This document shows positions 1-64,000 of a DNA stretch of 64,000 nucleotides, one piece after another. The notes under the pieces are model-generated. The model did no database searches and was not told the origin of the DNA. It saw only the letters and a list, made by a program, of their open reading frames with translations. Both the position numbers and the translations under genes were made by a program. The DNA is from Bacteroidales bacterium. GTDB lineage: Bacteria; Bacteroidota; Bacteroidia; Bacteroidales; FEN-979. Location of the stretch: NCBI GenBank assembly GCA_028706295.1, contig JAQWBQ010000002.1:59455-123454 (forward strand). Reading direction: 5' to 3'. Positions within the stretch are counted from its first letter, which is position 1. Every line of letters starts with the position of its first letter.

Positions 1-338
1 ATATAGACCAGGTAAAGTATAAAAAAGGCAATCATAAACGGGACGGCATCAGGCCTGTTCCATAATATGTATCCGACCATAATAGCGATAAAGAGTACAA
101 GCTTTACCAGGATGGTAAGAAGAAATGTGTTGACGAAACGGATGAATTTTTTTAAAAGGGTCCGTGAAAGAACCATAAATGAAATCATCGTTGTGGCCAT
201 GAAGAACAGTAAAAGGAACGGAAGTGTGGGCGACAGGTACGAGCGCGGGATCATAAATCGCGCGATAACCATGATCACTCCAAGGATAGCTGAGAAAATT
301 AACAGCCGTCTCAGAAATTCAGTATTTAATGATTTCAT
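1..338 (-). CDS. Membrane protein upstream of ATP synthase genes (AtpI-like), C-terminus cut by window edge
   Basis: This gene is not in the ORF track because it runs off the left edge. Translating the minus strand from the ATG at 338 gives about 112 open codons beginning MKSLNTEFLRRLLIFSAILG, with at least three hydrophobic segments (near residues 10-27, 38-55 and 68-90). It follows the AtpZ-like gene by 34 bases on the same strand. In Bacteroidota a small integral membrane protein commonly sits between atpZ and atpB, so it is probably an AtpI-type accessory factor for F0 assembly or ion supply. That role is inferred from position; the visible part has no catalytic motif. The plus-strand ORF 67-387 covering it is a shadow. 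Confidence 0.7.
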   Translation of the reverse strand, partial: MKSLNTEFLRRLLIFSAILGVIMVIARFMIPRSYLSPTLPFLLLFFMATTMISFMVLSRTLLKKFIRFVNTFLLTILVKLVLFIAIMVGYILWNRPDAVPFMIAFFILYLVY

Positions 339-372
339 TTTACAAAAATATAAAAACCCGGAATTGGGATCG

Positions 373-582
373 TTACTTCTTCAGTAAATCTTTGACAACA
401 AAATAGATGGAAATTATTACTCCCGAAATAGAAAATACAACGGTAAAGATGGGCTTTGAATGAAGATATTGGTCAAGTTTAAATCCACCGAAAACACTTA
501 TCAGAATGATGACCAGCATCTGAAAAGCCATCCCGGAATAACGGGCGTAACTGTTAAGGTTTTTCTTTGGGTCGGTTGTCAT
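373..582 (-). CDS. AtpZ/AtpI family protein
   Basis: A 69-residue protein with two predicted transmembrane helices, the first around AFQMLVIILISVFGGFKLD and the second around IFTVVFSISGVIISIYFVV, ending in a basic KDLLKK tail. This is the AtpZ/AtpI family layout, where the small membrane protein is encoded just ahead of the F1F0 ATP synthase genes and is thought to help assemble the c-ring or supply Mg2+. The track starts at 606. I prefer the ATG at 582 (MTTDPKKNLNSYARYSGMAF) because family members begin with a short polar stretch before the NYARYSGMAFQ-like segment. Either start overlaps the end of the bactofilin gene, by 29 or 53 bases, so translation is probably coupled. Confidence 0.75.
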   Translation of the reverse strand: MTTDPKKNLNSYARYSGMAFQMLVIILISVFGGFKLDQYLHSKPIFTVVFSISGVIISIYFVVKDLLKK

Positions 583-958
583 GAATCGGAATGCCGGTAC
601 TGGCATCTTTTAATGAAGGCTGCTCCATGGCACAGGTCCCGGAAAATCGGGCCCCGGGCTCAATTGCGAGTTTTCCTGTAACGATATCACCGCTGAACCG
701 GGCGGTCTCCTTTAAGGTGAGTAATTCTGTGACTTTGACGTTGGCTTTTACTTCACCGGAAAAATCGGCATTTTGACATTGAATCTCCCCGTCAATTTTA
801 CCGGTTGGTCCGACGACGATCTTACCCTTGCATTGAATGGTACCGCTAAGCGTGCCATCAATCCTGAAATCACCATTGACCTGGATTTCGCCGTTGACCA
901 ATGCACCGGGTCCTAAAATATTGATGGAGGGCATTTCCGGCTCTCTGTTTTTTGACAT
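554..958 (-). CDS. Bactofilin (polymer-forming cytoskeletal protein)
   Basis: A 134-residue protein whose central 95 residues are made of short beta-strand repeats with regularly spaced Gly (NGEIQVNGDFRIDGTLSG, then GPTGKIDGEIQC), the right-handed beta-helix signature of the bactofilin/DUF583 family. The ends are short and polar, as usual. Bactofilins form cytoplasmic filaments that scaffold envelope and cell-wall machinery. The gene begins 6 bases after porW and its 3' end overlaps atpZ, so it forms a bridge between a T9SS gene and the ATP synthase region. The Bacteroidota arrangement bactofilin-atpZ-atp genes is familiar. What the filament does here is not visible from sequence. Confidence 0.88.
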   Translation of the reverse strand: MSKNREPEMPSINILGPGALVNGEIQVNGDFRIDGTLSGTIQCKGKIVVGPTGKIDGEIQCQNADFSGEVKANVKVTELLTLKETARFSGDIVTGKLAIEPGARFSGTCAMEQPSLKDASTGIPIHDNRPKEKP

Positions 959-964
959 GTCCGT

Positions 965-3643
965 TTATTTTTTAATAGGATAATTCTTTTCAAAGAAGCG
1001 AAGATACTGTGGAATATCTTTGTTTTTATACAGAACGGGGTAATTTTCAACGGAAATCACAAAATCGTAATAGGTGCCTGCGTTCTCCAACCGGGTAAAG
1101 ATATATTTGCTGTCGCGGATCCCAATCAGGTAATTCATCGCTTTATCACTGTTGTCAAAATTGTTTATAGTGATCATTTGGCGCCTTTCATCCAGCAGGA
1201 TGCTGTTGATCATCAACTGATCCAGATCGTGAAATTTAGTGTTATAATCTGAGATTTTGATTTTCAACGCGTCAACATCGACAAGATCCCCATCGACGAT
1301 GATAACAAAAAAATGAAGTGCGTTGGGATCAAATTTGTACAGTTTTGATGAAAGGTCAATTTTTGCAGAAGAATCGGGCGATGCGCCGGTAACCGTAGAG
1401 CCCGGTTGGGCTCCCAGAAATGCCAGCACATTCTCAGCCAGGGGCTTCACTTTACTGCGGGGATAATCTTTGATGACTTTGTTGATGGCAACCACCATCG
1501 AATCGACTACCTCAATTTTTCCAAGTGCAAGTGCCCTCAAATAATCAAATTTTGGCATAAAGGCCGTATCGGTCGGAAATTTCGTGTGTGCAATGTCGGT
1601 GTTGTTGATGACCATGTAGTATTGCTGGTTCTGAAACGCTTTGTAAGTATCATTATAGAGGACTGAAGCCTCTGATTTCCGTGCATGGATCTCTTTGTAA
1701 AAATTCGGATTGATCAGTAATTTGGCATAATCACTTTCAGGATAATTGGAGATGATCTGGTTTTTATACTGATCGCTTTTAGGCTGATTCTGAAGGTGTT
1801 GATATAGGATACACAATTCATACAGGGTCTGAACCTTATATTTATTATCCGGATACCGTTCCAGAAGTTGTTCAAATGTCTCGGTCGAATTCCCGTAATC
1901 ACCCAAACCTTCCACATAAATAAATCCTGCCTTATAAAAAGCGTCAACGATCTGATCATCGGATGCTTTAATCTTATCTTTGGTCAGTGGTAAATCTTTG
2001 AGGTAAAAAGCGCGATCCTTGGGATCAGTCGATTTCGCCAGTAATTTGGCCGAAATTTTAGAGGTATCGCCGGGGATTAAACTTAAGGTGTCGGGTGCTC
2101 CGGCCGGTTCATTTGAGAAAGCAACAAGGGTTTTATCGGTCAGGAACCAATTATCTTCAAATTTTCTTCGGCCCCACTTTCTGACAAAGGTGGAAAACCC
2201 ACTCGACAAGGTAGTCGGATTATAAAAGTACCACCGGCCTTCCTTTGAGCCACTTGAAAGTGATTCCTGTTGATTCATCTGACCAAATACATTCTTGTTT
2301 TCCTGGCGTTCCATCTCCTCCATTTTCTTTTTCATCTCCTCCGCCACGAGCTGTGCAATGATCTGATCGATAATCTTGTTGCGTTCACTTTCCGTCATAT
2401 TGGCAAGTTTCCGGAGGCTGTCCTGCGTACTGATGATCTGTAAATTCGAAACGAGATCAGTAAGGGTAGCCGTTCGGCGTGAAAGATCCTTGTAATTCGG
2501 ATAATCCTTTGGCAGAAACTGCAACGTACTGTCGTAATAGGCTTGCGCCATCTGGTAGTTTTTTCTTCCAAAAAAAATGTCAGCCAGTTCCAGGGATGAA
2601 ATGGCTTTCTGGTAGTTATTTGTCCGGCTGGCAGTAACTGATTTTCTATAGAAACCAATGGCAGTGGCAGTGTCGGAATCTTTGATTGCGATGTGGGCAA
2701 GCGCATAATAGATCTGGTCCTGAAAATCTTTGTTTTTATCATCCTTCAGCATTCTTGTCATCTTTTTGATGATAAACTCGCGGTTGCCGCTTTTAGCATC
2801 ATAACACTGGGCCAGATTTATTTTGGCATTGAACTCCATTTCATACGAAGGAGCTTTTTTTACTACATAGGTGTACATCTTTGAAGCCTCGGCAAGATCT
2901 CCGTTTTGCTGATATATCTGTCCAAGGATAAATCTGCATCTTGTACTCACTGCTCCCGACTGTTTTAATTCAAGGGCTCTGAGAAGATATGGAACGGCAG
3001 TGTTATAATTTTTTTGCAGAATGTAGGATTGGGCGTACACCAGGTTTACCTCAGTTTCATAGGAATCGGGCGCTTCGCCTTTGTTGATTTTACTTAGAAG
3101 CATGTCGAGCATGGGTTCAGCCCGGGTAAAATCGCCCAACTGAACGTTCGATTTGGCCTGCCAGAGCATCGCTTCGTACTTAATCTCATTATCATTGTAA
3201 GTCTTGATGACAAACTCGAAGGTTCTCCGCGCCATCGGATAATCCTGCTTGTAGAAGTAGCTTTTACCGATCAGGAGGTAAGCATCGTCAATCCACCTTA
3301 CATATTCCTTCCGGTTAAAGGTCATCGAATGCTTGTTGATCGCCTTTGAAGCCTTTTTTATCGCTATGTCGGTATATTGAGAAAGTTTTCCGGCACTGGT
3401 GCGGTCGCCATAGTTAAATACCGGCAGAACGAGTGCATAATTGTCCTTAATACTCAATTCATAATCCTTCAACCCGGTACGAAGGTTATCCATTCCATTC
3501 CAGTATACGTTGTAATGGGAGGTAAGATTATGATAAGTTCTGCGGACAAAAGTGTTTTTCTTGGTTGAACAACCACCTGAAACCAACAATCCTGAAATAA
3601 AAAGAATCCCTGCAATCCGGGAATAAAACAAGTTCGCTTTCAA
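965..3643 (-). CDS. porW: T9SS periplasmic lipoprotein PorW/SprE, TPR protein
   Basis: An 892-residue lipoprotein. The signal peptide ends in VSGGC, so Cys25 is the likely lipidated residue. Mature residues CSTKKNTFVRRTYHNLTSHY match the conserved N-terminus of the SprE/PorW family. Many TPR-like helical pairs follow up to about residue 400. A charged coiled-coil segment (VAEEMKKKMEEMERQENKN) comes next, then a second TPR block around residues 560-690 and a beta-rich C-terminal domain. PorW/SprE is required for type IX secretion and gliding and is proposed to bridge the PorL/M motor complex and the outer-membrane translocon. It lies about 6 kb from gldKLMN rather than within that operon. A TAnnTTTG box lies 41 bases upstream. 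Confidence 0.87.
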   Translation of the reverse strand: MKANLFYSRIAGILFISGLLVSGGCSTKKNTFVRRTYHNLTSHYNVYWNGMDNLRTGLKDYELSIKDNYALVLPVFNYGDRTSAGKLSQYTDIAIKKASKAINKHSMTFNRKEYVRWIDDAYLLIGKSYFYKQDYPMARRTFEFVIKTYNDNEIKYEAMLWQAKSNVQLGDFTRAEPMLDMLLSKINKGEAPDSYETEVNLVYAQSYILQKNYNTAVPYLLRALELKQSGAVSTRCRFILGQIYQQNGDLAEASKMYTYVVKKAPSYEMEFNAKINLAQCYDAKSGNREFIIKKMTRMLKDDKNKDFQDQIYYALAHIAIKDSDTATAIGFYRKSVTASRTNNYQKAISSLELADIFFGRKNYQMAQAYYDSTLQFLPKDYPNYKDLSRRTATLTDLVSNLQIISTQDSLRKLANMTESERNKIIDQIIAQLVAEEMKKKMEEMERQENKNVFGQMNQQESLSSGSKEGRWYFYNPTTLSSGFSTFVRKWGRRKFEDNWFLTDKTLVAFSNEPAGAPDTLSLIPGDTSKISAKLLAKSTDPKDRAFYLKDLPLTKDKIKASDDQIVDAFYKAGFIYVEGLGDYGNSTETFEQLLERYPDNKYKVQTLYELCILYQHLQNQPKSDQYKNQIISNYPESDYAKLLINPNFYKEIHARKSEASVLYNDTYKAFQNQQYYMVINNTDIAHTKFPTDTAFMPKFDYLRALALGKIEVVDSMVVAINKVIKDYPRSKVKPLAENVLAFLGAQPGSTVTGASPDSSAKIDLSSKLYKFDPNALHFFVIIVDGDLVDVDALKIKISDYNTKFHDLDQLMINSILLDERRQMITINNFDNSDKAMNYLIGIRDSKYIFTRLENAGTYYDFVISVENYPVLYKNKDIPQYLRFFEKNYPIKK

Positions 3644-3684
3644 ATTTACCTGGTACTAATAAATAGTTATTAACTATAATTTTA

Positions 3685-3692
3685 CAAAAATA
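3685..3692 (-). promoter_or_regulatory. Bacteroidota -7 box for porW
   Basis: On the minus strand this reads TATTTTTG, an exact TAnnTTTG match, in an AT-rich gap and 41 bases upstream of the porW ATG. No convincing TTTG -33 element is visible. It could drive porW, bactofilin and the atpZ genes together. Confidence 0.45.
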
Positions 3693-3884
3693 TTTTAATT
3701 TTTTGAATTGGCCCCGGTCGTTTCCAAGATTTCTCTTCCCGAATGAAGACTGGCCGAAAAACCCACCCGGGCAGCTCCCATGCTTTACTCCTGAGTCGCT
3801 CCTCGCCAAAATGAATCGCATTTTGTGCAGCACCAGTATAATTTTCCGATATTTGTACCGTTTTCAGAATCAGTCCACCTGTAG

Positions 3885-4772
3885 ATGAGCCCTCCAAAAA
3901 CGGAAAAAAAAGTATCATGGACCAGGAAATGGCGGAACAAGTATCGGCTGGTCTTTATGACCGATGATACCCTTGAAGAGCGGTTTACTTTCCGACTGTC
4001 GCGGATGAATGTTTTTATTGCTCTGGGTACCTTGGCCATTATCCTCATTTTCCTGACTTCCATATTGATTGCCTTCACACCGCTGCGGGAATACATACCG
4101 GGTTATACAAACGTTGGCCTGACAAAAAGGCTTTACAAACTTCAAATGAAGACCGATTCGATCGAACGCGATCTGATCCGGAAAGAGCAATTTCTGAACA
4201 ACCTTAGGGATGTAATCAATGGTAAAGATTTCGTGCCCGGCCAGATTCCGACAAAGGATACTATGCGCCGTTACAAGGATATCAAACTGAAGCGATCGCC
4301 CGAGGATTCTTTGCTGCGTCTCGACATGGAAAATCAGACCCGTTACAGCCTTTATAAAATGGAAAGCAAGGAAAGCCCGGCCATGAAAAAAACAAATATC
4401 GGAAGTATGGTGTTTTTTACTCCGGTCAAGGGCATTATTACCAACAAGTTTGACCCTGCCCGTAACCATCTTGGGATTGATGTGGTTTCGAAACAAAATG
4501 AAGCAGTCAAGGCAGTACTTGACGGGACGGTCATTCTGGCGGCCTGGACGGTGGAGACCGGATACGTGATCATGGTTTCACATTCGGGGAATGTGGTTTC
4601 AACATATAAACACAATTCGGCGCTTTTAAAGAAATCAGGTGATTATGTCAAGGCCGGTGAACCTATTGCTATAATCGGACAGACCGGGGAGTTGGTCACA
4701 GGCCCCCATTTGCATTTTGAATTATGGAATGATGGAAATCCCGTCAATCCTCAGGAGTATATAAAATTTTGA
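3885..4772 (+). CDS. M23 family metallopeptidase, membrane-anchored
   Basis: A 295-residue protein with a basic cytoplasmic start, one transmembrane helix at about residues 42-64 (NVFIALGTLAIILIFLTSIL), a short helical stretch and a C-terminal M23 (LytM) domain. The zinc-site residues are present: His195 and Asp199 in NHLGIDVV, and His275/His277 in GPHLHFELW. M23 enzymes cut peptidoglycan cross-bridges, or activate amidases when degenerate; this copy keeps the key ligands and should be active in the periplasm. It is the first gene of a likely operon with dxr (9-base gap) and rseP. The ORF follows a 241-base gap downstream of the divergent porW start. No strong ribosome-binding site is visible, which is normal in this phylum. 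Confidence 0.88.
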   Translation: MSPPKTEKKVSWTRKWRNKYRLVFMTDDTLEERFTFRLSRMNVFIALGTLAIILIFLTSILIAFTPLREYIPGYTNVGLTKRLYKLQMKTDSIERDLIRKEQFLNNLRDVINGKDFVPGQIPTKDTMRRYKDIKLKRSPEDSLLRLDMENQTRYSLYKMESKESPAMKKTNIGSMVFFTPVKGIITNKFDPARNHLGIDVVSKQNEAVKAVLDGTVILAAWTVETGYVIMVSHSGNVVSTYKHNSALLKKSGDYVKAGEPIAIIGQTGELVTGPHLHFELWNDGNPVNPQEYIKF

Positions 4773-4781
4773 ACACAGACC

Positions 4782-5942
4782 GTGAAAAAACGCATTGCTG
4801 TTCTGGGCTCTACCGGCAGTATCGGGACCCAGGCCCTGGAAGTCATTAGGGGCCATCCTCAGCTTTTCGAGGTCGAGGTTCTGACAGCCCAGAATAATTG
4901 TGATTTATTGATCCGTCAGGCTATCGAATTTCAACCGAATGCCGTGGTAATCGGAAATAAATCGTGCTTTGCCAATGTTAAAGATGCGCTTCGATCCTAT
5001 CCGGTGAAAGTCTTTACTGGAGAGGAAGCGATATCTCAGGTGGTCGAAATGGACTCTATTGATTTGGTATTGTGCGCTTTAGTCGGATATTCCGGGTTGA
5101 AACCGGTCTTGAATGCTATTGAGGCGGGCAAGAATATAGCCTTAGCCAATAAGGAAAGCCTGGTTGTCGCCGGAGAGCTGGTCATGGAGGCTGCGCATCG
5201 CAAAAACGTTGCCATCATTCCTGTTGATTCAGAGCATTCAGCCATTTTTCAATGCCTTGCAGGGGAACAGGAGCAATCGGTTGAAAAAATTATCCTTACA
5301 GCTTCCGGGGGACCTTTCAGGGGGATGAAGATGGAACATCTTCGGCAGGTAACCCGTGAAGCGGCTTTAAAACATCCCAACTGGAAAATGGGGCATAAAA
5401 TAACGATCGATTCGGCTTCACTGATGAATAAAGGACTGGAGGTCATTGAAGCCCGGTGGTTGTTTAATATGACTCCCTCTAAAATTGAGGTGGTGATCCA
5501 TCCCCAATCGGTGATCCATTCCATGGTACAGTTCATCGACGGTTCAGTGAAGGCACAGATGGGGGTTCCTGATATGAAGCTGCCAATTCTTTACGCTTTC
5601 GGATTTCCGCTCAGGATTTATTCAGACCAGCCGAGATTTCATTTTGGTGCAAATACCAGGCTTACCTTTGAACCTCCTGATACCGAACTCTTTGGAAATC
5701 TCAAATTGGCTTATCTTGCACTGGAACAGGGAGGGAATATGCCCTGTGTTTTAAATGCCGCGAACGAAGCTGCTGTTCATGCGTTTCTTAACGAAAGAAT
5801 CTCTTTTCTTTCCATGACAAAGGTCATTGAATATTGTTTGGAGCAAGCCTGTTTTATTCAGAAACCAACCTTTGAAGATTATAAAGAGACTCATATGCTG
5901 ACCCTTGAAAAGGCCAACCAATTTATTACAGAATATACCTAA
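4782..5942 (+). CDS. dxr: 1-deoxy-D-xylulose 5-phosphate reductoisomerase
   Basis: A 386-residue enzyme converting DXP to 2-C-methyl-D-erythritol 4-phosphate with NADPH, the committed step of the MEP isoprenoid pathway. Visible signatures are the NADPH-binding GSTGSIGTQALEVI at the N-terminus, ANKESLV, the metal-binding DSEHSAIFQCL, SGGPF, the HPNWKMGHKITIDSASL segment and NKGLEVIEA. The C-terminal helical domain is complete and length is typical. The start is GTG at 4782, placed nine bases after the M23 stop codon, since translation from this codon gives the canonical MKKRIAVLGSTGSIG start. Co-transcription with rseP 20 bases downstream is likely; the pairing of dxr and rseP is common in bacteria. 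Confidence 0.97.
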   Translation: MKKRIAVLGSTGSIGTQALEVIRGHPQLFEVEVLTAQNNCDLLIRQAIEFQPNAVVIGNKSCFANVKDALRSYPVKVFTGEEAISQVVEMDSIDLVLCALVGYSGLKPVLNAIEAGKNIALANKESLVVAGELVMEAAHRKNVAIIPVDSEHSAIFQCLAGEQEQSVEKIILTASGGPFRGMKMEHLRQVTREAALKHPNWKMGHKITIDSASLMNKGLEVIEARWLFNMTPSKIEVVIHPQSVIHSMVQFIDGSVKAQMGVPDMKLPILYAFGFPLRIYSDQPRFHFGANTRLTFEPPDTELFGNLKLAYLALEQGGNMPCVLNAANEAAVHAFLNERISFLSMTKVIEYCLEQACFIQKPTFEDYKETHMLTLEKANQFITEYT

Positions 5943-5962
5943 AAACAAATAAACCATACCGC

Positions 5963-7282
5963 ATGGAAATACTGATAAAAGTTGTTCAGCTGTTACTTAG
6001 CTTATCGATTTTAGTGATCTTTCACGAATTCGGTCATTATATTGCCGCCCGAATTTTCAAGACGAGGGTCGAAAAATTCTACCTGTTTTTTGATCCCTGG
6101 TTTTCACTTTTCAAATTCAAAAAAGGAGAAACGGAATATGGGGTCGGATGGGTGCCTCTGGGGGGATATGTAAAGATATCGGGAATGATCGATGAATCAC
6201 TCGACCGGGAACAAATGAAACTTCCGCCCCAGCCTTGGGAATTCAGATCAAAACCGGCGTGGCAGCGACTAATTATCATGCTTGCGGGAGTGACCGTCAA
6301 TGTGTTGCTTGCCATTGCAATCTATATTGTCATGCTTATGGTGTGGGGGGAGCAGTACCTTCCCACTTCCCAGGTAAAGTACGGGATCACGGTCGATTCA
6401 CTGGGTTATGAAATGGGATTACGTAACGGTGACCGGATCCTGACTATCGATCATAAAACAGTTGAAGACTTTGCCTCCATTCCAAAAACGATTATCCTGG
6501 AAGAAGCTAAATCAATACAGGTTATCCGTAACGATCAACCTTTAGATATCAAAATACCTGCCGGGATCATCAGCAAAATGATCAAGCATACCTCGGCTGA
6601 TTTTATTTCAGTCAGGTTCCCCTTCGAAGCGGCCAAATTTTCCAACGGATCACCCGCCGAAGCCGCCGGAATAAAAATCAACGACCGTATCATCGGGTTA
6701 AATGACTCCTTGTTGCTCTTTTTTGATCAGTTCAGGTCGGAGATCCAAAAATACAAGAACGCTGCAGTCAGGGTAATGGTTCTCAGGGGTTCCGATACAC
6801 TGCGGATTCAGGTCAATGTTCCGAAGGAGGGTCTGATCGGTGTTTACCCCAAAAATCCTGCTGATTTTTTAACCTTCAGTGAAAAAGATTACAACCTGAT
6901 TAGTGCTATACCTGCCGGAGCAGTTAAGACTTTCGACGGGGCATGGAATTATGTCAAATCCATCAAGCTTTTATTTTCACAGGAAAAAGCTTACGAATCG
7001 GTTGGAGGATTTATCAGTTTCGGAAATATTTTTCCGTCGACCTGGAACTGGCATGCATTCTGGTCTCTGACTGCATTTCTGTCGATCATGCTGGCTATCC
7101 TGAATGTACTTCCCATTCCGGCCCTGGATGGGGGACACGTCATGTTCCTGCTTTATGAGATCATTTTCAGGCGCAAACCCAGCGATAAATTCATGGAATA
7201 TGCACAAATTGTAGGCATGGTGCTGCTTTTCGGGTTACTGATATTTGCAAACGGACAGGACATTATGAAACTCTTCAGATAG
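5963..7282 (+). CDS. rseP: Site-2 intramembrane zinc metalloprotease RseP
   Basis: A 439-residue S2P-family protease. The zinc motif HEFGH lies at residues 21-25 in the first transmembrane helix, and the partner motif NVLPIPALDGGH lies in a late helix near residue 380. Two PDZ-like segments are between them: one around YGITVDSLGYEMGLRNGDRI, the other around FSNGSPAEAAGIKINDRI. This is the layout of E. coli RseP, which cleaves anti-sigma factors and remnant signal peptides in the inner membrane. Length and both motifs indicate an active enzyme. No anti-sigma factor gene is next to it, so its substrate here is not evident. It ends the M23-dxr-rseP operon and is followed by a repeat-rich gap. 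Confidence 0.95.
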   Translation: MEILIKVVQLLLSLSILVIFHEFGHYIAARIFKTRVEKFYLFFDPWFSLFKFKKGETEYGVGWVPLGGYVKISGMIDESLDREQMKLPPQPWEFRSKPAWQRLIIMLAGVTVNVLLAIAIYIVMLMVWGEQYLPTSQVKYGITVDSLGYEMGLRNGDRILTIDHKTVEDFASIPKTIILEEAKSIQVIRNDQPLDIKIPAGIISKMIKHTSADFISVRFPFEAAKFSNGSPAEAAGIKINDRIIGLNDSLLLFFDQFRSEIQKYKNAAVRVMVLRGSDTLRIQVNVPKEGLIGVYPKNPADFLTFSEKDYNLISAIPAGAVKTFDGAWNYVKSIKLLFSQEKAYESVGGFISFGNIFPSTWNWHAFWSLTAFLSIMLAILNVLPIPALDGGHVMFLLYEIIFRRKPSDKFMEYAQIVGMVLLFGLLIFANGQDIMKLFR

Positions 7283-7289
7283 GAGGGAG

Positions 7290-7418
7290 TGGACAATGGA
7301 CAATGGACAATTGAAAATGGGAAACGGAAAACGACTTGAAGATTTGAGAATGTGAGAATGTGAAAATTTTTAATTATTGTTTTTTCCCTATTGCCTATTG
7401 CCTAATGCCTAATACCTG
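7290..7418. repeat. Intergenic heptamer-repeat mosaic
   Basis: The 154-base gap between rseP and the YitT gene has no ORF. It contains three exact tandem copies of TGGACAA (7290-7310) followed by TTGAAAA, then two copies of TGAGAATG near 7348, then four heptads of the TTGCCTA type (7391-7418) with increasing divergence. The rest is AT-rich. The period of seven is clear by eye. Similar GGACAAT and GCCTATT tracts occur in intergenic DNA of other Bacteroidota and cyanobacteria; their function is not known. The gap lies between convergent genes, and I see no hairpin terminator in it. Confidence 0.7.
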
Positions 7419-7436
7419 GTTTGAATTTTGAATTTT

Positions 7437-8336
7437 TTATTGGTCTCCTACCTTCTCTTTCAGTGATTTAAATCCTTCACCCAGGATCTCGGTTGCGTCG
7501 GTCACTGTAAGGAAGGCCTTTGGATCGACCTCATGAATGAATTCTTCAAGGATCGCAAGTTCCCGACGGCTCACCACGGTAAAAATGATTTTTCGGTCCG
7601 CCATGTTGTACATGCCTTTCCCATCGATATAGGTTCCGCCACGATTCAGGTTCGTTATGATTTTGTCGCGGATTTCCTCGTGTTTGTCGGATATGATGAA
7701 CAAACTTTTATCATAGGTAACCCCCTCAAGCACCACATCGATTACCTTTCCGGTTATAAAAATCACAATCCAGGAGTAGAGTGGAATTTTCCAGTCCTGG
7801 AACACCAGCAATCCGACCAGCACAATGACTGAATCCACATAGATCATGAGGATGCCAAGGGGCAGTTTGGTATATTTAGCGATGATCATGGCAACTATAT
7901 CGGTTCCACCTGACGTCGCTTTCGATTTGAATATCATTCCCAACCCCAATCCTGCCAATACTCCACCAAATATTGAAGAAAGCAGGGCGTCGCCATTAAC
8001 CAGAGGTTCAAAACCCCAGATCCACGTCAGGGTATCGGTAAAAACAGCGGTCAGTGAAAACCCTAAAACGGTTTTAAAACCAAAACGGGGTCCCAGAATT
8101 TTAACTCCGATAATAGTGAGTGGTATATCAAAGCATAAGGCTACCAAACCCACCGGGGTGTTGAACATATAATGCAACACAATAGAGATTCCATAAACTC
8201 CTCCCGGCACTATTTTATAAGGCGTTATAAAAAAGACAAAAGCAGCAGCCAGAATAAATGCGCCCAGGATAATCAGACTGTAAGAAATGAACCATTTCCG
8301 GGTAAATGGTTTTTCTTTTAACATGAAGAAGGCCAT
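7437..8336 (-). CDS. YitT family membrane protein (DUF2179 C-terminal domain)
   Basis: A 299-residue protein with five or six membrane segments over about residues 15-200, including the conserved PYKIVPGGVYGISIVLHY and GGVLAGLGLGMIFKSKATSGG, then a soluble C-terminal DUF2179 domain (KIIFTVVSRRELAILEEFI). This matches the YitT/YvjA family of unknown transport or signalling role. The track starts at 8393, but that codon lies upstream of a TATCTTTG promoter box at 8370-8377. I therefore use the ATG at 8336, which gives MAFFMLKEKPFTRKW; the ATG at 8324 is also possible. The gene stands alone between convergent rseP and the divergent porP-like gene. Confidence 0.88.
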   Translation of the reverse strand: MAFFMLKEKPFTRKWFISYSLIILGAFILAAAFVFFITPYKIVPGGVYGISIVLHYMFNTPVGLVALCFDIPLTIIGVKILGPRFGFKTVLGFSLTAVFTDTLTWIWGFEPLVNGDALLSSIFGGVLAGLGLGMIFKSKATSGGTDIVAMIIAKYTKLPLGILMIYVDSVIVLVGLLVFQDWKIPLYSWIVIFITGKVIDVVLEGVTYDKSLFIISDKHEEIRDKIITNLNRGGTYIDGKGMYNMADRKIIFTVVSRRELAILEEFIHEVDPKAFLTVTDATEILGEGFKSLKEKVGDQ

Positions 8337-8369
8337 AACACAATATTTAAGGTTCTGTAAATCGCAGTG

Positions 8370-8377
8370 CAAAGATA
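8370..8377 (-). promoter_or_regulatory. Bacteroidota -7 box for the YitT gene
   Basis: Minus strand reads TATCTTTG, an exact TAnnTTTG match, 33 bases upstream of the ATG at 8336. It excludes the longer start at 8393 if it is used. Confidence 0.5.
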
Positions 8378-8439
8378 TTTGATTGTCACACAATCCCGGC
8401 TTTTAATGTACGTTATCATTCAAACATTTTACAACGGTC

Positions 8440-9501
8440 ATGGTTGTAATACAAAAAAAAACAGTACTTTTATCCCGATTTTTTCATGAACCCGACAACT
8501 CATTGCCGACTTTGTTAAATTCTGCAAACCACATACTGTCAGGGAGGAATTTGCTGTATCTCCTTGTTACCATCTTCTTGTCAGGGTACTTCAATGGGTA
8601 TGCCCAGCAACCTACTCTTATCACCCATTACATGTTTACCAACATGGCCATCAATCCGGCAAGTGCAGGTGATGGCGGGGGAATCACCGTTACCGGACTC
8701 ACGCGACAACAATGGATGGGATTTAAGGATCCGGATGGTACCAAAACCGCTCCGCAAACCTATTTGCTTACTGCTGATGCGCCGATCAGGGTATTGCACG
8801 GTGGAATAGGAGGAATGATTTGTCAGGATCAGCTTGGATTTTATAAGACGATCTGTGTGAAACTGGGGTATGCTTACAGGATGGAAGCAGGTAATGGGGA
8901 TCTTTCATTTGGATTACAGGGAATTCTGCAAAACGGAACTTTTGATTTTTCGAAATTTGACCTGGGTCAGGGTGCAGGAAATATATCTGAAGACCCCGTT
9001 TTAAGGGAGATTAGCGGGAAGACCACGGATATGTCAATTGATATGGGAGCCGGAGTTTTTTACCGGGTCGCAGATAAATATTACATTGGACTATCGGCTG
9101 AAAATCTTTTACAGTCAAAATCAAAAAAAATTGTTTACCAGGCCCGGCGAACGTTTTATCTCACAGGTGGATACGAATGGATTATTCCGAATCATCCAGC
9201 CTTTGAGATATTGCCTTCAGCCATTTTCATGTACGACGGGGGCACCTTTCAGTTTAATATTGATGCCTTGTTGATGTACAACAAGAAATTTTATGGCGGA
9301 TTAGGGTATCGTTGGCAGGACGCTGTTTCCGTATTGGCTGGCATGAATATCAAAGGGGTGAAGGTGGGACTTTCATATGATATCTGTACCTCCTCTATGA
9401 CTAAATATAACAGTGGAGGACTTGAGGTTATGGTCAGCTATTGCTTCAAGATTGACACGGACAAATTCCGGAAAAGTTACCGGAACACCCGGTTCTTATA
9501 A
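8440..9501 (+). CDS. PorP/SprF family T9SS outer-membrane protein
   Basis: A protein of up to 353 residues with a hydrophobic signal segment (LLYLLVTIFLSGYFNGYAQ) followed by QPTLITHYMFTNMAINPASAG, the hallmark N-terminus of the PorP/SprF family. The rest alternates in the manner of an outer-membrane beta-barrel and ends in a strand-rich VMVSYCFKI segment. PorP/SprF proteins associate with PorE and the GldK/N ring, or assist secretion of specific adhesins. It is directly upstream of gldK in the usual order. The true start is uncertain. The track ATG places over 35 residues before the signal peptide; a TTG at 8512 (MLNSANHILSGRN) is an alternative, and a TACTTTTA box at 8464-8471 would favour a later start. 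Confidence 0.85.
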   Translation: MVVIQKKTVLLSRFFHEPDNSLPTLLNSANHILSGRNLLYLLVTIFLSGYFNGYAQQPTLITHYMFTNMAINPASAGDGGGITVTGLTRQQWMGFKDPDGTKTAPQTYLLTADAPIRVLHGGIGGMICQDQLGFYKTICVKLGYAYRMEAGNGDLSFGLQGILQNGTFDFSKFDLGQGAGNISEDPVLREISGKTTDMSIDMGAGVFYRVADKYYIGLSAENLLQSKSKKIVYQARRTFYLTGGYEWIIPNHPAFEILPSAIFMYDGGTFQFNIDALLMYNKKFYGGLGYRWQDAVSVLAGMNIKGVKVGLSYDICTSSMTKYNSGGLEVMVSYCFKIDTDKFRKSYRNTRFL

Positions 9502-9512
9502 AAGAAAATGTT

Positions 9513-9520
9513 TAAATTTG
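9513..9520 (+). promoter_or_regulatory. Bacteroidota -7 box for gldKLMN
   Basis: TAAATTTG, an exact TAnnTTTG match, starts 11 bases after the porP-like stop codon and 82 bases before gldK. It suggests that the gldKLMN unit can be transcribed separately from the porP-like gene, with a leader of roughly 75 bases. Confidence 0.45.
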
Positions 9521-9602
9521 CCGTTTTTATTGAAAAATCACATAACTAATATAATATCTATCAATACGAAGCGTTATTTTTCATCCATTAATCGGCCAAA
9601 AA

Positions 9603-10970
9603 ATGAAAAAACTGCTCATTTATTCCGCCCTGCTCATTTTTTTGGGAAGCTGCGGTAACTCAGGAAGTGGTGAGCTTACGGGAGTCAAAAACCGCAAGCG
9701 ATACTATACGCCGGACCCCTTTGGCATGGTTTACGTTCCCATGGGCTCCTATACCATGGGTGTTAGCGATGAAGATATGCCTTATGCACAATTAAACAAC
9801 CCGAAAACAGTGACGGTTCAGGCTTTTTACATGGATCAGACGGAAATTACAAACAATGAGTACCGTCAATTCGTTTATTGGGTGCGTGATTCGATCGCCC
9901 GTAGAATACTGGGTGAGATCAATCCGGAGTTGTATTATATAACTGAGAACAAAAAAACAGGCGAACAGTTTGATCCGCCGTTTCTTAACTGGGAGACCAA
10001 ACTGGAGTGGAATTCAGAGCAACAGGATGTCAGAGACGCTTTGTCGCAAATGTTTCTCCCTGAGAATGAACGCTACTTCAGAAGAAAAGAGATTGACACC
10101 CGGAAATTGTACTTTGAATACTATTTTGTTGACCTGAAGGCTGCTGCACGGAAAGATTTTTCTGCACAGGCCGATCCGAAGGAAGCCGGGTTATCGAACA
10201 GGCCACAGGGTTTGAAAGACCGTTCGGTGTACGTACGTAAAGAGGTTATCAATGTTTATCCTGATACTCTTTGCTGGATCCATGATTACACTTATTCTTA
10301 CAATGACCCCAGTGCAGAAAAATATTTCTGGCATCCGGCATATGACAACTACCCGGTTGTCGGAGTAAACTGGAAACAGGCCAATGCATTCTGTATCTGG
10401 CGTACACAGTTAAAAAACAGTTTTCTTTACGGGAAAAAGGGGGAATCATTTATCAGTGATTTCAGACTTCCGACCGAAGGTGAGTGGGAATGGGCAGCAA
10501 GGGGTGGTTATGACGGGAATCCGTATCCCTGGGGCGGTCCTTATACCCGAAACGACAAAGGATGCTTCCTGGCCAACTTCAAACCCATGCGGGGTGATTA
10601 TATTGCCGATGGAGGAGCTACCACAGTTATCGTTGCGCATTATCCGGCAAATGATTACGGACTGTATGATATGGCGGGAAACGTTTCGGAATGGACCGTG
10701 ACTGCCTTTCATCCCAGTTCCTATAATTTTTCATGGGATTTGAATCCTGACTATAAATACAATGCAAAAGATGCAGATCCGCCAGCACTCAAACGTAAAG
10801 TGACCCGGGGTGGATCCTGGAAAGATGTCGCTTATTTCCTCCGTGTTTCGACGCGGTCTTATGAGTATCAGGATACTTCAAAATGTTACATCGGATTCCG
10901 TTGTGTCCAGAACTACTTGGGACGGCAACGGGATGATAATCCCTCCAGGGCTTCAAAAGTTTACAGATAA
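9603..10970 (+). CDS. gldK: T9SS ring lipoprotein GldK/PorK
   Basis: A 455-residue lipoprotein with lipobox FLGSC (Cys17) and a fold of the formylglycine-generating enzyme/sulfatase-modifying type. Landmarks are GMVYVPMGSYTMG, the DQTEITNNEYRQFVYWV segment, GVNWKQANAFCIW, RLPTEGEWEWAARGG, YGLYDMAGNVSEWT, RGGSWKD and IGFRC. GldK/PorK lost FGE activity and with GldN/PorN forms the large periplasmic ring of the type IX secretion system, attached to the outer membrane. The roughly 120-residue insertion after residue 100 (EINPELYYITENKK onward) is typical of GldK. It heads the gldKLMN operon. Confidence 0.96.
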   Translation: MKKLLIYSALLIFLGSCGNSGSGELTGVKNRKRYYTPDPFGMVYVPMGSYTMGVSDEDMPYAQLNNPKTVTVQAFYMDQTEITNNEYRQFVYWVRDSIARRILGEINPELYYITENKKTGEQFDPPFLNWETKLEWNSEQQDVRDALSQMFLPENERYFRRKEIDTRKLYFEYYFVDLKAAARKDFSAQADPKEAGLSNRPQGLKDRSVYVRKEVINVYPDTLCWIHDYTYSYNDPSAEKYFWHPAYDNYPVVGVNWKQANAFCIWRTQLKNSFLYGKKGESFISDFRLPTEGEWEWAARGGYDGNPYPWGGPYTRNDKGCFLANFKPMRGDYIADGGATTVIVAHYPANDYGLYDMAGNVSEWTVTAFHPSSYNFSWDLNPDYKYNAKDADPPALKRKVTRGGSWKDVAYFLRVSTRSYEYQDTSKCYIGFRCVQNYLGRQRDDNPSRASKVYR

Positions 10971-11019
10971 TCTTCCAAAACTCACAACCTTAAATTAACC
11001 CTTTTTAATTTTTTGTCCT

Positions 11020-12054
11020 ATGGCTTTATTCGATTTTGTCAGAACCAAGTATTACAAGAATTTCATGTCCAAGCTCTATGGCTGGGGTGCCTCCGTGGTA
11101 ATCATTGGTGCGTTGTTTAAGATCAATCACTATACCGGGGCAGATGTTATGCTGATTATCGGCTTGGGAACAGAATCAATTATCTTCTTTTTCTCGGCAT
11201 TCGAACCTCCGCATGTTGAGCCCGACTGGAGTTTGGTATATCCTCAGCTTGCCGGGATTTACCATGGCGATGAAATCGATTCTTCAAAAGCCTTTACCAC
11301 CACCGATACCGTTACACAGGAACTCGATAAAATGCTGGAAAAAGCAAAGATAGGACCAGAGTTGATTTCGAGTCTTGGAACGGGCTTGAAAAACCTGTCC
11401 GAGACTACCTCAAAGCTATCGAATGTTGCCGATGCTTCTCTTGCGAATGACAAATACGTTTCCACCATGAAGGTCGCAACAGAATCGGCCAATCTTTTAA
11501 ATGATTCCTACCGGAAAACGGCAAATACATTGGAGCAGAATGCAAGAGCTTCAGAAGAGCAACTTTCAAATATAAAGTCGACCTCTAAAAGCGCTGCATC
11601 CCTTTCCACCATGTTCACAGAAGTAAGCGAATCGCTGAAAGAAGATCTTCAGGCCAATAAAGCTTTTACTGCCAGTATGGCCAATGTAACTGCAACTGCA
11701 AACAATTTCATCGACAAATACAGCGAATCTGCGAACATGCTTTCCAAGGCTGCTGAAACGCTGAATGCGACCGCCACAGGTGGTACCGCTTACAACAAAG
11801 AATTACAGCGTGTTTCAAACAACCTCTCCGCATTGAATGCATTGTATGAACTTCACCTGCAGAGCGCCAACCAGCAAATGGAAAATACCAATAAATTCAA
11901 TTCGGTATTGACAAAGTTTGCTTCCAATCTCAATGAATCGATCTCAAATTCCGAAAAATTCAAGGCCGAAGTCGAAAACCTGACAAAGAACATTGCAGCC
12001 CTGAACAAAGTTTACGGAAATATGTTATCGGCAATGAGCGTTGGCGGAAAATAA
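11020..12054 (+). CDS. gldL: T9SS motor protein GldL/PorL
   Basis: A 344-residue inner-membrane protein with two N-terminal transmembrane helices (WGASVVIIGALFKI and VMLIIGLGTESIIFFFSAF) joined by a short loop, followed by a long cytoplasmic region rich in Ala, Ser, Asn and Lys predicted as coiled coil. GldL with GldM forms the proton-driven rotary motor that powers type IX secretion and gliding; the conserved membrane Glu in GLGTESIIF fits the proposed proton-coupling residue. The cytoplasmic domain, with repeated SATANL/ESANML-type heptads, is longer than in Flavobacterium johnsoniae GldL, as is common in Bacteroidales. It lies 49 bases after gldK and 35 before gldM. Confidence 0.95.
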   Translation: MALFDFVRTKYYKNFMSKLYGWGASVVIIGALFKINHYTGADVMLIIGLGTESIIFFFSAFEPPHVEPDWSLVYPQLAGIYHGDEIDSSKAFTTTDTVTQELDKMLEKAKIGPELISSLGTGLKNLSETTSKLSNVADASLANDKYVSTMKVATESANLLNDSYRKTANTLEQNARASEEQLSNIKSTSKSAASLSTMFTEVSESLKEDLQANKAFTASMANVTATANNFIDKYSESANMLSKAAETLNATATGGTAYNKELQRVSNNLSALNALYELHLQSANQQMENTNKFNSVLTKFASNLNESISNSEKFKAEVENLTKNIAALNKVYGNMLSAMSVGGK

Positions 12055-12089
12055 TTTTTGATTCACCTGACTAATAAATATTAAACCTA

Positions 12090-13700
12090 ATGGCTGGATA
12101 TAAAGAGACACCGAGGCAAAAGATGATCGGGATGATGTATCTTGTATTGACTGCTTTGCTCGCACTTAATGTCTCAAAACAGATCATGGATGCCTTCCTT
12201 GTGGTAAACGAAAGCATGGAAACCACAAACGACAACTTCTCCAAAAAACTCGATAATACCTATTCCAAGTTTAGAATTCAATATCAGCTTAATCCGAACA
12301 AAGTAGGCCCTTACTGGGAAAAAGCCCAGCAGGCGCATGCCTATTCTAACAAACTGGCAGGGTACATCGACAGCATCAAGTATGTTGTTATGATGCGTAC
12401 AGAAAAACTGGAAACCCTGGACGAGGCCAAAAAGCTCAACCTTCGGAATGCTGAACGTAAGGAAAACTATGATGCCCCTACACGCTATTTTATTGGCAGC
12501 TCACCCGATGGTTCAGCAGGGGAGTCCAAGATCCTTCGTGAAAAAATAGAAGCATATAAAAAACAGATGATCGAACTCATCGATCCCAAATTCAGGAACT
12601 CCATCAAAATGGGAATGGATACCAAAGGTCCGTTCTACGATGCCGATGGGGGAAAACAGAACTGGGAAATGCATAATTTCTATCGTACCATCCTCGCTGC
12701 TACGGTCACTATTCTGAATAACCTAAAGGCAGAAACGTATAATACAGAATTCGACGTGGTAAACCACCTCTACAGTTCTATTGATGCGCTTAATTTCAAA
12801 TTTGACAGGATTCAGGCAAAGGTCATCCCCAAGAGTAGTTATGTCTTTCTTGGTGAGGAATATCAGGCTGAAATCCTGGTGGGAGCCTATGACACCAAAC
12901 AAAACCCCATGGTCCGATATGCTCTTGGAACCGATTCACTGACTCCTGCTAATTTTAAGAATGCAACTCCGCTGGAGGGTTCGAACGGTTTGGTTGTACT
13001 GAAACTTGGCGGTACCGGAGAGGGATTGAAAAAATTTGCCGGAATCATTAAAGTCGTCAGCCCGTTGGGCGATACCATGTCATTCCACTTTAAGGATGAA
13101 TTTATTGTTGCTAAACCGGCTATTACAATCTCACCGACTAAAATGAATGTATTTTATATCGGGGTTGACAACCCGGTCGAAATTAGTGTTCCCGGCAGCC
13201 CCGAGCGGATAGTTCCTTCCATTTCGGTCGGAAGCATCCGTCCGGACGGTAAAAGCTGGATTGTTTCCAATCTGTCAGCTTCCGGATCAAGGGAAGCCGT
13301 GATCACAGTTAATGCAGTCTTCTCCGGAAAATCAAAAAGTATGGGTTCCTATAAATTCAGGCTGAAGACTGTACCTGACCCGTTGGTCAAAATTGCAGGG
13401 AAAAGTGAAGGATTTATCTCAAAAAGCTTGCTTTTAGCCAGCCCTTTTCTTGTTCCTGAAATGCCTGCAGGATTTGATTTTGACCTGAGATATACAGTTA
13501 CTTCATTTGTGTTCTCCACATCGACCGCTGCCGGCGAAGGTAGTGACGTGAAAATTACCGGGAACCGTCTGACCCCGGAAATCCTGAAAACCATCAACAA
13601 TGCCCGCAGGGGACAACGCATCTGGTTTGACGATATTTATGTGAAAGGCCCCGACGGTTCACGAAAAATCAATCTTAGTCTTAGTCTGAAGTTAAACTAA
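12090..13700 (+). CDS. gldM: T9SS motor protein GldM/PorM
   Basis: A 536-residue protein anchored by one N-terminal transmembrane helix (MIGMMYLVLTALLALNVSKQ) after the conserved MAGYKETPRQK start. A long periplasmic part follows: helical D1 domain (to about 225), then beta-rich domains D2-D4 (VIPKSSYVFLGEEYQAEILV; KPAITISPTKMNVFYIGVDN; the C-terminal part with GNRLTPEILKTINNARRGQR). GldM dimers transmit motor energy from GldL across the periplasm to the GldK/GldN ring. Length is normal for the family. The C-terminal FDDIYVKGPDGSRK segment is the conserved final strand pair. Confidence 0.96.
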   Translation: MAGYKETPRQKMIGMMYLVLTALLALNVSKQIMDAFLVVNESMETTNDNFSKKLDNTYSKFRIQYQLNPNKVGPYWEKAQQAHAYSNKLAGYIDSIKYVVMMRTEKLETLDEAKKLNLRNAERKENYDAPTRYFIGSSPDGSAGESKILREKIEAYKKQMIELIDPKFRNSIKMGMDTKGPFYDADGGKQNWEMHNFYRTILAATVTILNNLKAETYNTEFDVVNHLYSSIDALNFKFDRIQAKVIPKSSYVFLGEEYQAEILVGAYDTKQNPMVRYALGTDSLTPANFKNATPLEGSNGLVVLKLGGTGEGLKKFAGIIKVVSPLGDTMSFHFKDEFIVAKPAITISPTKMNVFYIGVDNPVEISVPGSPERIVPSISVGSIRPDGKSWIVSNLSASGSREAVITVNAVFSGKSKSMGSYKFRLKTVPDPLVKIAGKSEGFISKSLLLASPFLVPEMPAGFDFDLRYTVTSFVFSTSTAAGEGSDVKITGNRLTPEILKTINNARRGQRIWFDDIYVKGPDGSRKINLSLSLKLN

Positions 13701-13718
13701 TATTCACAAGGAGGTAAT

Positions 13719-14579
13719 ATGAAGAAATCATTGTTTCTGGCTTTGTTTCTCTCCATACTTTTTGGAATGACAAGCCACACTTCCTACGCGCAGGTACTGG
13801 AAGGCCCACCGCGCGATGGCGTTTACGACAAGACCGCTATCACCCAGGTCCAGCCTATTCCCTATCCATACCTGCGTGAAGCCGATATTACCTGGACACG
13901 TCGCATCTGGCGGGTGATCGATATGCGGGAAAAGATGAACCAGACCTTCTATTTTCCTGAAAAACCTCAGAATAACTGGCGTAGTTTCGTGACTATTATC
14001 ATGGATGGTTTGAAGGAAGGAACCATCACAGCTTACTCCCCCGAATCCGACCAGTTTCTGGTGCCATTGAACTATAAAGAACTGCTCGACCGGCTGGAAC
14101 GCACCGATTCCGTAAGATTACCCCGTCCGGATAATCCCGATATTTTATTTGATACCGTGATCAAGACCGAATTTGATCCTGCCAACGTAAAGAAACTCAA
14201 GATCAAGGAGGATTTTTATTTTGATCGGCAACGATCTGTCGTTGAAGTCCGGATTCTCGGTGTATGCCCGGTCGTGGATGAAATCGATAAAACCACCGGT
14301 GAAAAGCGTTTTGAAAAAAATCTTTTCTGGATCTATTTCCCGGAATGCCGTAATCTGTTTGCTAAAAATGAGATGTTTAACCTGAAGAACGGGTCTGCAG
14401 GACGGATGACCTATGACGATGTTTTTATGAAACGGATGTTCTCCAGTTATATTTACAAGGAGGAAAATGTTTACGACCGGTCCATCAATGAATTTGCTAC
14501 CGGTGTTGATGCCCTCCTGGAGGCTGAAAAAGCCAAAAACAGCTTGTTTGAATTTGAATCCAACCTTTGGGAATACTAA
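13719..14579 (+). CDS. gldN: T9SS ring protein GldN/PorN
   Basis: A 286-residue periplasmic protein with a cleavable signal peptide (cleavage near TSYAQ-VLEGP). It carries the GldN core, including READITWTRRIWRVIDMREK, the LKEGTITAYSP segment and VVEVRILGVCPVVDE. GldN/PorN pairs with GldK/PorK to build the periplasmic ring of the type IX secretion system. The start is preceded by a clear purine-rich AAGGAGG, nine bases from the ATG, an unusually strong ribosome-binding site for this phylum. It closes the operon and is followed by a strong hairpin terminator. Confidence 0.96.
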   Translation: MKKSLFLALFLSILFGMTSHTSYAQVLEGPPRDGVYDKTAITQVQPIPYPYLREADITWTRRIWRVIDMREKMNQTFYFPEKPQNNWRSFVTIIMDGLKEGTITAYSPESDQFLVPLNYKELLDRLERTDSVRLPRPDNPDILFDTVIKTEFDPANVKKLKIKEDFYFDRQRSVVEVRILGVCPVVDEIDKTTGEKRFEKNLFWIYFPECRNLFAKNEMFNLKNGSAGRMTYDDVFMKRMFSSYIYKEENVYDRSINEFATGVDALLEAEKAKNSLFEFESNLWEY

Positions 14580-14605
14580 AAATTAAGTGTATTTTCTGAA
14601 TTCTT

Positions 14606-14641
14606 AAAGAAACTCATCCATCGCGGTGAGTTTCTTTTTTT
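14606..14641 (+). terminator. Rho-independent terminator after gldN
   Basis: The arms AAGAAACTCA and TGAGTTTCTT are exact reverse complements around a short loop (tccatcgcgg), followed by a run of T. It lies about 27 bases after the gldN stop. Confidence 0.85.
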
Positions 14642-14658
14642 ACACGATTCCGTTTTAC

Positions 14659-14666
14659 TAAATTTG
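14659..14666 (+). promoter_or_regulatory. Bacteroidota -7 box for recG
   Basis: TAAATTTG, an exact TAnnTTTG match, lies 22 bases before the recG ATG and directly after the gldN terminator. Confidence 0.55.
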
Positions 14667-14688
14667 TCGGAGGTATCATCCGGTTTGA

Positions 14689-16797
14689 ATGAATAAACAT
14701 GAATTTCTCGAAACCCCCATTGAGTATCTCAAAGGCGTAGGCCAGTTACGTGCGGAATTGTTGAGAAATGAACTTTCCATTAGTACCTTTGGAGACCTTC
14801 TTACTTTTTTCCCTTTTCGTTATGTTGATCGAACCCGGTTTCAAAAAATTTCGGAAATAAAGGATGAATCAACCTATTATCAAATCAGGGCCCGGATTGC
14901 TCAGGTTCAGCTAGTCGGTTCGCCTCATCATCAAAGGCTGATTGCAACCGCCAGAGATGAAAGCGGCGAAATAGAACTCGTGTGGTTCCAGGGTACAAAT
15001 TGGATTCTGGATAAACTGAAGGGTCAACCGGAATATGTTATCTTCGGAAAGCCGACCCTGTTCAATGGCCGGTATAACATTCCCCATCCTGAACTTGAAC
15101 TTCCTGCCAGGGAATCTTTGCCGGTATCTGAAACGATCCGGCCGATCTATAATTCAACAGAAAAGTTAAAATCAAAAGGATTGGATTATAAGAGGATTGC
15201 CCGGTTGATAAAGACCTTGCTCCTTCATGACCATTTTTCAATTGCCGAGAACCTGACTCCCGATTTGATACACCGGCTTCATCTGATTTCCCGGCAGGAG
15301 GCCTATCTGAATATTCACTTCCCACAAAGCCCCGAATTGCTGAAAAAGGCACAATCCCGCCTGAAATTTGAGGAGCTTTTTTTTATCCAGTTGCGGTTGG
15401 TGAAACAGCAGTTTGGAAGGCACCGCCTAAAATCGGGTCATCGGTTTGTTAAAGTGGGAGATTATGTCAACTGTTTTTATAAGAACCATCTGACATTTGA
15501 GTTAACGCGGGCCCAAAAACGCGTGATCAAAGAGATAAGGGCAGATCTGGGGTCCGGAATACAAATGAACCGGTTGCTTCAGGGTGATGTCGGGAGCGGT
15601 AAAACCCTGGTCGCATTAATGACGCTCCTGATCGCACTGGATAACCACTTTCAGGGTTGCCTGATGGCCCCGACAGAGATCCTTTCACGACAGCACTTTA
15701 ACAATGTCACCCGGATGCTTAGGGGTATGGATGTAAACCTTCGGATATTGACCGGTGCTACCAGGCCGGCCGAACGCCGCGAGATTCTTGAGGGTCTCAG
15801 GAAAGGTTCTATTCAACTTCTGATCGGAACCCATGCATTGATCGAAGAGGATGTGCAGTTCCATCGTTTGGGACTCGTGGTAATTGATGAACAGCATCGC
15901 TTCGGAGTAGCCCAAAGGGCTAAACTGTGGGAAAAGAACCGGTTGACTCCGCATGTTCTGGTGATGACCGCAACCCCCATACCCCGGACCCTGGCAATGA
16001 CACTTTATGGCGATTTGGAAACTTCGGTGCTGGATGAATTGCCTCCCGGACGCAAATCCATTCTGACCCGGCATGTATATGATCAGGAACAGCATAAGGT
16101 TTATCGTTTCTTACAACAAAAAATTGCTGAAGGCAGGCAAGCTTACATCGTCTATCCTTTGATTCAGGAATCGGAAACCCTTGATCTGAAAAACCTCAGG
16201 GATGGTTTTGAAATCCTGAAAACAGTATTTCCCACACCCGGGTACCGACTGGCAATGCTTCACGGACAAATGAAAAACCAGGAGAAGGAAGAAGCGATGG
16301 AACTTTTTGTTAAAAGGGAGATCGATATTTTGGTAGCCACAACGGTTATTGAGGTCGGGGTTGATGTTCCCAACGCTTCCGTCATGGTAATTGAAAATGC
16401 AGAACGGTTTGGCCTTTCCCAACTTCACCAGTTAAGAGGAAGGGTCGGAAGGGGAGGTGAACAGTCATACTGTATTCTTCTGACCAAACACGACCTATCG
16501 CCGGATGCCCGAAAAAGGATTTCTACCATGGTTCGTACTTCCGATGGTTTTGAAATTGCCGAGACAGATCTTCAACTGCGTGGCCCGGGTGATCTTCAGG
16601 GAACCCAGCAAAGCGGAATCCTCAACCTCAGGATTGCCGACATTGTGAAAGATGAGCGGATATTGAAATACGCCCGCAATGCGGCCACAGAGATCCTTAC
16701 CAGGGATCCCCGTCTGGAAATCCCCCCCAATGACATTCTGGCACATCATCTTGCCTTAATGGAAACACAGCAACAAAATTGGGGTCTCATTTCATAA
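14689..16797 (+). CDS. recG: ATP-dependent DNA helicase RecG
   Basis: A 702-residue superfamily 2 helicase that remodels stalled forks and Holliday junctions. The N-terminal wedge/OB domain (TPIEYLKGVGQLRAELL; KISEIKDESTYYQIRARI) precedes motor motifs: Walker A GDVGSGKT, the TGATRP region, motif II DEQHRFGVAQR, motif III TATPIPRTLAMT, and the second RecA-like domain with TTVIEVGVDVPNAS and QLRGRVGRG. The C-terminal TRG region (GPGDLQGTQQSG) is intact. Length is typical. It appears monocistronic, with its own promoter box. Confidence 0.97.
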   Translation: MNKHEFLETPIEYLKGVGQLRAELLRNELSISTFGDLLTFFPFRYVDRTRFQKISEIKDESTYYQIRARIAQVQLVGSPHHQRLIATARDESGEIELVWFQGTNWILDKLKGQPEYVIFGKPTLFNGRYNIPHPELELPARESLPVSETIRPIYNSTEKLKSKGLDYKRIARLIKTLLLHDHFSIAENLTPDLIHRLHLISRQEAYLNIHFPQSPELLKKAQSRLKFEELFFIQLRLVKQQFGRHRLKSGHRFVKVGDYVNCFYKNHLTFELTRAQKRVIKEIRADLGSGIQMNRLLQGDVGSGKTLVALMTLLIALDNHFQGCLMAPTEILSRQHFNNVTRMLRGMDVNLRILTGATRPAERREILEGLRKGSIQLLIGTHALIEEDVQFHRLGLVVIDEQHRFGVAQRAKLWEKNRLTPHVLVMTATPIPRTLAMTLYGDLETSVLDELPPGRKSILTRHVYDQEQHKVYRFLQQKIAEGRQAYIVYPLIQESETLDLKNLRDGFEILKTVFPTPGYRLAMLHGQMKNQEKEEAMELFVKREIDILVATTVIEVGVDVPNASVMVIENAERFGLSQLHQLRGRVGRGGEQSYCILLTKHDLSPDARKRISTMVRTSDGFEIAETDLQLRGPGDLQGTQQSGILNLRIADIVKDERILKYARNAATEILTRDPRLEIPPNDILAHHLALMETQQQNWGLIS

Positions 16798-16815
16798 TAA
16801 TTAACCATTTATTTC

Positions 16816-16823
16816 TAACTTTG
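16816..16823 (+). promoter_or_regulatory. Bacteroidota -7 box for pheT
   Basis: TAACTTTG, an exact TAnnTTTG match, lies 21 bases before the pheT ATG in the 47-base recG-pheT gap. Confidence 0.55.
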
Positions 16824-16844
16824 TTCGCTTAATCTCTAATAAAG

Positions 16845-19394
16845 ATGAAGATTTCCTATAATTGGCTGTGCAACTACCTGAATGTGGAGGTGCCACCTGA
16901 CAAGGTGGCGGAAATATTGACCGGATGCGGCCTCGAAATTGAAAGCCAGGAACCATATTGCCCTGTTCAAGGGGGATTGAAAGGAGTGGTCATTGGCGAA
17001 GTGTTGACCAGCATGAAACATCCGAACTCGGATCACTTGAGTCTGACAACAGTTGATGTCGGATCGGGTGAGCCGCTGAAGATCGTCTGTGGAGCACCAA
17101 ATGTGGCAGCTGGTCAGAAAGTAGCCGTCGCAACGGTGGGCACGACGCTTTATTTTAATGAAAAGGCGATCACCCTGCAGAAAACCAAGATCAGGGGTGA
17201 AATCTCCGAAGGGATGATTTGTGCGGAAGATGAACTGGGTCTGGGTAGTTCCCATGCCGGAATACTCGTACTCGATAACAGTGCAAAAACCGGTACCCCG
17301 GCAGCAGATTATTTTAACATTGAAACAGATACTGTATTTACCATCGGTTTGACTCCCAACCGGATTGACGCCGCTTCACATGTCGGAGTAGCCCGTGATC
17401 TGGTTGCAGTGATCAACAATTTCGGAGGTGACGCTGCCATAAAGAACCAATCAGCAACACTGATTCTTCCCGATGTTTCCTCATTTAAGCCGGATAACCT
17501 GAAACGCGTAATCGGAGTTGAAGTTGAGGATCCTGTAGCCTGCCCCCGTTATACCGCGTTGACCATTTCAGGTATCCGGGTCAAAGAATCACCTGCCTGG
17601 CTCAGAAACAGGCTGGAAGCAGTTGGTCTTCGCCCCATCAACAACATCGTGGATATTACCAATTTTATTCTGATGGAACTCGGGCAGCCATTGCATGCAT
17701 TTGATTGTGATCAGATTTCGGGTGGGAAAGTGGTTGTTCGTAAGTACCCGCAGGATACGCTGTTTGTTACGCTTGACAATGTTGAGCGAAAGCTCTCGTC
17801 TGCCGATCTGATGATCAGTAATGAAATTGACCCCATGTGTCTGGCCGGTGTTTTCGGAGGAATCAGGTCGGGAGTCACTGAACAGACTACCTCGGTTTTC
17901 ATCGAGAGTGCCTGTTTCGACCCGGGACACATTCGCAAAACATCAAGGGGACACGGACTTCAGACCGATGCTTCGTTCAGGTTCGAAAGAGGAGCTGATA
18001 TCCATATCACGGAATATGCCCTGAAAAGAGCTGCTTTACTCATCAAAGAAATCGCAGGAGGAGAAATTTCTTCTGAAATTATTGATGTTTATCCCCTTCC
18101 GCGAAATCCAGTCATGGTTGACCTCCATTTCGATCATTGCGACCGTTTGATCGGGAAGAAGATCCCGCGGGAATTAATCAGGAGTATCCTGCTCGATCTC
18201 GGAATCAAAATTGAAAGCACACTGCCACTTATCCCAAGAACCGGTAATCCACACCGCTATCAGGGATCAATCGATCACGGAGAAGGCAATGTTCCCTTGA
18301 ATGAAGTTAGCGGTTTAAGGTTGGCGATACCGGTTTCAAAGGTTGATGTAACACGCGAGGCCGATGTTATTGAGGAAATCATAAGAATTTACGGCTACAA
18401 TAATATCGAGATTGAGGAGACCTTGCACACCAGTCTTTCCCGGACTGCAACCAATGATCCTGAAAAGATACAAAACAGGATCTCGGATTACCTCTCGGCC
18501 AATGGATTTTATGAAATCATGACAAATTCATTGACCAAATCGGCCTATTATTCGAAATTCGGTGAACATCTGCAGAGCTGCAGTGTGCGGATGCTGAATC
18601 CATTGAGCCGGGACCTTGACATGATGCGGCAGACACTTCTTTTCGGATTACTCGAGACCGTTGTCTATAACCAGAATCGAAAAATCCCGGATCTGAAACT
18701 TTATGAATTCGGGAAGGTTTACAGGTTAGATCCCTCGGGTGAAAACCCTGTGAAGGGTTATCATGAAGAACGGCGCCTGGCACTTTTAATGACCGGTCGG
18801 AAAGAGCCTGAATCCTGGAATTCGGGAAATGAAAAGTGCGACTTTTTCGATCTGAAAAACATGGTTGCCAACCTATTTAAAATGCTGTCAATTCATAAAT
18901 CACAGATTGGTACAGCCCCGTTAAGTTCATCTTTCATATCAACAGGATTACAATATTCATTTGGTCAGTCTGAAGCAGGTATCATGGGCAGTATTTCCGG
19001 CTCGTACCTCAAGGAATTTGATATCGTACAGCCGGTCTTTTATGCAGAATTAAACTGGGATTTGTTACGCTCAATTATTCCCGCCCAACAGGCAAGGTAC
19101 CAGGAATTGCCAAAATTTCCGGAAGTCCGGCGTGACCTTGCTTTACTTCTTGATCAAGGGATCACGTTTAATGACATTGAACGTGTCGCATTTCAAACGG
19201 AGACAAAATTGCTCAGAAAGGTTGGCTTGTTTGATGTGTATGAGGGGGAGAATCTGGAAAGAGGAAAGAAATCCTATGCGATTGCATTTGTTCTCAGGGA
19301 TGAGGCACATACGCTGACAGAGAATGAAATTGAAAAGACCATGGAGCGGCTGATCAAAGCATTTTCAAATCAACTTAATGCCCGAATCAGATAA
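16845..19394 (+). CDS. pheT: Phenylalanine--tRNA ligase beta subunit
   Basis: An 849-residue subunit that pairs with PheS to charge tRNA-Phe. Domains in order are the N-terminal core, the EMAP-like tRNA-binding domain ([16 protein letters not shown], residues about 40-155), B3/B4 editing domain ([20 protein letters not shown]), B5 domain ([19 protein letters not shown], then [20 protein letters not shown]), the catalytic-like core and the FDX-ACB anticodon-binding domain at the end ([19 protein letters not shown]). It is about 30 residues longer than usual because of an in-frame insertion in the B5 domain (see findings). pheS is not in the window. Its 3' end overlaps the next gene. Confidence 0.96.
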
Positions 19395-20631
19395 CCGGAA
19401 TATGGAAATTCAAGCGATCAAACAACGATTTGGGATCATAGGGAATTCGCCCTTACTGGACCGTGCCATTGATATTGCCAGGCAGGTTTCGGCCACTGAT
19501 ATAACAGTTTTGATTACCGGAGAAAGTGGAACTGGTAAGGAATTTTTTCCCAAGATAATACATCAGCTAAGCGCCCGTAAACACGGACCTTATATTGCCG
19601 TCAACTGTGGCGCCATCCCGGAGGGGACCATCGACTCGGAGCTTTTTGGTCATGAAAAAGGGTCCTTTACAGGCGCACATGAAGCCCGAAAAGGATATTT
19701 TGAAGTGGTTGACGGAGGCACCATATTTCTGGATGAGGTTGCTGAACTTCCGTTGGGAACCCAGGTCAGGCTTTTAAGGGTTCTTGAGTCAGGGGAGTTT
19801 ATCCGGGTCGGCTCCTCCAAGGTATTGAAAACGAACGTCCGGCTTGTTGCTGCGACCAATGTTAATATTCCGGATGCCATCGCTAACGGGAAATTCAGGC
19901 AGGATCTGTATTACCGGCTTAGTACCGTCCCCATAACTGTTCCACCGCTAAGGGATCGAAAGGATGATATTTATTTGCTGTTCAGAAAATTTGCATCCGA
20001 CGCCGCTGAAAAATACAGAATGCCCTCCATCCAGCTTGATGAAGAGGCCCAGCAGGTTCTTAGGAATTTCCGATGGCCGGGTAATATCAGGCAACTGAAA
20101 AATCTCACAGAACAGATATCCATAATCGAAAAAAACAGGTTGATCGATACCGATATCCTGCTGAAATACCTTCCGCAGAACAATATCTCCGACCTGCCAG
20201 TTCTATATAAAGGGGAGGACTCGGCAAAATTCAACGAACGGGAACTGCTATACAAGGTTTTGTTTGACATGAAGAAGGACATGAATGATCTGAAGCAGCT
20301 TGTCATGAATATGATCCAGGCCGATGAAACCCTTACAGACAACCTGGGGGAGAACACCCACCTGATAAAAAGATTATACAAAGATTATGAAGGCATGAAA
20401 GTGCCTGCTCAACCCATAGTGGTACATCAACCGGTCACGCATATCAGTGATACAGATACCGTGCAGGAACCGGAAGAATTCGAAGAATCACTTTCACTGC
20501 AGAAAAAAGAGATGGATTTTATTAAAAAGGCGCTCAGCAAACATGATGGGAAAAGAAAAGATGCTGCGCTGGAACTGGGAATTTCCGAACGCACACTTTA
20601 CCGGAAAATAAAGGAATACAATCTTGACTGA
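19378..20631 (+). CDS. Sigma-54-dependent transcriptional activator without receiver domain
   Basis: A 417-residue bacterial enhancer-binding protein. The AAA+ domain starts almost at the N-terminus: Walker A GESGTGKE, the sigma-54 contact loop [13 protein letters not shown] (GSFTGA in place of GAFTGA), Walker [10 protein letters not shown], and the arginine-finger region [15 protein letters not shown] variable linker of about 110 residues follows, then a Fis-type helix-turn-helix ([20 protein letters not shown]). With no receiver, PAS or GAF domain, its activity must be set by level or by a partner. It overlaps pheT by 17 bases and lptE by 8. The ATG at 19402 ([10 protein letters not shown]) is an alternative start outside pheT. 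It is conserved next to lptE and secG in this phylum. Confidence 0.92.
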
Positions 20632-21160
20632 TCAGAAAACATTGGAGATGATTCGAAAAATACTTAGCCTCGTGATTATAACTGTCCTCTCATTTCTTCA
20701 TACGGGGTGCAGCATAAATTATTCGTTTACCGGTGCTTCCATCTCTCCGAATGTAAAGACTGTCTCAATACCCAATTTTCCTAATAATGCACCCCTGGTG
20801 GTCCCCACCCTTTCAAGGACTTTGACGGAGGCGTTACGCGATTATTTTACATCTCAAACTAACCTGGTGATCATCGATCGACTGGGAGATTTGAATCTTG
20901 ATGGAACCATCACGCAGTACGGAGTTCAACCGGTTGCCATACAGGGGAATGAAACTGCGGCAATGAACCGGTTAACAATTACGGTAAACGTCAAATTTAC
21001 CAACAGAACCGACCCTAAACAGAACTGGGAATCTTCTTTTTCAAGGTACCAGGATTACAGCAGTTCATTCAACCTTGTGTCGGTACAGGATGGTTTGATC
21101 AAAGAGATCACCGACCAGTTGGTTCAGGATATTTTCAACAAATCTGTAGTAAACTGGTAG
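20624..21160 (+). CDS. lptE: LptE family lipoprotein, LPS assembly
   Basis: A 178-residue lipoprotein: hydrophobic signal segment and lipobox FLHTGC, then [20 protein letters not shown] and the alternating strand/helix pattern of the Bacteroidota LptE family. LptE plugs the LptD barrel and helps place lipopolysaccharide in the outer leaflet. The start overlaps the sigma-54 activator by 8 bases; an internal ATG at 20648 ([21 protein letters not shown]) gives a more usual signal peptide and may be the true start. Its role is inferred from family resemblance, position, and a length normal for the family. Confidence 0.85.
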
Positions 21161-21175
21161 CCTTATTTTTTATCT

Positions 21176-22051
21176 ATGAACCGTCAGCAGTTCATCGATT
21201 TGGTTAAAAATCCCGCCCTTGCAAATGCGCAGACAATCCGGATGATCGAGGAGGTGGTCAAGCGCTATCCTTATTTTCAGGCCGGTCATTTTCTTCTGGC
21301 GTACAACCTGTACCGGGAAGAGAGCTTTCAATATCCGGTTCAAATCCGGAAAGCCGCTGCCTATGCAGCCGACCGCAGCGCTTTAAAAGAGCTCATCGAC
21401 CAGGCTCAGAAGCAGGTTTCCGTTTCCGGGAACCGGATTGATGAGCAGAAAGCATCCTTCATGATAACCCCAAACGAAGCTGACATTTCAGAGGTACCAA
21501 AATCCAGCACAAAAGAAGCAGAATCCGCTTTACAGGTTGAATCCTGCGATACTGAATTGCCATCTCACCCTGAATCCGTCACTTTACCCGGGGTAATTGC
21601 GCCATCGGCCGAACCTGTCGATGAATCCCATGAACGCATGACTCAGAAAGAGTTATTGTTTGTTGTAAGGAAACGGCTATCTGAAATTGAGGCAGGCAGG
21701 AGGCTTTCGAATGATTCAAGCGAATCTTCGGCTGAAGATGTTTTTTTTGTCAGTAAAGCGGAAGATGCTCCCGACATGTTAAAAGAAACAAAATCGAAAA
21801 ATGATCTGATCGATAATTTCATCCGGGAGGAACCGACCATTTCAAAACCCAAAGCGACCTTTTTTCATCCGTCCGACAGCGCTCACAGAAGTAACTTCGA
21901 TGAAGAAGAAATTGTCAGCGAGACACTCGCACAACTTTATGCACGACAGGGGAATATCAGTAAGGCAATCCATATTTATAAGAAATTATCTTTGTTAAAT
22001 CAAGAAAAAAGTCGTTACTTTGCAGCCCAAATTGAAAAACTGGGTCAGTGA
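21176..22051 (+). CDS. Conserved Bacteroidota protein with TPR-like C-terminus
   Basis: A 291-residue soluble protein without a signal peptide. Residues 1-85 are helical and conserved-looking (MNRQQFIDLVKNPALANAQT, RYPYFQAGHFLLAYNLY). A low-complexity acidic, Ser- and Glu-rich middle follows. The C-terminal 40 residues (SETLAQLYARQGNISKAIHI) form a single TPR-like helical pair. I recognise the family as one found between lptE and secG in many Bacteroidota, but I know of no assigned function. The arrangement suggests an adaptor linking envelope biogenesis genes. It sits 15 bases after lptE and 38 before secG. Confidence 0.75.
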   Translation: MNRQQFIDLVKNPALANAQTIRMIEEVVKRYPYFQAGHFLLAYNLYREESFQYPVQIRKAAAYAADRSALKELIDQAQKQVSVSGNRIDEQKASFMITPNEADISEVPKSSTKEAESALQVESCDTELPSHPESVTLPGVIAPSAEPVDESHERMTQKELLFVVRKRLSEIEAGRRLSNDSSESSAEDVFFVSKAEDAPDMLKETKSKNDLIDNFIREEPTISKPKATFFHPSDSAHRSNFDEEEIVSETLAQLYARQGNISKAIHIYKKLSLLNQEKSRYFAAQIEKLGQ

Positions 22052-22089
22052 CTCTTATCAATTGTTTAAAACAGTAAATATTCTTTGCA

Positions 22090-22425
22090 ATGGGTTTATA
22101 CATCTTAATTTCAGTCCTCATTCTGATCGTCTGTGTGTTGATGATCCTGGTTGTTTTAGTGCAGAATTCCAAGGGCGGCGGGCTTGCCTCAAACTTTGCC
22201 TCTTCCAATCAGTTTATGGGGGTCAGAAAAACTGCAGATTTTCTTGAGAAAACGACCTGGACACTGGCAATTTCACTACTCGTGTTGAGTCTTTTTTCGA
22301 TTTTCGTAATTCCCAAGACACAGGTGAAATCGGAAACCGGACAAAGTGAGATTCAAAAGCAAATAGATGAAAGTAAAACCACACCTGTCAAGGATTTTCA
22401 AGCTCCTCCCGAACAAACGAAATAA
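22090..22425 (+). CDS. secG: Preprotein translocase subunit SecG
   Basis: A 111-residue inner-membrane protein with two transmembrane helices (residues 3-22 and about 54-74) separated by the conserved VVLVQNSKGGGLASNF loop, followed by a short charged tail (SEIQKQIDESKTTP). SecG stimulates SecYEG-mediated export. It is the last gene of the pheT-sigma54-lptE-TPR-secG run and is followed by a strong terminator that separates it from groESL. Confidence 0.94.
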   Translation: MGLYILISVLILIVCVLMILVVLVQNSKGGGLASNFASSNQFMGVRKTADFLEKTTWTLAISLLVLSLFSIFVIPKTQVKSETGQSEIQKQIDESKTTPVKDFQAPPEQTK

Positions 22426-22445
22426 TTCATGTATGACAGGATTAT

Positions 22446-22482
22446 AATGTCAGATTGTCAGAACAGTCTGACATTATTTTTT
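22446..22482 (+). terminator. Rho-independent terminator after secG
   Basis: AATGTCAGA and TCTGACATT are exact inverted arms, the loop holds a further partial TGT/ACA pairing, and the hairpin is followed by ATTTTTTTAT. It lies about 20 bases after the secG stop. Confidence 0.82.
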
Positions 22483-22612
22483 TATATCAATCGGAACCTG
22501 AAAAAATGTCTACATATAACCCGGTAAGAAGGATTGGCATAAATTATGACTAATCGCTTCAACCAGTATATCAGATTTATTTTGTAATGTTTAATTTAAA
22601 ATATGATTGAAA

Positions 22613-22891
22613 ATGGCAAAAGTGAGCATTAAACCGTTAGCCGACCGCGTTTTGATCGAAGCAGCAGCGGCAGAAGAAAAGACAGCTGGAGGTATCATAA
22701 TTCCGGATACAGCAAAAGAAAAACCGCAGAAAGGAACTGTGGTTGCAGTTGGTCCAGGTAAAAAAGATGAACCCATGACCGTGAAAGTCGGTGACAAAGT
22801 GCTTTATGGTAAATACGCAGGTACTGAAATTACCATTGATGGTGACAATTACCTGATCATGCGTGAATCTGACATTGTTGCGATCATCTGA
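22613..22891 (+). CDS. groES: Co-chaperonin GroES
   Basis: A 92-residue co-chaperonin that caps the GroEL ring. Family motifs are [20 protein letters not shown], the mobile-loop [21 protein letters not shown] and [19 protein letters not shown]. The track starts at a TTG two codons upstream; the ATG at 22613 gives the canonical [12 protein letters not shown]. It is 37 bases ahead of groEL. The 130-base region upstream, after the secG terminator, has no CIRCE inverted repeat, so heat control by HrcA is not evident. Confidence 0.97.
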
Positions 22892-22910
22892 GAATGAAAG
22901 AAAATTTTAA

Positions 22911-24566
<1,656 letters not shown>

Positions 24567-24583
24567 AAGTTTAAAACCTTGTT

Positions 24584-24614
24584 AAAAAAAGCCCTGATTT
24601 TTCAGGGCTTTTTT
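24584..24614 (+). terminator. Rho-independent terminator after groEL
   Basis: AAAAAAGCCCTGA and CAGGGCTTTTTT form a GC-rich stem with a short T loop and a T tail. It starts 17 bases after the groEL stop. Confidence 0.92.
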
Positions 24615-24656
24615 GTTGGATTTTGATTAATATTGTAAATATTAAAATAATTAAAT

Positions 24657-25217
24657 ATGAAATACGCAGTCTGGATTCCCGGGGTTGTGTACCTGTTAAT
24701 AATCATGGGTTTAGAGTCAGCAGCTCAAAATTTGAATGCCACCTCCAACCTTCCGGTTGATCCTGGTACCAATAAAATCATGTATCGCGATGTGGTGGAT
24801 CAGGAGGGCTCACCAGCTTATCTTTACGACAAAGCCATCGAATGGTTCGGTTATTATTATGTGAATGCGCAATCGGTGTATACGGTCCAGGACAAGGTAA
24901 ACGGGAAGGTGGAAGGTGTCGGCAGAATGAAAATCTATTACCAGGACGAAAAAGCAGGGATGAGACGCGACGCAGGTTTAATAATGTATCAGATCAAAAT
25001 TGAGTTTAAGGAAAATAAATTCAGGTATACGCTTACTGACTTTAATCTCAAAGGAACATCCCGATTCCCAATTGAAAAATGGATGAATAAGTCAGATCCG
25101 GCGTACAACCCGAATTGGGATTCCTACCTCTACCAGGTCGATACTGTGATGCAGCGCCTGGTCACCTCGCTCAGGGAAAAGATGAAACCAACCGTGGAGA
25201 AAAAAGATGAGTGGTGA
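24657..25217 (+). CDS. DUF4468 domain-containing secreted protein
   Basis: A 186-residue protein with an N-terminal signal segment (WIPGVVYLLIIMGLESAAQ) and a DUF4468/TBP-like domain, recognisable from LYDKAIEWFGYYYVNAQSVY, the KVNGKVEGVGRMKIYYQDE strand pair and the RYTLTDFNLKG segment. DUF4468 proteins are common in Bacteroidota and have no known function; they are probably periplasmic or lipid-facing. The 3' end overlaps rlmN by 11 bases, implying translational coupling of two otherwise unrelated proteins. Confidence 0.85.
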   Translation: MKYAVWIPGVVYLLIIMGLESAAQNLNATSNLPVDPGTNKIMYRDVVDQEGSPAYLYDKAIEWFGYYYVNAQSVYTVQDKVNGKVEGVGRMKIYYQDEKAGMRRDAGLIMYQIKIEFKENKFRYTLTDFNLKGTSRFPIEKWMNKSDPAYNPNWDSYLYQVDTVMQRLVTSLREKMKPTVEKKDEW

Positions 25218-26355
25218 TTTGCAATCCGACATCAGATCATTGACCCATGTAGCGTTGCAAAATTTCTTTCTGCAACACGGAGGCAGGAAATTCAGGGCGG
25301 ATCAGACTTACAATTGGCTGTGGAAAAAAGGCTGTCAGTCCTTTGATGAAATGACCAGCCTGTCAAAAGCTGATCGGTTACTCCTGACCCATCATTTTTC
25401 TTTCAGGGTTGCCCGGGTCGACCATTTCCAGACCAGCCGTGACGATACCCTTAAAGTGGTTTTCAGGACGCATGATGATCGCTGTGTGGAAGGTGTACTG
25501 ATACCCTCTGCCGATCGTTACACAGCCTGTATATCTTCACAGATCGGATGTGCCCTGGCATGCAACTTCTGCGCAACAGGCAGGCTTGGATTCAGTCGAA
25601 ACCTGACGACCGGTGAAATCTTTGATCAGGTGGTGGCTTTATCCGGGCTTGCGGGCACACGACGGGATGAACAATCCACAGAAGGTGGGAAGAAAAAGAA
25701 TCCGGAAAGCGGTACTGTTCCGGGCCATAACCTCTCAAATATTGTATTCATGGGGATGGGTGAACCCTTATTGAATTATGAGAATGTCACTCAGGCCATC
25801 GACAGGATCACATCACCCGATGGAATGAATCTATCACCGCAGCGTATTACGGTTTCGAGTGTCGGGATCCCGAAAATGATCAGGAAAATGGCTGATGACG
25901 GAGTAAAATTTCATTTTGCTTTGTCACTACATGCAGCAACGGATGAAAAGAGAAACCAATTGATCCCGGTAAACAGGAAATTTCCGTTAACCGAGGTATC
26001 AGATTCACTGAAATACTTTTACCGTTTGACCGGGAAAAGGATTACCATTGAATATATTCTTTTCGACAGGGTAAACGATACACGGAGCGACGCACAGGCC
26101 CTTGCCGGATTTTGCAAAAGCTTTCCGGTTAAAATCAATATTATTCAGTATAATCAGGTTGCTGACAGTGGTTTCGTTAAAACATCCGAAGAAAAGCTGA
26201 GGGCTTTTGTCGAATTCCTCGAGCAAAAAAACCTGGTTATTAATGTGCGGAAAAGCAGGGGTGAGGATATTGATGCCGCATGCGGCCAGCTGGCCGGAAA
26301 ATTAATACAGAATGCCGTGCCGGCAGAACCCAGTACTCCGGAAGACTTAAAATAA
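25207..26355 (+). CDS. rlmN: Dual-specificity 23S rRNA/tRNA adenine C2-methyltransferase RlmN
   Basis: A 382-residue radical SAM enzyme that methylates A2503 of 23S rRNA and A37 of some tRNAs. The 4Fe4S motif CALACNFCATG is present, as are FRADQTYNWLWKKG near the N-terminus, NIVFMGMGEPLLNYENV, RITVSSVGIPKMI, FALSLHAATDEKRNQLIPVN and the late NVRKSRGEDIDAACGQL carrying the second catalytic Cys. A Lys- and Gly-rich insertion of about 20 residues (RRDEQSTEGGKKKNPESG) precedes NIVFMGMGEP and is longer than in typical RlmN. Its start overlaps the DUF4468 gene. Confidence 0.96.
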   Translation: MSGDLQSDIRSLTHVALQNFFLQHGGRKFRADQTYNWLWKKGCQSFDEMTSLSKADRLLLTHHFSFRVARVDHFQTSRDDTLKVVFRTHDDRCVEGVLIPSADRYTACISSQIGCALACNFCATGRLGFSRNLTTGEIFDQVVALSGLAGTRRDEQSTEGGKKKNPESGTVPGHNLSNIVFMGMGEPLLNYENVTQAIDRITSPDGMNLSPQRITVSSVGIPKMIRKMADDGVKFHFALSLHAATDEKRNQLIPVNRKFPLTEVSDSLKYFYRLTGKRITIEYILFDRVNDTRSDAQALAGFCKSFPVKINIIQYNQVADSGFVKTSEEKLRAFVEFLEQKNLVINVRKSRGEDIDAACGQLAGKLIQNAVPAEPSTPEDLK

Positions 26356-26397
26356 ACAACGGAATTAAGTAATCATCATCATTATAAACGAAAAGTT

Positions 26398-28035
26398 ATG
26401 AACCCGCAGTCATTTGAAATATCAGGAAATATTGTTGATGTGGTCAATCGTAGAATTCTGCAGGGAACAATCAGGGTGATTGACGGAAAAATCTTTGAAA
26501 TCCGCGAAGAAAAGACTGACCAGGATCAATACATCCTGCCTGGATTTATCGACGCCCACATTCACATAGAAAGTTCCATGCTGATTCCATCCGAATTCGC
26601 ACGGATAGCTGTGATACATGGAACCGTGGGTACCGTCTCCGATCCACACGAAATTGCCAATGTATTGGGGACGGAGGGTGTGAAATTCATGATTAGCAAT
26701 GGTCATAAAGTCCCGTTTAAATTCAACTTTGGAGCTCCCTCCTGTGTGCCTGCCACTTCATTTGAAACGGCAGGGGCACATCTGGGTGTCGTGGAGGTCG
26801 GCGATCTTCTGAAGATGCCTGAAATAAAATATCTTTCCGAGATGATGAATTTTCCCGGAGTACTTTTCAAAGATCCGGAGGTCATGGAAAAAATTGAGCA
26901 GGCAAAAATTCTGCATAAGCCGGTCGACGGACATGCCCCGGGATTAACGGGAGCGGATCTCGCGACTTACATCCGGGCGGGAATAACTACCGATCATGAA
27001 TGCTTCACCCTTGATGAAGCCCGGGAGAAGATAGGACTGGGCATGCATGTTCTGATACGTGAAGGAAGTGCCGCCAAAAATTTCGATGCATTATTTTCTT
27101 TGATTGATGAGGCGCCTGACATGATCATGTTTTGCTCTGATGACAAACACCCCGATGACCTCGCGGAAGGACATATCAATCAGGTCGTGAAAAAAGCCAT
27201 TGAACTGGGATGCGATACCATGAACATACTGAGGGCTTGTACATTAAACCCTGTGCGGCATTTTAATCTGGACATTGGTTTGTTACAGGTCTCTGATCCT
27301 GCAGATTTCATCGTTGTTGACAATCTACAGAATCTGACCATTCTTTCAACCTGGATCGACGGAGTTAAAGTTGCAGAAAATGGTTCAACCCTGATAGTTC
27401 CGGTACCGGAAATGGAACCAAACAATTTTAACATTGGAATCATATCTGAGCAAGATCTCCGGGTCCAGCATTCCGGGACACAAATCAAAGTAATGGAAGC
27501 GATCGACGGGCAGCTTGTCACACGCAGACTGGAATGTACACCGCGTGTAGAAAATTCGGAGGTAGTCACCGATACTTCCAGGGATATCCTGAAGCTTGCT
27601 GTGGTAAACAGGTACCGGAAGGCGCCTGTTTCCATTGGGTTTATCAAGGGATTCGGATTGAGAAATGGCGCCATTGCATCGTCGGTCGCACATGATAGCC
27701 ATAACATTGTCGCAGTAGGCGTGGATGACCAATCACTGGCTGAGGCAATCAATATGGTAGTCACCAGCAAGGGTGGTATTTCGGCTGTAAATGGGAGTAC
27801 AAAAATTATTTTACCATTACCTGTCGCGGGTATCATGACTACCCGCAATGGTTTTGAAGTTGCAGGGTCGTACCATGAAATACACCGGTACGCAAAACAA
27901 ATGGGAAGTCAGCTGACAGCGCCTTTTATGACCTTGTCATTTATGGCTTTATTGGTAATTCCCGAGTTGAAGTTGAGTGACAAAGGTCTCTTTGACGGTA
28001 ATAAATTTTCAATTATTTCACTTTTTGATAAATGA
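26398..28035 (+). CDS. ade: Adenine deaminase
   Basis: A 545-residue amidohydrolase-superfamily enzyme converting adenine to hypoxanthine and ammonia. Metal-site motifs are visible: GFIDAHIHIESSM (residues about 47-59), HKPVDGHAPGL, the TTDHECFTLDEA segment and CSDDKHPDDLAEGH. The C-terminal domain with KIILPLPVAGIMT and a final YHEIHRYAKQMGSQLTAPFM segment is typical of the bacterial Ade family. It would feed hypoxanthine to the Hpt enzyme encoded at 62752. It begins 42 bases after rlmN. That gap is too short to contain a purine riboswitch. Confidence 0.95.
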   Translation: MNPQSFEISGNIVDVVNRRILQGTIRVIDGKIFEIREEKTDQDQYILPGFIDAHIHIESSMLIPSEFARIAVIHGTVGTVSDPHEIANVLGTEGVKFMISNGHKVPFKFNFGAPSCVPATSFETAGAHLGVVEVGDLLKMPEIKYLSEMMNFPGVLFKDPEVMEKIEQAKILHKPVDGHAPGLTGADLATYIRAGITTDHECFTLDEAREKIGLGMHVLIREGSAAKNFDALFSLIDEAPDMIMFCSDDKHPDDLAEGHINQVVKKAIELGCDTMNILRACTLNPVRHFNLDIGLLQVSDPADFIVVDNLQNLTILSTWIDGVKVAENGSTLIVPVPEMEPNNFNIGIISEQDLRVQHSGTQIKVMEAIDGQLVTRRLECTPRVENSEVVTDTSRDILKLAVVNRYRKAPVSIGFIKGFGLRNGAIASSVAHDSHNIVAVGVDDQSLAEAINMVVTSKGGISAVNGSTKIILPLPVAGIMTTRNGFEVAGSYHEIHRYAKQMGSQLTAPFMTLSFMALLVIPELKLSDKGLFDGNKFSIISLFDK

Positions 28036-28072
28036 TTTGAGATATTTAGATATATCGTTTAATTATATTTTT

Positions 28073-28080
28073 TATCTTTG
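28073..28080 (+). promoter_or_regulatory. Bacteroidota -7 box for the ArsR-type gene
   Basis: TATCTTTG, an exact TAnnTTTG match, lies 28 bases before the ATG at 28109 and after the ade stop. Confidence 0.55.
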
Positions 28081-28108
28081 CAGTGAAAAATTTAACCATA
28101 GAATTTTT

Positions 28109-28411
28109 ATGAAGAAGAAAAATGTTCTTGACATTCAGAAGCTGGAAAAAGCAGCTAGCAGATTACGTGCAATGGCCCACCCGATGAGAATTGCCATGAT
28201 TGAGTTACTCACTGAAAACAAGCGGCTTACCGTTACGGAAATATACGAACGTTTGGGAATTGAACAGGCTGCAGCATCCCACCACCTGAACATACTTAAA
28301 AGCAAGGGATTACTTGAATCAAAACGGGATGGGAAAATGATCCATTACTCAGTCCGGGTACAGGCCCTTTCGACTGTGATTGAATGTATCAATCAATGCT
28401 CCGCGGAATAA
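28109..28411 (+). CDS. ArsR-family winged-helix transcriptional regulator
   Basis: A 100-residue protein with a compact ArsR fold: LRAMAHPMRIAMIELLTENK, the recognition helix region YERLGIEQAAASHHLNILKS and the wing GLLESKRDGKMIHYSV. No CxC metal-sensing motif is seen; the single late Cys (INQCSAE) does not form a classic metal site. It is therefore more likely a redox or metabolite sensor, or a partner of an unlinked target. The track ORF begins 44 codons earlier, inside ade and upstream of a promoter box, so I use the ATG at 28109. The 3' end overlaps that of the convergent Ig-like gene by 19 bases. Confidence 0.88.
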   Translation: MKKKNVLDIQKLEKAASRLRAMAHPMRIAMIELLTENKRLTVTEIYERLGIEQAAASHHLNILKSKGLLESKRDGKMIHYSVRVQALSTVIECINQCSAE

Positions 28412-30201
28412 TCCCAGGTTTCGTCATCATCCCAGTTGGATCTGATTTCAATCGTTTTCGGATAGTAAAATACTTTTTCCGGTTGCATTTTTTGTCGATA
28501 CCGGCCTGAATCCCATCTGCCATTTTTGTTGCGGTCGACAATGGCTTTAATTTTATATTTACCCGGAAGGAGATACGAAAAGGTCATCTTACCGGTACCT
28601 TGGGTGTACATTTCCCCGGCAATTGCCGACTCATTTTCATTCCATAATTGAATGATATAGGATCCTTCCGATTTTTCGAAATTCAGAGAAAGGCTCAGGT
28701 TGCCGAAATCCTTTTCTGCCTTGGTACTGAACTCGATCCTGATGGTGTCGTGGCTTTTGTTTTGAATTGCAGTGAACGCTGAGTCCGGGATCAGAATTCG
28801 ATAACGTTTTTCTTCTTCCCACTTGTGGGTCAGGATTAACCGTCGATGCAGGGTATCTGCCAACCGGATTCCGGGATGTATGGTATCTTTGTCGCTTATC
28901 AGTAAAATTCCGGATAAATCCCATCTGATTAAGGGATAGGAACAGACAAGTTGAAGATCATCCCTGAATTGATTGAACGAAGAGCTTTTAAATGCAGGCG
29001 TTACAGAAAGTGATTCAGATTTATCAGGCGCCTGTGGTTTTTTAGTGCTTGTTTTTTTGGTCAGTTCAAGGGTCAGCGTATCCATTACCGTAGTATCAGC
29101 GTCAACCAGTATCTTCAGGGTGTCGGATCCCGGTTTTGTAAGCCATAAAGTCACAGAATCTTTTTTCGATGAATATTCTTTCAGGCACCATGGGTGTGTC
29201 GAGTCAAAACTCAGTGGTACGACCCGGAGCGACTTTACCGGGAACCGGAAAAGAAGTAAAATTTCACCTGATTTGATGAAATCGGCTTTCAGTAACCGCT
29301 GAATCGAATCAGTCTCCTCGTATAGGAACAAAGAACAAGGAGGGTAAAGTTTCAGGTTCTGACTGATGGAATCAGCGCGACGGGTGGAATCAGCATGACG
29401 GATAGAATCAGTGACTTTAATTGAAAGCAGTGTAATGGATCTCTTGAGAGAATCAATGCTGTCTCTTACACCAGGCGCAACAACGGGTTTTGCAAAAAAG
29501 TAGGGGGATACCAGGCTATCGGAAAAGGCTATTTTTTCAGAGGGTTGATTAAAAATCAGATCGCCATTCTGATCGGCTATGGCAAAAACCTTATAAGGTT
29601 GGTTTTGGAGATTACTGAACCGAAAAATCCCATTTTCATCTGTTTTGGAAAGATAATAGGGAAGGACGTGAAGGGGCATTGAATCGAGGTGCAGGGTATC
29701 GTTATTATTCAGGTAAAGTCCGACAAATACATCTTTCTGAGGTTGAAGATTGAATGCCGAGACGACGTTTCCCCGAAGTGACAGGCTGTCAATATAATCA
29801 CCGGTCGAAAAAACATAACTGAATTCTGACAAGGGGTTGCCTTCAGTCAGATCGGCGATGGCCTTCCCGAAATTGACCGAATAGGTAACTCCCGGAACCA
29901 GTGTGTCGTCGAATTTCACTACAAGGGACTTTCCCCTGAGACGGAAATCAGGAATGGTTTTAAGTGGTGGTGAGAAGTATACCTCTGTTGCCTGATTTTT
30001 CAGTGTGATAAATTCATCAAACTGCAGGGTAAAACTGTTTTCAGAAAACCTGATCGTGTGATTGGGAGGATCGCAGGCCACGACAGAGGGCGGAGAGGTG
30101 TCTTTTTTTCCTCCTTCGGGGGTAACCGGGTTGGCACACCGGATTAATAACAATAATGTTACAGCGAGAAAAACAATACATAAAATTTTGTGTCGGTACA
30201 C
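28393..30201 (-). CDS. Ig-like domain lipoprotein
   Basis: A 602-residue lipoprotein if started at the GTG at 30201, giving MYRHKILCIVFLAVTLLLLI then RC (Cys22). The mature start CANPVTPEGGKKDTSPPSVV is characteristic of a Bacteroidota family with an SbsA-type Ig-like domain (residues about 35-140, SFTLQFDEFITLKN). Further beta-rich repeats and a C-terminal prealbumin-like module (LPGKYKIKAIVDRNKNGRWD) follow. It is presumably anchored in the outer membrane. The track start at 30300 would add 33 residues of Lys-rich sequence and place the start upstream of a TAATTTTG box at 30234-30241. I know of no assigned function; a low-complexity Asp/Ser segment (RHADSTRRADSISQ) sits mid-protein. Confidence 0.78.
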   Translation of the reverse strand: MYRHKILCIVFLAVTLLLLIRCANPVTPEGGKKDTSPPSVVACDPPNHTIRFSENSFTLQFDEFITLKNQATEVYFSPPLKTIPDFRLRGKSLVVKFDDTLVPGVTYSVNFGKAIADLTEGNPLSEFSYVFSTGDYIDSLSLRGNVVSAFNLQPQKDVFVGLYLNNNDTLHLDSMPLHVLPYYLSKTDENGIFRFSNLQNQPYKVFAIADQNGDLIFNQPSEKIAFSDSLVSPYFFAKPVVAPGVRDSIDSLKRSITLLSIKVTDSIRHADSTRRADSISQNLKLYPPCSLFLYEETDSIQRLLKADFIKSGEILLLFRFPVKSLRVVPLSFDSTHPWCLKEYSSKKDSVTLWLTKPGSDTLKILVDADTTVMDTLTLELTKKTSTKKPQAPDKSESLSVTPAFKSSSFNQFRDDLQLVCSYPLIRWDLSGILLISDKDTIHPGIRLADTLHRRLILTHKWEEEKRYRILIPDSAFTAIQNKSHDTIRIEFSTKAEKDFGNLSLSLNFEKSEGSYIIQLWNENESAIAGEMYTQGTGKMTFSYLLPGKYKIKAIVDRNKNGRWDSGRYRQKMQPEKVFYYPKTIEIRSNWDDDETWDYSAEH

Positions 30202-30219
30202 CTGAACGCAGGATTTTTG

Positions 30220-30227
30220 TAAGTTTG
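30220..30227 (+). promoter_or_regulatory. Bacteroidota -7 box for yebC
   Basis: TAAGTTTG, an exact TAnnTTTG match, 80 bases before the yebC ATG. It lies only 6 bases from an opposing box at 30234-30241. Confidence 0.4.
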
Positions 30228-30233
30228 CGTCCC

Positions 30234-30241
30234 CAAAATTA
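30234..30241 (-). promoter_or_regulatory. Bacteroidota -7 box for the Ig-like lipoprotein
   Basis: Minus strand reads TAATTTTG, an exact TAnnTTTG match, 32 bases before the GTG at 30201. This spacing supports the GTG start. Confidence 0.45.
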
Positions 30242-30307
30242 CCAATCGTTTCGATACGGTACTTTTTTTTATTATTTTTACGAGGTTTAATTTTAATCAA
30301 AAAACGT

Positions 30308-31048
30308 ATGTCGGGTCACAATAAATGGTCAACGATCAAACGCAAAAAGGGAGCGCTGGATGCGAAGCGATCAAAGATTTTCTCCAAGATCATCAAAGAT
30401 ATTACTATTGCCGTCAAGGAGGGAGGAGCGGATCCTGATGGCAATCCGCGGTTGCGTCTGGCCATCGCCAATGCCAAGGGAGCATCAATGCCCAAAGATA
30501 ATATTCAAAGGGCTATCAACAAAGGAACCGACAAAGATGCTGCCGCCCTGATTGAAACCACCTATGAAGGGAAGGGCCCTCAGGGTATTGCAATTTTCGT
30601 GGAATGTACCACCGACAATCTTCAACGAACCGTAAGCAATATACGTTCACATTTTAACAAGCATGGAGGTGAATTGGGGCAAAACGGAATGCTCAACTAC
30701 CTTTTTGACCGGAAGGGAGTTTTTGTAGTTCCAAAGGGTGAGATTGACCGGGACGAATTTGAAATGGAACTGATCGATGCCGGCGCGGAAGATATCACCC
30801 TTGAGGATGATGTTTTCACAATCATTACTGCCATGGAGGATTTCGGGAGCATGATCAAAAAGCTGGAATCCCTGAAAATTGAACCTGAAAGTGCGGCGCT
30901 TCAGCGTCTTCCAAAGAACACAACCACACTTGATGAAGAGGCCACCCGGAAGGTTTTAAAATTGATCGATATTCTTGAGGAGGATGAGGATGTTCAAAAC
31001 GTCTTTCATACCTTGGCAATCAGCGACGAATTGGCTGAAAGGTTATAA
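30308..31048 (+). CDS. yebC: YebC/PmpR family protein
   Basis: A 246-residue protein starting MSGHNKWSTIKRKKGALDAK, the family signature, then ITIAVKEGGADPDGNPRLRL and the YEGKGPQGIAIFVECTTDN core. YebC proteins were first described as DNA-binding regulators (PmpR); more recent work assigns some members a role in easing ribosome stalling at proline runs. The family length is normal. Its 3' end converges with a response regulator gene at a shared bidirectional hairpin. Confidence 0.95.
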   Translation: MSGHNKWSTIKRKKGALDAKRSKIFSKIIKDITIAVKEGGADPDGNPRLRLAIANAKGASMPKDNIQRAINKGTDKDAAALIETTYEGKGPQGIAIFVECTTDNLQRTVSNIRSHFNKHGGELGQNGMLNYLFDRKGVFVVPKGEIDRDEFEMELIDAGAEDITLEDDVFTIITAMEDFGSMIKKLESLKIEPESAALQRLPKNTTTLDEEATRKVLKLIDILEEDEDVQNVFHTLAISDELAERL

Positions 31049-31078
31049 AAAAAAAGCGGCATTTGCCGCTTTTTTTTA
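31047..31078. terminator. Bidirectional terminator between yebC and the response regulator
   Basis: AAAAAAAAGCGGC and GCCGCTTTTTTTT form a GC stem with an A tract on one side and a T tract on the other, around an ATTT loop. It can therefore stop transcription from both convergent genes. It overlaps the stop codon region of both. Confidence 0.9.
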
Positions 31079-32047
31079 TATCTCACAAATGAACTGTGTG
31101 AGATTCGTTCCTTTGGGAAGGTTAAGTTTTTTTCGCAGACGGATTCGGGAAATTTCAGTGCTGGGGGCCGTGATCTTCAGAATATGCGAAATCTCTTTCG
31201 TGTTCAGGTTCATACGTAACAAAGCCGTGAGTTTATGATCGTTCGGCGTGAGGTTTGGATGGGCCTTACGCAACCGGTCAAAAAATCCAGGATGAATTTT
31301 CTCGAAATGGGCTTTGATCCGGTACCAGTCGTTGTCGAATTTGATATTTTCATCGATGGTTTTGAGCACTTTTCCTATTTCAGTTTTTGATATGATCTTA
31401 TCATTTCTCAGAAGCCGGTTAATATCTTTTTTGATTAAACCAATGATTTTATTTTTTTGAGAGATAAAAATCGAGGATGTTGCCAGCTCCCGGTTTATCA
31501 GATCAAGCTCCATATTATGTTTTTGCTTGAGGAGCTGATTAACTTTTTGTTCGGCTTTGATTCGTTCCTGTAATCGCTGATTGCGTTCCTTTTCGATCTT
31601 TTTACGTTGTTCGATCTCATTTTTCAGTTCAGAGATGATCCGTTCGTTGGTGATTTCAAGATTGCGCTGATAATTGGCGACTTCAATAGCGGCCCTGATC
31701 TGATCGATATCCACGGGTTTGAACAGGTAGGCATAGGGCTTGAGTGAAAACGATTTATTGAATACCTCGTTTTTATTCAGGGAGGTCAGAAATATGATTC
31801 CGCAGTTATAATTTTCGGTAAGGATCCGGGCTGCTTCAATGCCATCCATTTTACCTGCAAGTCTGACATCCATGATCACGATATCAGGTTCTTTGTTGTT
31901 TTCCTGCAGGTTTGCAATGTTCTCTACGGCATTTTCTCCCTTGGTATCGATACCGAGGACTTCATAACCCAGTCCGGTTAATTTTGCTTTCAAGTCATGA
32001 GCAATGATTAGCTCATCCTCAACAATATACAAACTAATTGGGGCCAT
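31076..32047 (-). CDS. Response regulator with coiled coil and LuxR-like HTH
   Basis: A 323-residue protein. The N-terminal receiver domain (residues about 5-120) has the acidic pair YIVEDE, the phospho-acceptor Asp in DIVIMDVRLAG and the late Lys in YLFKPVD. A charged coiled coil follows (EIEQRKKIEKERNQRLQERI). The C-terminal part (LTPNDHKLTALLRMNLNTKE, then ISHILKITAPSTEISRIRLR) resembles the LuxR-type helix-turn-helix of Bacteroidota regulators. It is encoded 11 bases after ackA and probably shares its transcript. No sensor kinase gene is adjacent; the partner must be elsewhere. Confidence 0.88.
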   Translation of the reverse strand: MAPISLYIVEDELIIAHDLKAKLTGLGYEVLGIDTKGENAVENIANLQENNKEPDIVIMDVRLAGKMDGIEAARILTENYNCGIIFLTSLNKNEVFNKSFSLKPYAYLFKPVDIDQIRAAIEVANYQRNLEITNERIISELKNEIEQRKKIEKERNQRLQERIKAEQKVNQLLKQKHNMELDLINRELATSSIFISQKNKIIGLIKKDINRLLRNDKIISKTEIGKVLKTIDENIKFDNDWYRIKAHFEKIHPGFFDRLRKAHPNLTPNDHKLTALLRMNLNTKEISHILKITAPSTEISRIRLRKKLNLPKGTNLTQFICEI

Positions 32048-32058
32048 ATTATTTCGAA

Positions 32059-33342
32059 TTAGGCGTTTGATTCACTTCCCGGGTTCAGATTGAAATTATC
32101 AATGGCAACGGTTTCGGTGCCTGATGGAGTATTTTTAAAAAAATGATCGGTAACGATATTAAAAGTATCGATAGCAATTACGAGTTCTTCATTTGTTGGC
32201 ATCACCATGGCAACTACCGGAGATCCCGGTTTGGTAAGTATTGCCTCTTTCCCGCGGGATGAATTTCTTTCAGGATCGAATTGAATACCCAGAAATTCCA
32301 ATCCTTCCATTATCCGACGCCGGGTTTCCGTGTCATTTTCTCCAATACCGCCGGTAAATACAATAAGATCAACACCACCCATTGCCGCGGCATAGGCGCC
32401 AATATATTTTTTGACACGGTAAGCATACATGTCGAGGGCCATCTCTGCACGCCGGTTTCCATTGGCGGCAGCCTGCTCCACATCGCGCATATCGAATGAA
32501 ATGCCAGAGATACCGCAAACTCCGCTCTTTTTGTTGAACATGGCATTGGTATCGGCAATGGTCAGATTTTCCTTTTCTGCAATAAACAGTAACACGCCGG
32601 GATCCACATCTCCGCTGCGGGTCCCCATCATCAATCCTTCAAGTGGTGTAAAGCCCATGGAGGTGTCGACCGAAAAACCCTTTGAGATTGCAGCAACAGA
32701 GGATCCATTCCCCAGGTGGCATGTAATGATATTGATGTTGCTGATCTCCTTTCCAAGGTAACGGCAGGCTTTGTGAGCAACATATTTATGGGAAGTTCCA
32801 TGAAAACCGTACCTGCGGATCTTATATTTTTCATAGTATTCATAGGGAATCGCGTACAGATAAGAGAATGCGGGCATGGTTTGATGGAACGAGGTGTCGA
32901 AAACCGCAACCTGGGGCACATCAGGCAAAATTGCTTCGATAGAAAGAATTCCCTTGAGGTTTGCAGGGTTATGCAACGGAGCCAGTTCGATACATTTTTC
33001 AATATCTTTTTTTACATTTTCAGTGATGAGGACGCTGGCTTTAAAATTTTCACCGCCATGTGCTACCCTATGTCCGACGGCGACAATCTCTTTTTCGTCC
33101 TTTATTACCCCATGAACCGGGTCTTTCAAGGTTTTCAGGATCAGATTAATTCCAACCTGATGATCCGGAACTTCCTGTGAGATTTTTAATTTTTCTTTTC
33201 CTGTAACCTGGTGAGTCAATTCACTTGAATTCAGGCCGACACGATCGAGAAGTCCTTTTGCTTTCAGATCAGCCTCATGGGAGATTTCGATAAGCTGATA
33301 TTTTATCGATGAACTACCGCAGTTTAGTACTAAAATCTTCAT
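32059..33342 (-). CDS. ackA: Acetate kinase
   Basis: A 427-residue enzyme interconverting acetyl phosphate and ADP with acetate and ATP. Signatures are LNCGSSSIKYQL at the start, AVFDTSFHQTMP, RRYGFHGTSHKYV, ITCHLGNGSSVAAI and VFTGGIGEND. It is about 25 residues longer than usual, with an Asn- and Ser-rich tail (AIDNFNLNPGSESNA). Phosphotransacetylase (pta) is not in the window, although it is often adjacent in other bacteria. It is followed 11 bases later by a response regulator, which suggests that acetyl phosphate or acetate flux is under its own signal control. Confidence 0.96.
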   Translation of the reverse strand: MKILVLNCGSSSIKYQLIEISHEADLKAKGLLDRVGLNSSELTHQVTGKEKLKISQEVPDHQVGINLILKTLKDPVHGVIKDEKEIVAVGHRVAHGGENFKASVLITENVKKDIEKCIELAPLHNPANLKGILSIEAILPDVPQVAVFDTSFHQTMPAFSYLYAIPYEYYEKYKIRRYGFHGTSHKYVAHKACRYLGKEISNINIITCHLGNGSSVAAISKGFSVDTSMGFTPLEGLMMGTRSGDVDPGVLLFIAEKENLTIADTNAMFNKKSGVCGISGISFDMRDVEQAAANGNRRAEMALDMYAYRVKKYIGAYAAAMGGVDLIVFTGGIGENDTETRRRIMEGLEFLGIQFDPERNSSRGKEAILTKPGSPVVAMVMPTNEELVIAIDTFNIVTDHFFKNTPSGTETVAIDNFNLNPGSESNA

Positions 33343-33426
33343 TGAACTTGTAGGATGTTGAGTAAATAATTCAGAAATTTATTCCTTTTGATGACCCAAA
33401 CAATAAGGATCATATGTTAGGGTCTG

Positions 33427-33434
33427 CAAACATA
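33427..33434 (-). promoter_or_regulatory. Bacteroidota -7 box for ackA
   Basis: Minus strand reads TATGTTTG, an exact TAnnTTTG match, 84 bases before the ackA ATG in the 225-base intergenic gap. The remaining AT-rich gap shows no ORF. Confidence 0.4.
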
Positions 33435-33537
33435 CAACATTTTTCAGTTTTTTCAATGATTAATATTAAAAAAACTTAACATAATTTTTCCCGGATTTCT
33501 TTTTTGTCCCATTCAGAAAGCATGTACAGTTAAGTTG

Positions 33538-33545
33538 TATTTTTG
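33538..33545 (+). promoter_or_regulatory. Bacteroidota -7 box for the GH3 gene
   Basis: TATTTTTG, an exact TAnnTTTG match, 22 bases before the ATG at 33568. It coincides with the first codons of the track ORF, which argues against the TTG start at 33535. Confidence 0.5.
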
Positions 33546-33567
33546 GAAAAAAAACAGCAAGTCCGAT

Positions 33568-35085
33568 ATGGCATTGATCAATTCAGTGATATCCTGGGTG
33601 ATGAAAAAGCGGATTCATCAGATTGGGCTATTTATGAAGTATCCCCAAGAAGTTCAGCATGAGTGGTTGAGGAAGCTCCTCACGGTTGCCCGGGGAACAG
33701 AATGGGGAAAAAAATTTGATTTTAAATCGATTCAGACACCCGAACAATTCAGGCAGCGGGTCCCCTTGCAGGATTATGAATCGCTAAAAGCTTCGGTTGA
33801 CCGGCTTCGTCACGGTGAGCAGAATATTCTTTGGCCATCGGAAATCAAGTGGTTCGCCAAATCATCCGGAACCACCAATGATAAGAGCAAGTTTATTCCG
33901 GTTAGCAACGAAGCCCTCGAAGAGTGCCATTATAAAGGGGGGAAGGATATGTTGTCGTTTTATTGCAACAACAATCCCGAAACGAAATTGTTCGACGGTA
34001 AAGCCATTGCGATGGGGGGCTCTCATCAGATCACCGAGATCAACAATGATATTTATTACCAGGGAGATTTGTCGGCTATCCTTATCCAGAACCTACCCGG
34101 ATGGGTTGAGTTTATGCGTACGCCCGATCTTTCAATAGCATTAATGGATGAGTGGGAGAAAAAAATTGAAAAAATGGCCAGAGCCACCATTCAGCATGAT
34201 GTGACCAACATCTCAGGGGTGCCTTCCTGGACCCTTTTATTGTTTAAACGGGTTTTAGAGATTACGCGAAAACCCAACCTCCTCGAAATCTGGCCAAATT
34301 TCGAACTTTTTATTCATGGAGGAGTCAACTTTGCACCTTATCGGGAACAGTTTAAGTTTATTCTGCCATCGGAAAAAGTAAATTATCTGGAAACATACAA
34401 CGCATCCGAAGGTTTTTTTGGAATCCAGGACCGTAATCTGGCCGACGACATGTTGCTCATGTTGGACTATGGAATATATTATGAATTTATTCCTACAGAC
34501 CAGCTCGATCGTGAAAATCCGGTTGCCATCGGGCTCGATGAAGTGAAATTAAATACCAACTATGCAATGGTAATTACGACCAATGCGGGTTTGTGGAGAT
34601 ACCAGATTGGGGATACCGTGTATTTCACCTCTCTGGATCCTTTCCGGATCCGGATCTCAGGCAGGACCAGGAATTTTATTAATGCTTTCGGGGAAGAGGT
34701 CATCATCGACAATGCTGAAAAAGCTCTTTCCATTGCCTGTGAACGAAGCAATGCAATTGTTACCGAGTATACTGCAGCGCCGGTATATCTTTCGGAAAAT
34801 CAGAAAGGGGCACATCAGTGGGTGATTGAATTCGAGAGACCTCCGGAGGATATTGCATTCTTCACGAGTACGCTTGACACAGCGCTGAAATCGCTCAACA
34901 GTGATTATGAAGCGAAACGTTACAACTCGCTGATGCTGGAGGAGCCACAAATTGTCATTGTTCCAAAATTGACCTTTTATTCCTGGTTGAAAGCCAACGG
35001 GAAGTTGGGCGGACAGCATAAAGTCCCACGATTGTCCAATGACCGAAAATATATCAATGAAATTCTGAAGATCGTGTCGGGCTGA
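33568..35085 (+). CDS. GH3 auxin-responsive promoter family protein (acyl-adenylating)
   Basis: A 505-residue protein of the GH3/firefly-luciferase-like adenylating superfamily. Motifs visible are FAKSSGTTNDKSKFIPVS (phosphate loop), WPNFELFIHGGVNFAPY, YNASEGFFGIQ and YQIGDTVYFTSLDPFRI. Plant GH3 enzymes couple amino acids to hormones through an acyl-AMP; bacterial GH3 proteins are widespread in Bacteroidota with substrates unknown. The ORF track starts at a TTG at 33535; I use the ATG at 33568 (MALINSVISWVMKKRIHQIG) because a promoter box lies at 33538-33545. It precedes the deoxynucleoside kinase by 38 bases. Confidence 0.9.
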   Translation: MALINSVISWVMKKRIHQIGLFMKYPQEVQHEWLRKLLTVARGTEWGKKFDFKSIQTPEQFRQRVPLQDYESLKASVDRLRHGEQNILWPSEIKWFAKSSGTTNDKSKFIPVSNEALEECHYKGGKDMLSFYCNNNPETKLFDGKAIAMGGSHQITEINNDIYYQGDLSAILIQNLPGWVEFMRTPDLSIALMDEWEKKIEKMARATIQHDVTNISGVPSWTLLLFKRVLEITRKPNLLEIWPNFELFIHGGVNFAPYREQFKFILPSEKVNYLETYNASEGFFGIQDRNLADDMLLMLDYGIYYEFIPTDQLDRENPVAIGLDEVKLNTNYAMVITTNAGLWRYQIGDTVYFTSLDPFRIRISGRTRNFINAFGEEVIIDNAEKALSIACERSNAIVTEYTAAPVYLSENQKGAHQWVIEFERPPEDIAFFTSTLDTALKSLNSDYEAKRYNSLMLEEPQIVIVPKLTFYSWLKANGKLGGQHKVPRLSNDRKYINEILKIVSG

Positions 35086-35098
35086 CCTTTCCTTTTTA

Positions 35099-35106
35099 TA
35101 TTTTTG
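35099..35106 (+). promoter_or_regulatory. Bacteroidota -7 box for the deoxynucleoside kinase
   Basis: TATTTTTG, an exact TAnnTTTG match, 17 bases before the ATG at 35124. Confidence 0.45.
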
Positions 35107-35123
35107 ATCGTAAATTCAAATCC

Positions 35124-35738
35124 ATGCACATCGCAATAGCCGGGAATATAGGTTCCGGAAAAACAACGCTTACCAGCCTGCTGGCCAAACATTTCAACTG
35201 GGAACCTCACTTTGAGGATGTCGACACCAATCCCTATCTGAACAGTTTTTATGAAGATATGCAACGGTGGTCGTTCAACCTGCAGATCTATTTTTTGAAC
35301 AGCCGGTTCCGCCAGGTTGTCAAAATCCGGAAGTCGAACGTAACAGTAGTGCAAGACCGAACCATCTATGAGGATGCCTATATTTTTGCACCCAACCTGC
35401 ATTCCATGAATCTCATGAGCACCCGCGATTTTGAAAATTACCGGTCGCTTTTTGATCTCATGAGCACTTTTATTCAGCCACCGGATCTGCTCATCTATTT
35501 AAGGGCAAGCGTCCCTACTCTGGTCAATCAGATTCAGAAAAGGGGCAGGGACTATGAAAATGCGATCCGGTTGGATTATCTGAAGAACCTCAATGAAATG
35601 TATGAGGATTGGATTGAAAATTATAAGCTGGGGAAGCTCCTGATCGTCGATGTCGATACTGTAAAATTCAGTGAGCGTCCCGAAGACCTCGGATCTGTTA
35701 TTGATCAGGTGAACGCACAGCTTCACGGTCTTTTTTGA
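35124..35738 (+). CDS. Deoxynucleoside kinase
   Basis: A 204-residue P-loop kinase phosphorylating deoxynucleosides for salvage. It has the phosphate loop AGNIGSGKTTLTSLL (residues 5-19), the VVQDRTIYEDAYIFA segment corresponding to the DRS motif, and the LID region QIQKRGRDYENAIRLDYL. Length and order match the bacterial dNK/dGK-like family. The substrate base (dA, dC or dG) is not clear from sequence. It is followed by an 89-base gap before kdsB. Confidence 0.93.
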   Translation: MHIAIAGNIGSGKTTLTSLLAKHFNWEPHFEDVDTNPYLNSFYEDMQRWSFNLQIYFLNSRFRQVVKIRKSNVTVVQDRTIYEDAYIFAPNLHSMNLMSTRDFENYRSLFDLMSTFIQPPDLLIYLRASVPTLVNQIQKRGRDYENAIRLDYLKNLNEMYEDWIENYKLGKLLIVDVDTVKFSERPEDLGSVIDQVNAQLHGLF

Positions 35739-35827
35739 TTCCTTGGAAGCCACAGCCCGTAAAACCCGGACGCGATCGTTAAACATTTGTTAACCCGGAT
35801 GGCTCCTTTTGAAGAAATTACTGAAAG

Positions 35828-36574
35828 ATGAAAATAGTTGGTGTCATTCCGGCCCGATATGCCTCAACCCGGTTTCCAGGAAAACCTTTGACGGTCATAA
35901 ACGGGAAATCGATGATTCAAAGGGTGTTCGAACAGGCTTTGAAATGTTCCGGACTTCATAAAATTATTGTTGCTACCGATCATGAAACCATTGCAGGTCA
36001 CGTAAGGAATTTTGGAGGAGCCGTAATGATGACCGGCAGCCATCACCTGAGCGGAACCGAAAGATGCAGCGAGGTTGCGGATCGTCTTATTGCCGGTGGA
36101 GAAGAATTTGATTATCTGATTAATATTCAGGGGGATGAACCTTTTCTTGCACCACAACAAATCGGTCAGTTAATGAAGGGACTGGAGGACGATCGTCCCG
36201 TGATAGCCACACTAATCAAAAAGATTGAAAATCAGGACGATATTCACAATCCAAATGTGGTTAAAGTTGCTGTTGACAACAAGGGATATGCGCTGCTCTT
36301 CAGCCGGTCACCCATCCCTTTTGCCAGAAATTGCAGTACTTCCGACTGGATGACGGCCGCAACCTATTTTAAACATATCGGAATCTATGCTTATCAGTCT
36401 CAAATTCTCCGGGAGATCGTCACGCTTCCTCCTACCATGCTTGAACGAACTGAGATGCTGGAGCAATTGCGATGGCTTGAAAACGGATACCCGATCCTGA
36501 CCTATCAAACAGAATATGAAAGCATTGCAATCGATGATCCTTCCGATTTATTAAAAATTACTAACAGGCTCTGA
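35828..36574 (+). CDS. kdsB: 3-deoxy-manno-octulosonate cytidylyltransferase
   Basis: A 248-residue CMP-Kdo synthetase, which activates Kdo for attachment to lipid A. Signatures are VIPARYASTRFPGKPL, HEVA-like GSHHLSGTERCSEVADRL, INIQGDEPFL and the late HIGIYAYQSQILREIV. Length is normal. It shows that the organism makes Kdo-containing LPS, in line with lptE earlier in the window. Confidence 0.97.
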   Translation: MKIVGVIPARYASTRFPGKPLTVINGKSMIQRVFEQALKCSGLHKIIVATDHETIAGHVRNFGGAVMMTGSHHLSGTERCSEVADRLIAGGEEFDYLINIQGDEPFLAPQQIGQLMKGLEDDRPVIATLIKKIENQDDIHNPNVVKVAVDNKGYALLFSRSPIPFARNCSTSDWMTAATYFKHIGIYAYQSQILREIVTLPPTMLERTEMLEQLRWLENGYPILTYQTEYESIAIDDPSDLLKITNRL

Positions 36575-36594
36575 TCGCCAAGTCATTAAAGGCT

Positions 36595-36602
36595 TATCTT
36601 TA
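36595..36602 (+). promoter_or_regulatory. Possible -7 box for the HU-CCDC81/SPOR gene
   Basis: TATCTTTA, one mismatch from TAnnTTTG, lies 21 bases before the ATG at 36624. Confidence 0.3.
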
Positions 36603-36623
36603 CAAACTGAAATCAAAGGAAGT

Positions 36624-37736
36624 ATGGATATCAGAATTTGTATATCATCCCTGCTTGCATTACATGATTGCGTGATCATTCCGGGATTCGGTGGTATCAT
36701 CGGTAACTATTCCCCGGCTCGCATCGATCCCGTACATCATGCCTTTCAACCTCCATCGAAAAAGCTACTGTTCAATATCAATTTGAAGCAGAACGATGGT
36801 TTGCTTGCCAGTACGGTGGCTTCGACGTTTGGAATTTCCTATGAGGAAGCAGCCCGATTGATTCAGGATTTCACAACCGAATCCATGAATCAGATTAAAG
36901 CCGGAAAAACTGTTTTCATCCAGGGAATTGGACGGCTTTTCTCCGGCCGCGAAGGAATTATCCAGTTTGAACAGGACAAAACAACCAATCTGTTGCCCGA
37001 TGCCTTTGGTCTGACCTCCTTTATCTCGCCACCGATTGTCAGGAACGGGCTGTCAGGACATCGTCAGGCAGCAGGGAAACCAGGAAAGGAAAAGGGTAAG
37101 ACTGCTGAAATTCATATCTCAAGAACTCTTAAATGGGCTGCTGTTCTGGCGGTTCCGATCGGTGCGGCAGCCATTATCGGATTCAGTCACTATCGGGCAA
37201 AATCGCCTGATCCTGCCAACGACGCCGGGATTCTCAGCTCTGTATTCTCCAGGTTTTCTTCCACTGCTTTGGTTGATAAAAAGGAGGCTCCTGAAAACCT
37301 GCCTTCAGAGCCCTTCCCGTTCGAAGCGACTCCTTCGGCATTCCAAACCACATCCCTTTCTGACCTGCCTGCTGACACCGACCCCAATCTCCAAAATGAA
37401 CCGGTTTCGGGTTCGGGAAATGTTGTCTCCCCGGATCAGGATAATTCCGTTATCACTACCTCCGGTGAAAAGCTGACAGAGGAAACAACGGTAAATACCA
37501 TTGACCAGAGTGGCCGTTACATTATCATTATTGGTGCGTTTAAAGAAAAACGCAATGCTGAAAAACTTATCAGGGAACTTCAGGATAATGGAACAACCGC
37601 ATCGATATATGACCGGTCGAAATCGGGATTGTACCGCGTGACAATAGGAACATTTTCTCAATTGGAAGAGGCTTCACAGCTTCTTGCCACTGCCCGGGCA
37701 GGAGATTTCTCCGGAGCCTGGCTGCTTAAAAAATAG
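36624..37736 (+). CDS. HU-CCDC81 and SPOR domain-containing protein
   Basis: A 370-residue protein. Residues 1-135 form two HU-like modules of the HU-CCDC81 type (LALHDCVIIPGFGGIIGNYS; GISYEEAARLIQDFTTESMN; VFIQGIGRLFSGREG). A transmembrane helix follows at about 170-190 (KWAAVLAVPIGAAAIIGFSH). A Pro- and Ser-rich periplasmic linker leads to a C-terminal SPOR domain (RYIIIIGAFKEKRNAEKLIR) that should bind denuded glycan at division sites. The HU fold with a membrane anchor suggests an IHF-like cytoplasmic platform linked to the septal wall. It lies 7 bases ahead of trmB. Confidence 0.88.
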   Translation: MDIRICISSLLALHDCVIIPGFGGIIGNYSPARIDPVHHAFQPPSKKLLFNINLKQNDGLLASTVASTFGISYEEAARLIQDFTTESMNQIKAGKTVFIQGIGRLFSGREGIIQFEQDKTTNLLPDAFGLTSFISPPIVRNGLSGHRQAAGKPGKEKGKTAEIHISRTLKWAAVLAVPIGAAAIIGFSHYRAKSPDPANDAGILSSVFSRFSSTALVDKKEAPENLPSEPFPFEATPSAFQTTSLSDLPADTDPNLQNEPVSGSGNVVSPDQDNSVITTSGEKLTEETTVNTIDQSGRYIIIIGAFKEKRNAEKLIRELQDNGTTASIYDRSKSGLYRVTIGTFSQLEEASQLLATARAGDFSGAWLLKK

Positions 37737-37743
37737 CAGCATT

Positions 37744-38403
37744 GTGGCAAAGAAAAAGCTGGTTCATTTCCGGGAGAATTTGCTTTTCCCGCATTTATTT
37801 CAACCGACTTATCAGGAATTACAGACCGGGTTCCACTTACGCGGTTCCTGGAAGCGGGATTTTTTCAGAAACGGAAATCCGATTATTCTCGAACTGGGTT
37901 GCGGTAAAGGTGAATACACGGTAGGTCTTGCTGAGAAGCATCCGGAGCAGAATTTCATCGGCATCGACTGGAAAGGTGCAAGACTTTGGCGGGGGTGTAA
38001 AACCGTTGAAGAAAAGCGACTTAGAAATACCGGCTTTATCCGGGCCCGTGTCGACCACATTGAACGTTTATTTTCATCCTCTGAGATTTCAGAAATCTGG
38101 ATCACTTTTCCCGATCCGCAGAAAGGAAAAGAAAGGAAACGTCTGACATCACCGGTCTTTCTTGAAAAATATGCAAAGGTTCTGGAACCCGGCGGATTGA
38201 TCCGTTTGAAAACTGACGACCCGTTCTTTTTTACCTATACGCTCGAGGTAATTAAAAAAGCCGGCCATCGATTGATTTCTGCCACTGAAGATATTTACCA
38301 CTCCGGAATAACAGGCGAAGTAACAGAAATCAGAACCTACTATGAAACAATTTGGCTTGAATCGGGGAAAAGTATTGGTTATCTGGAATTTAAAATGCAA
38401 TGA
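37744..38403 (+). CDS. trmB: tRNA (guanine-N7-)-methyltransferase
   Basis: A 219-residue SAM-dependent enzyme methylating G46 of tRNA. Motifs visible are ILELGCGKGEYTVGLAEKHP (SAM-binding), NFIGIDWKGARLW, the EIWITFPDPQKGKERKRLT segment and the late GEVTEIRTYYETIW. The track starts 20 codons early, inside the preceding gene; the GTG at 37744, 7 bases after the previous stop, gives MAKKKLVHFRENLLFPHLFQ, which matches the family start. Co-transcription with both neighbours is likely. Confidence 0.93.
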   Translation: MAKKKLVHFRENLLFPHLFQPTYQELQTGFHLRGSWKRDFFRNGNPIILELGCGKGEYTVGLAEKHPEQNFIGIDWKGARLWRGCKTVEEKRLRNTGFIRARVDHIERLFSSSEISEIWITFPDPQKGKERKRLTSPVFLEKYAKVLEPGGLIRLKTDDPFFFTYTLEVIKKAGHRLISATEDIYHSGITGEVTEIRTYYETIWLESGKSIGYLEFKMQ

Positions 38404-38410
38404 TATTAAT

Positions 38411-40570
38411 ATGAAAAGAAGTTTCTTTATTGCGGTTCTGCTGTTCTCATTAACGTCATTTGGATCCCCGGAAGAGGGCATGTGGGTGCCGATGTTGATC
38501 GAAAGGATGAATATTCAACGAATGCAGGACCTGGGTTTAAAGCTTACGGCAGCTGATATATACAGTGTCAACCATTCTAGCCTGAAAGATGCCATTGTAC
38601 AATTTGGAAGTGGATGTACTGCCGAATTTGTCTCTCCCGAGGGTTTGATCCTTACGAACCACCATTGCGGACTGGGTTCCATCCAGAGATTAAGCTCAAT
38701 AAACCATGATTATCTGAATGATGGATTTTGGGCATATTCACTTGAAGAGGAGTTGCCCTGTCCGGGACTCAGCGTCACCCTGCTGGTAAGAATGGAGGAG
38801 GTAACGCAACAGGTATTATCGGGAGTGGATGAGACCATGAATCAACTGGTACGGAATCAAATTATTGGGAAAAATATTGCAGGAATTGAGAAAGCGGCGA
38901 AACAGGGCACGCATTACGATGCAAAGGTGCGATCATTCTATTATGGGAATCAATATTATTTGTTTGTCAATGAGGTGTTTAAAGATGTAAGACTGGTAGG
39001 CGCCCCGCCCGTGAGTATTGGAAAATTCGGCGGCGACACCGATAATTGGATGTGGCCGAGGCATACAGGTGATTTTTCTATTTTCAGGGTATATGCAGGA
39101 AAAGATAATGAACCGGCTGAGTTCTCAAACGAAAACAGGCCGTATCAACCCCGCCGTTTTTTACCGGTTTCCATTAAGGGCTTTCAAAAGGATGATTTCA
39201 CTTTTGTATATGGTTATCCCGGATCAACCCGGGAATACCTGATCTCCGACGGGGTCGATCAGATTGCCAACAAGGAGAACCCGCTCAGGATCAAATTACG
39301 CCAAATCAGGCTTGACATCATGGATCAGGCCATGGACGAAAGCCGCCTGCTCAGGATTAAATATACCGGAAAGGCTGCCGGAATTGCCAACTACTGGAAG
39401 AAAATGATTGGAGAAACACGGGGAATCAGGAAACTAAATGCCGTGTCGCGAAAGCGACAAGAGGAACAAAGATTTCAGGCATGGGCCGATTCAACCGCCG
39501 GCACTAAAATCAAATACGGTGAATTACTCAATGCATTTCATGCTGTTTACCAGGATTACCATAATCCACAAAAAGCCTTTATCTATTTCTCTGAGGGAGG
39601 CCAGGGTATTGAAATTGTAAAATTTGTTGCCGGTTTCAGGGAACTGGTAAAAATCAGCAAAGAAAAGGAAGCCAGCCGGGAAAAATTAGAAAAGTTGATT
39701 GCCGGTTTGAAAAAATCAGCCACGGATTTCTTTAAAAATTACGATGTGGAGATTGATATCAGGGTGATGCAGTTAATGTTGCCTGAAATCGCAGCCGGTA
39801 TGGAATCGGAATATTTACCCGATATTTTCAACGCGGATAAATTCTTAAAAGATAAAAATTACAAGGAGTTTGCAGAACGGAACATGCGAATCTCTATTTT
39901 TTCCGATAGCAGCCGGTTAATGGGATTTCTCAACCACTATCAGGCTAAACAGGTCAGCAGGATCGCAAAGGATCAGATCTTCAGGTTGATGTCAGGATTT
40001 TACGAATGTAATGACAGGAAAATACAGCCAAGGATCAATACCCTTGTTTCGAAATTAGATAGTTTGCAACGGTGTTATATGAAGGGGATGATGGATATGC
40101 ATCAGGGAAAGACATTCTATCCGGATGCAAATTCCACACTGAGAGTCGCCTTTGGGAAGGTGGATGGTTTCACTCCTGCCGACGGGGTTCAGTATAGTGG
40201 ATTCACAACCCTGGCCGGGGTCCTTGAAAAGGAAGATTCAACGGTGTATGATTACAGGGTTGATGCAAGGCTTAAAAAATTATGCAGGGAGCAGGATTTC
40301 GGTCGTTATGCCGATCGCGACGGTACCATGCATGTTGCCTTTACCGCTACCAATCACACATCGGGAGGAAATTCCGGAAGCCCGGTTCTGAACGCTTATG
40401 GAGAATTGATTGGCCTCAATTTCGACCGCAACTGGGAGGGTACAGCCAGTGATCTGATGTACGATCCGGCCATGTGCAGAAATATCACGCTGGACATTCG
40501 TTATTGCCTTTTCATCATCGACAAAATAGGCGGATGCAAGAGATTGATTGATGAGATGGTAATTCGTTAG
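38411..40570 (+). CDS. S46 family dipeptidyl peptidase (DPP7/DPP11-like)
   Basis: A 719-residue serine peptidase with a signal peptide (FFIAVLLFSLTSFGS-PEEG). The trypsin-like triad is spread as in S46: His85 in ILTNHHCG, an Asp in the DTDNWMWPRHTGDFS segment and the nucleophile Ser in TSGGNSGSPVL. The residue that sets specificity appears as Arg in NFDRNWEG, which by my recollection of the P. gingivalis enzymes points to DPP11-type cleavage after Asp/Glu; DPP7 has Gly there. These periplasmic enzymes release dipeptides as nutrients. The ATG at 38411 is used because the track start lies inside trmB. Confidence 0.93.
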   Translation: MKRSFFIAVLLFSLTSFGSPEEGMWVPMLIERMNIQRMQDLGLKLTAADIYSVNHSSLKDAIVQFGSGCTAEFVSPEGLILTNHHCGLGSIQRLSSINHDYLNDGFWAYSLEEELPCPGLSVTLLVRMEEVTQQVLSGVDETMNQLVRNQIIGKNIAGIEKAAKQGTHYDAKVRSFYYGNQYYLFVNEVFKDVRLVGAPPVSIGKFGGDTDNWMWPRHTGDFSIFRVYAGKDNEPAEFSNENRPYQPRRFLPVSIKGFQKDDFTFVYGYPGSTREYLISDGVDQIANKENPLRIKLRQIRLDIMDQAMDESRLLRIKYTGKAAGIANYWKKMIGETRGIRKLNAVSRKRQEEQRFQAWADSTAGTKIKYGELLNAFHAVYQDYHNPQKAFIYFSEGGQGIEIVKFVAGFRELVKISKEKEASREKLEKLIAGLKKSATDFFKNYDVEIDIRVMQLMLPEIAAGMESEYLPDIFNADKFLKDKNYKEFAERNMRISIFSDSSRLMGFLNHYQAKQVSRIAKDQIFRLMSGFYECNDRKIQPRINTLVSKLDSLQRCYMKGMMDMHQGKTFYPDANSTLRVAFGKVDGFTPADGVQYSGFTTLAGVLEKEDSTVYDYRVDARLKKLCREQDFGRYADRDGTMHVAFTATNHTSGGNSGSPVLNAYGELIGLNFDRNWEGTASDLMYDPAMCRNITLDIRYCLFIIDKIGGCKRLIDEMVIR

Positions 40571-41424
40571 CGATAGATGTGCATAAGCGCATTCTGCAGT
40601 GTTGGAAACCTGAACCGGAAACCTGCTTCCTGCAGCCTTTCGGGTAGTACCCGCTGACCTTCCAGAAAAACCTGCGCTGCTTCGCCGAACCACAATTTCA
40701 ATGCAAATGCAGGAACACTGATCCAGGCAGGTTGTTTCATTACCTTTCCCATTTTGTCGGTAAAATCGGCATTGGTAGTCGGAAAAGGCGACACCGCATT
40801 CACAATTCCATGGATGGAGGAATTTTCAATCGTGAAGAGGATTGCATCTACAAGATCGTTGATGTGTATGAAGGAGAAGGACTGCCGTCCGTTTCCGAGT
40901 TTGCCTCCCAAACCGAACCTGAATAATCCTTCCACTCCGCCAAGCATGCCTCCTCCGGAACCCAGGACAACACCGAGCCGGAGGATAACGACCCTGGTCA
41001 AATCGTTACACGCTAAAGCAGCTTCTTCCCATTGCCGGCACACTTCGGTCAGGAATGAATTTCCGAATGTGCCGGTCGATTCGGTGTGTTCACCGGTTGA
41101 TGCATAAATTCCGGTAGCCGATGCCGAAATGAATATGGTGGGTTTCAGGGTAGCCGTCCGGATTCCTGCTGCGATTTTTTTTGTAGTATTTATCCGGCTT
41201 TCCAGTATCTCTTTTTTATATCCCGGGGTCCATCTTTTGGAAATCGGGGCGCCGGCCAGATTAATAATCACATCAGAACCCTCGATCATCTCCTTCGAAA
41301 AGATATTTTCGGACAGGCATAGACGCTCTCTGTCGATTATCCTTATGGCCCATCCCTTATCCCTCAATTTTCGCGTCAGCGTCTGACCGATGAAGCCTCC
41401 TGCTCCGCTTATTGCTGCGATCAT
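40567..41424 (-). CDS. TIGR01777 family epimerase/oxidoreductase (DUF1731)
   Basis: A 285-residue SDR-type protein. The Rossmann glycine motif GAGGFIGQTL starts at residue 7; the central part holds ISASATGIYASTGEHTESTG and FSFIHINDLVDAILFTIENS; the C-terminal DUF1731 domain is PAWISVPAFALKLWFGEAAQ. The family resembles YfcH and the plant SulA division-related protein, without an agreed reaction. Its 3' end overlaps the S46 peptidase gene by 4 bases. A TAACTTTA box (one mismatch) on the minus strand at 41438-41445 may be its promoter. Confidence 0.9.
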   Translation of the reverse strand: MIAAISGAGGFIGQTLTRKLRDKGWAIRIIDRERLCLSENIFSKEMIEGSDVIINLAGAPISKRWTPGYKKEILESRINTTKKIAAGIRTATLKPTIFISASATGIYASTGEHTESTGTFGNSFLTEVCRQWEEAALACNDLTRVVILRLGVVLGSGGGMLGGVEGLFRFGLGGKLGNGRQSFSFIHINDLVDAILFTIENSSIHGIVNAVSPFPTTNADFTDKMGKVMKQPAWISVPAFALKLWFGEAAQVFLEGQRVLPERLQEAGFRFRFPTLQNALMHIYR

Positions 41425-41455
41425 AGGTTTTTTTTAGTAAAGTTATGGAATTCTT

Positions 41456-41463
41456 TATCTTTG
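41456..41463 (+). promoter_or_regulatory. Bacteroidota -7 box for the mutA operon
   Basis: TATCTTTG, an exact TAnnTTTG match, 65 bases before mutA, lies 11 bases from an opposed imperfect box (41438-41445, minus) serving the divergent TIGR01777 gene. No B12 riboswitch-like structure was seen in the 104-base gap. Confidence 0.5.
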
Positions 41464-41528
41464 CCATACTATTCGAGGGGATTTCGAAAAATATTATCCC
41501 GTTGAGATTCTAAAAAATCTGAAACACT

Positions 41529-43415
41529 ATGGATCAATTGAATGAAAAGAGGTTATTTGGTGAATTCCAGCCTGTTCCAACAGAAGTTTGGGAAGAAAAA
41601 ATCACCGCTGACCTAAAAGGAGCTGACTACAAGAAGAAGCTGGTATGGAAAACCGATGAAGGATTTGAGGTCAGACCTTATTATCGTGCCGAGGACCTAA
41701 CAGGGTTGGAATATTTAACTGCCCTTCCGGATCATGATCCTTATGTAAGAGGTCATCGGATCCGCGACAACAAATGGATCATCAGGCAGGATTTTTCTTC
41801 CACAGAGCACTTGAAGGCCAATGAACAGGCTTTATGCGCTCTTCAAAGGGGAGTGAACTCAGTAGGCCTCAATGTTTCCGGCATAACCACCCACAAGCAG
41901 ATGAGTGAATTATTGCAGGGTCTTGATTTCTCTAAGACTGCTGTTAATTTTACCACAAGCCGTTCTTATCCGCTTTCACTGGAGCTCTTTATTTATGAGG
42001 TTAATCACAGGGGCGACGGGGGAGATCATATCAGGGGGTCGATCAATTTTGATCCGATCAGTTATCTGTTGCTTCATGGTGATTATTATATAAACTGGAC
42101 CCATAATGTTGAGGAGGCAGAGTATCTGATTCATACTGTTTTAAAGAGGCTTCCGCACTTTAAGGCGATCACTGTTAACGGGCATTATTTTCAGGATGCG
42201 GGAGCAAATCTTGTACAGGAACTGGCTTTCAGTATGGCTGCAGCCAACGAATACCTTGTCGGACTCACCGCGAAAGGATTTCATGTTGATGCTGTGGCAC
42301 CGCATCTCCAGATCTCCTTTGCAGTCGGTCCCAATTATTTTATGGAGATTGCCAAGCTCCGGGCTGCGCGGTTGTTGTGGACGCGGATCCTCGAACAGTA
42401 TCCGGCATCCCTGCAGGAGTCTTATCAGCTTTTTCTCCATGCCCAAACGGCCCGTTGGAATAAAACGCTCTATGACCCCTATGTCAACATGCTAAGGACC
42501 ACCACTGAAGGAATGTCGGCTGTTCTTGGGAATGCTGATTCTGTAACCTTGGATCCATTTGATAAAAATTACCGGGAACCTTCGGAATTTTCTTACAGGA
42601 TTGCAAGGAATCAGCAGCTGGTATTGAAAGAGGAATCATATTTTGACAAAGTCGTTGATCCGGCTGCCGGATCCTATTACATTGAAAACCTGACCCATTC
42701 CATTGCACATCATGCCTGGAAGTTATTCAAGGAAACTGAAGCCAGGGGAGGAATACTTGAATGTATCAAATCAGGATATATTCAGGAGGAAGTAACCCGA
42801 AGCAGGCAGCAGAAAGAGGCTGACATTGCCCAAAAGAGAATCATTTTGCTGGGTACCAATCAGTATCCAAATGTACTCGAGAACATGGGCGGAAACCAGG
42901 AAACTGAAGAAGAGCCGGGAAGAACGGAGCCTTCGACCTATCCCAAACTCACACGATTCAGGGGAGGTTCAGGTTTTGAACAAATCCGATTGGCCACGGA
43001 AGCTTATGTTGCCGAAGGGCACAAAAGACCCGCAGTCTTTTTATTTACCATGGGGAACCTGGCAATGTTCCGGGCGCGTGCTGGTTTTGCATCCAATTTT
43101 TTTGGATGTGCCGGTTATGAGATCATCGACAACCCCGGATTCACTGCTATTGCGGAGGGGGTAACGGCAGCGTTTGACACAAAAGCCGAAATTGTTGTTA
43201 TTTGCAGTTCTGATGAGGAATACGCTGAAATCGTTCCGGAAATAGCACGGCTGATTAAACAAAAGAACAAGGAGATACTTATGGTTGTTGCAGGGTATCC
43301 CAAGGATTTGGTTGATGCTTTCAGGTCGGCAGGGATTGATGACTTTATTCATGTGAGATCCAATCTTCTTGAGACCTTGAGCAGGTTTCAGCGTTTATTG
43401 AAAATAAAAGAATGA
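41529..43415 (+). CDS. mutA: Methylmalonyl-CoA mutase small subunit
   Basis: A 628-residue subunit forming a heterodimer with MutB. The barrel domain is present (KKKLVWKTDEGFEVRPYYRA; DPAAGSYYIENLTHSIAH), while the C-terminal flavodoxin-like domain (FASNFFGCAGYEIIDNPGFT) lacks the cobalamin-binding DxHxxG motif, as is standard for the non-catalytic small subunit. The heterodimer interconverts succinyl-CoA and (R)-methylmalonyl-CoA for propionate production or use. Unusually, mutB does not follow directly; three other genes lie between. It begins a six-gene run on the plus strand with short gaps. Confidence 0.96.
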   Translation: MDQLNEKRLFGEFQPVPTEVWEEKITADLKGADYKKKLVWKTDEGFEVRPYYRAEDLTGLEYLTALPDHDPYVRGHRIRDNKWIIRQDFSSTEHLKANEQALCALQRGVNSVGLNVSGITTHKQMSELLQGLDFSKTAVNFTTSRSYPLSLELFIYEVNHRGDGGDHIRGSINFDPISYLLLHGDYYINWTHNVEEAEYLIHTVLKRLPHFKAITVNGHYFQDAGANLVQELAFSMAAANEYLVGLTAKGFHVDAVAPHLQISFAVGPNYFMEIAKLRAARLLWTRILEQYPASLQESYQLFLHAQTARWNKTLYDPYVNMLRTTTEGMSAVLGNADSVTLDPFDKNYREPSEFSYRIARNQQLVLKEESYFDKVVDPAAGSYYIENLTHSIAHHAWKLFKETEARGGILECIKSGYIQEEVTRSRQQKEADIAQKRIILLGTNQYPNVLENMGGNQETEEEPGRTEPSTYPKLTRFRGGSGFEQIRLATEAYVAEGHKRPAVFLFTMGNLAMFRARAGFASNFFGCAGYEIIDNPGFTAIAEGVTAAFDTKAEIVVICSSDEEYAEIVPEIARLIKQKNKEILMVVAGYPKDLVDAFRSAGIDDFIHVRSNLLETLSRFQRLLKIKE

Positions 43416-43443
43416 ATTTAGTGAACTTGAAAAATCCGACACT

Positions 43444-43854
43444 ATGCAGTCAGATTCAGATATCTCAAATACAGAAAAAAAACCGTTATCCATACTGGTC
43501 GCCGAAGATAATGCCATCAACCTCAGGTTGATTACGGCAGCTCTTATCAGAGCCGGCTATACGGTTGATTCCGCTGCGAACGGGGCCATTGCGGTGGAAA
43601 AGTTCGCTATGCATTCCTATGATGCTATCCTGATGGATATTATGATGCCGGTAATGGATGGTATCACGGCCACTAAGGAGATCAGAAAGATTGAATCAGA
43701 AAGGACTATACCCGGTCAGGAAAGGGTAAAGATCATTGCAATCACTGCCAACGCTTTTGAGGATGACCGGTCCAAATTCTTTGAAGCGGGGATGGATTTT
43801 TACATGAACAAACCCGTTGAAATTAATGAGTTGCATCGTTTGCTAAGTATCTGA
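43444..43854 (+). CDS. Stand-alone response regulator receiver domain
   Basis: A 136-residue single-domain CheY-like protein. The acidic pair is in LVAEDNAIN, the phospho-acceptor Asp65 is in ILMDIMMPVMDG, the Thr is in IIAITANAFEDD and the conserved Lys is in FYMNKPVE. No output domain is present, so it either acts by protein contact or relays phosphate. It sits between mutA and the hybrid histidine kinase (15-base gap) and resembles that kinase's own receiver domains, which suggests a phosphorelay partner or a duplicated receiver. Confidence 0.92.
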   Translation: MQSDSDISNTEKKPLSILVAEDNAINLRLITAALIRAGYTVDSAANGAIAVEKFAMHSYDAILMDIMMPVMDGITATKEIRKIESERTIPGQERVKIIAITANAFEDDRSKFFEAGMDFYMNKPVEINELHRLLSI

Positions 43855-43869
43855 AGCCTCTTCACGACC

Positions 43870-46227
43870 ATGAGCACGAAATTATCTGTTCGCCCTTTTC
43901 TGATACCCATGATCATCTATTTTGTGGGTGTTACCTTGTATGCCATTTTCGTAAGTTATTCTGAACGTCAAAAGATACTTGTCGATATCGATGCAAAGTT
44001 GCTTTATGCTGCCAAAAATATTAAGTATATCATTGCTGATGATTTTCACGATCGGACGATAGACTCCACTTCGGTAAGCGATTCAGAAAATATGCGAAAT
44101 ATCCGAATGCTTTCCAATTATGTGAAGCTGAACAATCTTTCGTACCTCTATACCGGCATCTTACGGGACGGAAAAGTTTATTTTACTTCTTCCAGTGCGA
44201 AAGATGAGGATTTCAGGAAAAAGGATTTACCTTATTACTGGGAAGAGTATCCTGAAGCAACACCGGAATTAAAACAGACTTTCAATAAGGAAAGCCCGAC
44301 ATTTGAAACATCCAAAGACCGTTGGGGTGAATTCCGCAGCGGGTTGGTCAGAGAGACGACTGCAAAAGGAAACAGCTATCTTGCCGGAGCTGATATGGAT
44401 ATTTCATTCGTGAACCAGCAGATCTGGCAAAGCTTCAAGATGGTCGTCCTTCGGGCATTGTTCTTTTTCGTCCTTTTCGTTCCATTTTTAATCGTTCTGA
44501 ACAGGTTCTACAAACGAAACACGTCCATGCTCGAAAATGAAGTGGATGAGCGTAAACTTGTCGAATCCAAGCTTGAAGGTTACAAAAAGCATCTGGAGGA
44601 CATCGTTAAAATGAGAACAGAACAGCTTGAGAAGGAGATTTCGGAACGAAGATCCATCGAAGTCGAACTTCAGAAAGCCAAGGAGATAGCCATTCATGAA
44701 AGCCGTGCCAAATCAATCTTTCTAGCCAGTATGAGCCATGAGATCCGGACTCCCATGAATGGGGTCATCGGAATGGTGAATATTCTCAAGGATACCACGC
44801 TGAATGATGAACAAAGGGAGTATCTTGACATCATCGAGATTTCGGGGAATAACCTGCTGTCGATTATCAATGATGTTCTTGACTTTTCGAAAATTGAAGC
44901 GGGTCAGGTGGAACTTGAAAACATCCCGTTTAATCTGCCTCAACAGATTGAAGAGGTCACCAAACTCTTACACATGCGGGCAGAAATCAAAGGACTGAAA
45001 CTGTTTTTTACTGTTTCTCCCGATGTTCCTGAAATAGTTAAGGGAGACCCGGTCCGTTTCAAACAAATCGTTATCAACCTTACTAACAACGCGATCAAAT
45101 TCACCAGTGAAGGTTCTGTTACGATAGGGCTGGAACTGGTTTCATCGGATGATAAAATCCAAAAGATCCGTTGTCAGGTGAAGGATACTGGTATCGGGAT
45201 TTCGGAAAAGGGAAAAGAGAAGCTGTTCAGGGAATTTTCTCAGGCCGATACATCTACAACACGAAATTACGGAGGAACGGGATTGGGACTAAAGATTTCG
45301 AAAGATCTGTCAGCACTGATGGGGGGTGAGATCGGAGTGATCAGTGAAGAGGGACAGGGTTCCACATTCTGGTTCACCGCTAATTTCGATACGATAGATA
45401 AGACAGAAATTGACCGTATCCATGCTGAAAAAAGACAAACTCTTGCAAAATCGTTGTCAATTCTTCTGGTCGAAGATAACTATATCAGTCAGAAAGTAGC
45501 ACAAACTGCACTTGAACGCGACGGGTACAAATACATTGATATAGCAGCCAATGGCGAGATCGCTGTAAAAATGTTCTCGGAAAAGGAGTACCAGATCGTA
45601 CTTATGGATATACGGATGCCGGTAATGGATGGCCTGCAGGCCACCGAACAATTCCGTTTAATTGAAAAATCAAATCCTGAACGCCCCCCTACAGCAATTG
45701 TAGCTTTTACGGCCTATGCGATTGAAGGCGACCGTGAGCGGTTTCTTCGGGCAGGAATGGATGATTATGTTGCAAAGCCTTTTCAGCCAGAGGAATTGAT
45801 CCGGGTTATAGATAAATATGCCAACAGGTTAAAATTCAGAACAAAGAAACACTTGAAGATCCTGCTTGCTGAGGATAATAAGATCAATCAGAAAGTGGCT
45901 TCAAAAACACTTGAAACTTTTGGTCACCAGGTAGATGTGGTCGAAAACGGCCTGCAGGCCGTCGAAAAGGCCAGGACGAAGCAGTATGATCTGGTGTTGA
46001 TGGATTTGGAAATGCCGGAAATGGATGGTATTGAGGCGACCAAAACCATCCGGAAAATGGAAGCTGATCAGGATTCAGGGGCATCGGTGCACCCTCATCT
46101 GAAAATTGTTGCCCTGACGGCACATTCTACAACTGAAGATAAGAACAGATGCCTGGAGGCAGGTATGGATGATTATATCAGCAAGCCTTTCAGACAAACG
46201 GAACTTGTACGGGCTTTATCAATATAA
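43870..46227 (+). CDS. Hybrid sensor histidine kinase with two receiver domains
   Basis: A 785-residue membrane sensor. Residues 10-30 and about 195-215 form two transmembrane helices flanking a periplasmic domain of about 165 residues with a Cache/PAS-like pattern ([20 protein letters not shown]). A coiled coil leads to the HisKA domain with His290 in [12 protein letters not shown]. The HATPase has [14 protein letters not shown] and [13 protein letters not shown]. Two receivers follow, with Asp580 ([12 protein letters not shown]) and Asp712 ([12 protein letters not shown]). There is no HPt domain. It lies 15 bases after the single-domain regulator and 9 before an outer-membrane protein gene, inside the mut operon. 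Confidence 0.95.
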
Positions 46228-46236
46228 TATAGTACC

Positions 46237-47058
46237 ATGCGGATAATTCAACTTTTTTTGATCCTGGCTCTTTTTGCCCCTGTTACAGTCATCGCACAGG
46301 ATGAGAGGGTATTCAGTGACATTGAAGCAGAAAAAGAGAATCAGGGTGTGGATCTGAATCTGGGAGCGGATCTGTTCAGCAGATATATCTGGAGGGGATA
46401 CGATTATGGCAATTCACCGGCGATTCAACCCAACATCAATTTTTCCTGGAAAGGTTTGAGTATCGGGGCCTGGGGATCTTATGCTTTTTCAAAACATTCG
46501 ATTCGGATTGATGATACGACTGTTGTGGATGCAGGCAATTATTCAGAGGTAGATCTTTATATTTCTTATACCTATAAATGGTTTACGTTGTTGCTCTATG
46601 ATTATTTTACACCGAACGGACTCAATCCGAATGACGGGAATAAATATTTCGATTATAAAAATTCCACAACCGGTCATACGTTTGAAGCCTGTTTGTCGTT
46701 TGACGGCACCGAGACATTTCCATTACGGGTAATGGCCGGAACCCTCTTCTATGGCGATGATAAAGGCAAAGATTCCACGGGGACTTACGGGCAGGGCACC
46801 AAGAATAATTTTTCGACCTATTTCGAGATCGGGTATACCTTCAACATAAAAAAGATTGATACAGATTTAATCCCTTTTATCGGTGGTATTCCCTTTGGCA
46901 GCAGTTGGTACGGGCCTTATGCCGGAGTAACCAATATCGGGTTAACGGTGAAGAAATCAATCCCAATAACCCCTGTGTACTCCTTCCCGGTACAGGCTTC
47001 GCTTATTGCCAATCCGCAATCGGAAGCGCTATTCCTGGTATTCGGAATATCTTTTTAA
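46237..47058 (+). CDS. Outer-membrane beta-barrel protein, TorF-like putative porin
   Basis: A 273-residue protein with signal peptide (IIQLFLILALFAPVTVIA-QDE) and alternating aromatic/polar strands typical of a small porin. LGADLFSRYIWRGYDYGNSP matches the start of the TorF-type family (TIGR02001-like), and strands end in VFGISF, a standard C-terminal barrel strand. The substrate is unknown. Its place between a sensor kinase and mutB, with 9- and 21-base gaps, suggests that it admits or exports a small metabolite connected to the mutase pathway; this is inference. Confidence 0.78.
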   Translation: MRIIQLFLILALFAPVTVIAQDERVFSDIEAEKENQGVDLNLGADLFSRYIWRGYDYGNSPAIQPNINFSWKGLSIGAWGSYAFSKHSIRIDDTTVVDAGNYSEVDLYISYTYKWFTLLLYDYFTPNGLNPNDGNKYFDYKNSTTGHTFEACLSFDGTETFPLRVMAGTLFYGDDKGKDSTGTYGQGTKNNFSTYFEIGYTFNIKKIDTDLIPFIGGIPFGSSWYGPYAGVTNIGLTVKKSIPITPVYSFPVQASLIANPQSEALFLVFGISF

Positions 47059-47079
47059 CTACCATATACTGAACAAAAA

Positions 47080-49230
47080 ATGAGACCAGATTTTAAAAAC
47101 GTTGAAATAGAAAAAAACATTCAGGGGAAATCGTTTGCCGACTGGGAGGCAGAAGAAGGAATTCAGAAGGAGTGGAGAACCCCGGAACAGATCCTGGTTA
47201 AGCCGGTTTACGGCAGCGATGATCTGAAGGAGATGGAACATTTAAATTTCACCGCAGGTATTCCGCCTTTTCTGCGTGGACCTTATTCCACAATGTATGT
47301 TATGAGTCCGTGGACCATCAGGCAATATGCCGGTTTCTCGACTGCCGAAGAATCGAATGCTTTTTACCGCCGCAACCTGAAGGCTGGGCAGAAGGGATTA
47401 TCAGTAGCTTTTGACCTCGCAACACACCGCGGATATGATTCGGATCATGAGCGCGTGGTTGGTGATGTCGGGAAAGCAGGGGTTGCCATTGATTCGATTC
47501 TTGACATGAAGATCCTTTTTGATCAGATTCCGCTGGATATCATGTCGGTATCGATGACCATGAACGGAGCGGTACTCCCCATCCTTGCTTTTTATATTGT
47601 TGCAGCCGAGGAACAAGGGGTTCCGATGGCAAAGCTGACAGGGACCATTCAAAATGATATCCTGAAAGAGTTCATGGTTCGGAATACCTATATTTATCCG
47701 CCTATTCCTTCGATGAAGATCATTGCGGACATATTCGAATTCACGTCGAAAAATATGCCGAAATTCAACTCCATCTCGATCAGTGGTTATCATATGCAGG
47801 AGGCAGGTGCAACCGCCGACATTGAGCTGGCTTATACGCTTGCAGATGGATTGGAATATCTCAGGGCAGGGATCAATGCCGGGATGGACATTGATACTTT
47901 TGCACCCAGGCTTTCTTTTTTCTGGGCTTCCGGGATGAATCATTTCATGGAAATTGCAAAGATGCGGGCTGCGCGGTTGTTGTGGGCAAAGATAGTAAGG
48001 CAGTTCAATCCCAAAAATCCCAAATCGATGGCATTGCGGACCCATACACAGACTTCAGGATGGAGTCTGACCGAACAGGATCCCTTCAACAATGTAGCCC
48101 GGACTTGTGTCGAAGCGCTTGCTGCCGCGCTGGGACATACGCAATCATTACATACCAATTCACTCGACGAAGCAATAGCCCTGCCTACCGATTTTTCAGC
48201 CCGGATCGCCCGGAATACGCAATTGTATTTACAAGAAGAGACGCAAATTTGCCGTTCCCTTGATCCCTGGGCCGGTTCCTTTTATGTTGAATCGCTCACA
48301 CACGAAATTGCCCATAAAGCATGGGCCCTTATCGAAGAGGTCGAAGAACTGGGCGGTATGGCAAAGGCAATCGAAACCGGCATCCCGAAAATGAGAATCG
48401 AGGAAGCTTCGGCACGTAAGCAGGCCCGTATTGATTCGGGTAAAGATAAAATCATCGGCGTAAATATGAACCGCCTTGAAAAGGAAGATCCCATTGAAAT
48501 CCTCGATGTCGACAACGCCGCTGTTCGTGAAGCCCAGGTCAACCGCCTGAAACAGCTCCGTGAGGCCAGAAATATTGAAGAAGTCCGGGCTGCACTCGAT
48601 GCATTGACCCATGCTGCCGAATCGGGTAAGGGGAATTTGCTGGAACTTTCCATTGATGCTGCACGCAAAAGAGCTTCTCTGGGTGAAATATCATTTGCAC
48701 TTGAAAAAGTTTACGGGAGGTATAAAGCTGTGATCAGAAGTATTTCAGGAGTTTACTCCTCTGAATCAAAAGATAACGGGGCTTTTCAAAAAGCACGGGA
48801 ACTGGCCGACCGCTTTGCAGAGCTGGAAGGTCGCCGGCCCCGTATCATGATAGCAAAAATGGGACAGGACGGGCACGACCGCGGAGCAAAAGTTGTTGCT
48901 ACCGGTTATGCGGATATTGGCTTTGACGTCGACATTGGTCCTCTGTTTCAAACCCCGGCCGAAGCCGCCCGCCAGGCTGTCGAGAATGATGTTCACATTT
49001 TGGGGGTTTCCAGCCTTGCGGCAGGGCATAAAACACTGGTTCCACAAGTAATAGCAGAATTAAAAAAACTTGGCCGCGAAGATATTCTGGTAATTGTGGG
49101 AGGAGTTATCCCACCACAGGATTATGAATTCCTTTACCAATCCGGAGCAATTGCTATTTTCGGCCCGGGAACCGTCATTTCAGAAGCCGGGATAAAACTT
49201 CTTGAGATTCTGATTGAAAGCCGCAAATAA
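47080..49230 (+). CDS. mutB: Methylmalonyl-CoA mutase large (catalytic) subunit
   Basis: A 716-residue adenosylcobalamin enzyme. The TIM-barrel part contains [33 protein letters not shown] and [13 protein letters not shown]; the C-terminal B12 domain has the cobalamin ligand motif DGHDRG with Asp597, His599 and Gly602, then GTVISEAG. All catalytic features are present. It should work with MutA encoded at 41529, and it is 3 bases ahead of the M16 peptidase gene. No MeaB/ArgK chaperone or methylmalonyl-CoA epimerase gene is seen in the window. Confidence 0.98.
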
Positions 49231-49233
49231 AAG

Positions 49234-50457
49234 ATGGCTTTAACGTCGTTGACCCTACCGAACGGTATCCGTCTGGTTCATTATCCTGTTCAGGCAAAAG
49301 TAGCGCATTGCGGACTTTTTATCAATGCCGGTACCCGTGATGAATTGGAACCTGAGCACGGGATTGCCCATTTTATTGAACACACGATTTTTAAAGGCAC
49401 CAAAAAACGGAATGTTTTCCAGGTCCTCAATCGACTTGAAAATATCGGAGCCGACCTGAACGCATTTACCACCAAAGAAGAGACATGTATATATGCCACC
49501 TTTCTTTCGGAGTATTACGACCGCACCCTTGAGCTGTTTCATGATCTCTTCTTCAACGCAATATTTCCTGAAAAAGAACTTGAAAAGGAAAAACAGGTAG
49601 TACTGGATGAAATAAAAGCCTGTAAGGATAATCCGGCAGAACAAATATTTGACGATTTCGAGGATCTGGTGTTTGCCGGTCATCCGTTGGGTAAAAATAT
49701 TCTTGGGACCAAAAGCAGTCTTAAACAGATCGACCGGAAAGCGGTGTTTGATTTTATTCACCGCAATTACCGTATGGAACAGGTAGTCATTGCTTCTGTC
49801 GGGAATATTGATTTCGCCTCACTGACGAAAAGGGTTATGAAGTACTTTATGCGGAATCCCGATCGCGGGAACATGGTACCCCGACATCCATTTAGCTCCT
49901 ACTCGAAATTCCACAGCGTTAACAGAAAGAAAACGTCGCAGGTTCACTGCGTCATTGGCAGCCCGGCCTACTGCTTTTCCGACACCCGCCGGATCCCCAT
50001 GGCGCTGCTGAATAATATGCTGGGTGGGCCTATTTTGAATTCAAGACTTTCACTGGCCTTACGCGAAAGAAATGGATTGACCTATCATAACGAATCGAAT
50101 TATACTGCTTATTCCGATTCCGGAATTGTTAGCATCTATTTCGGAACAGATCCGGTCCATTTCGACAAGGCGCTTGCCATTGTCTTCAAAGAATTGAAAA
50201 AGCTCAGGGAAACGCGGTTGACACCCATACAGTTTCATACCATTCAGAATCAGTTGATAGGGCAACTGTCCATTGCGCAGGAATCGAATTTGTCGGCCAT
50301 GCTTGCAATGGGTAAGAACTTTCTGCTGAAAAATGAATATGACCCGCCCGAATTGCTCATGGAGTTGATCCGGCGAACCACGGCTGCAGAGGTGATGGAG
50401 ATTGCAAATCAGGTGTTCGATGCATCGGGCCTGAGTATGCTTACTTTCAGATCATAG
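49234..50457 (+). CDS. M16 family zinc peptidase
   Basis: A 407-residue insulinase/processing-peptidase-like enzyme. The inverted zinc motif HFIEH is at residues 46-50 and the third ligand Glu is in LEKEKQVVLDEIKA. The C-terminal half-domain (LNNMLGGPILNSRLSLALRE, RNGLTYHNES) carries the substrate-binding RNGL-like motif. It has no signal peptide, so it is probably cytoplasmic and degrades small peptides. Only 3 bases separate it from mutB. Its stop codon region overlaps the convergent LytTR gene by 6 bases. Confidence 0.93.
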   Translation: MALTSLTLPNGIRLVHYPVQAKVAHCGLFINAGTRDELEPEHGIAHFIEHTIFKGTKKRNVFQVLNRLENIGADLNAFTTKEETCIYATFLSEYYDRTLELFHDLFFNAIFPEKELEKEKQVVLDEIKACKDNPAEQIFDDFEDLVFAGHPLGKNILGTKSSLKQIDRKAVFDFIHRNYRMEQVVIASVGNIDFASLTKRVMKYFMRNPDRGNMVPRHPFSSYSKFHSVNRKKTSQVHCVIGSPAYCFSDTRRIPMALLNNMLGGPILNSRLSLALRERNGLTYHNESNYTAYSDSGIVSIYFGTDPVHFDKALAIVFKELKKLRETRLTPIQFHTIQNQLIGQLSIAQESNLSAMLAMGKNFLLKNEYDPPELLMELIRRTTAAEVMEIANQVFDASGLSMLTFRS

Positions 50458-51165
50458 GAAGTTCTCATCAATGAACCGGGAGAATTTTTCCTTGTATTGC
50501 TCACTTACCGGAATATAAACCCTGCCGAAAACGATCCTGTTCCGTTCGATCGTTTCCACCCGGTCTAGATTTACGATGAATGACCGGTGTACACGCATGA
50601 ACCTTGAGGCCGGTAATTTCGATTCAAGTGTTTTTAATGAATTAATCGTGAGGATGGGTTTGGGTTGATTTTTCAGGAACACCTTGACGTAATCCTTCAG
50701 ACCTTCGATGTAAATGATATCGTCAAAATTGATTCGGATGACCTTATATTCGGAGTTCAGGAAGAGAAATCGGTCGTTACTTTCGATTTTGCCGGCCTTC
50801 AGAATTTCCATGTCGATGAGTCTTTTAGCCTTTTGTGCGGAAACGAGAAATTCATCGTAACCAAAGGGTTTTAAAAGATAATCAACCGCCTCGAGTTTGT
50901 ATCCCTCCAGGGCAAATTTCTCATACGCTGTAGCAAAGACGATCTTTGGACCTGAAGGCATATTTCTCACGAAATCAGTCCCAATGAGATCGGGCATCTG
51001 AATATCGAGGTAAATCAGATCGACCGGTTGTTGCTCCAGAAATTCCAGGGCGGATAAAGCGTTTTCAAAACCACCGGAGAAGGTTAAATACGAGGTGTTT
51101 TTTATGTACCCCGAAACCAATTGAAGCGCCAGAGGCTCATCATCGATTGCTATGGTGCGGATCAT
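50452..51165 (-). CDS. LytTR-family response regulator
   Basis: A 237-residue regulator. The receiver (residues 3-120) has the acidic pair at Asp8/Asp9, phospho-acceptor Asp54 in LIYLDIQMPDLIG and Lys in LLKPFGYDE. The LytTR DNA-binding domain begins around residue 140 with SEYKVIRINFDDIIYIEGLK and ends with RFMRVHRSFIVNLDRVETIE. LytTR regulators bind direct repeats and often act on envelope genes. It is the last gene of the ten-gene minus-strand run and overlaps its cognate kinase gene by 4 bases. The likely target is the run's own promoter or related surface genes. Confidence 0.95.
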   Translation of the reverse strand: MIRTIAIDDEPLALQLVSGYIKNTSYLTFSGGFENALSALEFLEQQPVDLIYLDIQMPDLIGTDFVRNMPSGPKIVFATAYEKFALEGYKLEAVDYLLKPFGYDEFLVSAQKAKRLIDMEILKAGKIESNDRFLFLNSEYKVIRINFDDIIYIEGLKDYVKVFLKNQPKPILTINSLKTLESKLPASRFMRVHRSFIVNLDRVETIERNRIVFGRVYIPVSEQYKEKFSRFIDENFL

Positions 51166-52322
51166 CCTGTTATGTTTTCGTCAAGAGTAATGGACAAAAG
51201 TACTTCAAAGCTTTCAGCTGATGAATTAAACTTCAGGTTGTGTTTCATCGGGTATAGTAAAGCAAGCCTTTTCTTTACATTTTCCAGGCCGATACCGGTT
51301 TCGGAACGGAAGATTTCCTCAGTTCCTTTTCCCTGACTGTTAAGACATCTGAACTTTATTTCCTGCCGTGAGATTTCCAAATCAATGTCGATAAAAGAGG
51401 GATTCTTGTAACTGATCCCATGTTTAAAGGCATTTTCAATGAAAGGAAGGAAGATAAGAGGAGGAATTAAGACATCCGGATAATCTTCAGGAAAATTAAT
51501 TTTCAGAGAAACGCTTTTTGAGATTCGGAGCTTCATGAGTTCAATATAATTGTTCATAAACTCAATTTCCTGGCTGATCCGGATATTCCCTTTTTCCGTT
51601 TCATAAAGAAGGTAGCGCATCAATTTGGATAATTGCAGAATTGCTTTTTGTCCGTCTTTGAGATTGATCTGAACCAATGAATAAATGTTATTCAACGTAT
51701 TGAAGAAAAAATGCGGATTGATCTGGTTTTTTAAAAATGCCAGTTCAGAATTCAACCGCGCTTTTTCAACCTCCTTGTTCAACCGTTCCTGTTGTGCAAA
51801 TTTTTCTGAGTATCTTAATCCGACACTGAATCCTGTAAGGATGACGGAGGTCAAAAGAAAATTGTAAACCGGCCAACCTTTTAATGGTCTTTTCCCACGA
51901 TCGGAACCTCTTTCGATCATCCGGGGGCCTCTGTACCTGTCTGGTTCAATACGGGGACCCTGGCCTGGTTGACCCGGAGGCGGTACGCCGGTTTCGGTTT
52001 TTCTGATTTCACCCATCGGTCTGCGATGGTATGAACTCATCATCAATTCCATTCCCAGGATTGAGATTAAAACAATAATCGCAGATGAAAGAAAATAGAC
52101 AATTCTTTTTTTTCTGAAAAAAAGGTACGGGATTAACAAAAAATAGTTCATGTAGAAAATAAAACCGAAAAGAATGGTCTGAATCATCCCGATCAGAAGA
52201 AAATTACGGTCATCACTCGATTCGAGATACAGAAAATAAGATGGCAGAACGAAAAGGAATATCCACACAAAAATGTGCATAAGGACATTCAATATTTTTT
52301 CTTTATGTGTAAAACTGCTCAT
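51162..52322 (-). CDS. LytS-type sensor histidine kinase
   Basis: A 386-residue kinase of the His_kinase (PF06580) type. Four transmembrane helices occupy about residues 12-33, 42-68, 74-95 and 151-170. An unusual Pro/Gly/Arg-rich linker (VPPPGQPGQGPRIEPDRYRG) lies between helices three and four. The phospho-acceptor His204 is in LKNQINPHFFFNTLNNIYSL; the ATPase part has IPPLIFLPFIENAFKHGISY and GIGLENVKKRLALLYP. It pairs with the LytTR regulator through a 4-base overlap. No extracellular sensor domain is present, so it probably senses a membrane or partner-protein state. Confidence 0.95.
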   Translation of the reverse strand: MSSFTHKEKILNVLMHIFVWIFLFVLPSYFLYLESSDDRNFLLIGMIQTILFGFIFYMNYFLLIPYLFFRKKRIVYFLSSAIIVLISILGMELMMSSYHRRPMGEIRKTETGVPPPGQPGQGPRIEPDRYRGPRMIERGSDRGKRPLKGWPVYNFLLTSVILTGFSVGLRYSEKFAQQERLNKEVEKARLNSELAFLKNQINPHFFFNTLNNIYSLVQINLKDGQKAILQLSKLMRYLLYETEKGNIRISQEIEFMNNYIELMKLRISKSVSLKINFPEDYPDVLIPPLIFLPFIENAFKHGISYKNPSFIDIDLEISRQEIKFRCLNSQGKGTEEIFRSETGIGLENVKKRLALLYPMKHNLKFNSSAESFEVLLSITLDENITG

Positions 52323-52325
52323 GGT

Positions 52326-53006
52326 TTAAAAAATAAAATAATAACTCAACCCACAGATAAAATCCGTTTCCGGACTTTTTACATTGTACTCTTTATTGAT
52401 CCGGTAAAACAGATCAAGCTGATTTCTGCGGTTAACCGAATATTCGATACCGGCGGTAACCCGAAATTGATCGAACGAACCATACACCATTTTGTTCAAT
52501 CTGAAAAAGAATTCCGAAGCAAGATAGGGTTTAATTTTCTTATTCAAATTATATTTCAGAGTGATTTTTCCATTCAGGTGGTTGGATGGAACATGACCCT
52601 CCTCAGAGGAATTTATTTCTGTATATTGCGACTGAAATCTTCCCCGGAGAATGATGGAAAAACGAGCTATTTTTTCTTTATAGGTCAGGTCTGCATAGTA
52701 CCTGTGTTTTGTTTTGTATGAATCATCAATTCTACGTTGATTCGAGAACCTGTAAAATAAACCCGCCTTCCATTTTTTACTGATCCGATATTCAAAACCG
52801 ATATCGCTGAAAACTTCGCCGACTTCTGTGATATTTTCATTCATTCTCAATTCCTCCGTGAAGAGCAATGACCAGGCTGGGGTTATTTTTTTTTCCAGAT
52901 TTACGCTGATCCAAAGGCATGCATCCTTCTGCTGGGACATGCCGGATAAAAACATGAGGCAGAAAAGTGAAGCCAAACAGACCGGTAAAAATCGGAAATT
53001 ACTCAT
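52326..53006 (-). CDS. DUF2490 outer-membrane protein
   Basis: A 226-residue protein with signal peptide (LPVCLASLFCLMFLSGMSQQ) and the DUF2490 pattern, seen in LWISVNLEKKITPAWSLLFT, WKAGLFYRFSNQRRIDD and FRVTAGIEYSVNRRNQLDLF, ending in an aromatic strand (SYYFIF). This family forms small beta-barrels, function unknown. It overlaps the DUF4956 gene by 8 bases and precedes the kinase by 3, so it is firmly part of the operon. It may be the outer-membrane component of the surface pathway. Confidence 0.85.
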   Translation of the reverse strand: MSNFRFLPVCLASLFCLMFLSGMSQQKDACLWISVNLEKKITPAWSLLFTEELRMNENITEVGEVFSDIGFEYRISKKWKAGLFYRFSNQRRIDDSYKTKHRYYADLTYKEKIARFSIILRGRFQSQYTEINSSEEGHVPSNHLNGKITLKYNLNKKIKPYLASEFFFRLNKMVYGSFDQFRVTAGIEYSVNRRNQLDLFYRINKEYNVKSPETDFICGLSYYFIF

Positions 53007-53748
53007 AATAGTAAATCCTGATGGTGGCGGTGTCTTTCAGGAAATTGATTTTATTGATCGATATTCTGTGAATCTTCAAACCAGTCCGGGCTCTCAGGTC
53101 CTCAATCAGTTCATTGTGATTTTCCGGTTTAATTTTTTCAATGACCTCGTACTGTACATTTTTTGATAGTTCGTGTTTAAAAATCAGGTTTCCGTCAAGC
53201 AGATATATCCCAATGAAAATCACACCGTGAAGGATCCCGAGTTCATAGTATTCCAGTTGAATGGCGCTTATCAGACCGATCCCGATAAACACGAACAGGT
53301 AACTCATGTCTTTCAGCGATATTCCGGCACTCCGGTAACGAAGCATGGAAAACACTGCAAACAATCCGAATGCAGCACCCATGGATATTTTTACTTTATT
53401 CAGAACAAACGTAAGTACAAAGATCACCAGGTTAAAAATGATGTAGGTGAAGATGTAATCCATTTTTTTATAATTCGGATAATAGATTAAGCAAATGATC
53501 AATAAAACTGTGGTTATGTTGATGGCAAGGCTGATAAAAAAAACCGCATCGATATCAATCACATCTTTATCTTTCTTTTTATCCGTTTTCTTGCATTTTT
53601 CTGACGAAGCATCGGTAAGGGTGGGATCGCTCTCAGTCGAAACCTCAGTCTGATCGGAGCTCTTTTCAGACGTGATAGCAAAACCGGCCGGAGTAAGGGC
53701 CATAAGGAACCATGACATCAATAAACAGAGGAATATTTTATTTTTCAT
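52999..53748 (-). CDS. DUF4956 membrane protein
   Basis: A 249-residue membrane protein. An N-terminal hydrophobic segment with AFA cleavage-like sequence is followed by an unusual charged low-complexity stretch (SSEKCKKTDKKKDKD), then about four transmembrane helices (residues about 70-170) with the family signature SMGAAFGLFAVFSMLRYRSA and a soluble C-terminal domain (EVIEKIKPENHNELIEDLRA). DUF4956 genes occur beside VTC and CotH genes in other bacteria, with no fixed function. It overlaps both the VTC gene (4 bases) and the DUF2490 gene (8 bases). Confidence 0.9.
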   Translation of the reverse strand: MKNKIFLCLLMSWFLMALTPAGFAITSEKSSDQTEVSTESDPTLTDASSEKCKKTDKKKDKDVIDIDAVFFISLAINITTVLLIICLIYYPNYKKMDYIFTYIIFNLVIFVLTFVLNKVKISMGAAFGLFAVFSMLRYRSAGISLKDMSYLFVFIGIGLISAIQLEYYELGILHGVIFIGIYLLDGNLIFKHELSKNVQYEVIEKIKPENHNELIEDLRARTGLKIHRISINKINFLKDTATIRIYYYE

Positions 53749-54494
53749 TTTTTGATTATTTTCTGAATTCCGAGAACTTTCATTTTGTAATTATTTTTTT
53801 TTGCGTCAGGCTCGAGCAACGAAATCCCCAGGCAATATTTACTGACGGGAAAGGGATTGATGTGATGGGCATGCATCACCAGTGTAAAAGAGGATTTTTT
53901 TGACCGTCCCTGTTTTATTTCGGCAATGACCAATCCGGGAGTTTTGTATTCCTGATCCCGGATTCGGAATTTCAGGTCTGTGTCGAGGGTCAGCCGATCG
54001 GTCAGATGTTTATTAACCAACGTTATCCTTTTAAAACTGACATCCAGCGCCGGGTAAAGCATGGAAAGGGTGTAGGGAGAAAATTGGGAGAGCAATTGTT
54101 CCTTCATGCGTTCCATTGCCGGGGCATTTTCTTTCAGTTTAATTCTGTTTTTCAATGTGCGGCCCTTATTGGATTTGAATTTAATTTCGAAAAATTCAAT
54201 GTTCGATTCGCAATATTTTCGGTACCGGATCTTGTGCCGGTTTAATTTTCCGTTTTGATGCAATGTATACATCCTGCGATCAGGAGTGTCGAGGTATTGG
54301 GTTTCGTAACCACAGTTTCTGGTATCATTTATTTCAAAAACAAAATGATCCTGTTTCATGGATCCGATAATTTCAGGAAGTCCGGAGGAATGAAACACAT
54401 ATTTTTGATCCATCCGGTCCATCAGTTTAACCTCGTCCATCTGATCCAGCGATATGGGATGAAAACCGGAAATGATTTCGTTAATAGTATACAT
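53745..54494 (-). CDS. VTC-domain polyphosphate polymerase-like protein
   Basis: A 249-residue soluble protein with the VTC/CYTH-like tunnel fold. Family residues are visible in RMDQKYVFHSSGL, YETQYLDTPDRRMYTLHQNG, NRHKIRYRKY, FEIKFKSNKGRTLKNRI and late VIAEIKQGR. Yeast Vtc4 polymerises polyphosphate from ATP; the basic and acidic residues lining that tunnel have plausible equivalents here. Whether this copy makes polyphosphate or modifies another acceptor is unknown. It overlaps the DUF4956 gene by 4 bases and the upstream secreted-protein gene by 14. Confidence 0.9.
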   Translation of the reverse strand: MYTINEIISGFHPISLDQMDEVKLMDRMDQKYVFHSSGLPEIIGSMKQDHFVFEINDTRNCGYETQYLDTPDRRMYTLHQNGKLNRHKIRYRKYCESNIEFFEIKFKSNKGRTLKNRIKLKENAPAMERMKEQLLSQFSPYTLSMLYPALDVSFKRITLVNKHLTDRLTLDTDLKFRIRDQEYKTPGLVIAEIKQGRSKKSSFTLVMHAHHINPFPVSKYCLGISLLEPDAKKNNYKMKVLGIQKIIKK

Positions 54495-55047
54495 AATCCC
54501 ACTTTTTTTCAGATTCCATTTCGTTACCGGCGGAGAGTGATTTTTTTCCTGTTTTTAACTTTTTGCTGTTATAGGTGAAATGATTTGTTCTGATTAAGGT
54601 GCCAGTTCCGGTATATATCATCTCCTTAACCTTTGCTCCCGAGGCATCGTAGATCATGACTGTTTTTTTCAGGACAGCGCCGGAAGGGTTTAATTCCGTT
54701 TCTTCCGTTTTATCGTTGAAGGCATTGTATTTCGATATCTGATGTTTATATTTTTTCTTTTCACTGTCGAATTCAATCTCCTCCAGCTTATTGTTGAATT
54801 TGTCATACCGGGTAGTCTGCCTCAGTACTTCAATGCCTTGTGAATTGTACTCAATATTAAGGGTACACAACCCCAGGCGGTTAAATTCCCTGAAAGATGT
54901 CTTACGGGTTGATGGTTTCCCGTTTTCAAGAGTCGTCTCCCATTCGGTAATGGACTGTATGTTGTTTTTTTTACGTTCCTTTTTGTTTTGGGCCTGGGCG
55001 CCTAAAAGGGTAAGCATGCAAAGCATTACTAACACGTTTGTTCTCAT
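54481..55047 (-). CDS. Secreted YD-repeat-like protein of unknown function
   Basis: A 188-residue protein with a signal peptide (LVMLCMLTLLGAQAQ) followed by a Lys-rich segment and several repeats of the type YDKFNNKLEEIEF, YNAFNDKTEETELNPSGAVL and YDASGAKVKEMIYTGTG. The pattern resembles RHS/YD or MORN-like beta-hairpin repeats that often coat surfaces or bind polysaccharide. I do not recognise a named family and infer no reaction. It overlaps the VTC gene by 14 bases and follows the small lipoprotein by 6, so it belongs to the operon. Confidence 0.75.
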   Translation of the reverse strand: MRTNVLVMLCMLTLLGAQAQNKKERKKNNIQSITEWETTLENGKPSTRKTSFREFNRLGLCTLNIEYNSQGIEVLRQTTRYDKFNNKLEEIEFDSEKKKYKHQISKYNAFNDKTEETELNPSGAVLKKTVMIYDASGAKVKEMIYTGTGTLIRTNHFTYNSKKLKTGKKSLSAGNEMESEKKWDYVYY

Positions 55048-55053
55048 GAAAAG

Positions 55054-55488
55054 TTATTTGAATATTACGATTTCCGGGATTTCAATATCCTGTTTTTTAT
55101 TTGGAACTACAACATCCCGTGTCACCGGGATCTCGGCGACTGATTGCAGCGTTGAATCCTTGGAATAAGCATATACATGGTAAGTGCCTTCACGGAGGTA
55201 TTTGAATTCGTAGGTTCCATCATAACCTGTCCGGATCCTGTCACCATAGTCACGATCATCGCCATAGATAATGTAGACCCAGATATCAGGGCCGTAATAT
55301 TCCTGTTCCAGAACGGTCATGGTAGCATTGTAGTCCTTTACATAAACTTTTCCGTAAATAGTAGCTTTTCCCCCCCGGCCCGGCTCCTTTTCACAGCCAG
55401 AAAGGATTACTCCGGCCAAAAGCATCAGAAGCCAACAATACCGGAATCCGGACACGGGAATTTTCATTTTTTTCAGGTTTGTTTTCAT
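55054..55488 (-). CDS. Small lipoprotein with carboxypeptidase-regulatory-like fold
   Basis: A 144-residue lipoprotein with lipobox VILSGC and a single beta-sandwich domain of the carboxypeptidase-regulatory or prealbumin-like type (KATIYGKVYVKDYNATMTVL, TGYDGTYEFKYLREGTYHVY). Such domains usually serve adhesion or anchoring. It is the only lipidated protein of the operon and may tether the secreted CotH, propeller or sulfotransferase-like proteins to the outer membrane. It lies one base after the CotH gene. No more specific function can be read. Confidence 0.78.
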   Translation of the reverse strand: MKTNLKKMKIPVSGFRYCWLLMLLAGVILSGCEKEPGRGGKATIYGKVYVKDYNATMTVLEQEYYGPDIWVYIIYGDDRDYGDRIRTGYDGTYEFKYLREGTYHVYAYSKDSTLQSVAEIPVTRDVVVPNKKQDIEIPEIVIFK

Positions 55489-55489
55489 T

Positions 55490-57763
55490 TCAGATAAGGA
55501 TTATTTTTTTCAGCGAACTTTGACAGCCATTCGTGACCTTGATAAGGTAAATCCCCCGACGGTAATTCGAAACATCAACTGACTCCATGCTCACCGGGAT
55601 CGTTTCCCCTGTAATATGTCGTTGCAGGGAAAAGACTTTTTGTCCGATTTCGTTGAAAATTTCAATGGAATAAAGAGCCTTCATATTGTACAGCTCTATA
55701 TTTACGAGATTGTATGCCGGGTTGGGAAATACCAGAAAATTAATGGAGGGAGTGGTCCCCACCTGGTTCAACCGCGAGAAGGTGGGTGCCATAAAAGTGA
55801 AGGATCCATATCCATTTGGAAACCGCCCGACGCTCTTCTCTTTGATCTGCTGTCCATAAGTCACAGAGTCAATAACCTGTTGCAGACTATTCGACATTAA
55901 TAATGTACCGCCGGATGCCGGAAGGATAAAATTAAAATGCAATCCAAGGGCAGATTCATCCGATGGTCGCAGGATTAAGTAAGTTTTAGGTTGTATCAGA
56001 GTATCCGGAAAGGCCCATTTTAAAGGGTCCGACAGATCGTCTGTCAGATGAAGCCCGGCGAGACTGACGGGTTCATCAATGGTGTTCACCAGTTCGACCC
56101 ATCCTCCGGAGTCCCCCTGATCAGAAGGAACACACTTTATTTCATTGATCGCGAAGGTACCCGCTTCCGGAACCGGGTAGATGGTATAATACTCATACGC
56201 AGCTCTTTCTGGTGAGAATGCCCCTGCACTGTCATTCTCAGCGTAAATATAAAATTCGATAATATTACCCCTGACCGGAATTTCCGTCCCGTAAAGTCCA
56301 TCATGCGGATCGCCATCCTGATGCTGACCATCATCAAAAAAAGGGATCTTTTCGTAAACAGCACCGGTTTTCCCCCGGTAACCGACGAATGACATCGCAG
56401 CCATGGAAAGGTTTGCATGGATCCAAACGGATTTCCCCTTTACAGGATTTTCAGGGGTATGGGTGACTTCAGTAATGACCGGCTCCCCGCTGAATCCTTC
56501 TACCGTATCAAGATAGTTCAACCGTGCCTGCATCAGGTCTTTTATTCCCGGATATTCGATCATACTGCCGGTCCCGCCAACGGTAACGGTCAGGTTCGAA
56601 ACAAAATCGGAATCCGAATAAAACTTGTTTGGGTCGTTGTAAACATTTTCTGCAATGAGGTTTTGAAGCTCCCGGCCTCGTTCAAAATATCGATTGTTCC
56701 TGACTTGCTCATTTAACATGGTACGCATATGGGCCAGATACATCTTGCGGAGTGTGTCATTGCTGAAAAGACTGGTCATTAACGGCCTGGGTGAAACCGC
56801 GAATGACAGGTGTTCCAAAGGATCCAGGATTTTCAACTGAGGTATCGACAATCCCTGAAAATGATAGGATCCATCTGATTCCCTGAAGCTTCCGAACGAC
56901 ATGTTCAAATCCCATAAAACGGGATTAAAAACGCCATTCATATCCTGGCACAGGTAGTAGTTCTGGGCATACCCGATATAGCTGTCCAGATTGAGAAAAA
57001 CAAAATTGAAAGCATGCATCCACAAGGCCCGGTCGATGTCAAGCACTCGTGCTACGCTACCACCGGAACTGTCCAATGATCTTATCAGATTGAAAAGGTC
57101 GGACCATCCGTACGTTGATTCCAGCTTGTAATAAGGGAAATAATCCGACGAATCATTACCGTGAGTGAAGGCCAGGTTGGCATTTTGTCCGAAAGGATAT
57201 TGCAATTTGTCGGGTTCACCTTTGATTAAGGGGGCCTCACCAGTACCAAAATGTTGTTCCTGGAACGAACTGGTAATCGCTTCAACATTGGTGTACAGTC
57301 CGATAAGTGTATCATTAATATATAGATTGGCGTAATTTCCACGGGGTGACGGTAAATAGGTACCTGCTATTTCATAGGCGAGCACTTCCCTTACAAAGGA
57401 AGGATCATGGATGACATTGCTGAGCTTAATCTTTGTAAATCCCTGGTAATTCTGATTTTTCAGGTGGTAATCCAGATCCAGGTTGAATGGATTCTTAACC
57501 ACATCCGGATTATAGGAGCTGTAACCTTTGTACCTGATGCCAACCTGGTGTAAAACAGAACCATCGATCGTGACAGTGCCGGTCAACCGCCCTTCATCAC
57601 CTGCATATTGAAACAGGCTGTCGAGAATATGACGCCAACCTTTTTCCGTGAATGTTATCCGGATTTCCCTGACTGTCCCGGTGCCATAGAAATCATATTG
57701 AGCTTGCGACAAGGAAACAGAGATAAGTGCGAAAATAAAAACCAGGGCGAATGCTTTATTCAC
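55490..57763 (-). CDS. CotH kinase family protein with lamin-tail and T9SS sorting domains
   Basis: A 757-residue secreted protein. The signal peptide ends near SQAQ. The CotH domain spans about residues 35-400, including VGIRYKGYSSYNPDVVKNPF and the atypical kinase core FLNLDSYIGYAQNYYL (Asp260) and PVLWDLNMSFGSF (Asp285), which correspond to the catalytic and metal-binding Asp of the spore-coat kinase CotH. A beta-sandwich and a lamin-tail domain (FAINEIKCVPSD...GGWVELVN) follow, then a type A T9SS sorting domain (FLVFPNPAYNLVNIELYNMK to the end). It overlaps the propeller gene by 4 bases. A kinase-like enzyme carried to the cell surface is unusual. Confidence 0.93.
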   Translation of the reverse strand: MNKAFALVFIFALISVSLSQAQYDFYGTGTVREIRITFTEKGWRHILDSLFQYAGDEGRLTGTVTIDGSVLHQVGIRYKGYSSYNPDVVKNPFNLDLDYHLKNQNYQGFTKIKLSNVIHDPSFVREVLAYEIAGTYLPSPRGNYANLYINDTLIGLYTNVEAITSSFQEQHFGTGEAPLIKGEPDKLQYPFGQNANLAFTHGNDSSDYFPYYKLESTYGWSDLFNLIRSLDSSGGSVARVLDIDRALWMHAFNFVFLNLDSYIGYAQNYYLCQDMNGVFNPVLWDLNMSFGSFRESDGSYHFQGLSIPQLKILDPLEHLSFAVSPRPLMTSLFSNDTLRKMYLAHMRTMLNEQVRNNRYFERGRELQNLIAENVYNDPNKFYSDSDFVSNLTVTVGGTGSMIEYPGIKDLMQARLNYLDTVEGFSGEPVITEVTHTPENPVKGKSVWIHANLSMAAMSFVGYRGKTGAVYEKIPFFDDGQHQDGDPHDGLYGTEIPVRGNIIEFYIYAENDSAGAFSPERAAYEYYTIYPVPEAGTFAINEIKCVPSDQGDSGGWVELVNTIDEPVSLAGLHLTDDLSDPLKWAFPDTLIQPKTYLILRPSDESALGLHFNFILPASGGTLLMSNSLQQVIDSVTYGQQIKEKSVGRFPNGYGSFTFMAPTFSRLNQVGTTPSINFLVFPNPAYNLVNIELYNMKALYSIEIFNEIGQKVFSLQRHITGETIPVSMESVDVSNYRRGIYLIKVTNGCQSSLKKIILI

Positions 57764-58971
57764 TGTACCATGACTTTTTTCGTGATTTTCACTGAGTTGA
57801 CCACCATGCTCAGAAAATAGAGACCCGGCTTCAGAGAACTGAGGTCCAGTTTACTGTTACAAGTTTCTCCTGTCTGTCGGAGCATGTATTTCCCGGTAAC
57901 ATCAAAGAGGATGATTTCATCAGGAAGACGGGATCCTTTCAGGTATAAAGTACTGCTGACGGGGTTCGGGAACAGGGTTATTGCATCGACGGCCTCAGAC
58001 CCGATCCCGGAGTTTTGGTCCTTTAGCCGGGACACACCGCTTCCTGTGGCAATCCAAATAATATCCTCCGCATCAATGGCAAGTTTCTGTACCATATTAT
58101 TAACAAGGCCATCAGCAGCAGTAAAAGCAGTCCAGGTTAGGTCACTCTTTTTAATAATCCCTCCGGCATGCGTATAATCGTCATACACTCCTATCCACAA
58201 AACATCCTTTGAATCGAATGAAAGATCTTTAACGTACAGGGGCAGGGTAACCGATGACGTTCTGAAGTTCGCTACCCACTGCCCAGTTTTCGTTAATTCG
58301 GAAATTCCGAGATAAGTCCCGATCCAGGCATTGCCGTTTCCGTCAAAAGCAATGGCGCTGATATTGTTATCGACAAGGCTGTCGGCCGTCGTGAAGGTTA
58401 TAAAAGTGGTTCCGTCAAATTTAGCCAATCCGCCAAGCCATGTCCCGAACCAGATATTGCCGTCAGAATCACTTTTGATGGCACTAATCATATTGACCGG
58501 TAATCCATTTCCTGTGGTATAGTTTTGCCAGGTCGACCCATTAAAATGTGAAGCACCGCTGTTGGTGCCGATCCAGATACTGCCATCGGAAGCTGCTCCG
58601 AGACAGGTGACCATGTCATCAATCAATCCGTCGGCAACTGTGTAGGAACTCCATTGTGTTCCGTCGAATACGTTGACACCGTAATCAGTACCTGCCCAGA
58701 TGTGATTGTTCTTATCGGCTGCAATACAATTGATATAATTGTCAAGTAAACCGTTTTCTTTTGTATAGGTAACCCATGATTCTCCATCAAAGCGTGCAAC
58801 GCCATTCTGTGTTCCGACCCATGTCATTGAATTGTTATCAGTCGTGATACAGAGTACATTGTCGGAGGGTAATCCATTGGAAGTCGTATAGTTGGTGAAT
58901 GTCTGAGCCGATAGTAAAGATCCTGACAGCAGGAATAATGAGAAAAGAAAAGAAAAGACCGTTGTTTTCAT
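57760..58971 (-). CDS. Secreted Reg_prop beta-propeller protein with T9SS sorting domain
   Basis: A 403-residue protein with signal peptide (FSFLFSLFLLSGSLLSAQ) and about seven repeats of roughly 41 residues (DGxxWxGTxxGVxxFDGxxW, for example SMTWVGTQNGVARFDGESW and GSIWIGTNSGASHFNGSTW), the two-component-regulator propeller unit. It lacks any kinase domain and ends with a T9SS sorting domain (ITLFPNPVSSTLYLKGSRLP...KPGLYFLSMVV). Propellers of this type normally sit in hybrid sensors; here one is free at the surface and may bind glycan or another protein. It lies 11 bases after the sulfotransferase-like gene and overlaps the CotH gene. Confidence 0.92.
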   Translation of the reverse strand: MKTTVFSFLFSLFLLSGSLLSAQTFTNYTTSNGLPSDNVLCITTDNNSMTWVGTQNGVARFDGESWVTYTKENGLLDNYINCIAADKNNHIWAGTDYGVNVFDGTQWSSYTVADGLIDDMVTCLGAASDGSIWIGTNSGASHFNGSTWQNYTTGNGLPVNMISAIKSDSDGNIWFGTWLGGLAKFDGTTFITFTTADSLVDNNISAIAFDGNGNAWIGTYLGISELTKTGQWVANFRTSSVTLPLYVKDLSFDSKDVLWIGVYDDYTHAGGIIKKSDLTWTAFTAADGLVNNMVQKLAIDAEDIIWIATGSGVSRLKDQNSGIGSEAVDAITLFPNPVSSTLYLKGSRLPDEIILFDVTGKYMLRQTGETCNSKLDLSSLKPGLYFLSMVVNSVKITKKVMVQ

Positions 58972-58982
58972 TTTTTCGATTT

Positions 58983-60656
58983 TTATCGTGAAAGAATTAT
59001 TTTTTTAATAAGAACATTTCCTGCCGTCAATTTGATTTTCAGGAAATAGATGCCATTTTTCAATGATGATAAATCAATGGAACTTTTGTTATCAATCTGC
59101 AGTAACGGTTTCCCGGTCATATCTGAAACAATCACTGTGAAAAGCCGGTTATCAAGAAAAGTTCCCGATAGGTTGATCATCCCTGTCGAAGGATTCGGGT
59201 AGATTATAAGCGATTCCTCTGATTGCTCCGGCGAGGAGGAAGCAATGAAGTTATATGCTTCTGAAAGTGACGAATAGCACCCGTTCCCGTCGTTGGTCCT
59301 GACCTGAAATGATGCGCTCAGGGTCGGGTCAAATGTCTGATTGGTTGCACCAGGCACAGAGTCGCCATTCATGTACCATTGGTATCCCGGCGCCTCGCTC
59401 GAGATCAGGCTGGTTCCCGATAAAGAAATGGAAGGCTCCGTCATACCATCGACAAAGCAGGCTGTATAACGGTAGGCATGAGCGCTTGCGCCTGATACAG
59501 TCTTTGACCAGACTGTGGTTTGATTTGAATCGATTTCGTATATGTAGCGGGCTCCTGAGATGCATATAAGGGTATTTCCGTTGGGCAACTGTTGCGAATT
59601 TCCCAGGTCCTGAATGGCATTGCCGCTATACGTATGCCTCCAGGTGTAAGTTGAGGGAGCAAATGCCGACCCGATATTTATTGCGTAATTGTAACCATTG
59701 TATGGCGGTTCTATCAAGTCGACGCACGACTTGCCTCCGGAACCACCACGGTTATTGAAACCCACCAGATATCCTGCCCTTGGGCAATTAGCGGGAACCC
59801 AGTGTGCATCGTGGACGATATTGAATATGGTGGTTCCGGATGCCTGGTAGGCGGCCGGGTTTCCCCACCGGTAAAGGAAATCACCACCTTTGCCCGAGTT
59901 TCCGCCGGTATGACCTGCAGCCTCCGCGGTGGTTGTACTGTGATCGATCACATAGATCTCGTTTAAATTATGGGATGAAAAGGTGATCTGGTCGAGTTCG
60001 GGGTTATAATCAATGCCGTTTACATGCATCCAGTCCTGGTTAGCCTGGTAATTGATGTTCAGCAATTCAGGGTGGTCGACAATGGAGGTTACATAGTTGT
60101 CCTTGGAGGCGTTTGCGTTTTGGCACAGGTGGTCCCATACATGCCATTCCCAGACCACAGTCCCGCCAGTTGTTCCCGAAGGCTGGATTTCTACGATCTT
60201 GTCGGGCCACATGGAAATGTTTTTAGTGCATCCTGCCTGGGTCACCTCTGTGGAGCTTTTAACTTCATAAGCGATCAGCAGAACATTTCCATTCGGCATC
60301 GGGCAGATGTCGTGATGAGAACAATACTGTGAGGTGGAATAGGTAAAATCCCATACCACGTTATTATTCCAATCGATCTTTTGAACGCCCCCGCAAACTC
60401 CACCACCGCCAAAATAAGGATTTTGCTTCAGTATCGTACTCAAAAGCACCCGGTTCGGGAGCAGGTACGAAGAATATCCGATTTTCGAGTTGGATGCAAA
60501 GTTGAAGGTATGATAGGTAGTGCCATCCATTTTTATCAGATAAGCCTTCGTGCCGTTTTGCACACTATAAAGGGTATAATCACCATAGGTCTGGGAACTG
60601 ACCGGGTTGCCTGAAAATATCATCAGGACTAAAATCAGAAAACAGGTCTTGTGCAT
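58983..60656 (-). CDS. Arylsulfotransferase-like secreted protein with T9SS sorting domain
   Basis: A 557-residue protein with signal peptide (LILVLMIFSGNPVSS-QTY). The main domain resembles the bacterial arylsulfotransferase family: QYCSHHDICPMPNGNVLLIA, DWMHVNGIDYNPELDQITFS, SSHNLNEIYVIDH and FNIVHDAHWVPANCPRAGYL. A PKD/Ig-like segment (EAPGYQWYMNGDSVPGATNQ) and a T9SS type A sorting domain (LIIYPNPSTGMINLSGTF) follow. PAPS-independent arylsulfotransferases use a catalytic His and transfer sulfate between phenols; whether this protein is active is untested, and it may instead be a six-bladed binding propeller. It is the first gene of the ten-gene run. Confidence 0.88.
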   Translation of the reverse strand: MHKTCFLILVLMIFSGNPVSSQTYGDYTLYSVQNGTKAYLIKMDGTTYHTFNFASNSKIGYSSYLLPNRVLLSTILKQNPYFGGGGVCGGVQKIDWNNNVVWDFTYSTSQYCSHHDICPMPNGNVLLIAYEVKSSTEVTQAGCTKNISMWPDKIVEIQPSGTTGGTVVWEWHVWDHLCQNANASKDNYVTSIVDHPELLNINYQANQDWMHVNGIDYNPELDQITFSSHNLNEIYVIDHSTTTAEAAGHTGGNSGKGGDFLYRWGNPAAYQASGTTIFNIVHDAHWVPANCPRAGYLVGFNNRGGSGGKSCVDLIEPPYNGYNYAINIGSAFAPSTYTWRHTYSGNAIQDLGNSQQLPNGNTLICISGARYIYEIDSNQTTVWSKTVSGASAHAYRYTACFVDGMTEPSISLSGTSLISSEAPGYQWYMNGDSVPGATNQTFDPTLSASFQVRTNDGNGCYSSLSEAYNFIASSSPEQSEESLIIYPNPSTGMINLSGTFLDNRLFTVIVSDMTGKPLLQIDNKSSIDLSSLKNGIYFLKIKLTAGNVLIKKIILSR

Positions 60657-60683
60657 AAATCAAAGTTTAGGTTTTTCAATATG

Positions 60684-60691
60684 CAAACATA
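60684..60691 (-). promoter_or_regulatory. Bacteroidota -7 box for the ten-gene surface operon
   Basis: Minus strand reads TATGTTTG, an exact TAnnTTTG match, 27 bases before the first ATG of the run at 60656. No comparable box with a free gap occurs inside the run, whose genes overlap or are at most 11 bases apart. The rest of the 262-base intergenic gap up to 60918 holds no ORF that I can support. Confidence 0.5.
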
Positions 60692-60880
60692 TTTTCTGAC
60701 AGATGAATACGGAAACATTATCGACCAACCTCCTATTTATTCCCCCCGAAACGATATTTTTAAATAAAAACAATGATCTTGATTCAATTAAACGGCCGCG
60801 ATTTCTTTAACGACATCAGCCGTATTATTTCGATGGTCGATGGTGTGTTTGAAATCTTTTAAGAGTATTGACAATTTTTA

Positions 60881-60888
60881 TATCTTTA
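60881..60888 (+). promoter_or_regulatory. Possible -7 box for the lipoprotein gene at 60919
   Basis: TATCTTTA, one mismatch from TAnnTTTG, 30 bases before the ATG at 60919. It lies downstream of the track start, supporting the later ATG. Confidence 0.35.
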
Positions 60889-60918
60889 TCGCTGTCAATT
60901 CATAAATTCACGGTTCCC

Positions 60919-61506
60919 ATGAAAAAAAAATTAGCATTTGTAATGGCCCTTACGATAATTGTGCTGGGCAGTTGTAAAAAAAGCGAAACTCCTATTGCGA
61001 ATGTTTTCCAGATATTGCCGTTGAAAATCGGCTATAATTGGCATTATCGCACAACGATCAACGATACCATCGTACTCAATCATGACAATCTTGTGGAAAA
61101 GGATACGACCATCGGCAGTAACGAAAACTGGTTCATACTTACCTATGATCAGAATACCCGGATGATCTGCAAGGATCGTGGGGATGGTCTTTGGTTTTTT
61201 ATCACCAATCCTACGTTTCCTCAAGGGGTCGAGTCCTTGTATTACCGCTATCCCTCCACTGAGAATTACCGTTATCAAACGGTGGATGGAGTGGTTGTTA
61301 CGGTTGCGTCAATCAGTACAAAGGTGACGGTTTCTGCAGGGACATTTCATTGTTACCGTTACAATACCACCTATCCGTCGGGGGAAGTGTACAGCGAATA
61401 TTTTGCTCCCGGGGTTGGCATGATCCTGCTTGAGAAATACGATGCATCGACAGGATATAACAACATAACCGAAAGGACTGAACTCGTTTCCTACAGTTTC
61501 AATTAA
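60919..61506 (+). CDS. Lipoprotein of unknown function
   Basis: A 195-residue lipoprotein with lipobox IVLGSC (Cys19) starting MKKKLAFVMALTIIVLGSC. The mature part is a single beta-rich domain (IGYNWHYRTTINDTIVLNHD; STKVTVSAGTFHCYRYNTTY; YSEYFAPGVGMILLEKYDAS) resembling small Bacteroidota surface lipoproteins for which no function is assigned. The track start is 17 codons earlier; the ATG at 60919 makes a standard lipoprotein signal peptide. It stands between the divergent surface operon and an O-methyltransferase 14 bases downstream. Confidence 0.8.
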   Translation: MKKKLAFVMALTIIVLGSCKKSETPIANVFQILPLKIGYNWHYRTTINDTIVLNHDNLVEKDTTIGSNENWFILTYDQNTRMICKDRGDGLWFFITNPTFPQGVESLYYRYPSTENYRYQTVDGVVVTVASISTKVTVSAGTFHCYRYNTTYPSGEVYSEYFAPGVGMILLEKYDASTGYNNITERTELVSYSFN

Positions 61507-61520
61507 TCCCCTGATGGAGC

Positions 61521-62159
61521 ATGATCCCTCAGGAAATAGAAGAATACGCTGAACGACATACCACACCGGAACCCGGGTTTTTGGCTGAAATCGCGCGTGA
61601 GACCCATCTGACCCAGGTTTATCCGCAAATGCTTTCGGGTCACCTTCAGGGAACCCTCTTGCGGATGCTATCAGCCATGCTGAATCCCAGCAGGATATTG
61701 GAGATCGGGACCTTTACCGGCTATTCGGCAATCAGTCTGGCGCTGGGCTGCTCCAACCCTGAAGGGTTGGTTCATACCATCGAGGTAAATCCGGAATTTG
61801 AAGAGATCATAAACCGGGCAATTCACAAAGCAGGGATGGAATCCCGCATCAGATTGCACCTGGGTGATGCCCTCGGAATCATTCCCGGGTTGGATGAGAT
61901 TTGGGATCTGGTGTTTATCGATGCAAATAAATCGGGGTATCTCGATTATTACCAACTGGTGTTTCCAAGGGTCAGACCCGGTGGGTTTATTCTTGCCGAC
62001 AATGTACTCTGGGATTCTAAAGTAATCGGTCATTCAGTGAAGAATGATAAGGATACGGAGGGGATTATTCGTTTCAACGAATTTGTGACACACGACGAAA
62101 GGGTAGATCATCTGCTGTTGCCCTTCAGAGATGGCCTGATGATAATCAGGAAAAAATGA
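61521..62159 (+). CDS. Class I SAM-dependent O-methyltransferase
   Basis: A 212-residue enzyme of the catechol/caffeoyl-CoA O-methyltransferase type (Methyltransf_3). Motifs are ILEIGTFTGYSAISLALGCS (SAM loop), HTIEVNPEFEEIINRAIH, DLVFIDANKSGYLDYY (metal-binding Asp and Asn), and GGFILADNVLWDSKV. Short length and absence of a signal peptide indicate a cytoplasmic enzyme of unknown substrate. It lies 14 bases after the lipoprotein gene and converges on purE with a 9-base gap. Confidence 0.93.
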   Translation: MIPQEIEEYAERHTTPEPGFLAEIARETHLTQVYPQMLSGHLQGTLLRMLSAMLNPSRILEIGTFTGYSAISLALGCSNPEGLVHTIEVNPEFEEIINRAIHKAGMESRIRLHLGDALGIIPGLDEIWDLVFIDANKSGYLDYYQLVFPRVRPGGFILADNVLWDSKVIGHSVKNDKDTEGIIRFNEFVTHDERVDHLLLPFRDGLMIIRKK

Positions 62160-62168
62160 GTGGCCGGA

Positions 62169-62675
62169 TCAGTTAACCTTAAAAGGGAATTTTACAGCTG
62201 CAAGTTCTTCGTTGGCCTTGACGATCTTTTTCTTCAGATCTTCTTTAAAACGCGCCAATTTCTCTTGAAGTGTCTGGTCGCCGGTTGCAAGAATTTCCAC
62301 AGCAAGGATTGCCGCATTCTGTGCTCCGTTGATGCCGACGGTCGCCACGGGTATACCCGGCGGCATCTGAACGATTGCCAGCAGTGCATCCAATCCTTCC
62401 AGTGAGGATTTAATCGGAACCCCGATTACCGGAAGGGTGGTCATTGCAGCAATTACGCCTGGAAGATGGGCGGCCATACCTGCAGCAGCGATGATGACGC
62501 CGACACCGCGGGCGCTTGCATTTCGTGCAAATTCTTCAACTTTTTCCGGTGTCCGGTGAGCCGAAAGTGCATTGATTTCGAACGGGACCTCCATTTCATT
62601 GAGAAATTTTGCGGCAGCTTCCATCACCGGCAGATCGGAAGTGCTTCCCATGATAATACTGACCCTTGGTTCCAT
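62169..62675 (-). CDS. purE: N5-carboxyaminoimidazole ribonucleotide mutase
   Basis: A 168-residue class I PurE converting N5-CAIR to CAIR in purine synthesis. Signatures are IIMGSTSDLPVMEAAAKFL, the catalytic INALSAHRTPEKVEEF, GVGVIIAAAGMAAHLPGVIA and LPVIGVPIKSSLEGLDALLA. Length is typical. purK is not nearby. It is divergent from hpt in a 76-base gap that holds two opposed promoter boxes. Confidence 0.97.
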   Translation of the reverse strand: MEPRVSIIMGSTSDLPVMEAAAKFLNEMEVPFEINALSAHRTPEKVEEFARNASARGVGVIIAAAGMAAHLPGVIAAMTTLPVIGVPIKSSLEGLDALLAIVQMPPGIPVATVGINGAQNAAILAVEILATGDQTLQEKLARFKEDLKKKIVKANEELAAVKFPFKVN

Positions 62676-62701
62676 CTAAGTGTCGGTTTTAAGGTTTAAG
62701 G

Positions 62702-62709
62702 CAAAAATA
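62702..62709 (-). promoter_or_regulatory. Bacteroidota -7 box for purE
   Basis: Minus strand reads TATTTTTG, an exact TAnnTTTG match, 26 bases before the purE ATG. Confidence 0.55.
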
Positions 62710-62722
62710 GTGATTTATTAAC

Positions 62723-62730
62723 TACTTTTG
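62723..62730 (+). promoter_or_regulatory. Bacteroidota -7 box for hpt
   Basis: TACTTTTG, an exact TAnnTTTG match, 21 bases before the ATG at 62752. It overlaps the TTG used as start in the ORF track, which rules that start out if the box is real. The two opposed boxes are 13 bases apart. Confidence 0.55.
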
Positions 62731-62751
62731 CAGGGAATTAAATCCGGAAGC

Positions 62752-63288
62752 ATGACAAAGGTTCAGGTACGCGAGCTTGTTTTTGAGAAATTCATCGAAA
62801 AAGATGAAATTGATATCGCAGTGAAAACAGTAGCGGATGATATCAACAGGGATTATATCGGAAAGAATCCCCTTCTGATCGCCATCCTTAATGGTTCGTT
62901 CATCTTTGCCTCCGATCTCATGCGGAAACTTACCATACCCTGCGAGATCACATTTGTAAAATTCGCCTCTTATTCAGGTACTGCGACCACTTCGAACGTG
63001 AAGGAACTGATTGGCATGACCGAAGATATCAGAGGCCGCCATATCATTATCGTGGAAGATATTGTGGATACCGGGATCACAATGGATAAAATTCTCCAGG
63101 ATGTTCGCTCGAAGGATCCGGCCGATGTCAAAGTGGCTTGTTTTTGTTTCAAGTCGGAAGCTTTTGTCAAAGATTTCCCGATCGATTACCTCGGATTGGA
63201 AATTCCGAATAAATTCATTGTCGGGTACGGGTTAGACTATAACGGATACGGTCGAAATTTGCCGGATGTTTACCAGGTGGTGAGTTGA
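62752..63288 (+). CDS. hpt: Hypoxanthine phosphoribosyltransferase
   Basis: A 178-residue purine salvage enzyme making IMP/GMP from hypoxanthine/guanine and PRPP. It has the PRPP motif HIIIVEDIVDTGITMD, the LIAILNGSFIFASDLMR segment and SYSGTATTSNVKELIG flexible-loop region. The ATG at 62752 (MTKVQVRELVFEKFIEKDE) is used instead of the track TTG at 62728, which lies in the promoter box. It pairs functionally with adenine deaminase encoded at 26398 and with adk downstream. Confidence 0.95.
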   Translation: MTKVQVRELVFEKFIEKDEIDIAVKTVADDINRDYIGKNPLLIAILNGSFIFASDLMRKLTIPCEITFVKFASYSGTATTSNVKELIGMTEDIRGRHIIIVEDIVDTGITMDKILQDVRSKDPADVKVACFCFKSEAFVKDFPIDYLGLEIPNKFIVGYGLDYNGYGRNLPDVYQVVS

Positions 63289-63354
63289 TGGATTGTCGGG
63301 TCGGAGAATCGGGAGCTTTTTTGATTGTTTGTTTGATTTTTAATTTACAGATAT

Positions 63355-63927
63355 ATGTTTAATTTGATATTATTTGGTCCGCCGGGCGCCGGCAAAGGTA
63401 CTCAGGCTGTTAAAATTGCAGAAAAATTCGGGTGGAAACATGTTTCTACCGGCGATATTCTACGTGCTGAAGTAAAGCAGGGAACCTCCCTGGGATTGAA
63501 GGTAAAGGCCGTAATGGAAGCAGGTCATCTTGTTTCCGACAGTTTACTCATTGAAATCATGGAGTCGGTGTTCGTAAGCAACAAAGCAACCGCGGGATTT
63601 GTTCTTGACGGATTTCCCCGGACACTGAACCAGGCAGTCGAACTTGACGCGATGCTGGATCGGTTAGGACACAAAGTTTCCATGGTACTTGCCCTTGAAG
63701 TCAATGAAGAGGAGTTGGTTGCCCGTTTACTGAAAAGGGCTCAGGAACAAGGACGGAAAGATGATACCGAGGAGGTGATCAAAAACAGGCTGGTTCAGTA
63801 TCACCATCATACCAAACCACTTATTGATTATTACCAGGAAAAGGGATTGTTCATGAACGTTAAGGGTATCGGGACGATCGACGACATCTTTCAGGAGCTC
63901 TGTAAAGCGATAGGCCACGGGGAGTAA
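63355..63927 (+). CDS. adk: Adenylate kinase
   Basis: A 190-residue enzyme balancing ATP, ADP and AMP. Motifs are ILFGPPGAGKGTQAVKIAEK (P-loop), HVSTGDILRAEVKQGTSLG, VLDGFPRTLNQA and the short LID (LLKRAQEQGRKDDTEEVIKN) with no zinc-binding Cys. This is the short-LID form common in Bacteroidota. It is 66 bases after hpt and 29 ahead of obgE, an arrangement found widely in this phylum. Confidence 0.97.
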   Translation: MFNLILFGPPGAGKGTQAVKIAEKFGWKHVSTGDILRAEVKQGTSLGLKVKAVMEAGHLVSDSLLIEIMESVFVSNKATAGFVLDGFPRTLNQAVELDAMLDRLGHKVSMVLALEVNEEELVARLLKRAQEQGRKDDTEEVIKNRLVQYHHHTKPLIDYYQEKGLFMNVKGIGTIDDIFQELCKAIGHGE

Positions 63928-63956
63928 AATTTCAAAGTTTCGTTGTTTCATTTTCT

Positions 63957-64000
63957 ATGGCCGAATCCAACTTTGTCGATTATGTTAAGATCTTTTGCGC
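63957..64000 (+). CDS. obgE: GTPase ObgE/CgtA, N-terminal fragment at window edge
   Basis: Translation from the ATG at 63957 gives MAESNFVDYVKIFC before the window ends. This is the highly conserved beginning of the Obg domain in Bacteroidota ObgE, a ribosome-associated GTPase. Adjacent hpt and adk agree with the usual order. Only 14 complete codons are visible, so the call rests on those residues and position. Confidence 0.8.
   Translation, partial: MAESNFVDYVKIFC

Follow-up and report, generated by a model that had tools for sequence, protein, structure and literature searches.

Spore-coat CotH of Bacillus subtilis and B. cereus (structures 5JD9 and 5JDA) acts in the mother cell and spore coat, and Fam20C kinases, which are eukaryotic, act in the secretory pathway with ATP in the Golgi; outside the cell, ATP is scarce. 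In yeast, the VTC complex (Vtc4/Vtc1) couples polyphosphate (polyP) synthesis to translocation. Members of these families have been reported together in Gram-positive bacteria: a cotH-PPP-DUF4956-DUF4832 cassette adjoins Pel loci (PMC7112168), SIR_1592-1594 of S. intermedius form a CotH-polymerase-DUF4956 trio at the Pel locus (PMC12345266), and NELoc-2 of Clostridium perfringens co-locates CotH with two polyP polymerase genes (PMC11677781). In S. intermedius, Pel and aggregation changed when the CotH and DUF4956 genes were deleted, no effect was reported for loss of the polymerase gene, and the authors of that 2025 study did not find the synteny of the trio outside Pel loci (PMC12345266). Exported CotH proteins are in themselves already known, as is the trio from Gram-positive Pel loci, and it is the T9SS version without Pel that is new; our literature searches on CotH with T9SS or with arylsulfotransferase returned nothing relevant.

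We analyzed a window of 64,000 nucleotides from a Bacteroidales genome, in which the CotH gene is the third of ten minus-strand genes that overlap or lie at most 11 nt apart, in the order ASST, Reg_prop propeller, CotH, lipoprotein, small secreted protein, VTC, DUF4956, DUF2490, LytS and LytTR (Table 1). Annotation followed Pfam, except that the LytS kinase and LytTR regulator were assigned by sequence reading. Like the Gram-positive Pel cassette, this operon clusters the same three families and encodes a secreted CotH, but it has no Pel and instead possesses T9SS cargo, ASST and Reg_prop partners and an outer-membrane barrel. Because PelG was not found in the window's genome, and no pel genes were seen in the operon, we rejected a Pel linkage here and regard the operon as a counter-example to a trio confined to Pel loci. 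NELoc-2 shares the co-location of CotH and VTC-type genes with the window, whereas it is Gram-positive and has other partners.

Table 1. Operon genes with their coordinates in the window; the last column gives the share of the 80 sampled Bacteroidota loci that have the gene
Feature	Coordinates	Strand	Details	Basis	Loci
ASST (arylsulfotransferase-like propeller)	58983..60656	minus	operon gene 1; T9SS sorting domain	Pfam	77/80
Two-component-regulator-type (Reg_prop) beta-propeller	57760..58971	minus	T9SS sorting domain	Pfam, TIGR04183	78/80
CotH-family kinase, T9SS cargo	57763..55490	minus	757 aa, GTG start	Pfam, TIGR04183, profile, model	
Small lipoprotein	55054..55488	minus	lipobox Cys32; conserved VTC-module partner		33/80
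Small secreted protein	54481..55047	minus	weakly DUF6715-like; Bacteroidales operon version		19/80
VTC-domain polyphosphate polymerase	53745..54494	minus		Pfam VTC 1.3e-25	
DUF4956 inner-membrane protein	52999..53748	minus	putative polyP translocase/VTC partner	Pfam 1.8e-48	
DUF2490 outer-membrane beta-barrel	52326..53006	minus	putative outer-membrane exit	Pfam 3.2e-27	
LytS-type histidine kinase	51162..52322	minus	operon end	sequence reading	9/80
LytTR response regulator	50452..51165	minus	4-nt overlap with histidine kinase gene	sequence reading	8/80

The first-pass annotation had described 55490-57763 as a CotH-type kinase exported by T9SS, with D260 (within FLNLDSYIGYAQNYYL) and D285 (within PVLWDLNMSFG) as its active residues, and both the frame, which lies on the minus strand, and the residue numbering were confirmed. 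The CotH domain spans residues 76-417 (Pfam PF08757, E 4e-39, profile positions 1-321 of 322, far above the cut-off) and is followed by an LTD domain (residues 535-637, Pfam) and a type A T9SS sorting domain (residues 678-755, Pfam Por_Secre_tail), with a TIGR04183 match that also exceeds its cut-off. By reading, the N-terminus VNKAFALVFIFALISVSLSQAQ is a Sec signal peptide of about residues 1-20, and the genome encodes the T9SS translocon protein SprA (2425-aa frame, 2611 bits), so that signal peptide, sorting domain and translocon together support T9SS export. The product is a genuine CotH-family T9SS cargo, and Sec and T9SS export, the LTD domain and an operon with a polyP polymerase set it apart from spore CotH. 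The ASST of the same operon, also a T9SS cargo (58983-60656), has strictly conserved H114, H115, H211, H239 and H282 and is a putative group-transfer protein.

A profile built from 17 relatives matched B. cereus CotH 5JD9 (3e-48), placing D260 and D285 on its two active-site aspartates and so bearing out their assignment to the spore-coat catalytic pair; the two are 25 residues apart, versus 23 in 5JD9 and in B. subtilis CotH (D228/D251). With the single sequence, a PDB search returned T9SS tails only, the CotH structures surfacing only with the profile. An AlphaFold2 model of residues 22-420 (pLDDT 92, pTM 0.92) found 5JDA, CotH with Mg2+ and AMP, as its top PDB match (E 4e-20, TM 0.82), and window and spore proteins have fold, Asp pair and conserved core in common. 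Weak matches to Fam20C (5YH0, E 6e-3, TM 0.26) and HipA-type kinases came next, the former likewise being secreted atypical kinases.

Both aspartates are identical in 47/47 CotH domains of our alignment A3 and in every sequence of a set of 80 close relatives and 21 others. The earlier reading was also to be checked for loss of other required residues, and the alignment showed R77, K79, D120, R125, E126, K181, N258, D260, Y262, N268, W284, D285 and N287 to be 100% identical in the 80 orthologues, whereas position 161 varies, 72 of them having E and the other 8 Q. Together with Pfam, the 5JD9 profile and the fold match, which support a kinase-like nature, this makes a catalytically competent kinase our best explanation, as judged from sequence and model. 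That CotH serves instead for binding or as a scaffold, with no catalytic role, an option raised at first pass, now appears improbable: surface CotH proteins of Mucorales have been studied as virulence-related surface proteins, and in some VTC-side paralogues E161 is replaced by Q and Y262 by P, but a catalytic core that is invariant in 80/80 orthologues argues against mere binding, and the fold matches nucleotide-bound CotH.

The paralogues in question come from loci in which two CotH genes flank the propeller gene (L157, L161, L166, L167, L171, L173, L175, L176, L179, L181, L182, L187 and L192). There, the CotH on the VTC side always has K77, Q161 and P262 (versus R, E and Y) and keeps both catalytic aspartates. 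A kinase-pseudokinase pair of the Fam20C/Fam20A kind was considered from E161Q and dropped because the partner CotH has Q as well in 7/13 of these loci; a division of labour between the paired paralogues is possible.

With respect to the phosphate donor, we take the adenine in BcCotH to sit between Y142 and W245, positions that align with K181 and W284. In the profile alignment, W284 (beside D285) is retained, whereas K181 stands where BcCotH has Y142. Since most other Bacteroidota CotH proteins also have Lys at this position, the residue does not point to a special donor, and a donor-specific residue change (polyP versus ATP) was sought in the CotH alignments and none was found.

Evaluating the polyP module, we found that the VTC protein matches the Vtc4 catalytic domain 3G3Q (1e-13) and that its K31, R90, R92, K105, R156, E192 and K219 align with K200, R264, R266, K281, R361, E426 and K458 of Vtc4, which we take to be the TTM-type catalytic residues. 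By its sequence, then, 53745..54494 is a VTC-type polyP polymerase with intact Vtc4 catalytic residues. It shares with the yeast complex these active-site residues and a constant membrane partner, whereas the role of partner falls here to DUF4956, for which no similarity to the membrane part of yeast VTC was detected, and the proposed polyP target would, unlike that of yeast VTC, be the periplasm or the outside. DUF4956 adjoins VTC in nearly all loci, and its model has five helices and a C-terminal ACT-like domain, with invariant R137 and R139 at the end of the third modelled helix; the model gave no significant match against the PDB and resembled no solved channel there, so no function can be assigned from its fold. 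DUF2490, which comes after DUF4956 in most sampled loci of the window type, gave no match in a PDB search; its R54, R86, R121 and R182 are each conserved in 95% or more of the 28 sequences compared, and the lipoprotein has at least 95% conservation of C32 and the glycine-rich stretch that follows it. The window's genome also encodes Ppk1, so VTC is not the sole polyP maker there. At L110:8000-10336, a VTC domain lies C-terminally in a 778-aa frame in which Pfam recognized nothing else; this may be a fusion, and as such a clue to function.

To place the operon among its relatives, we sampled 80 Bacteroidota loci with the closest relatives of the window CotH. ASST and propeller accompany CotH in 77/80 and 78/80 of these, several of the exceptions being cut contigs, and the module is represented by the lipoprotein in 33, VTC in 33, DUF4956 in 32 and DUF2490 in 27. 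The whole operon, with a CotH 93% identical, was also seen in L130 (SACF01000011.1), a record titled 'Alphaproteobacteria bacterium', an organism label that is probably wrong. Where VTC is not in the CotH flank, 38/46 genomes encode it elsewhere, and DUF4956 was its neighbour in almost every case inspected. In total, 71/79 tested genomes with window-type CotH possess VTC (33 in the flank and 38 elsewhere; L133, which has DUF4956, was left out), versus 43/248 Bacteroidota generally, and six of the eight genomes without VTC are of 1.4 Mb or less and so probably incomplete.

Across the 248 Bacteroidota genomes, CotH is present in 42/43 with VTC versus 54/205 without (p 1.5e-19, a value that is optimistic because the genomes are related), and DUF4956 is present in 43/43 with VTC. 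In 18/48 loci, versus 0.8 expected, CotH and VTC are separated by no more than about 10 kb, always on the same strand. Within the window's family (43 genomes), VTC occurs in 12/12 genomes with window-type CotH versus 2/31 without, and one of these two (G263) has, at a contig edge directly before VTC, a T9SS-tail match to the window CotH query that is probably a cut CotH. The genome also encodes a second CotH T9SS cargo (G000:C59:20867-21874; L089:9571-11100:-) with no VTC nearby, and among relatives this other type has no significant link to VTC within the family (2/11 versus 0/20). As for control genomes, B. subtilis has CotH but matched neither VTC nor DUF4956, all three families occur in C. 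glutamicum and M. acetivorans, and Bacteroides ihuae lacks CotH while encoding VTC and DUF4956.

Could these genes be neighbours by chance or hitch-hiking, with no functional link? Operons can be passed on as blocks and related metagenome-assembled genomes are not independent, but the excess of co-directional loci over expectation, the co-occurrence of CotH and VTC even when unlinked, and the trio's presence in Deinococcus taeanensis, where CotH, polyP polymerase and DUF4956 are contiguous, and in Gram-positive Pel loci leave this a very remote prospect. Inheritance by itself would hardly account for the unlinked co-occurrence or for the contrast seen within the family, and the operon ties CotH to polyP synthesis and probably to its export.

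Companion genes in other loci suggest how such export might proceed. Among 20 scanned Bacteroidota neighbours, DUF4956 is followed by DUF2490 ten times and by an HlyD-type adaptor seven times. The fullest envelope-spanning version that we observed, L074 (5258-12101), has the order CotH, DUF4956, HlyD, TolC-type OEP, VTC and LTD protein, while L124 reads DUF4956, Porin_O_P, CotH, and in Pseudoalteromonas a phosphate-selective porin O/P (E 2e-47) accompanies LTD, a VTC piece and DUF4956. Among plasmids, VTC and DUF4956 matched the same 17 records. VTC-DUF4956 is also found without CotH, beside phytase-like, phosphate or phosphonate transport genes, and the neighbourhoods in Aminobacter, Shinella and Nitratireductor include a phytase-like protein, with a phosphate transporter as well in Nitratireductor; polyP may therefore serve other ends. 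At L121:8839-9864 and L122:10419-11444, in genomes without a VTC match, 341-aa proteins abutting DUF4956 match the iterated CotH profile only and are possibly, by sequence, a distant CotH-like family; as CotH they are doubtful (that of L121 has no Pfam match) and were left out of the counts.

The recurrence of outer-membrane exits and extracytoplasmic phosphate-handling enzymes beside VTC-DUF4956 is the basis of our export model, in which polyP export, its route and its use as a donor are inferred. VTC would make polyP from ATP in the cytosol, DUF4956 would move it over the inner membrane, and its passage through the envelope would fall to the lipoprotein and the DUF2490 barrel; CotH, exported by T9SS and kept at the cell surface with the co-encoded T9SS cargo ASST and beta-propeller, would draw on this polyP, whose most likely role is to donate the phosphoryl groups with which surface proteins or glycans are modified. 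We tentatively regard this whole chain of T9SS CotH kinase, VTC polyP export and surface polyP use as the best explanation, at somewhat less than an even chance. PolyP as the CotH donor is likewise the leading explanation, held with slightly more reserve, and a polyP-driven surface kinase in its detailed form, with VTC polyP passing via DUF4956 and then DUF2490, an OprO/P-type porin or HlyD-TolC to T9SS-displayed CotH, is possible and more doubtful still. The first-pass annotation had named polyP as an example of an external donor, one of its three ways around the scarcity of ATP, and that option gains strong circumstantial support from VTC, DUF4956 and an outer-membrane barrel in the operon and from the unlinked co-occurrence of CotH and VTC.

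CotH might instead use ATP, either leaked ATP with which it would phosphorylate T9SS cargo exported alongside it, while still in the periplasm or close to the membrane, or extracellular ATP, with VTC-DUF4956 being merely a co-regulated phosphate or polyP store or sensor. The spore-CotH core is retained in full, W284 with it, VTC-DUF4956 occurs without CotH beside phosphate-handling genes, and polymerase deletion in S. intermedius has no reported phenotype, the last of which we consider the strongest evidence against a simple scheme in which VTC feeds CotH; another polyP source could mask such a phenotype. We nonetheless judge the ATP reading rather unlikely, as it leaves unexplained why VTC follows the presence of window-type CotH also in genomes where the two are apart and why outer-membrane barrels, HlyD and TolC occur in VTC-DUF4956 clusters.

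The same neighbourhood evidence would also fit polyP as a product instead of a donor, displayed on the surface, with CotH anchoring or linking it to surface proteins or glycans, or priming these, to give a polyanionic coat. The ASST-type group-transfer protein in the operon favours this reading, as does the occurrence of the trio at Pel exopolysaccharide loci of Gram-positive bacteria (PMC7112168, PMC12345266). The activity of ASST is putative. We know of no CotH-fold enzyme that attaches polyP, and we consider this reading unlikely.

Under the preferred explanation, in which polyP serves CotH as donor, the operon suggests a role for DUF4956 as polyP translocase or partner, and a trans-envelope route for polyP export. 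It also extends the CotH-VTC-DUF4956 trio beyond Pel polysaccharide loci, contrary to the 2025 study (PMC12345266). Which phosphate donor serves kinases outside bacterial cells is a general question, to which this operon offers a concrete and testable answer together with a genetic system; if true, a polyP donor would resolve how bacteria can phosphorylate targets outside the cell despite the scarcity of ATP there.
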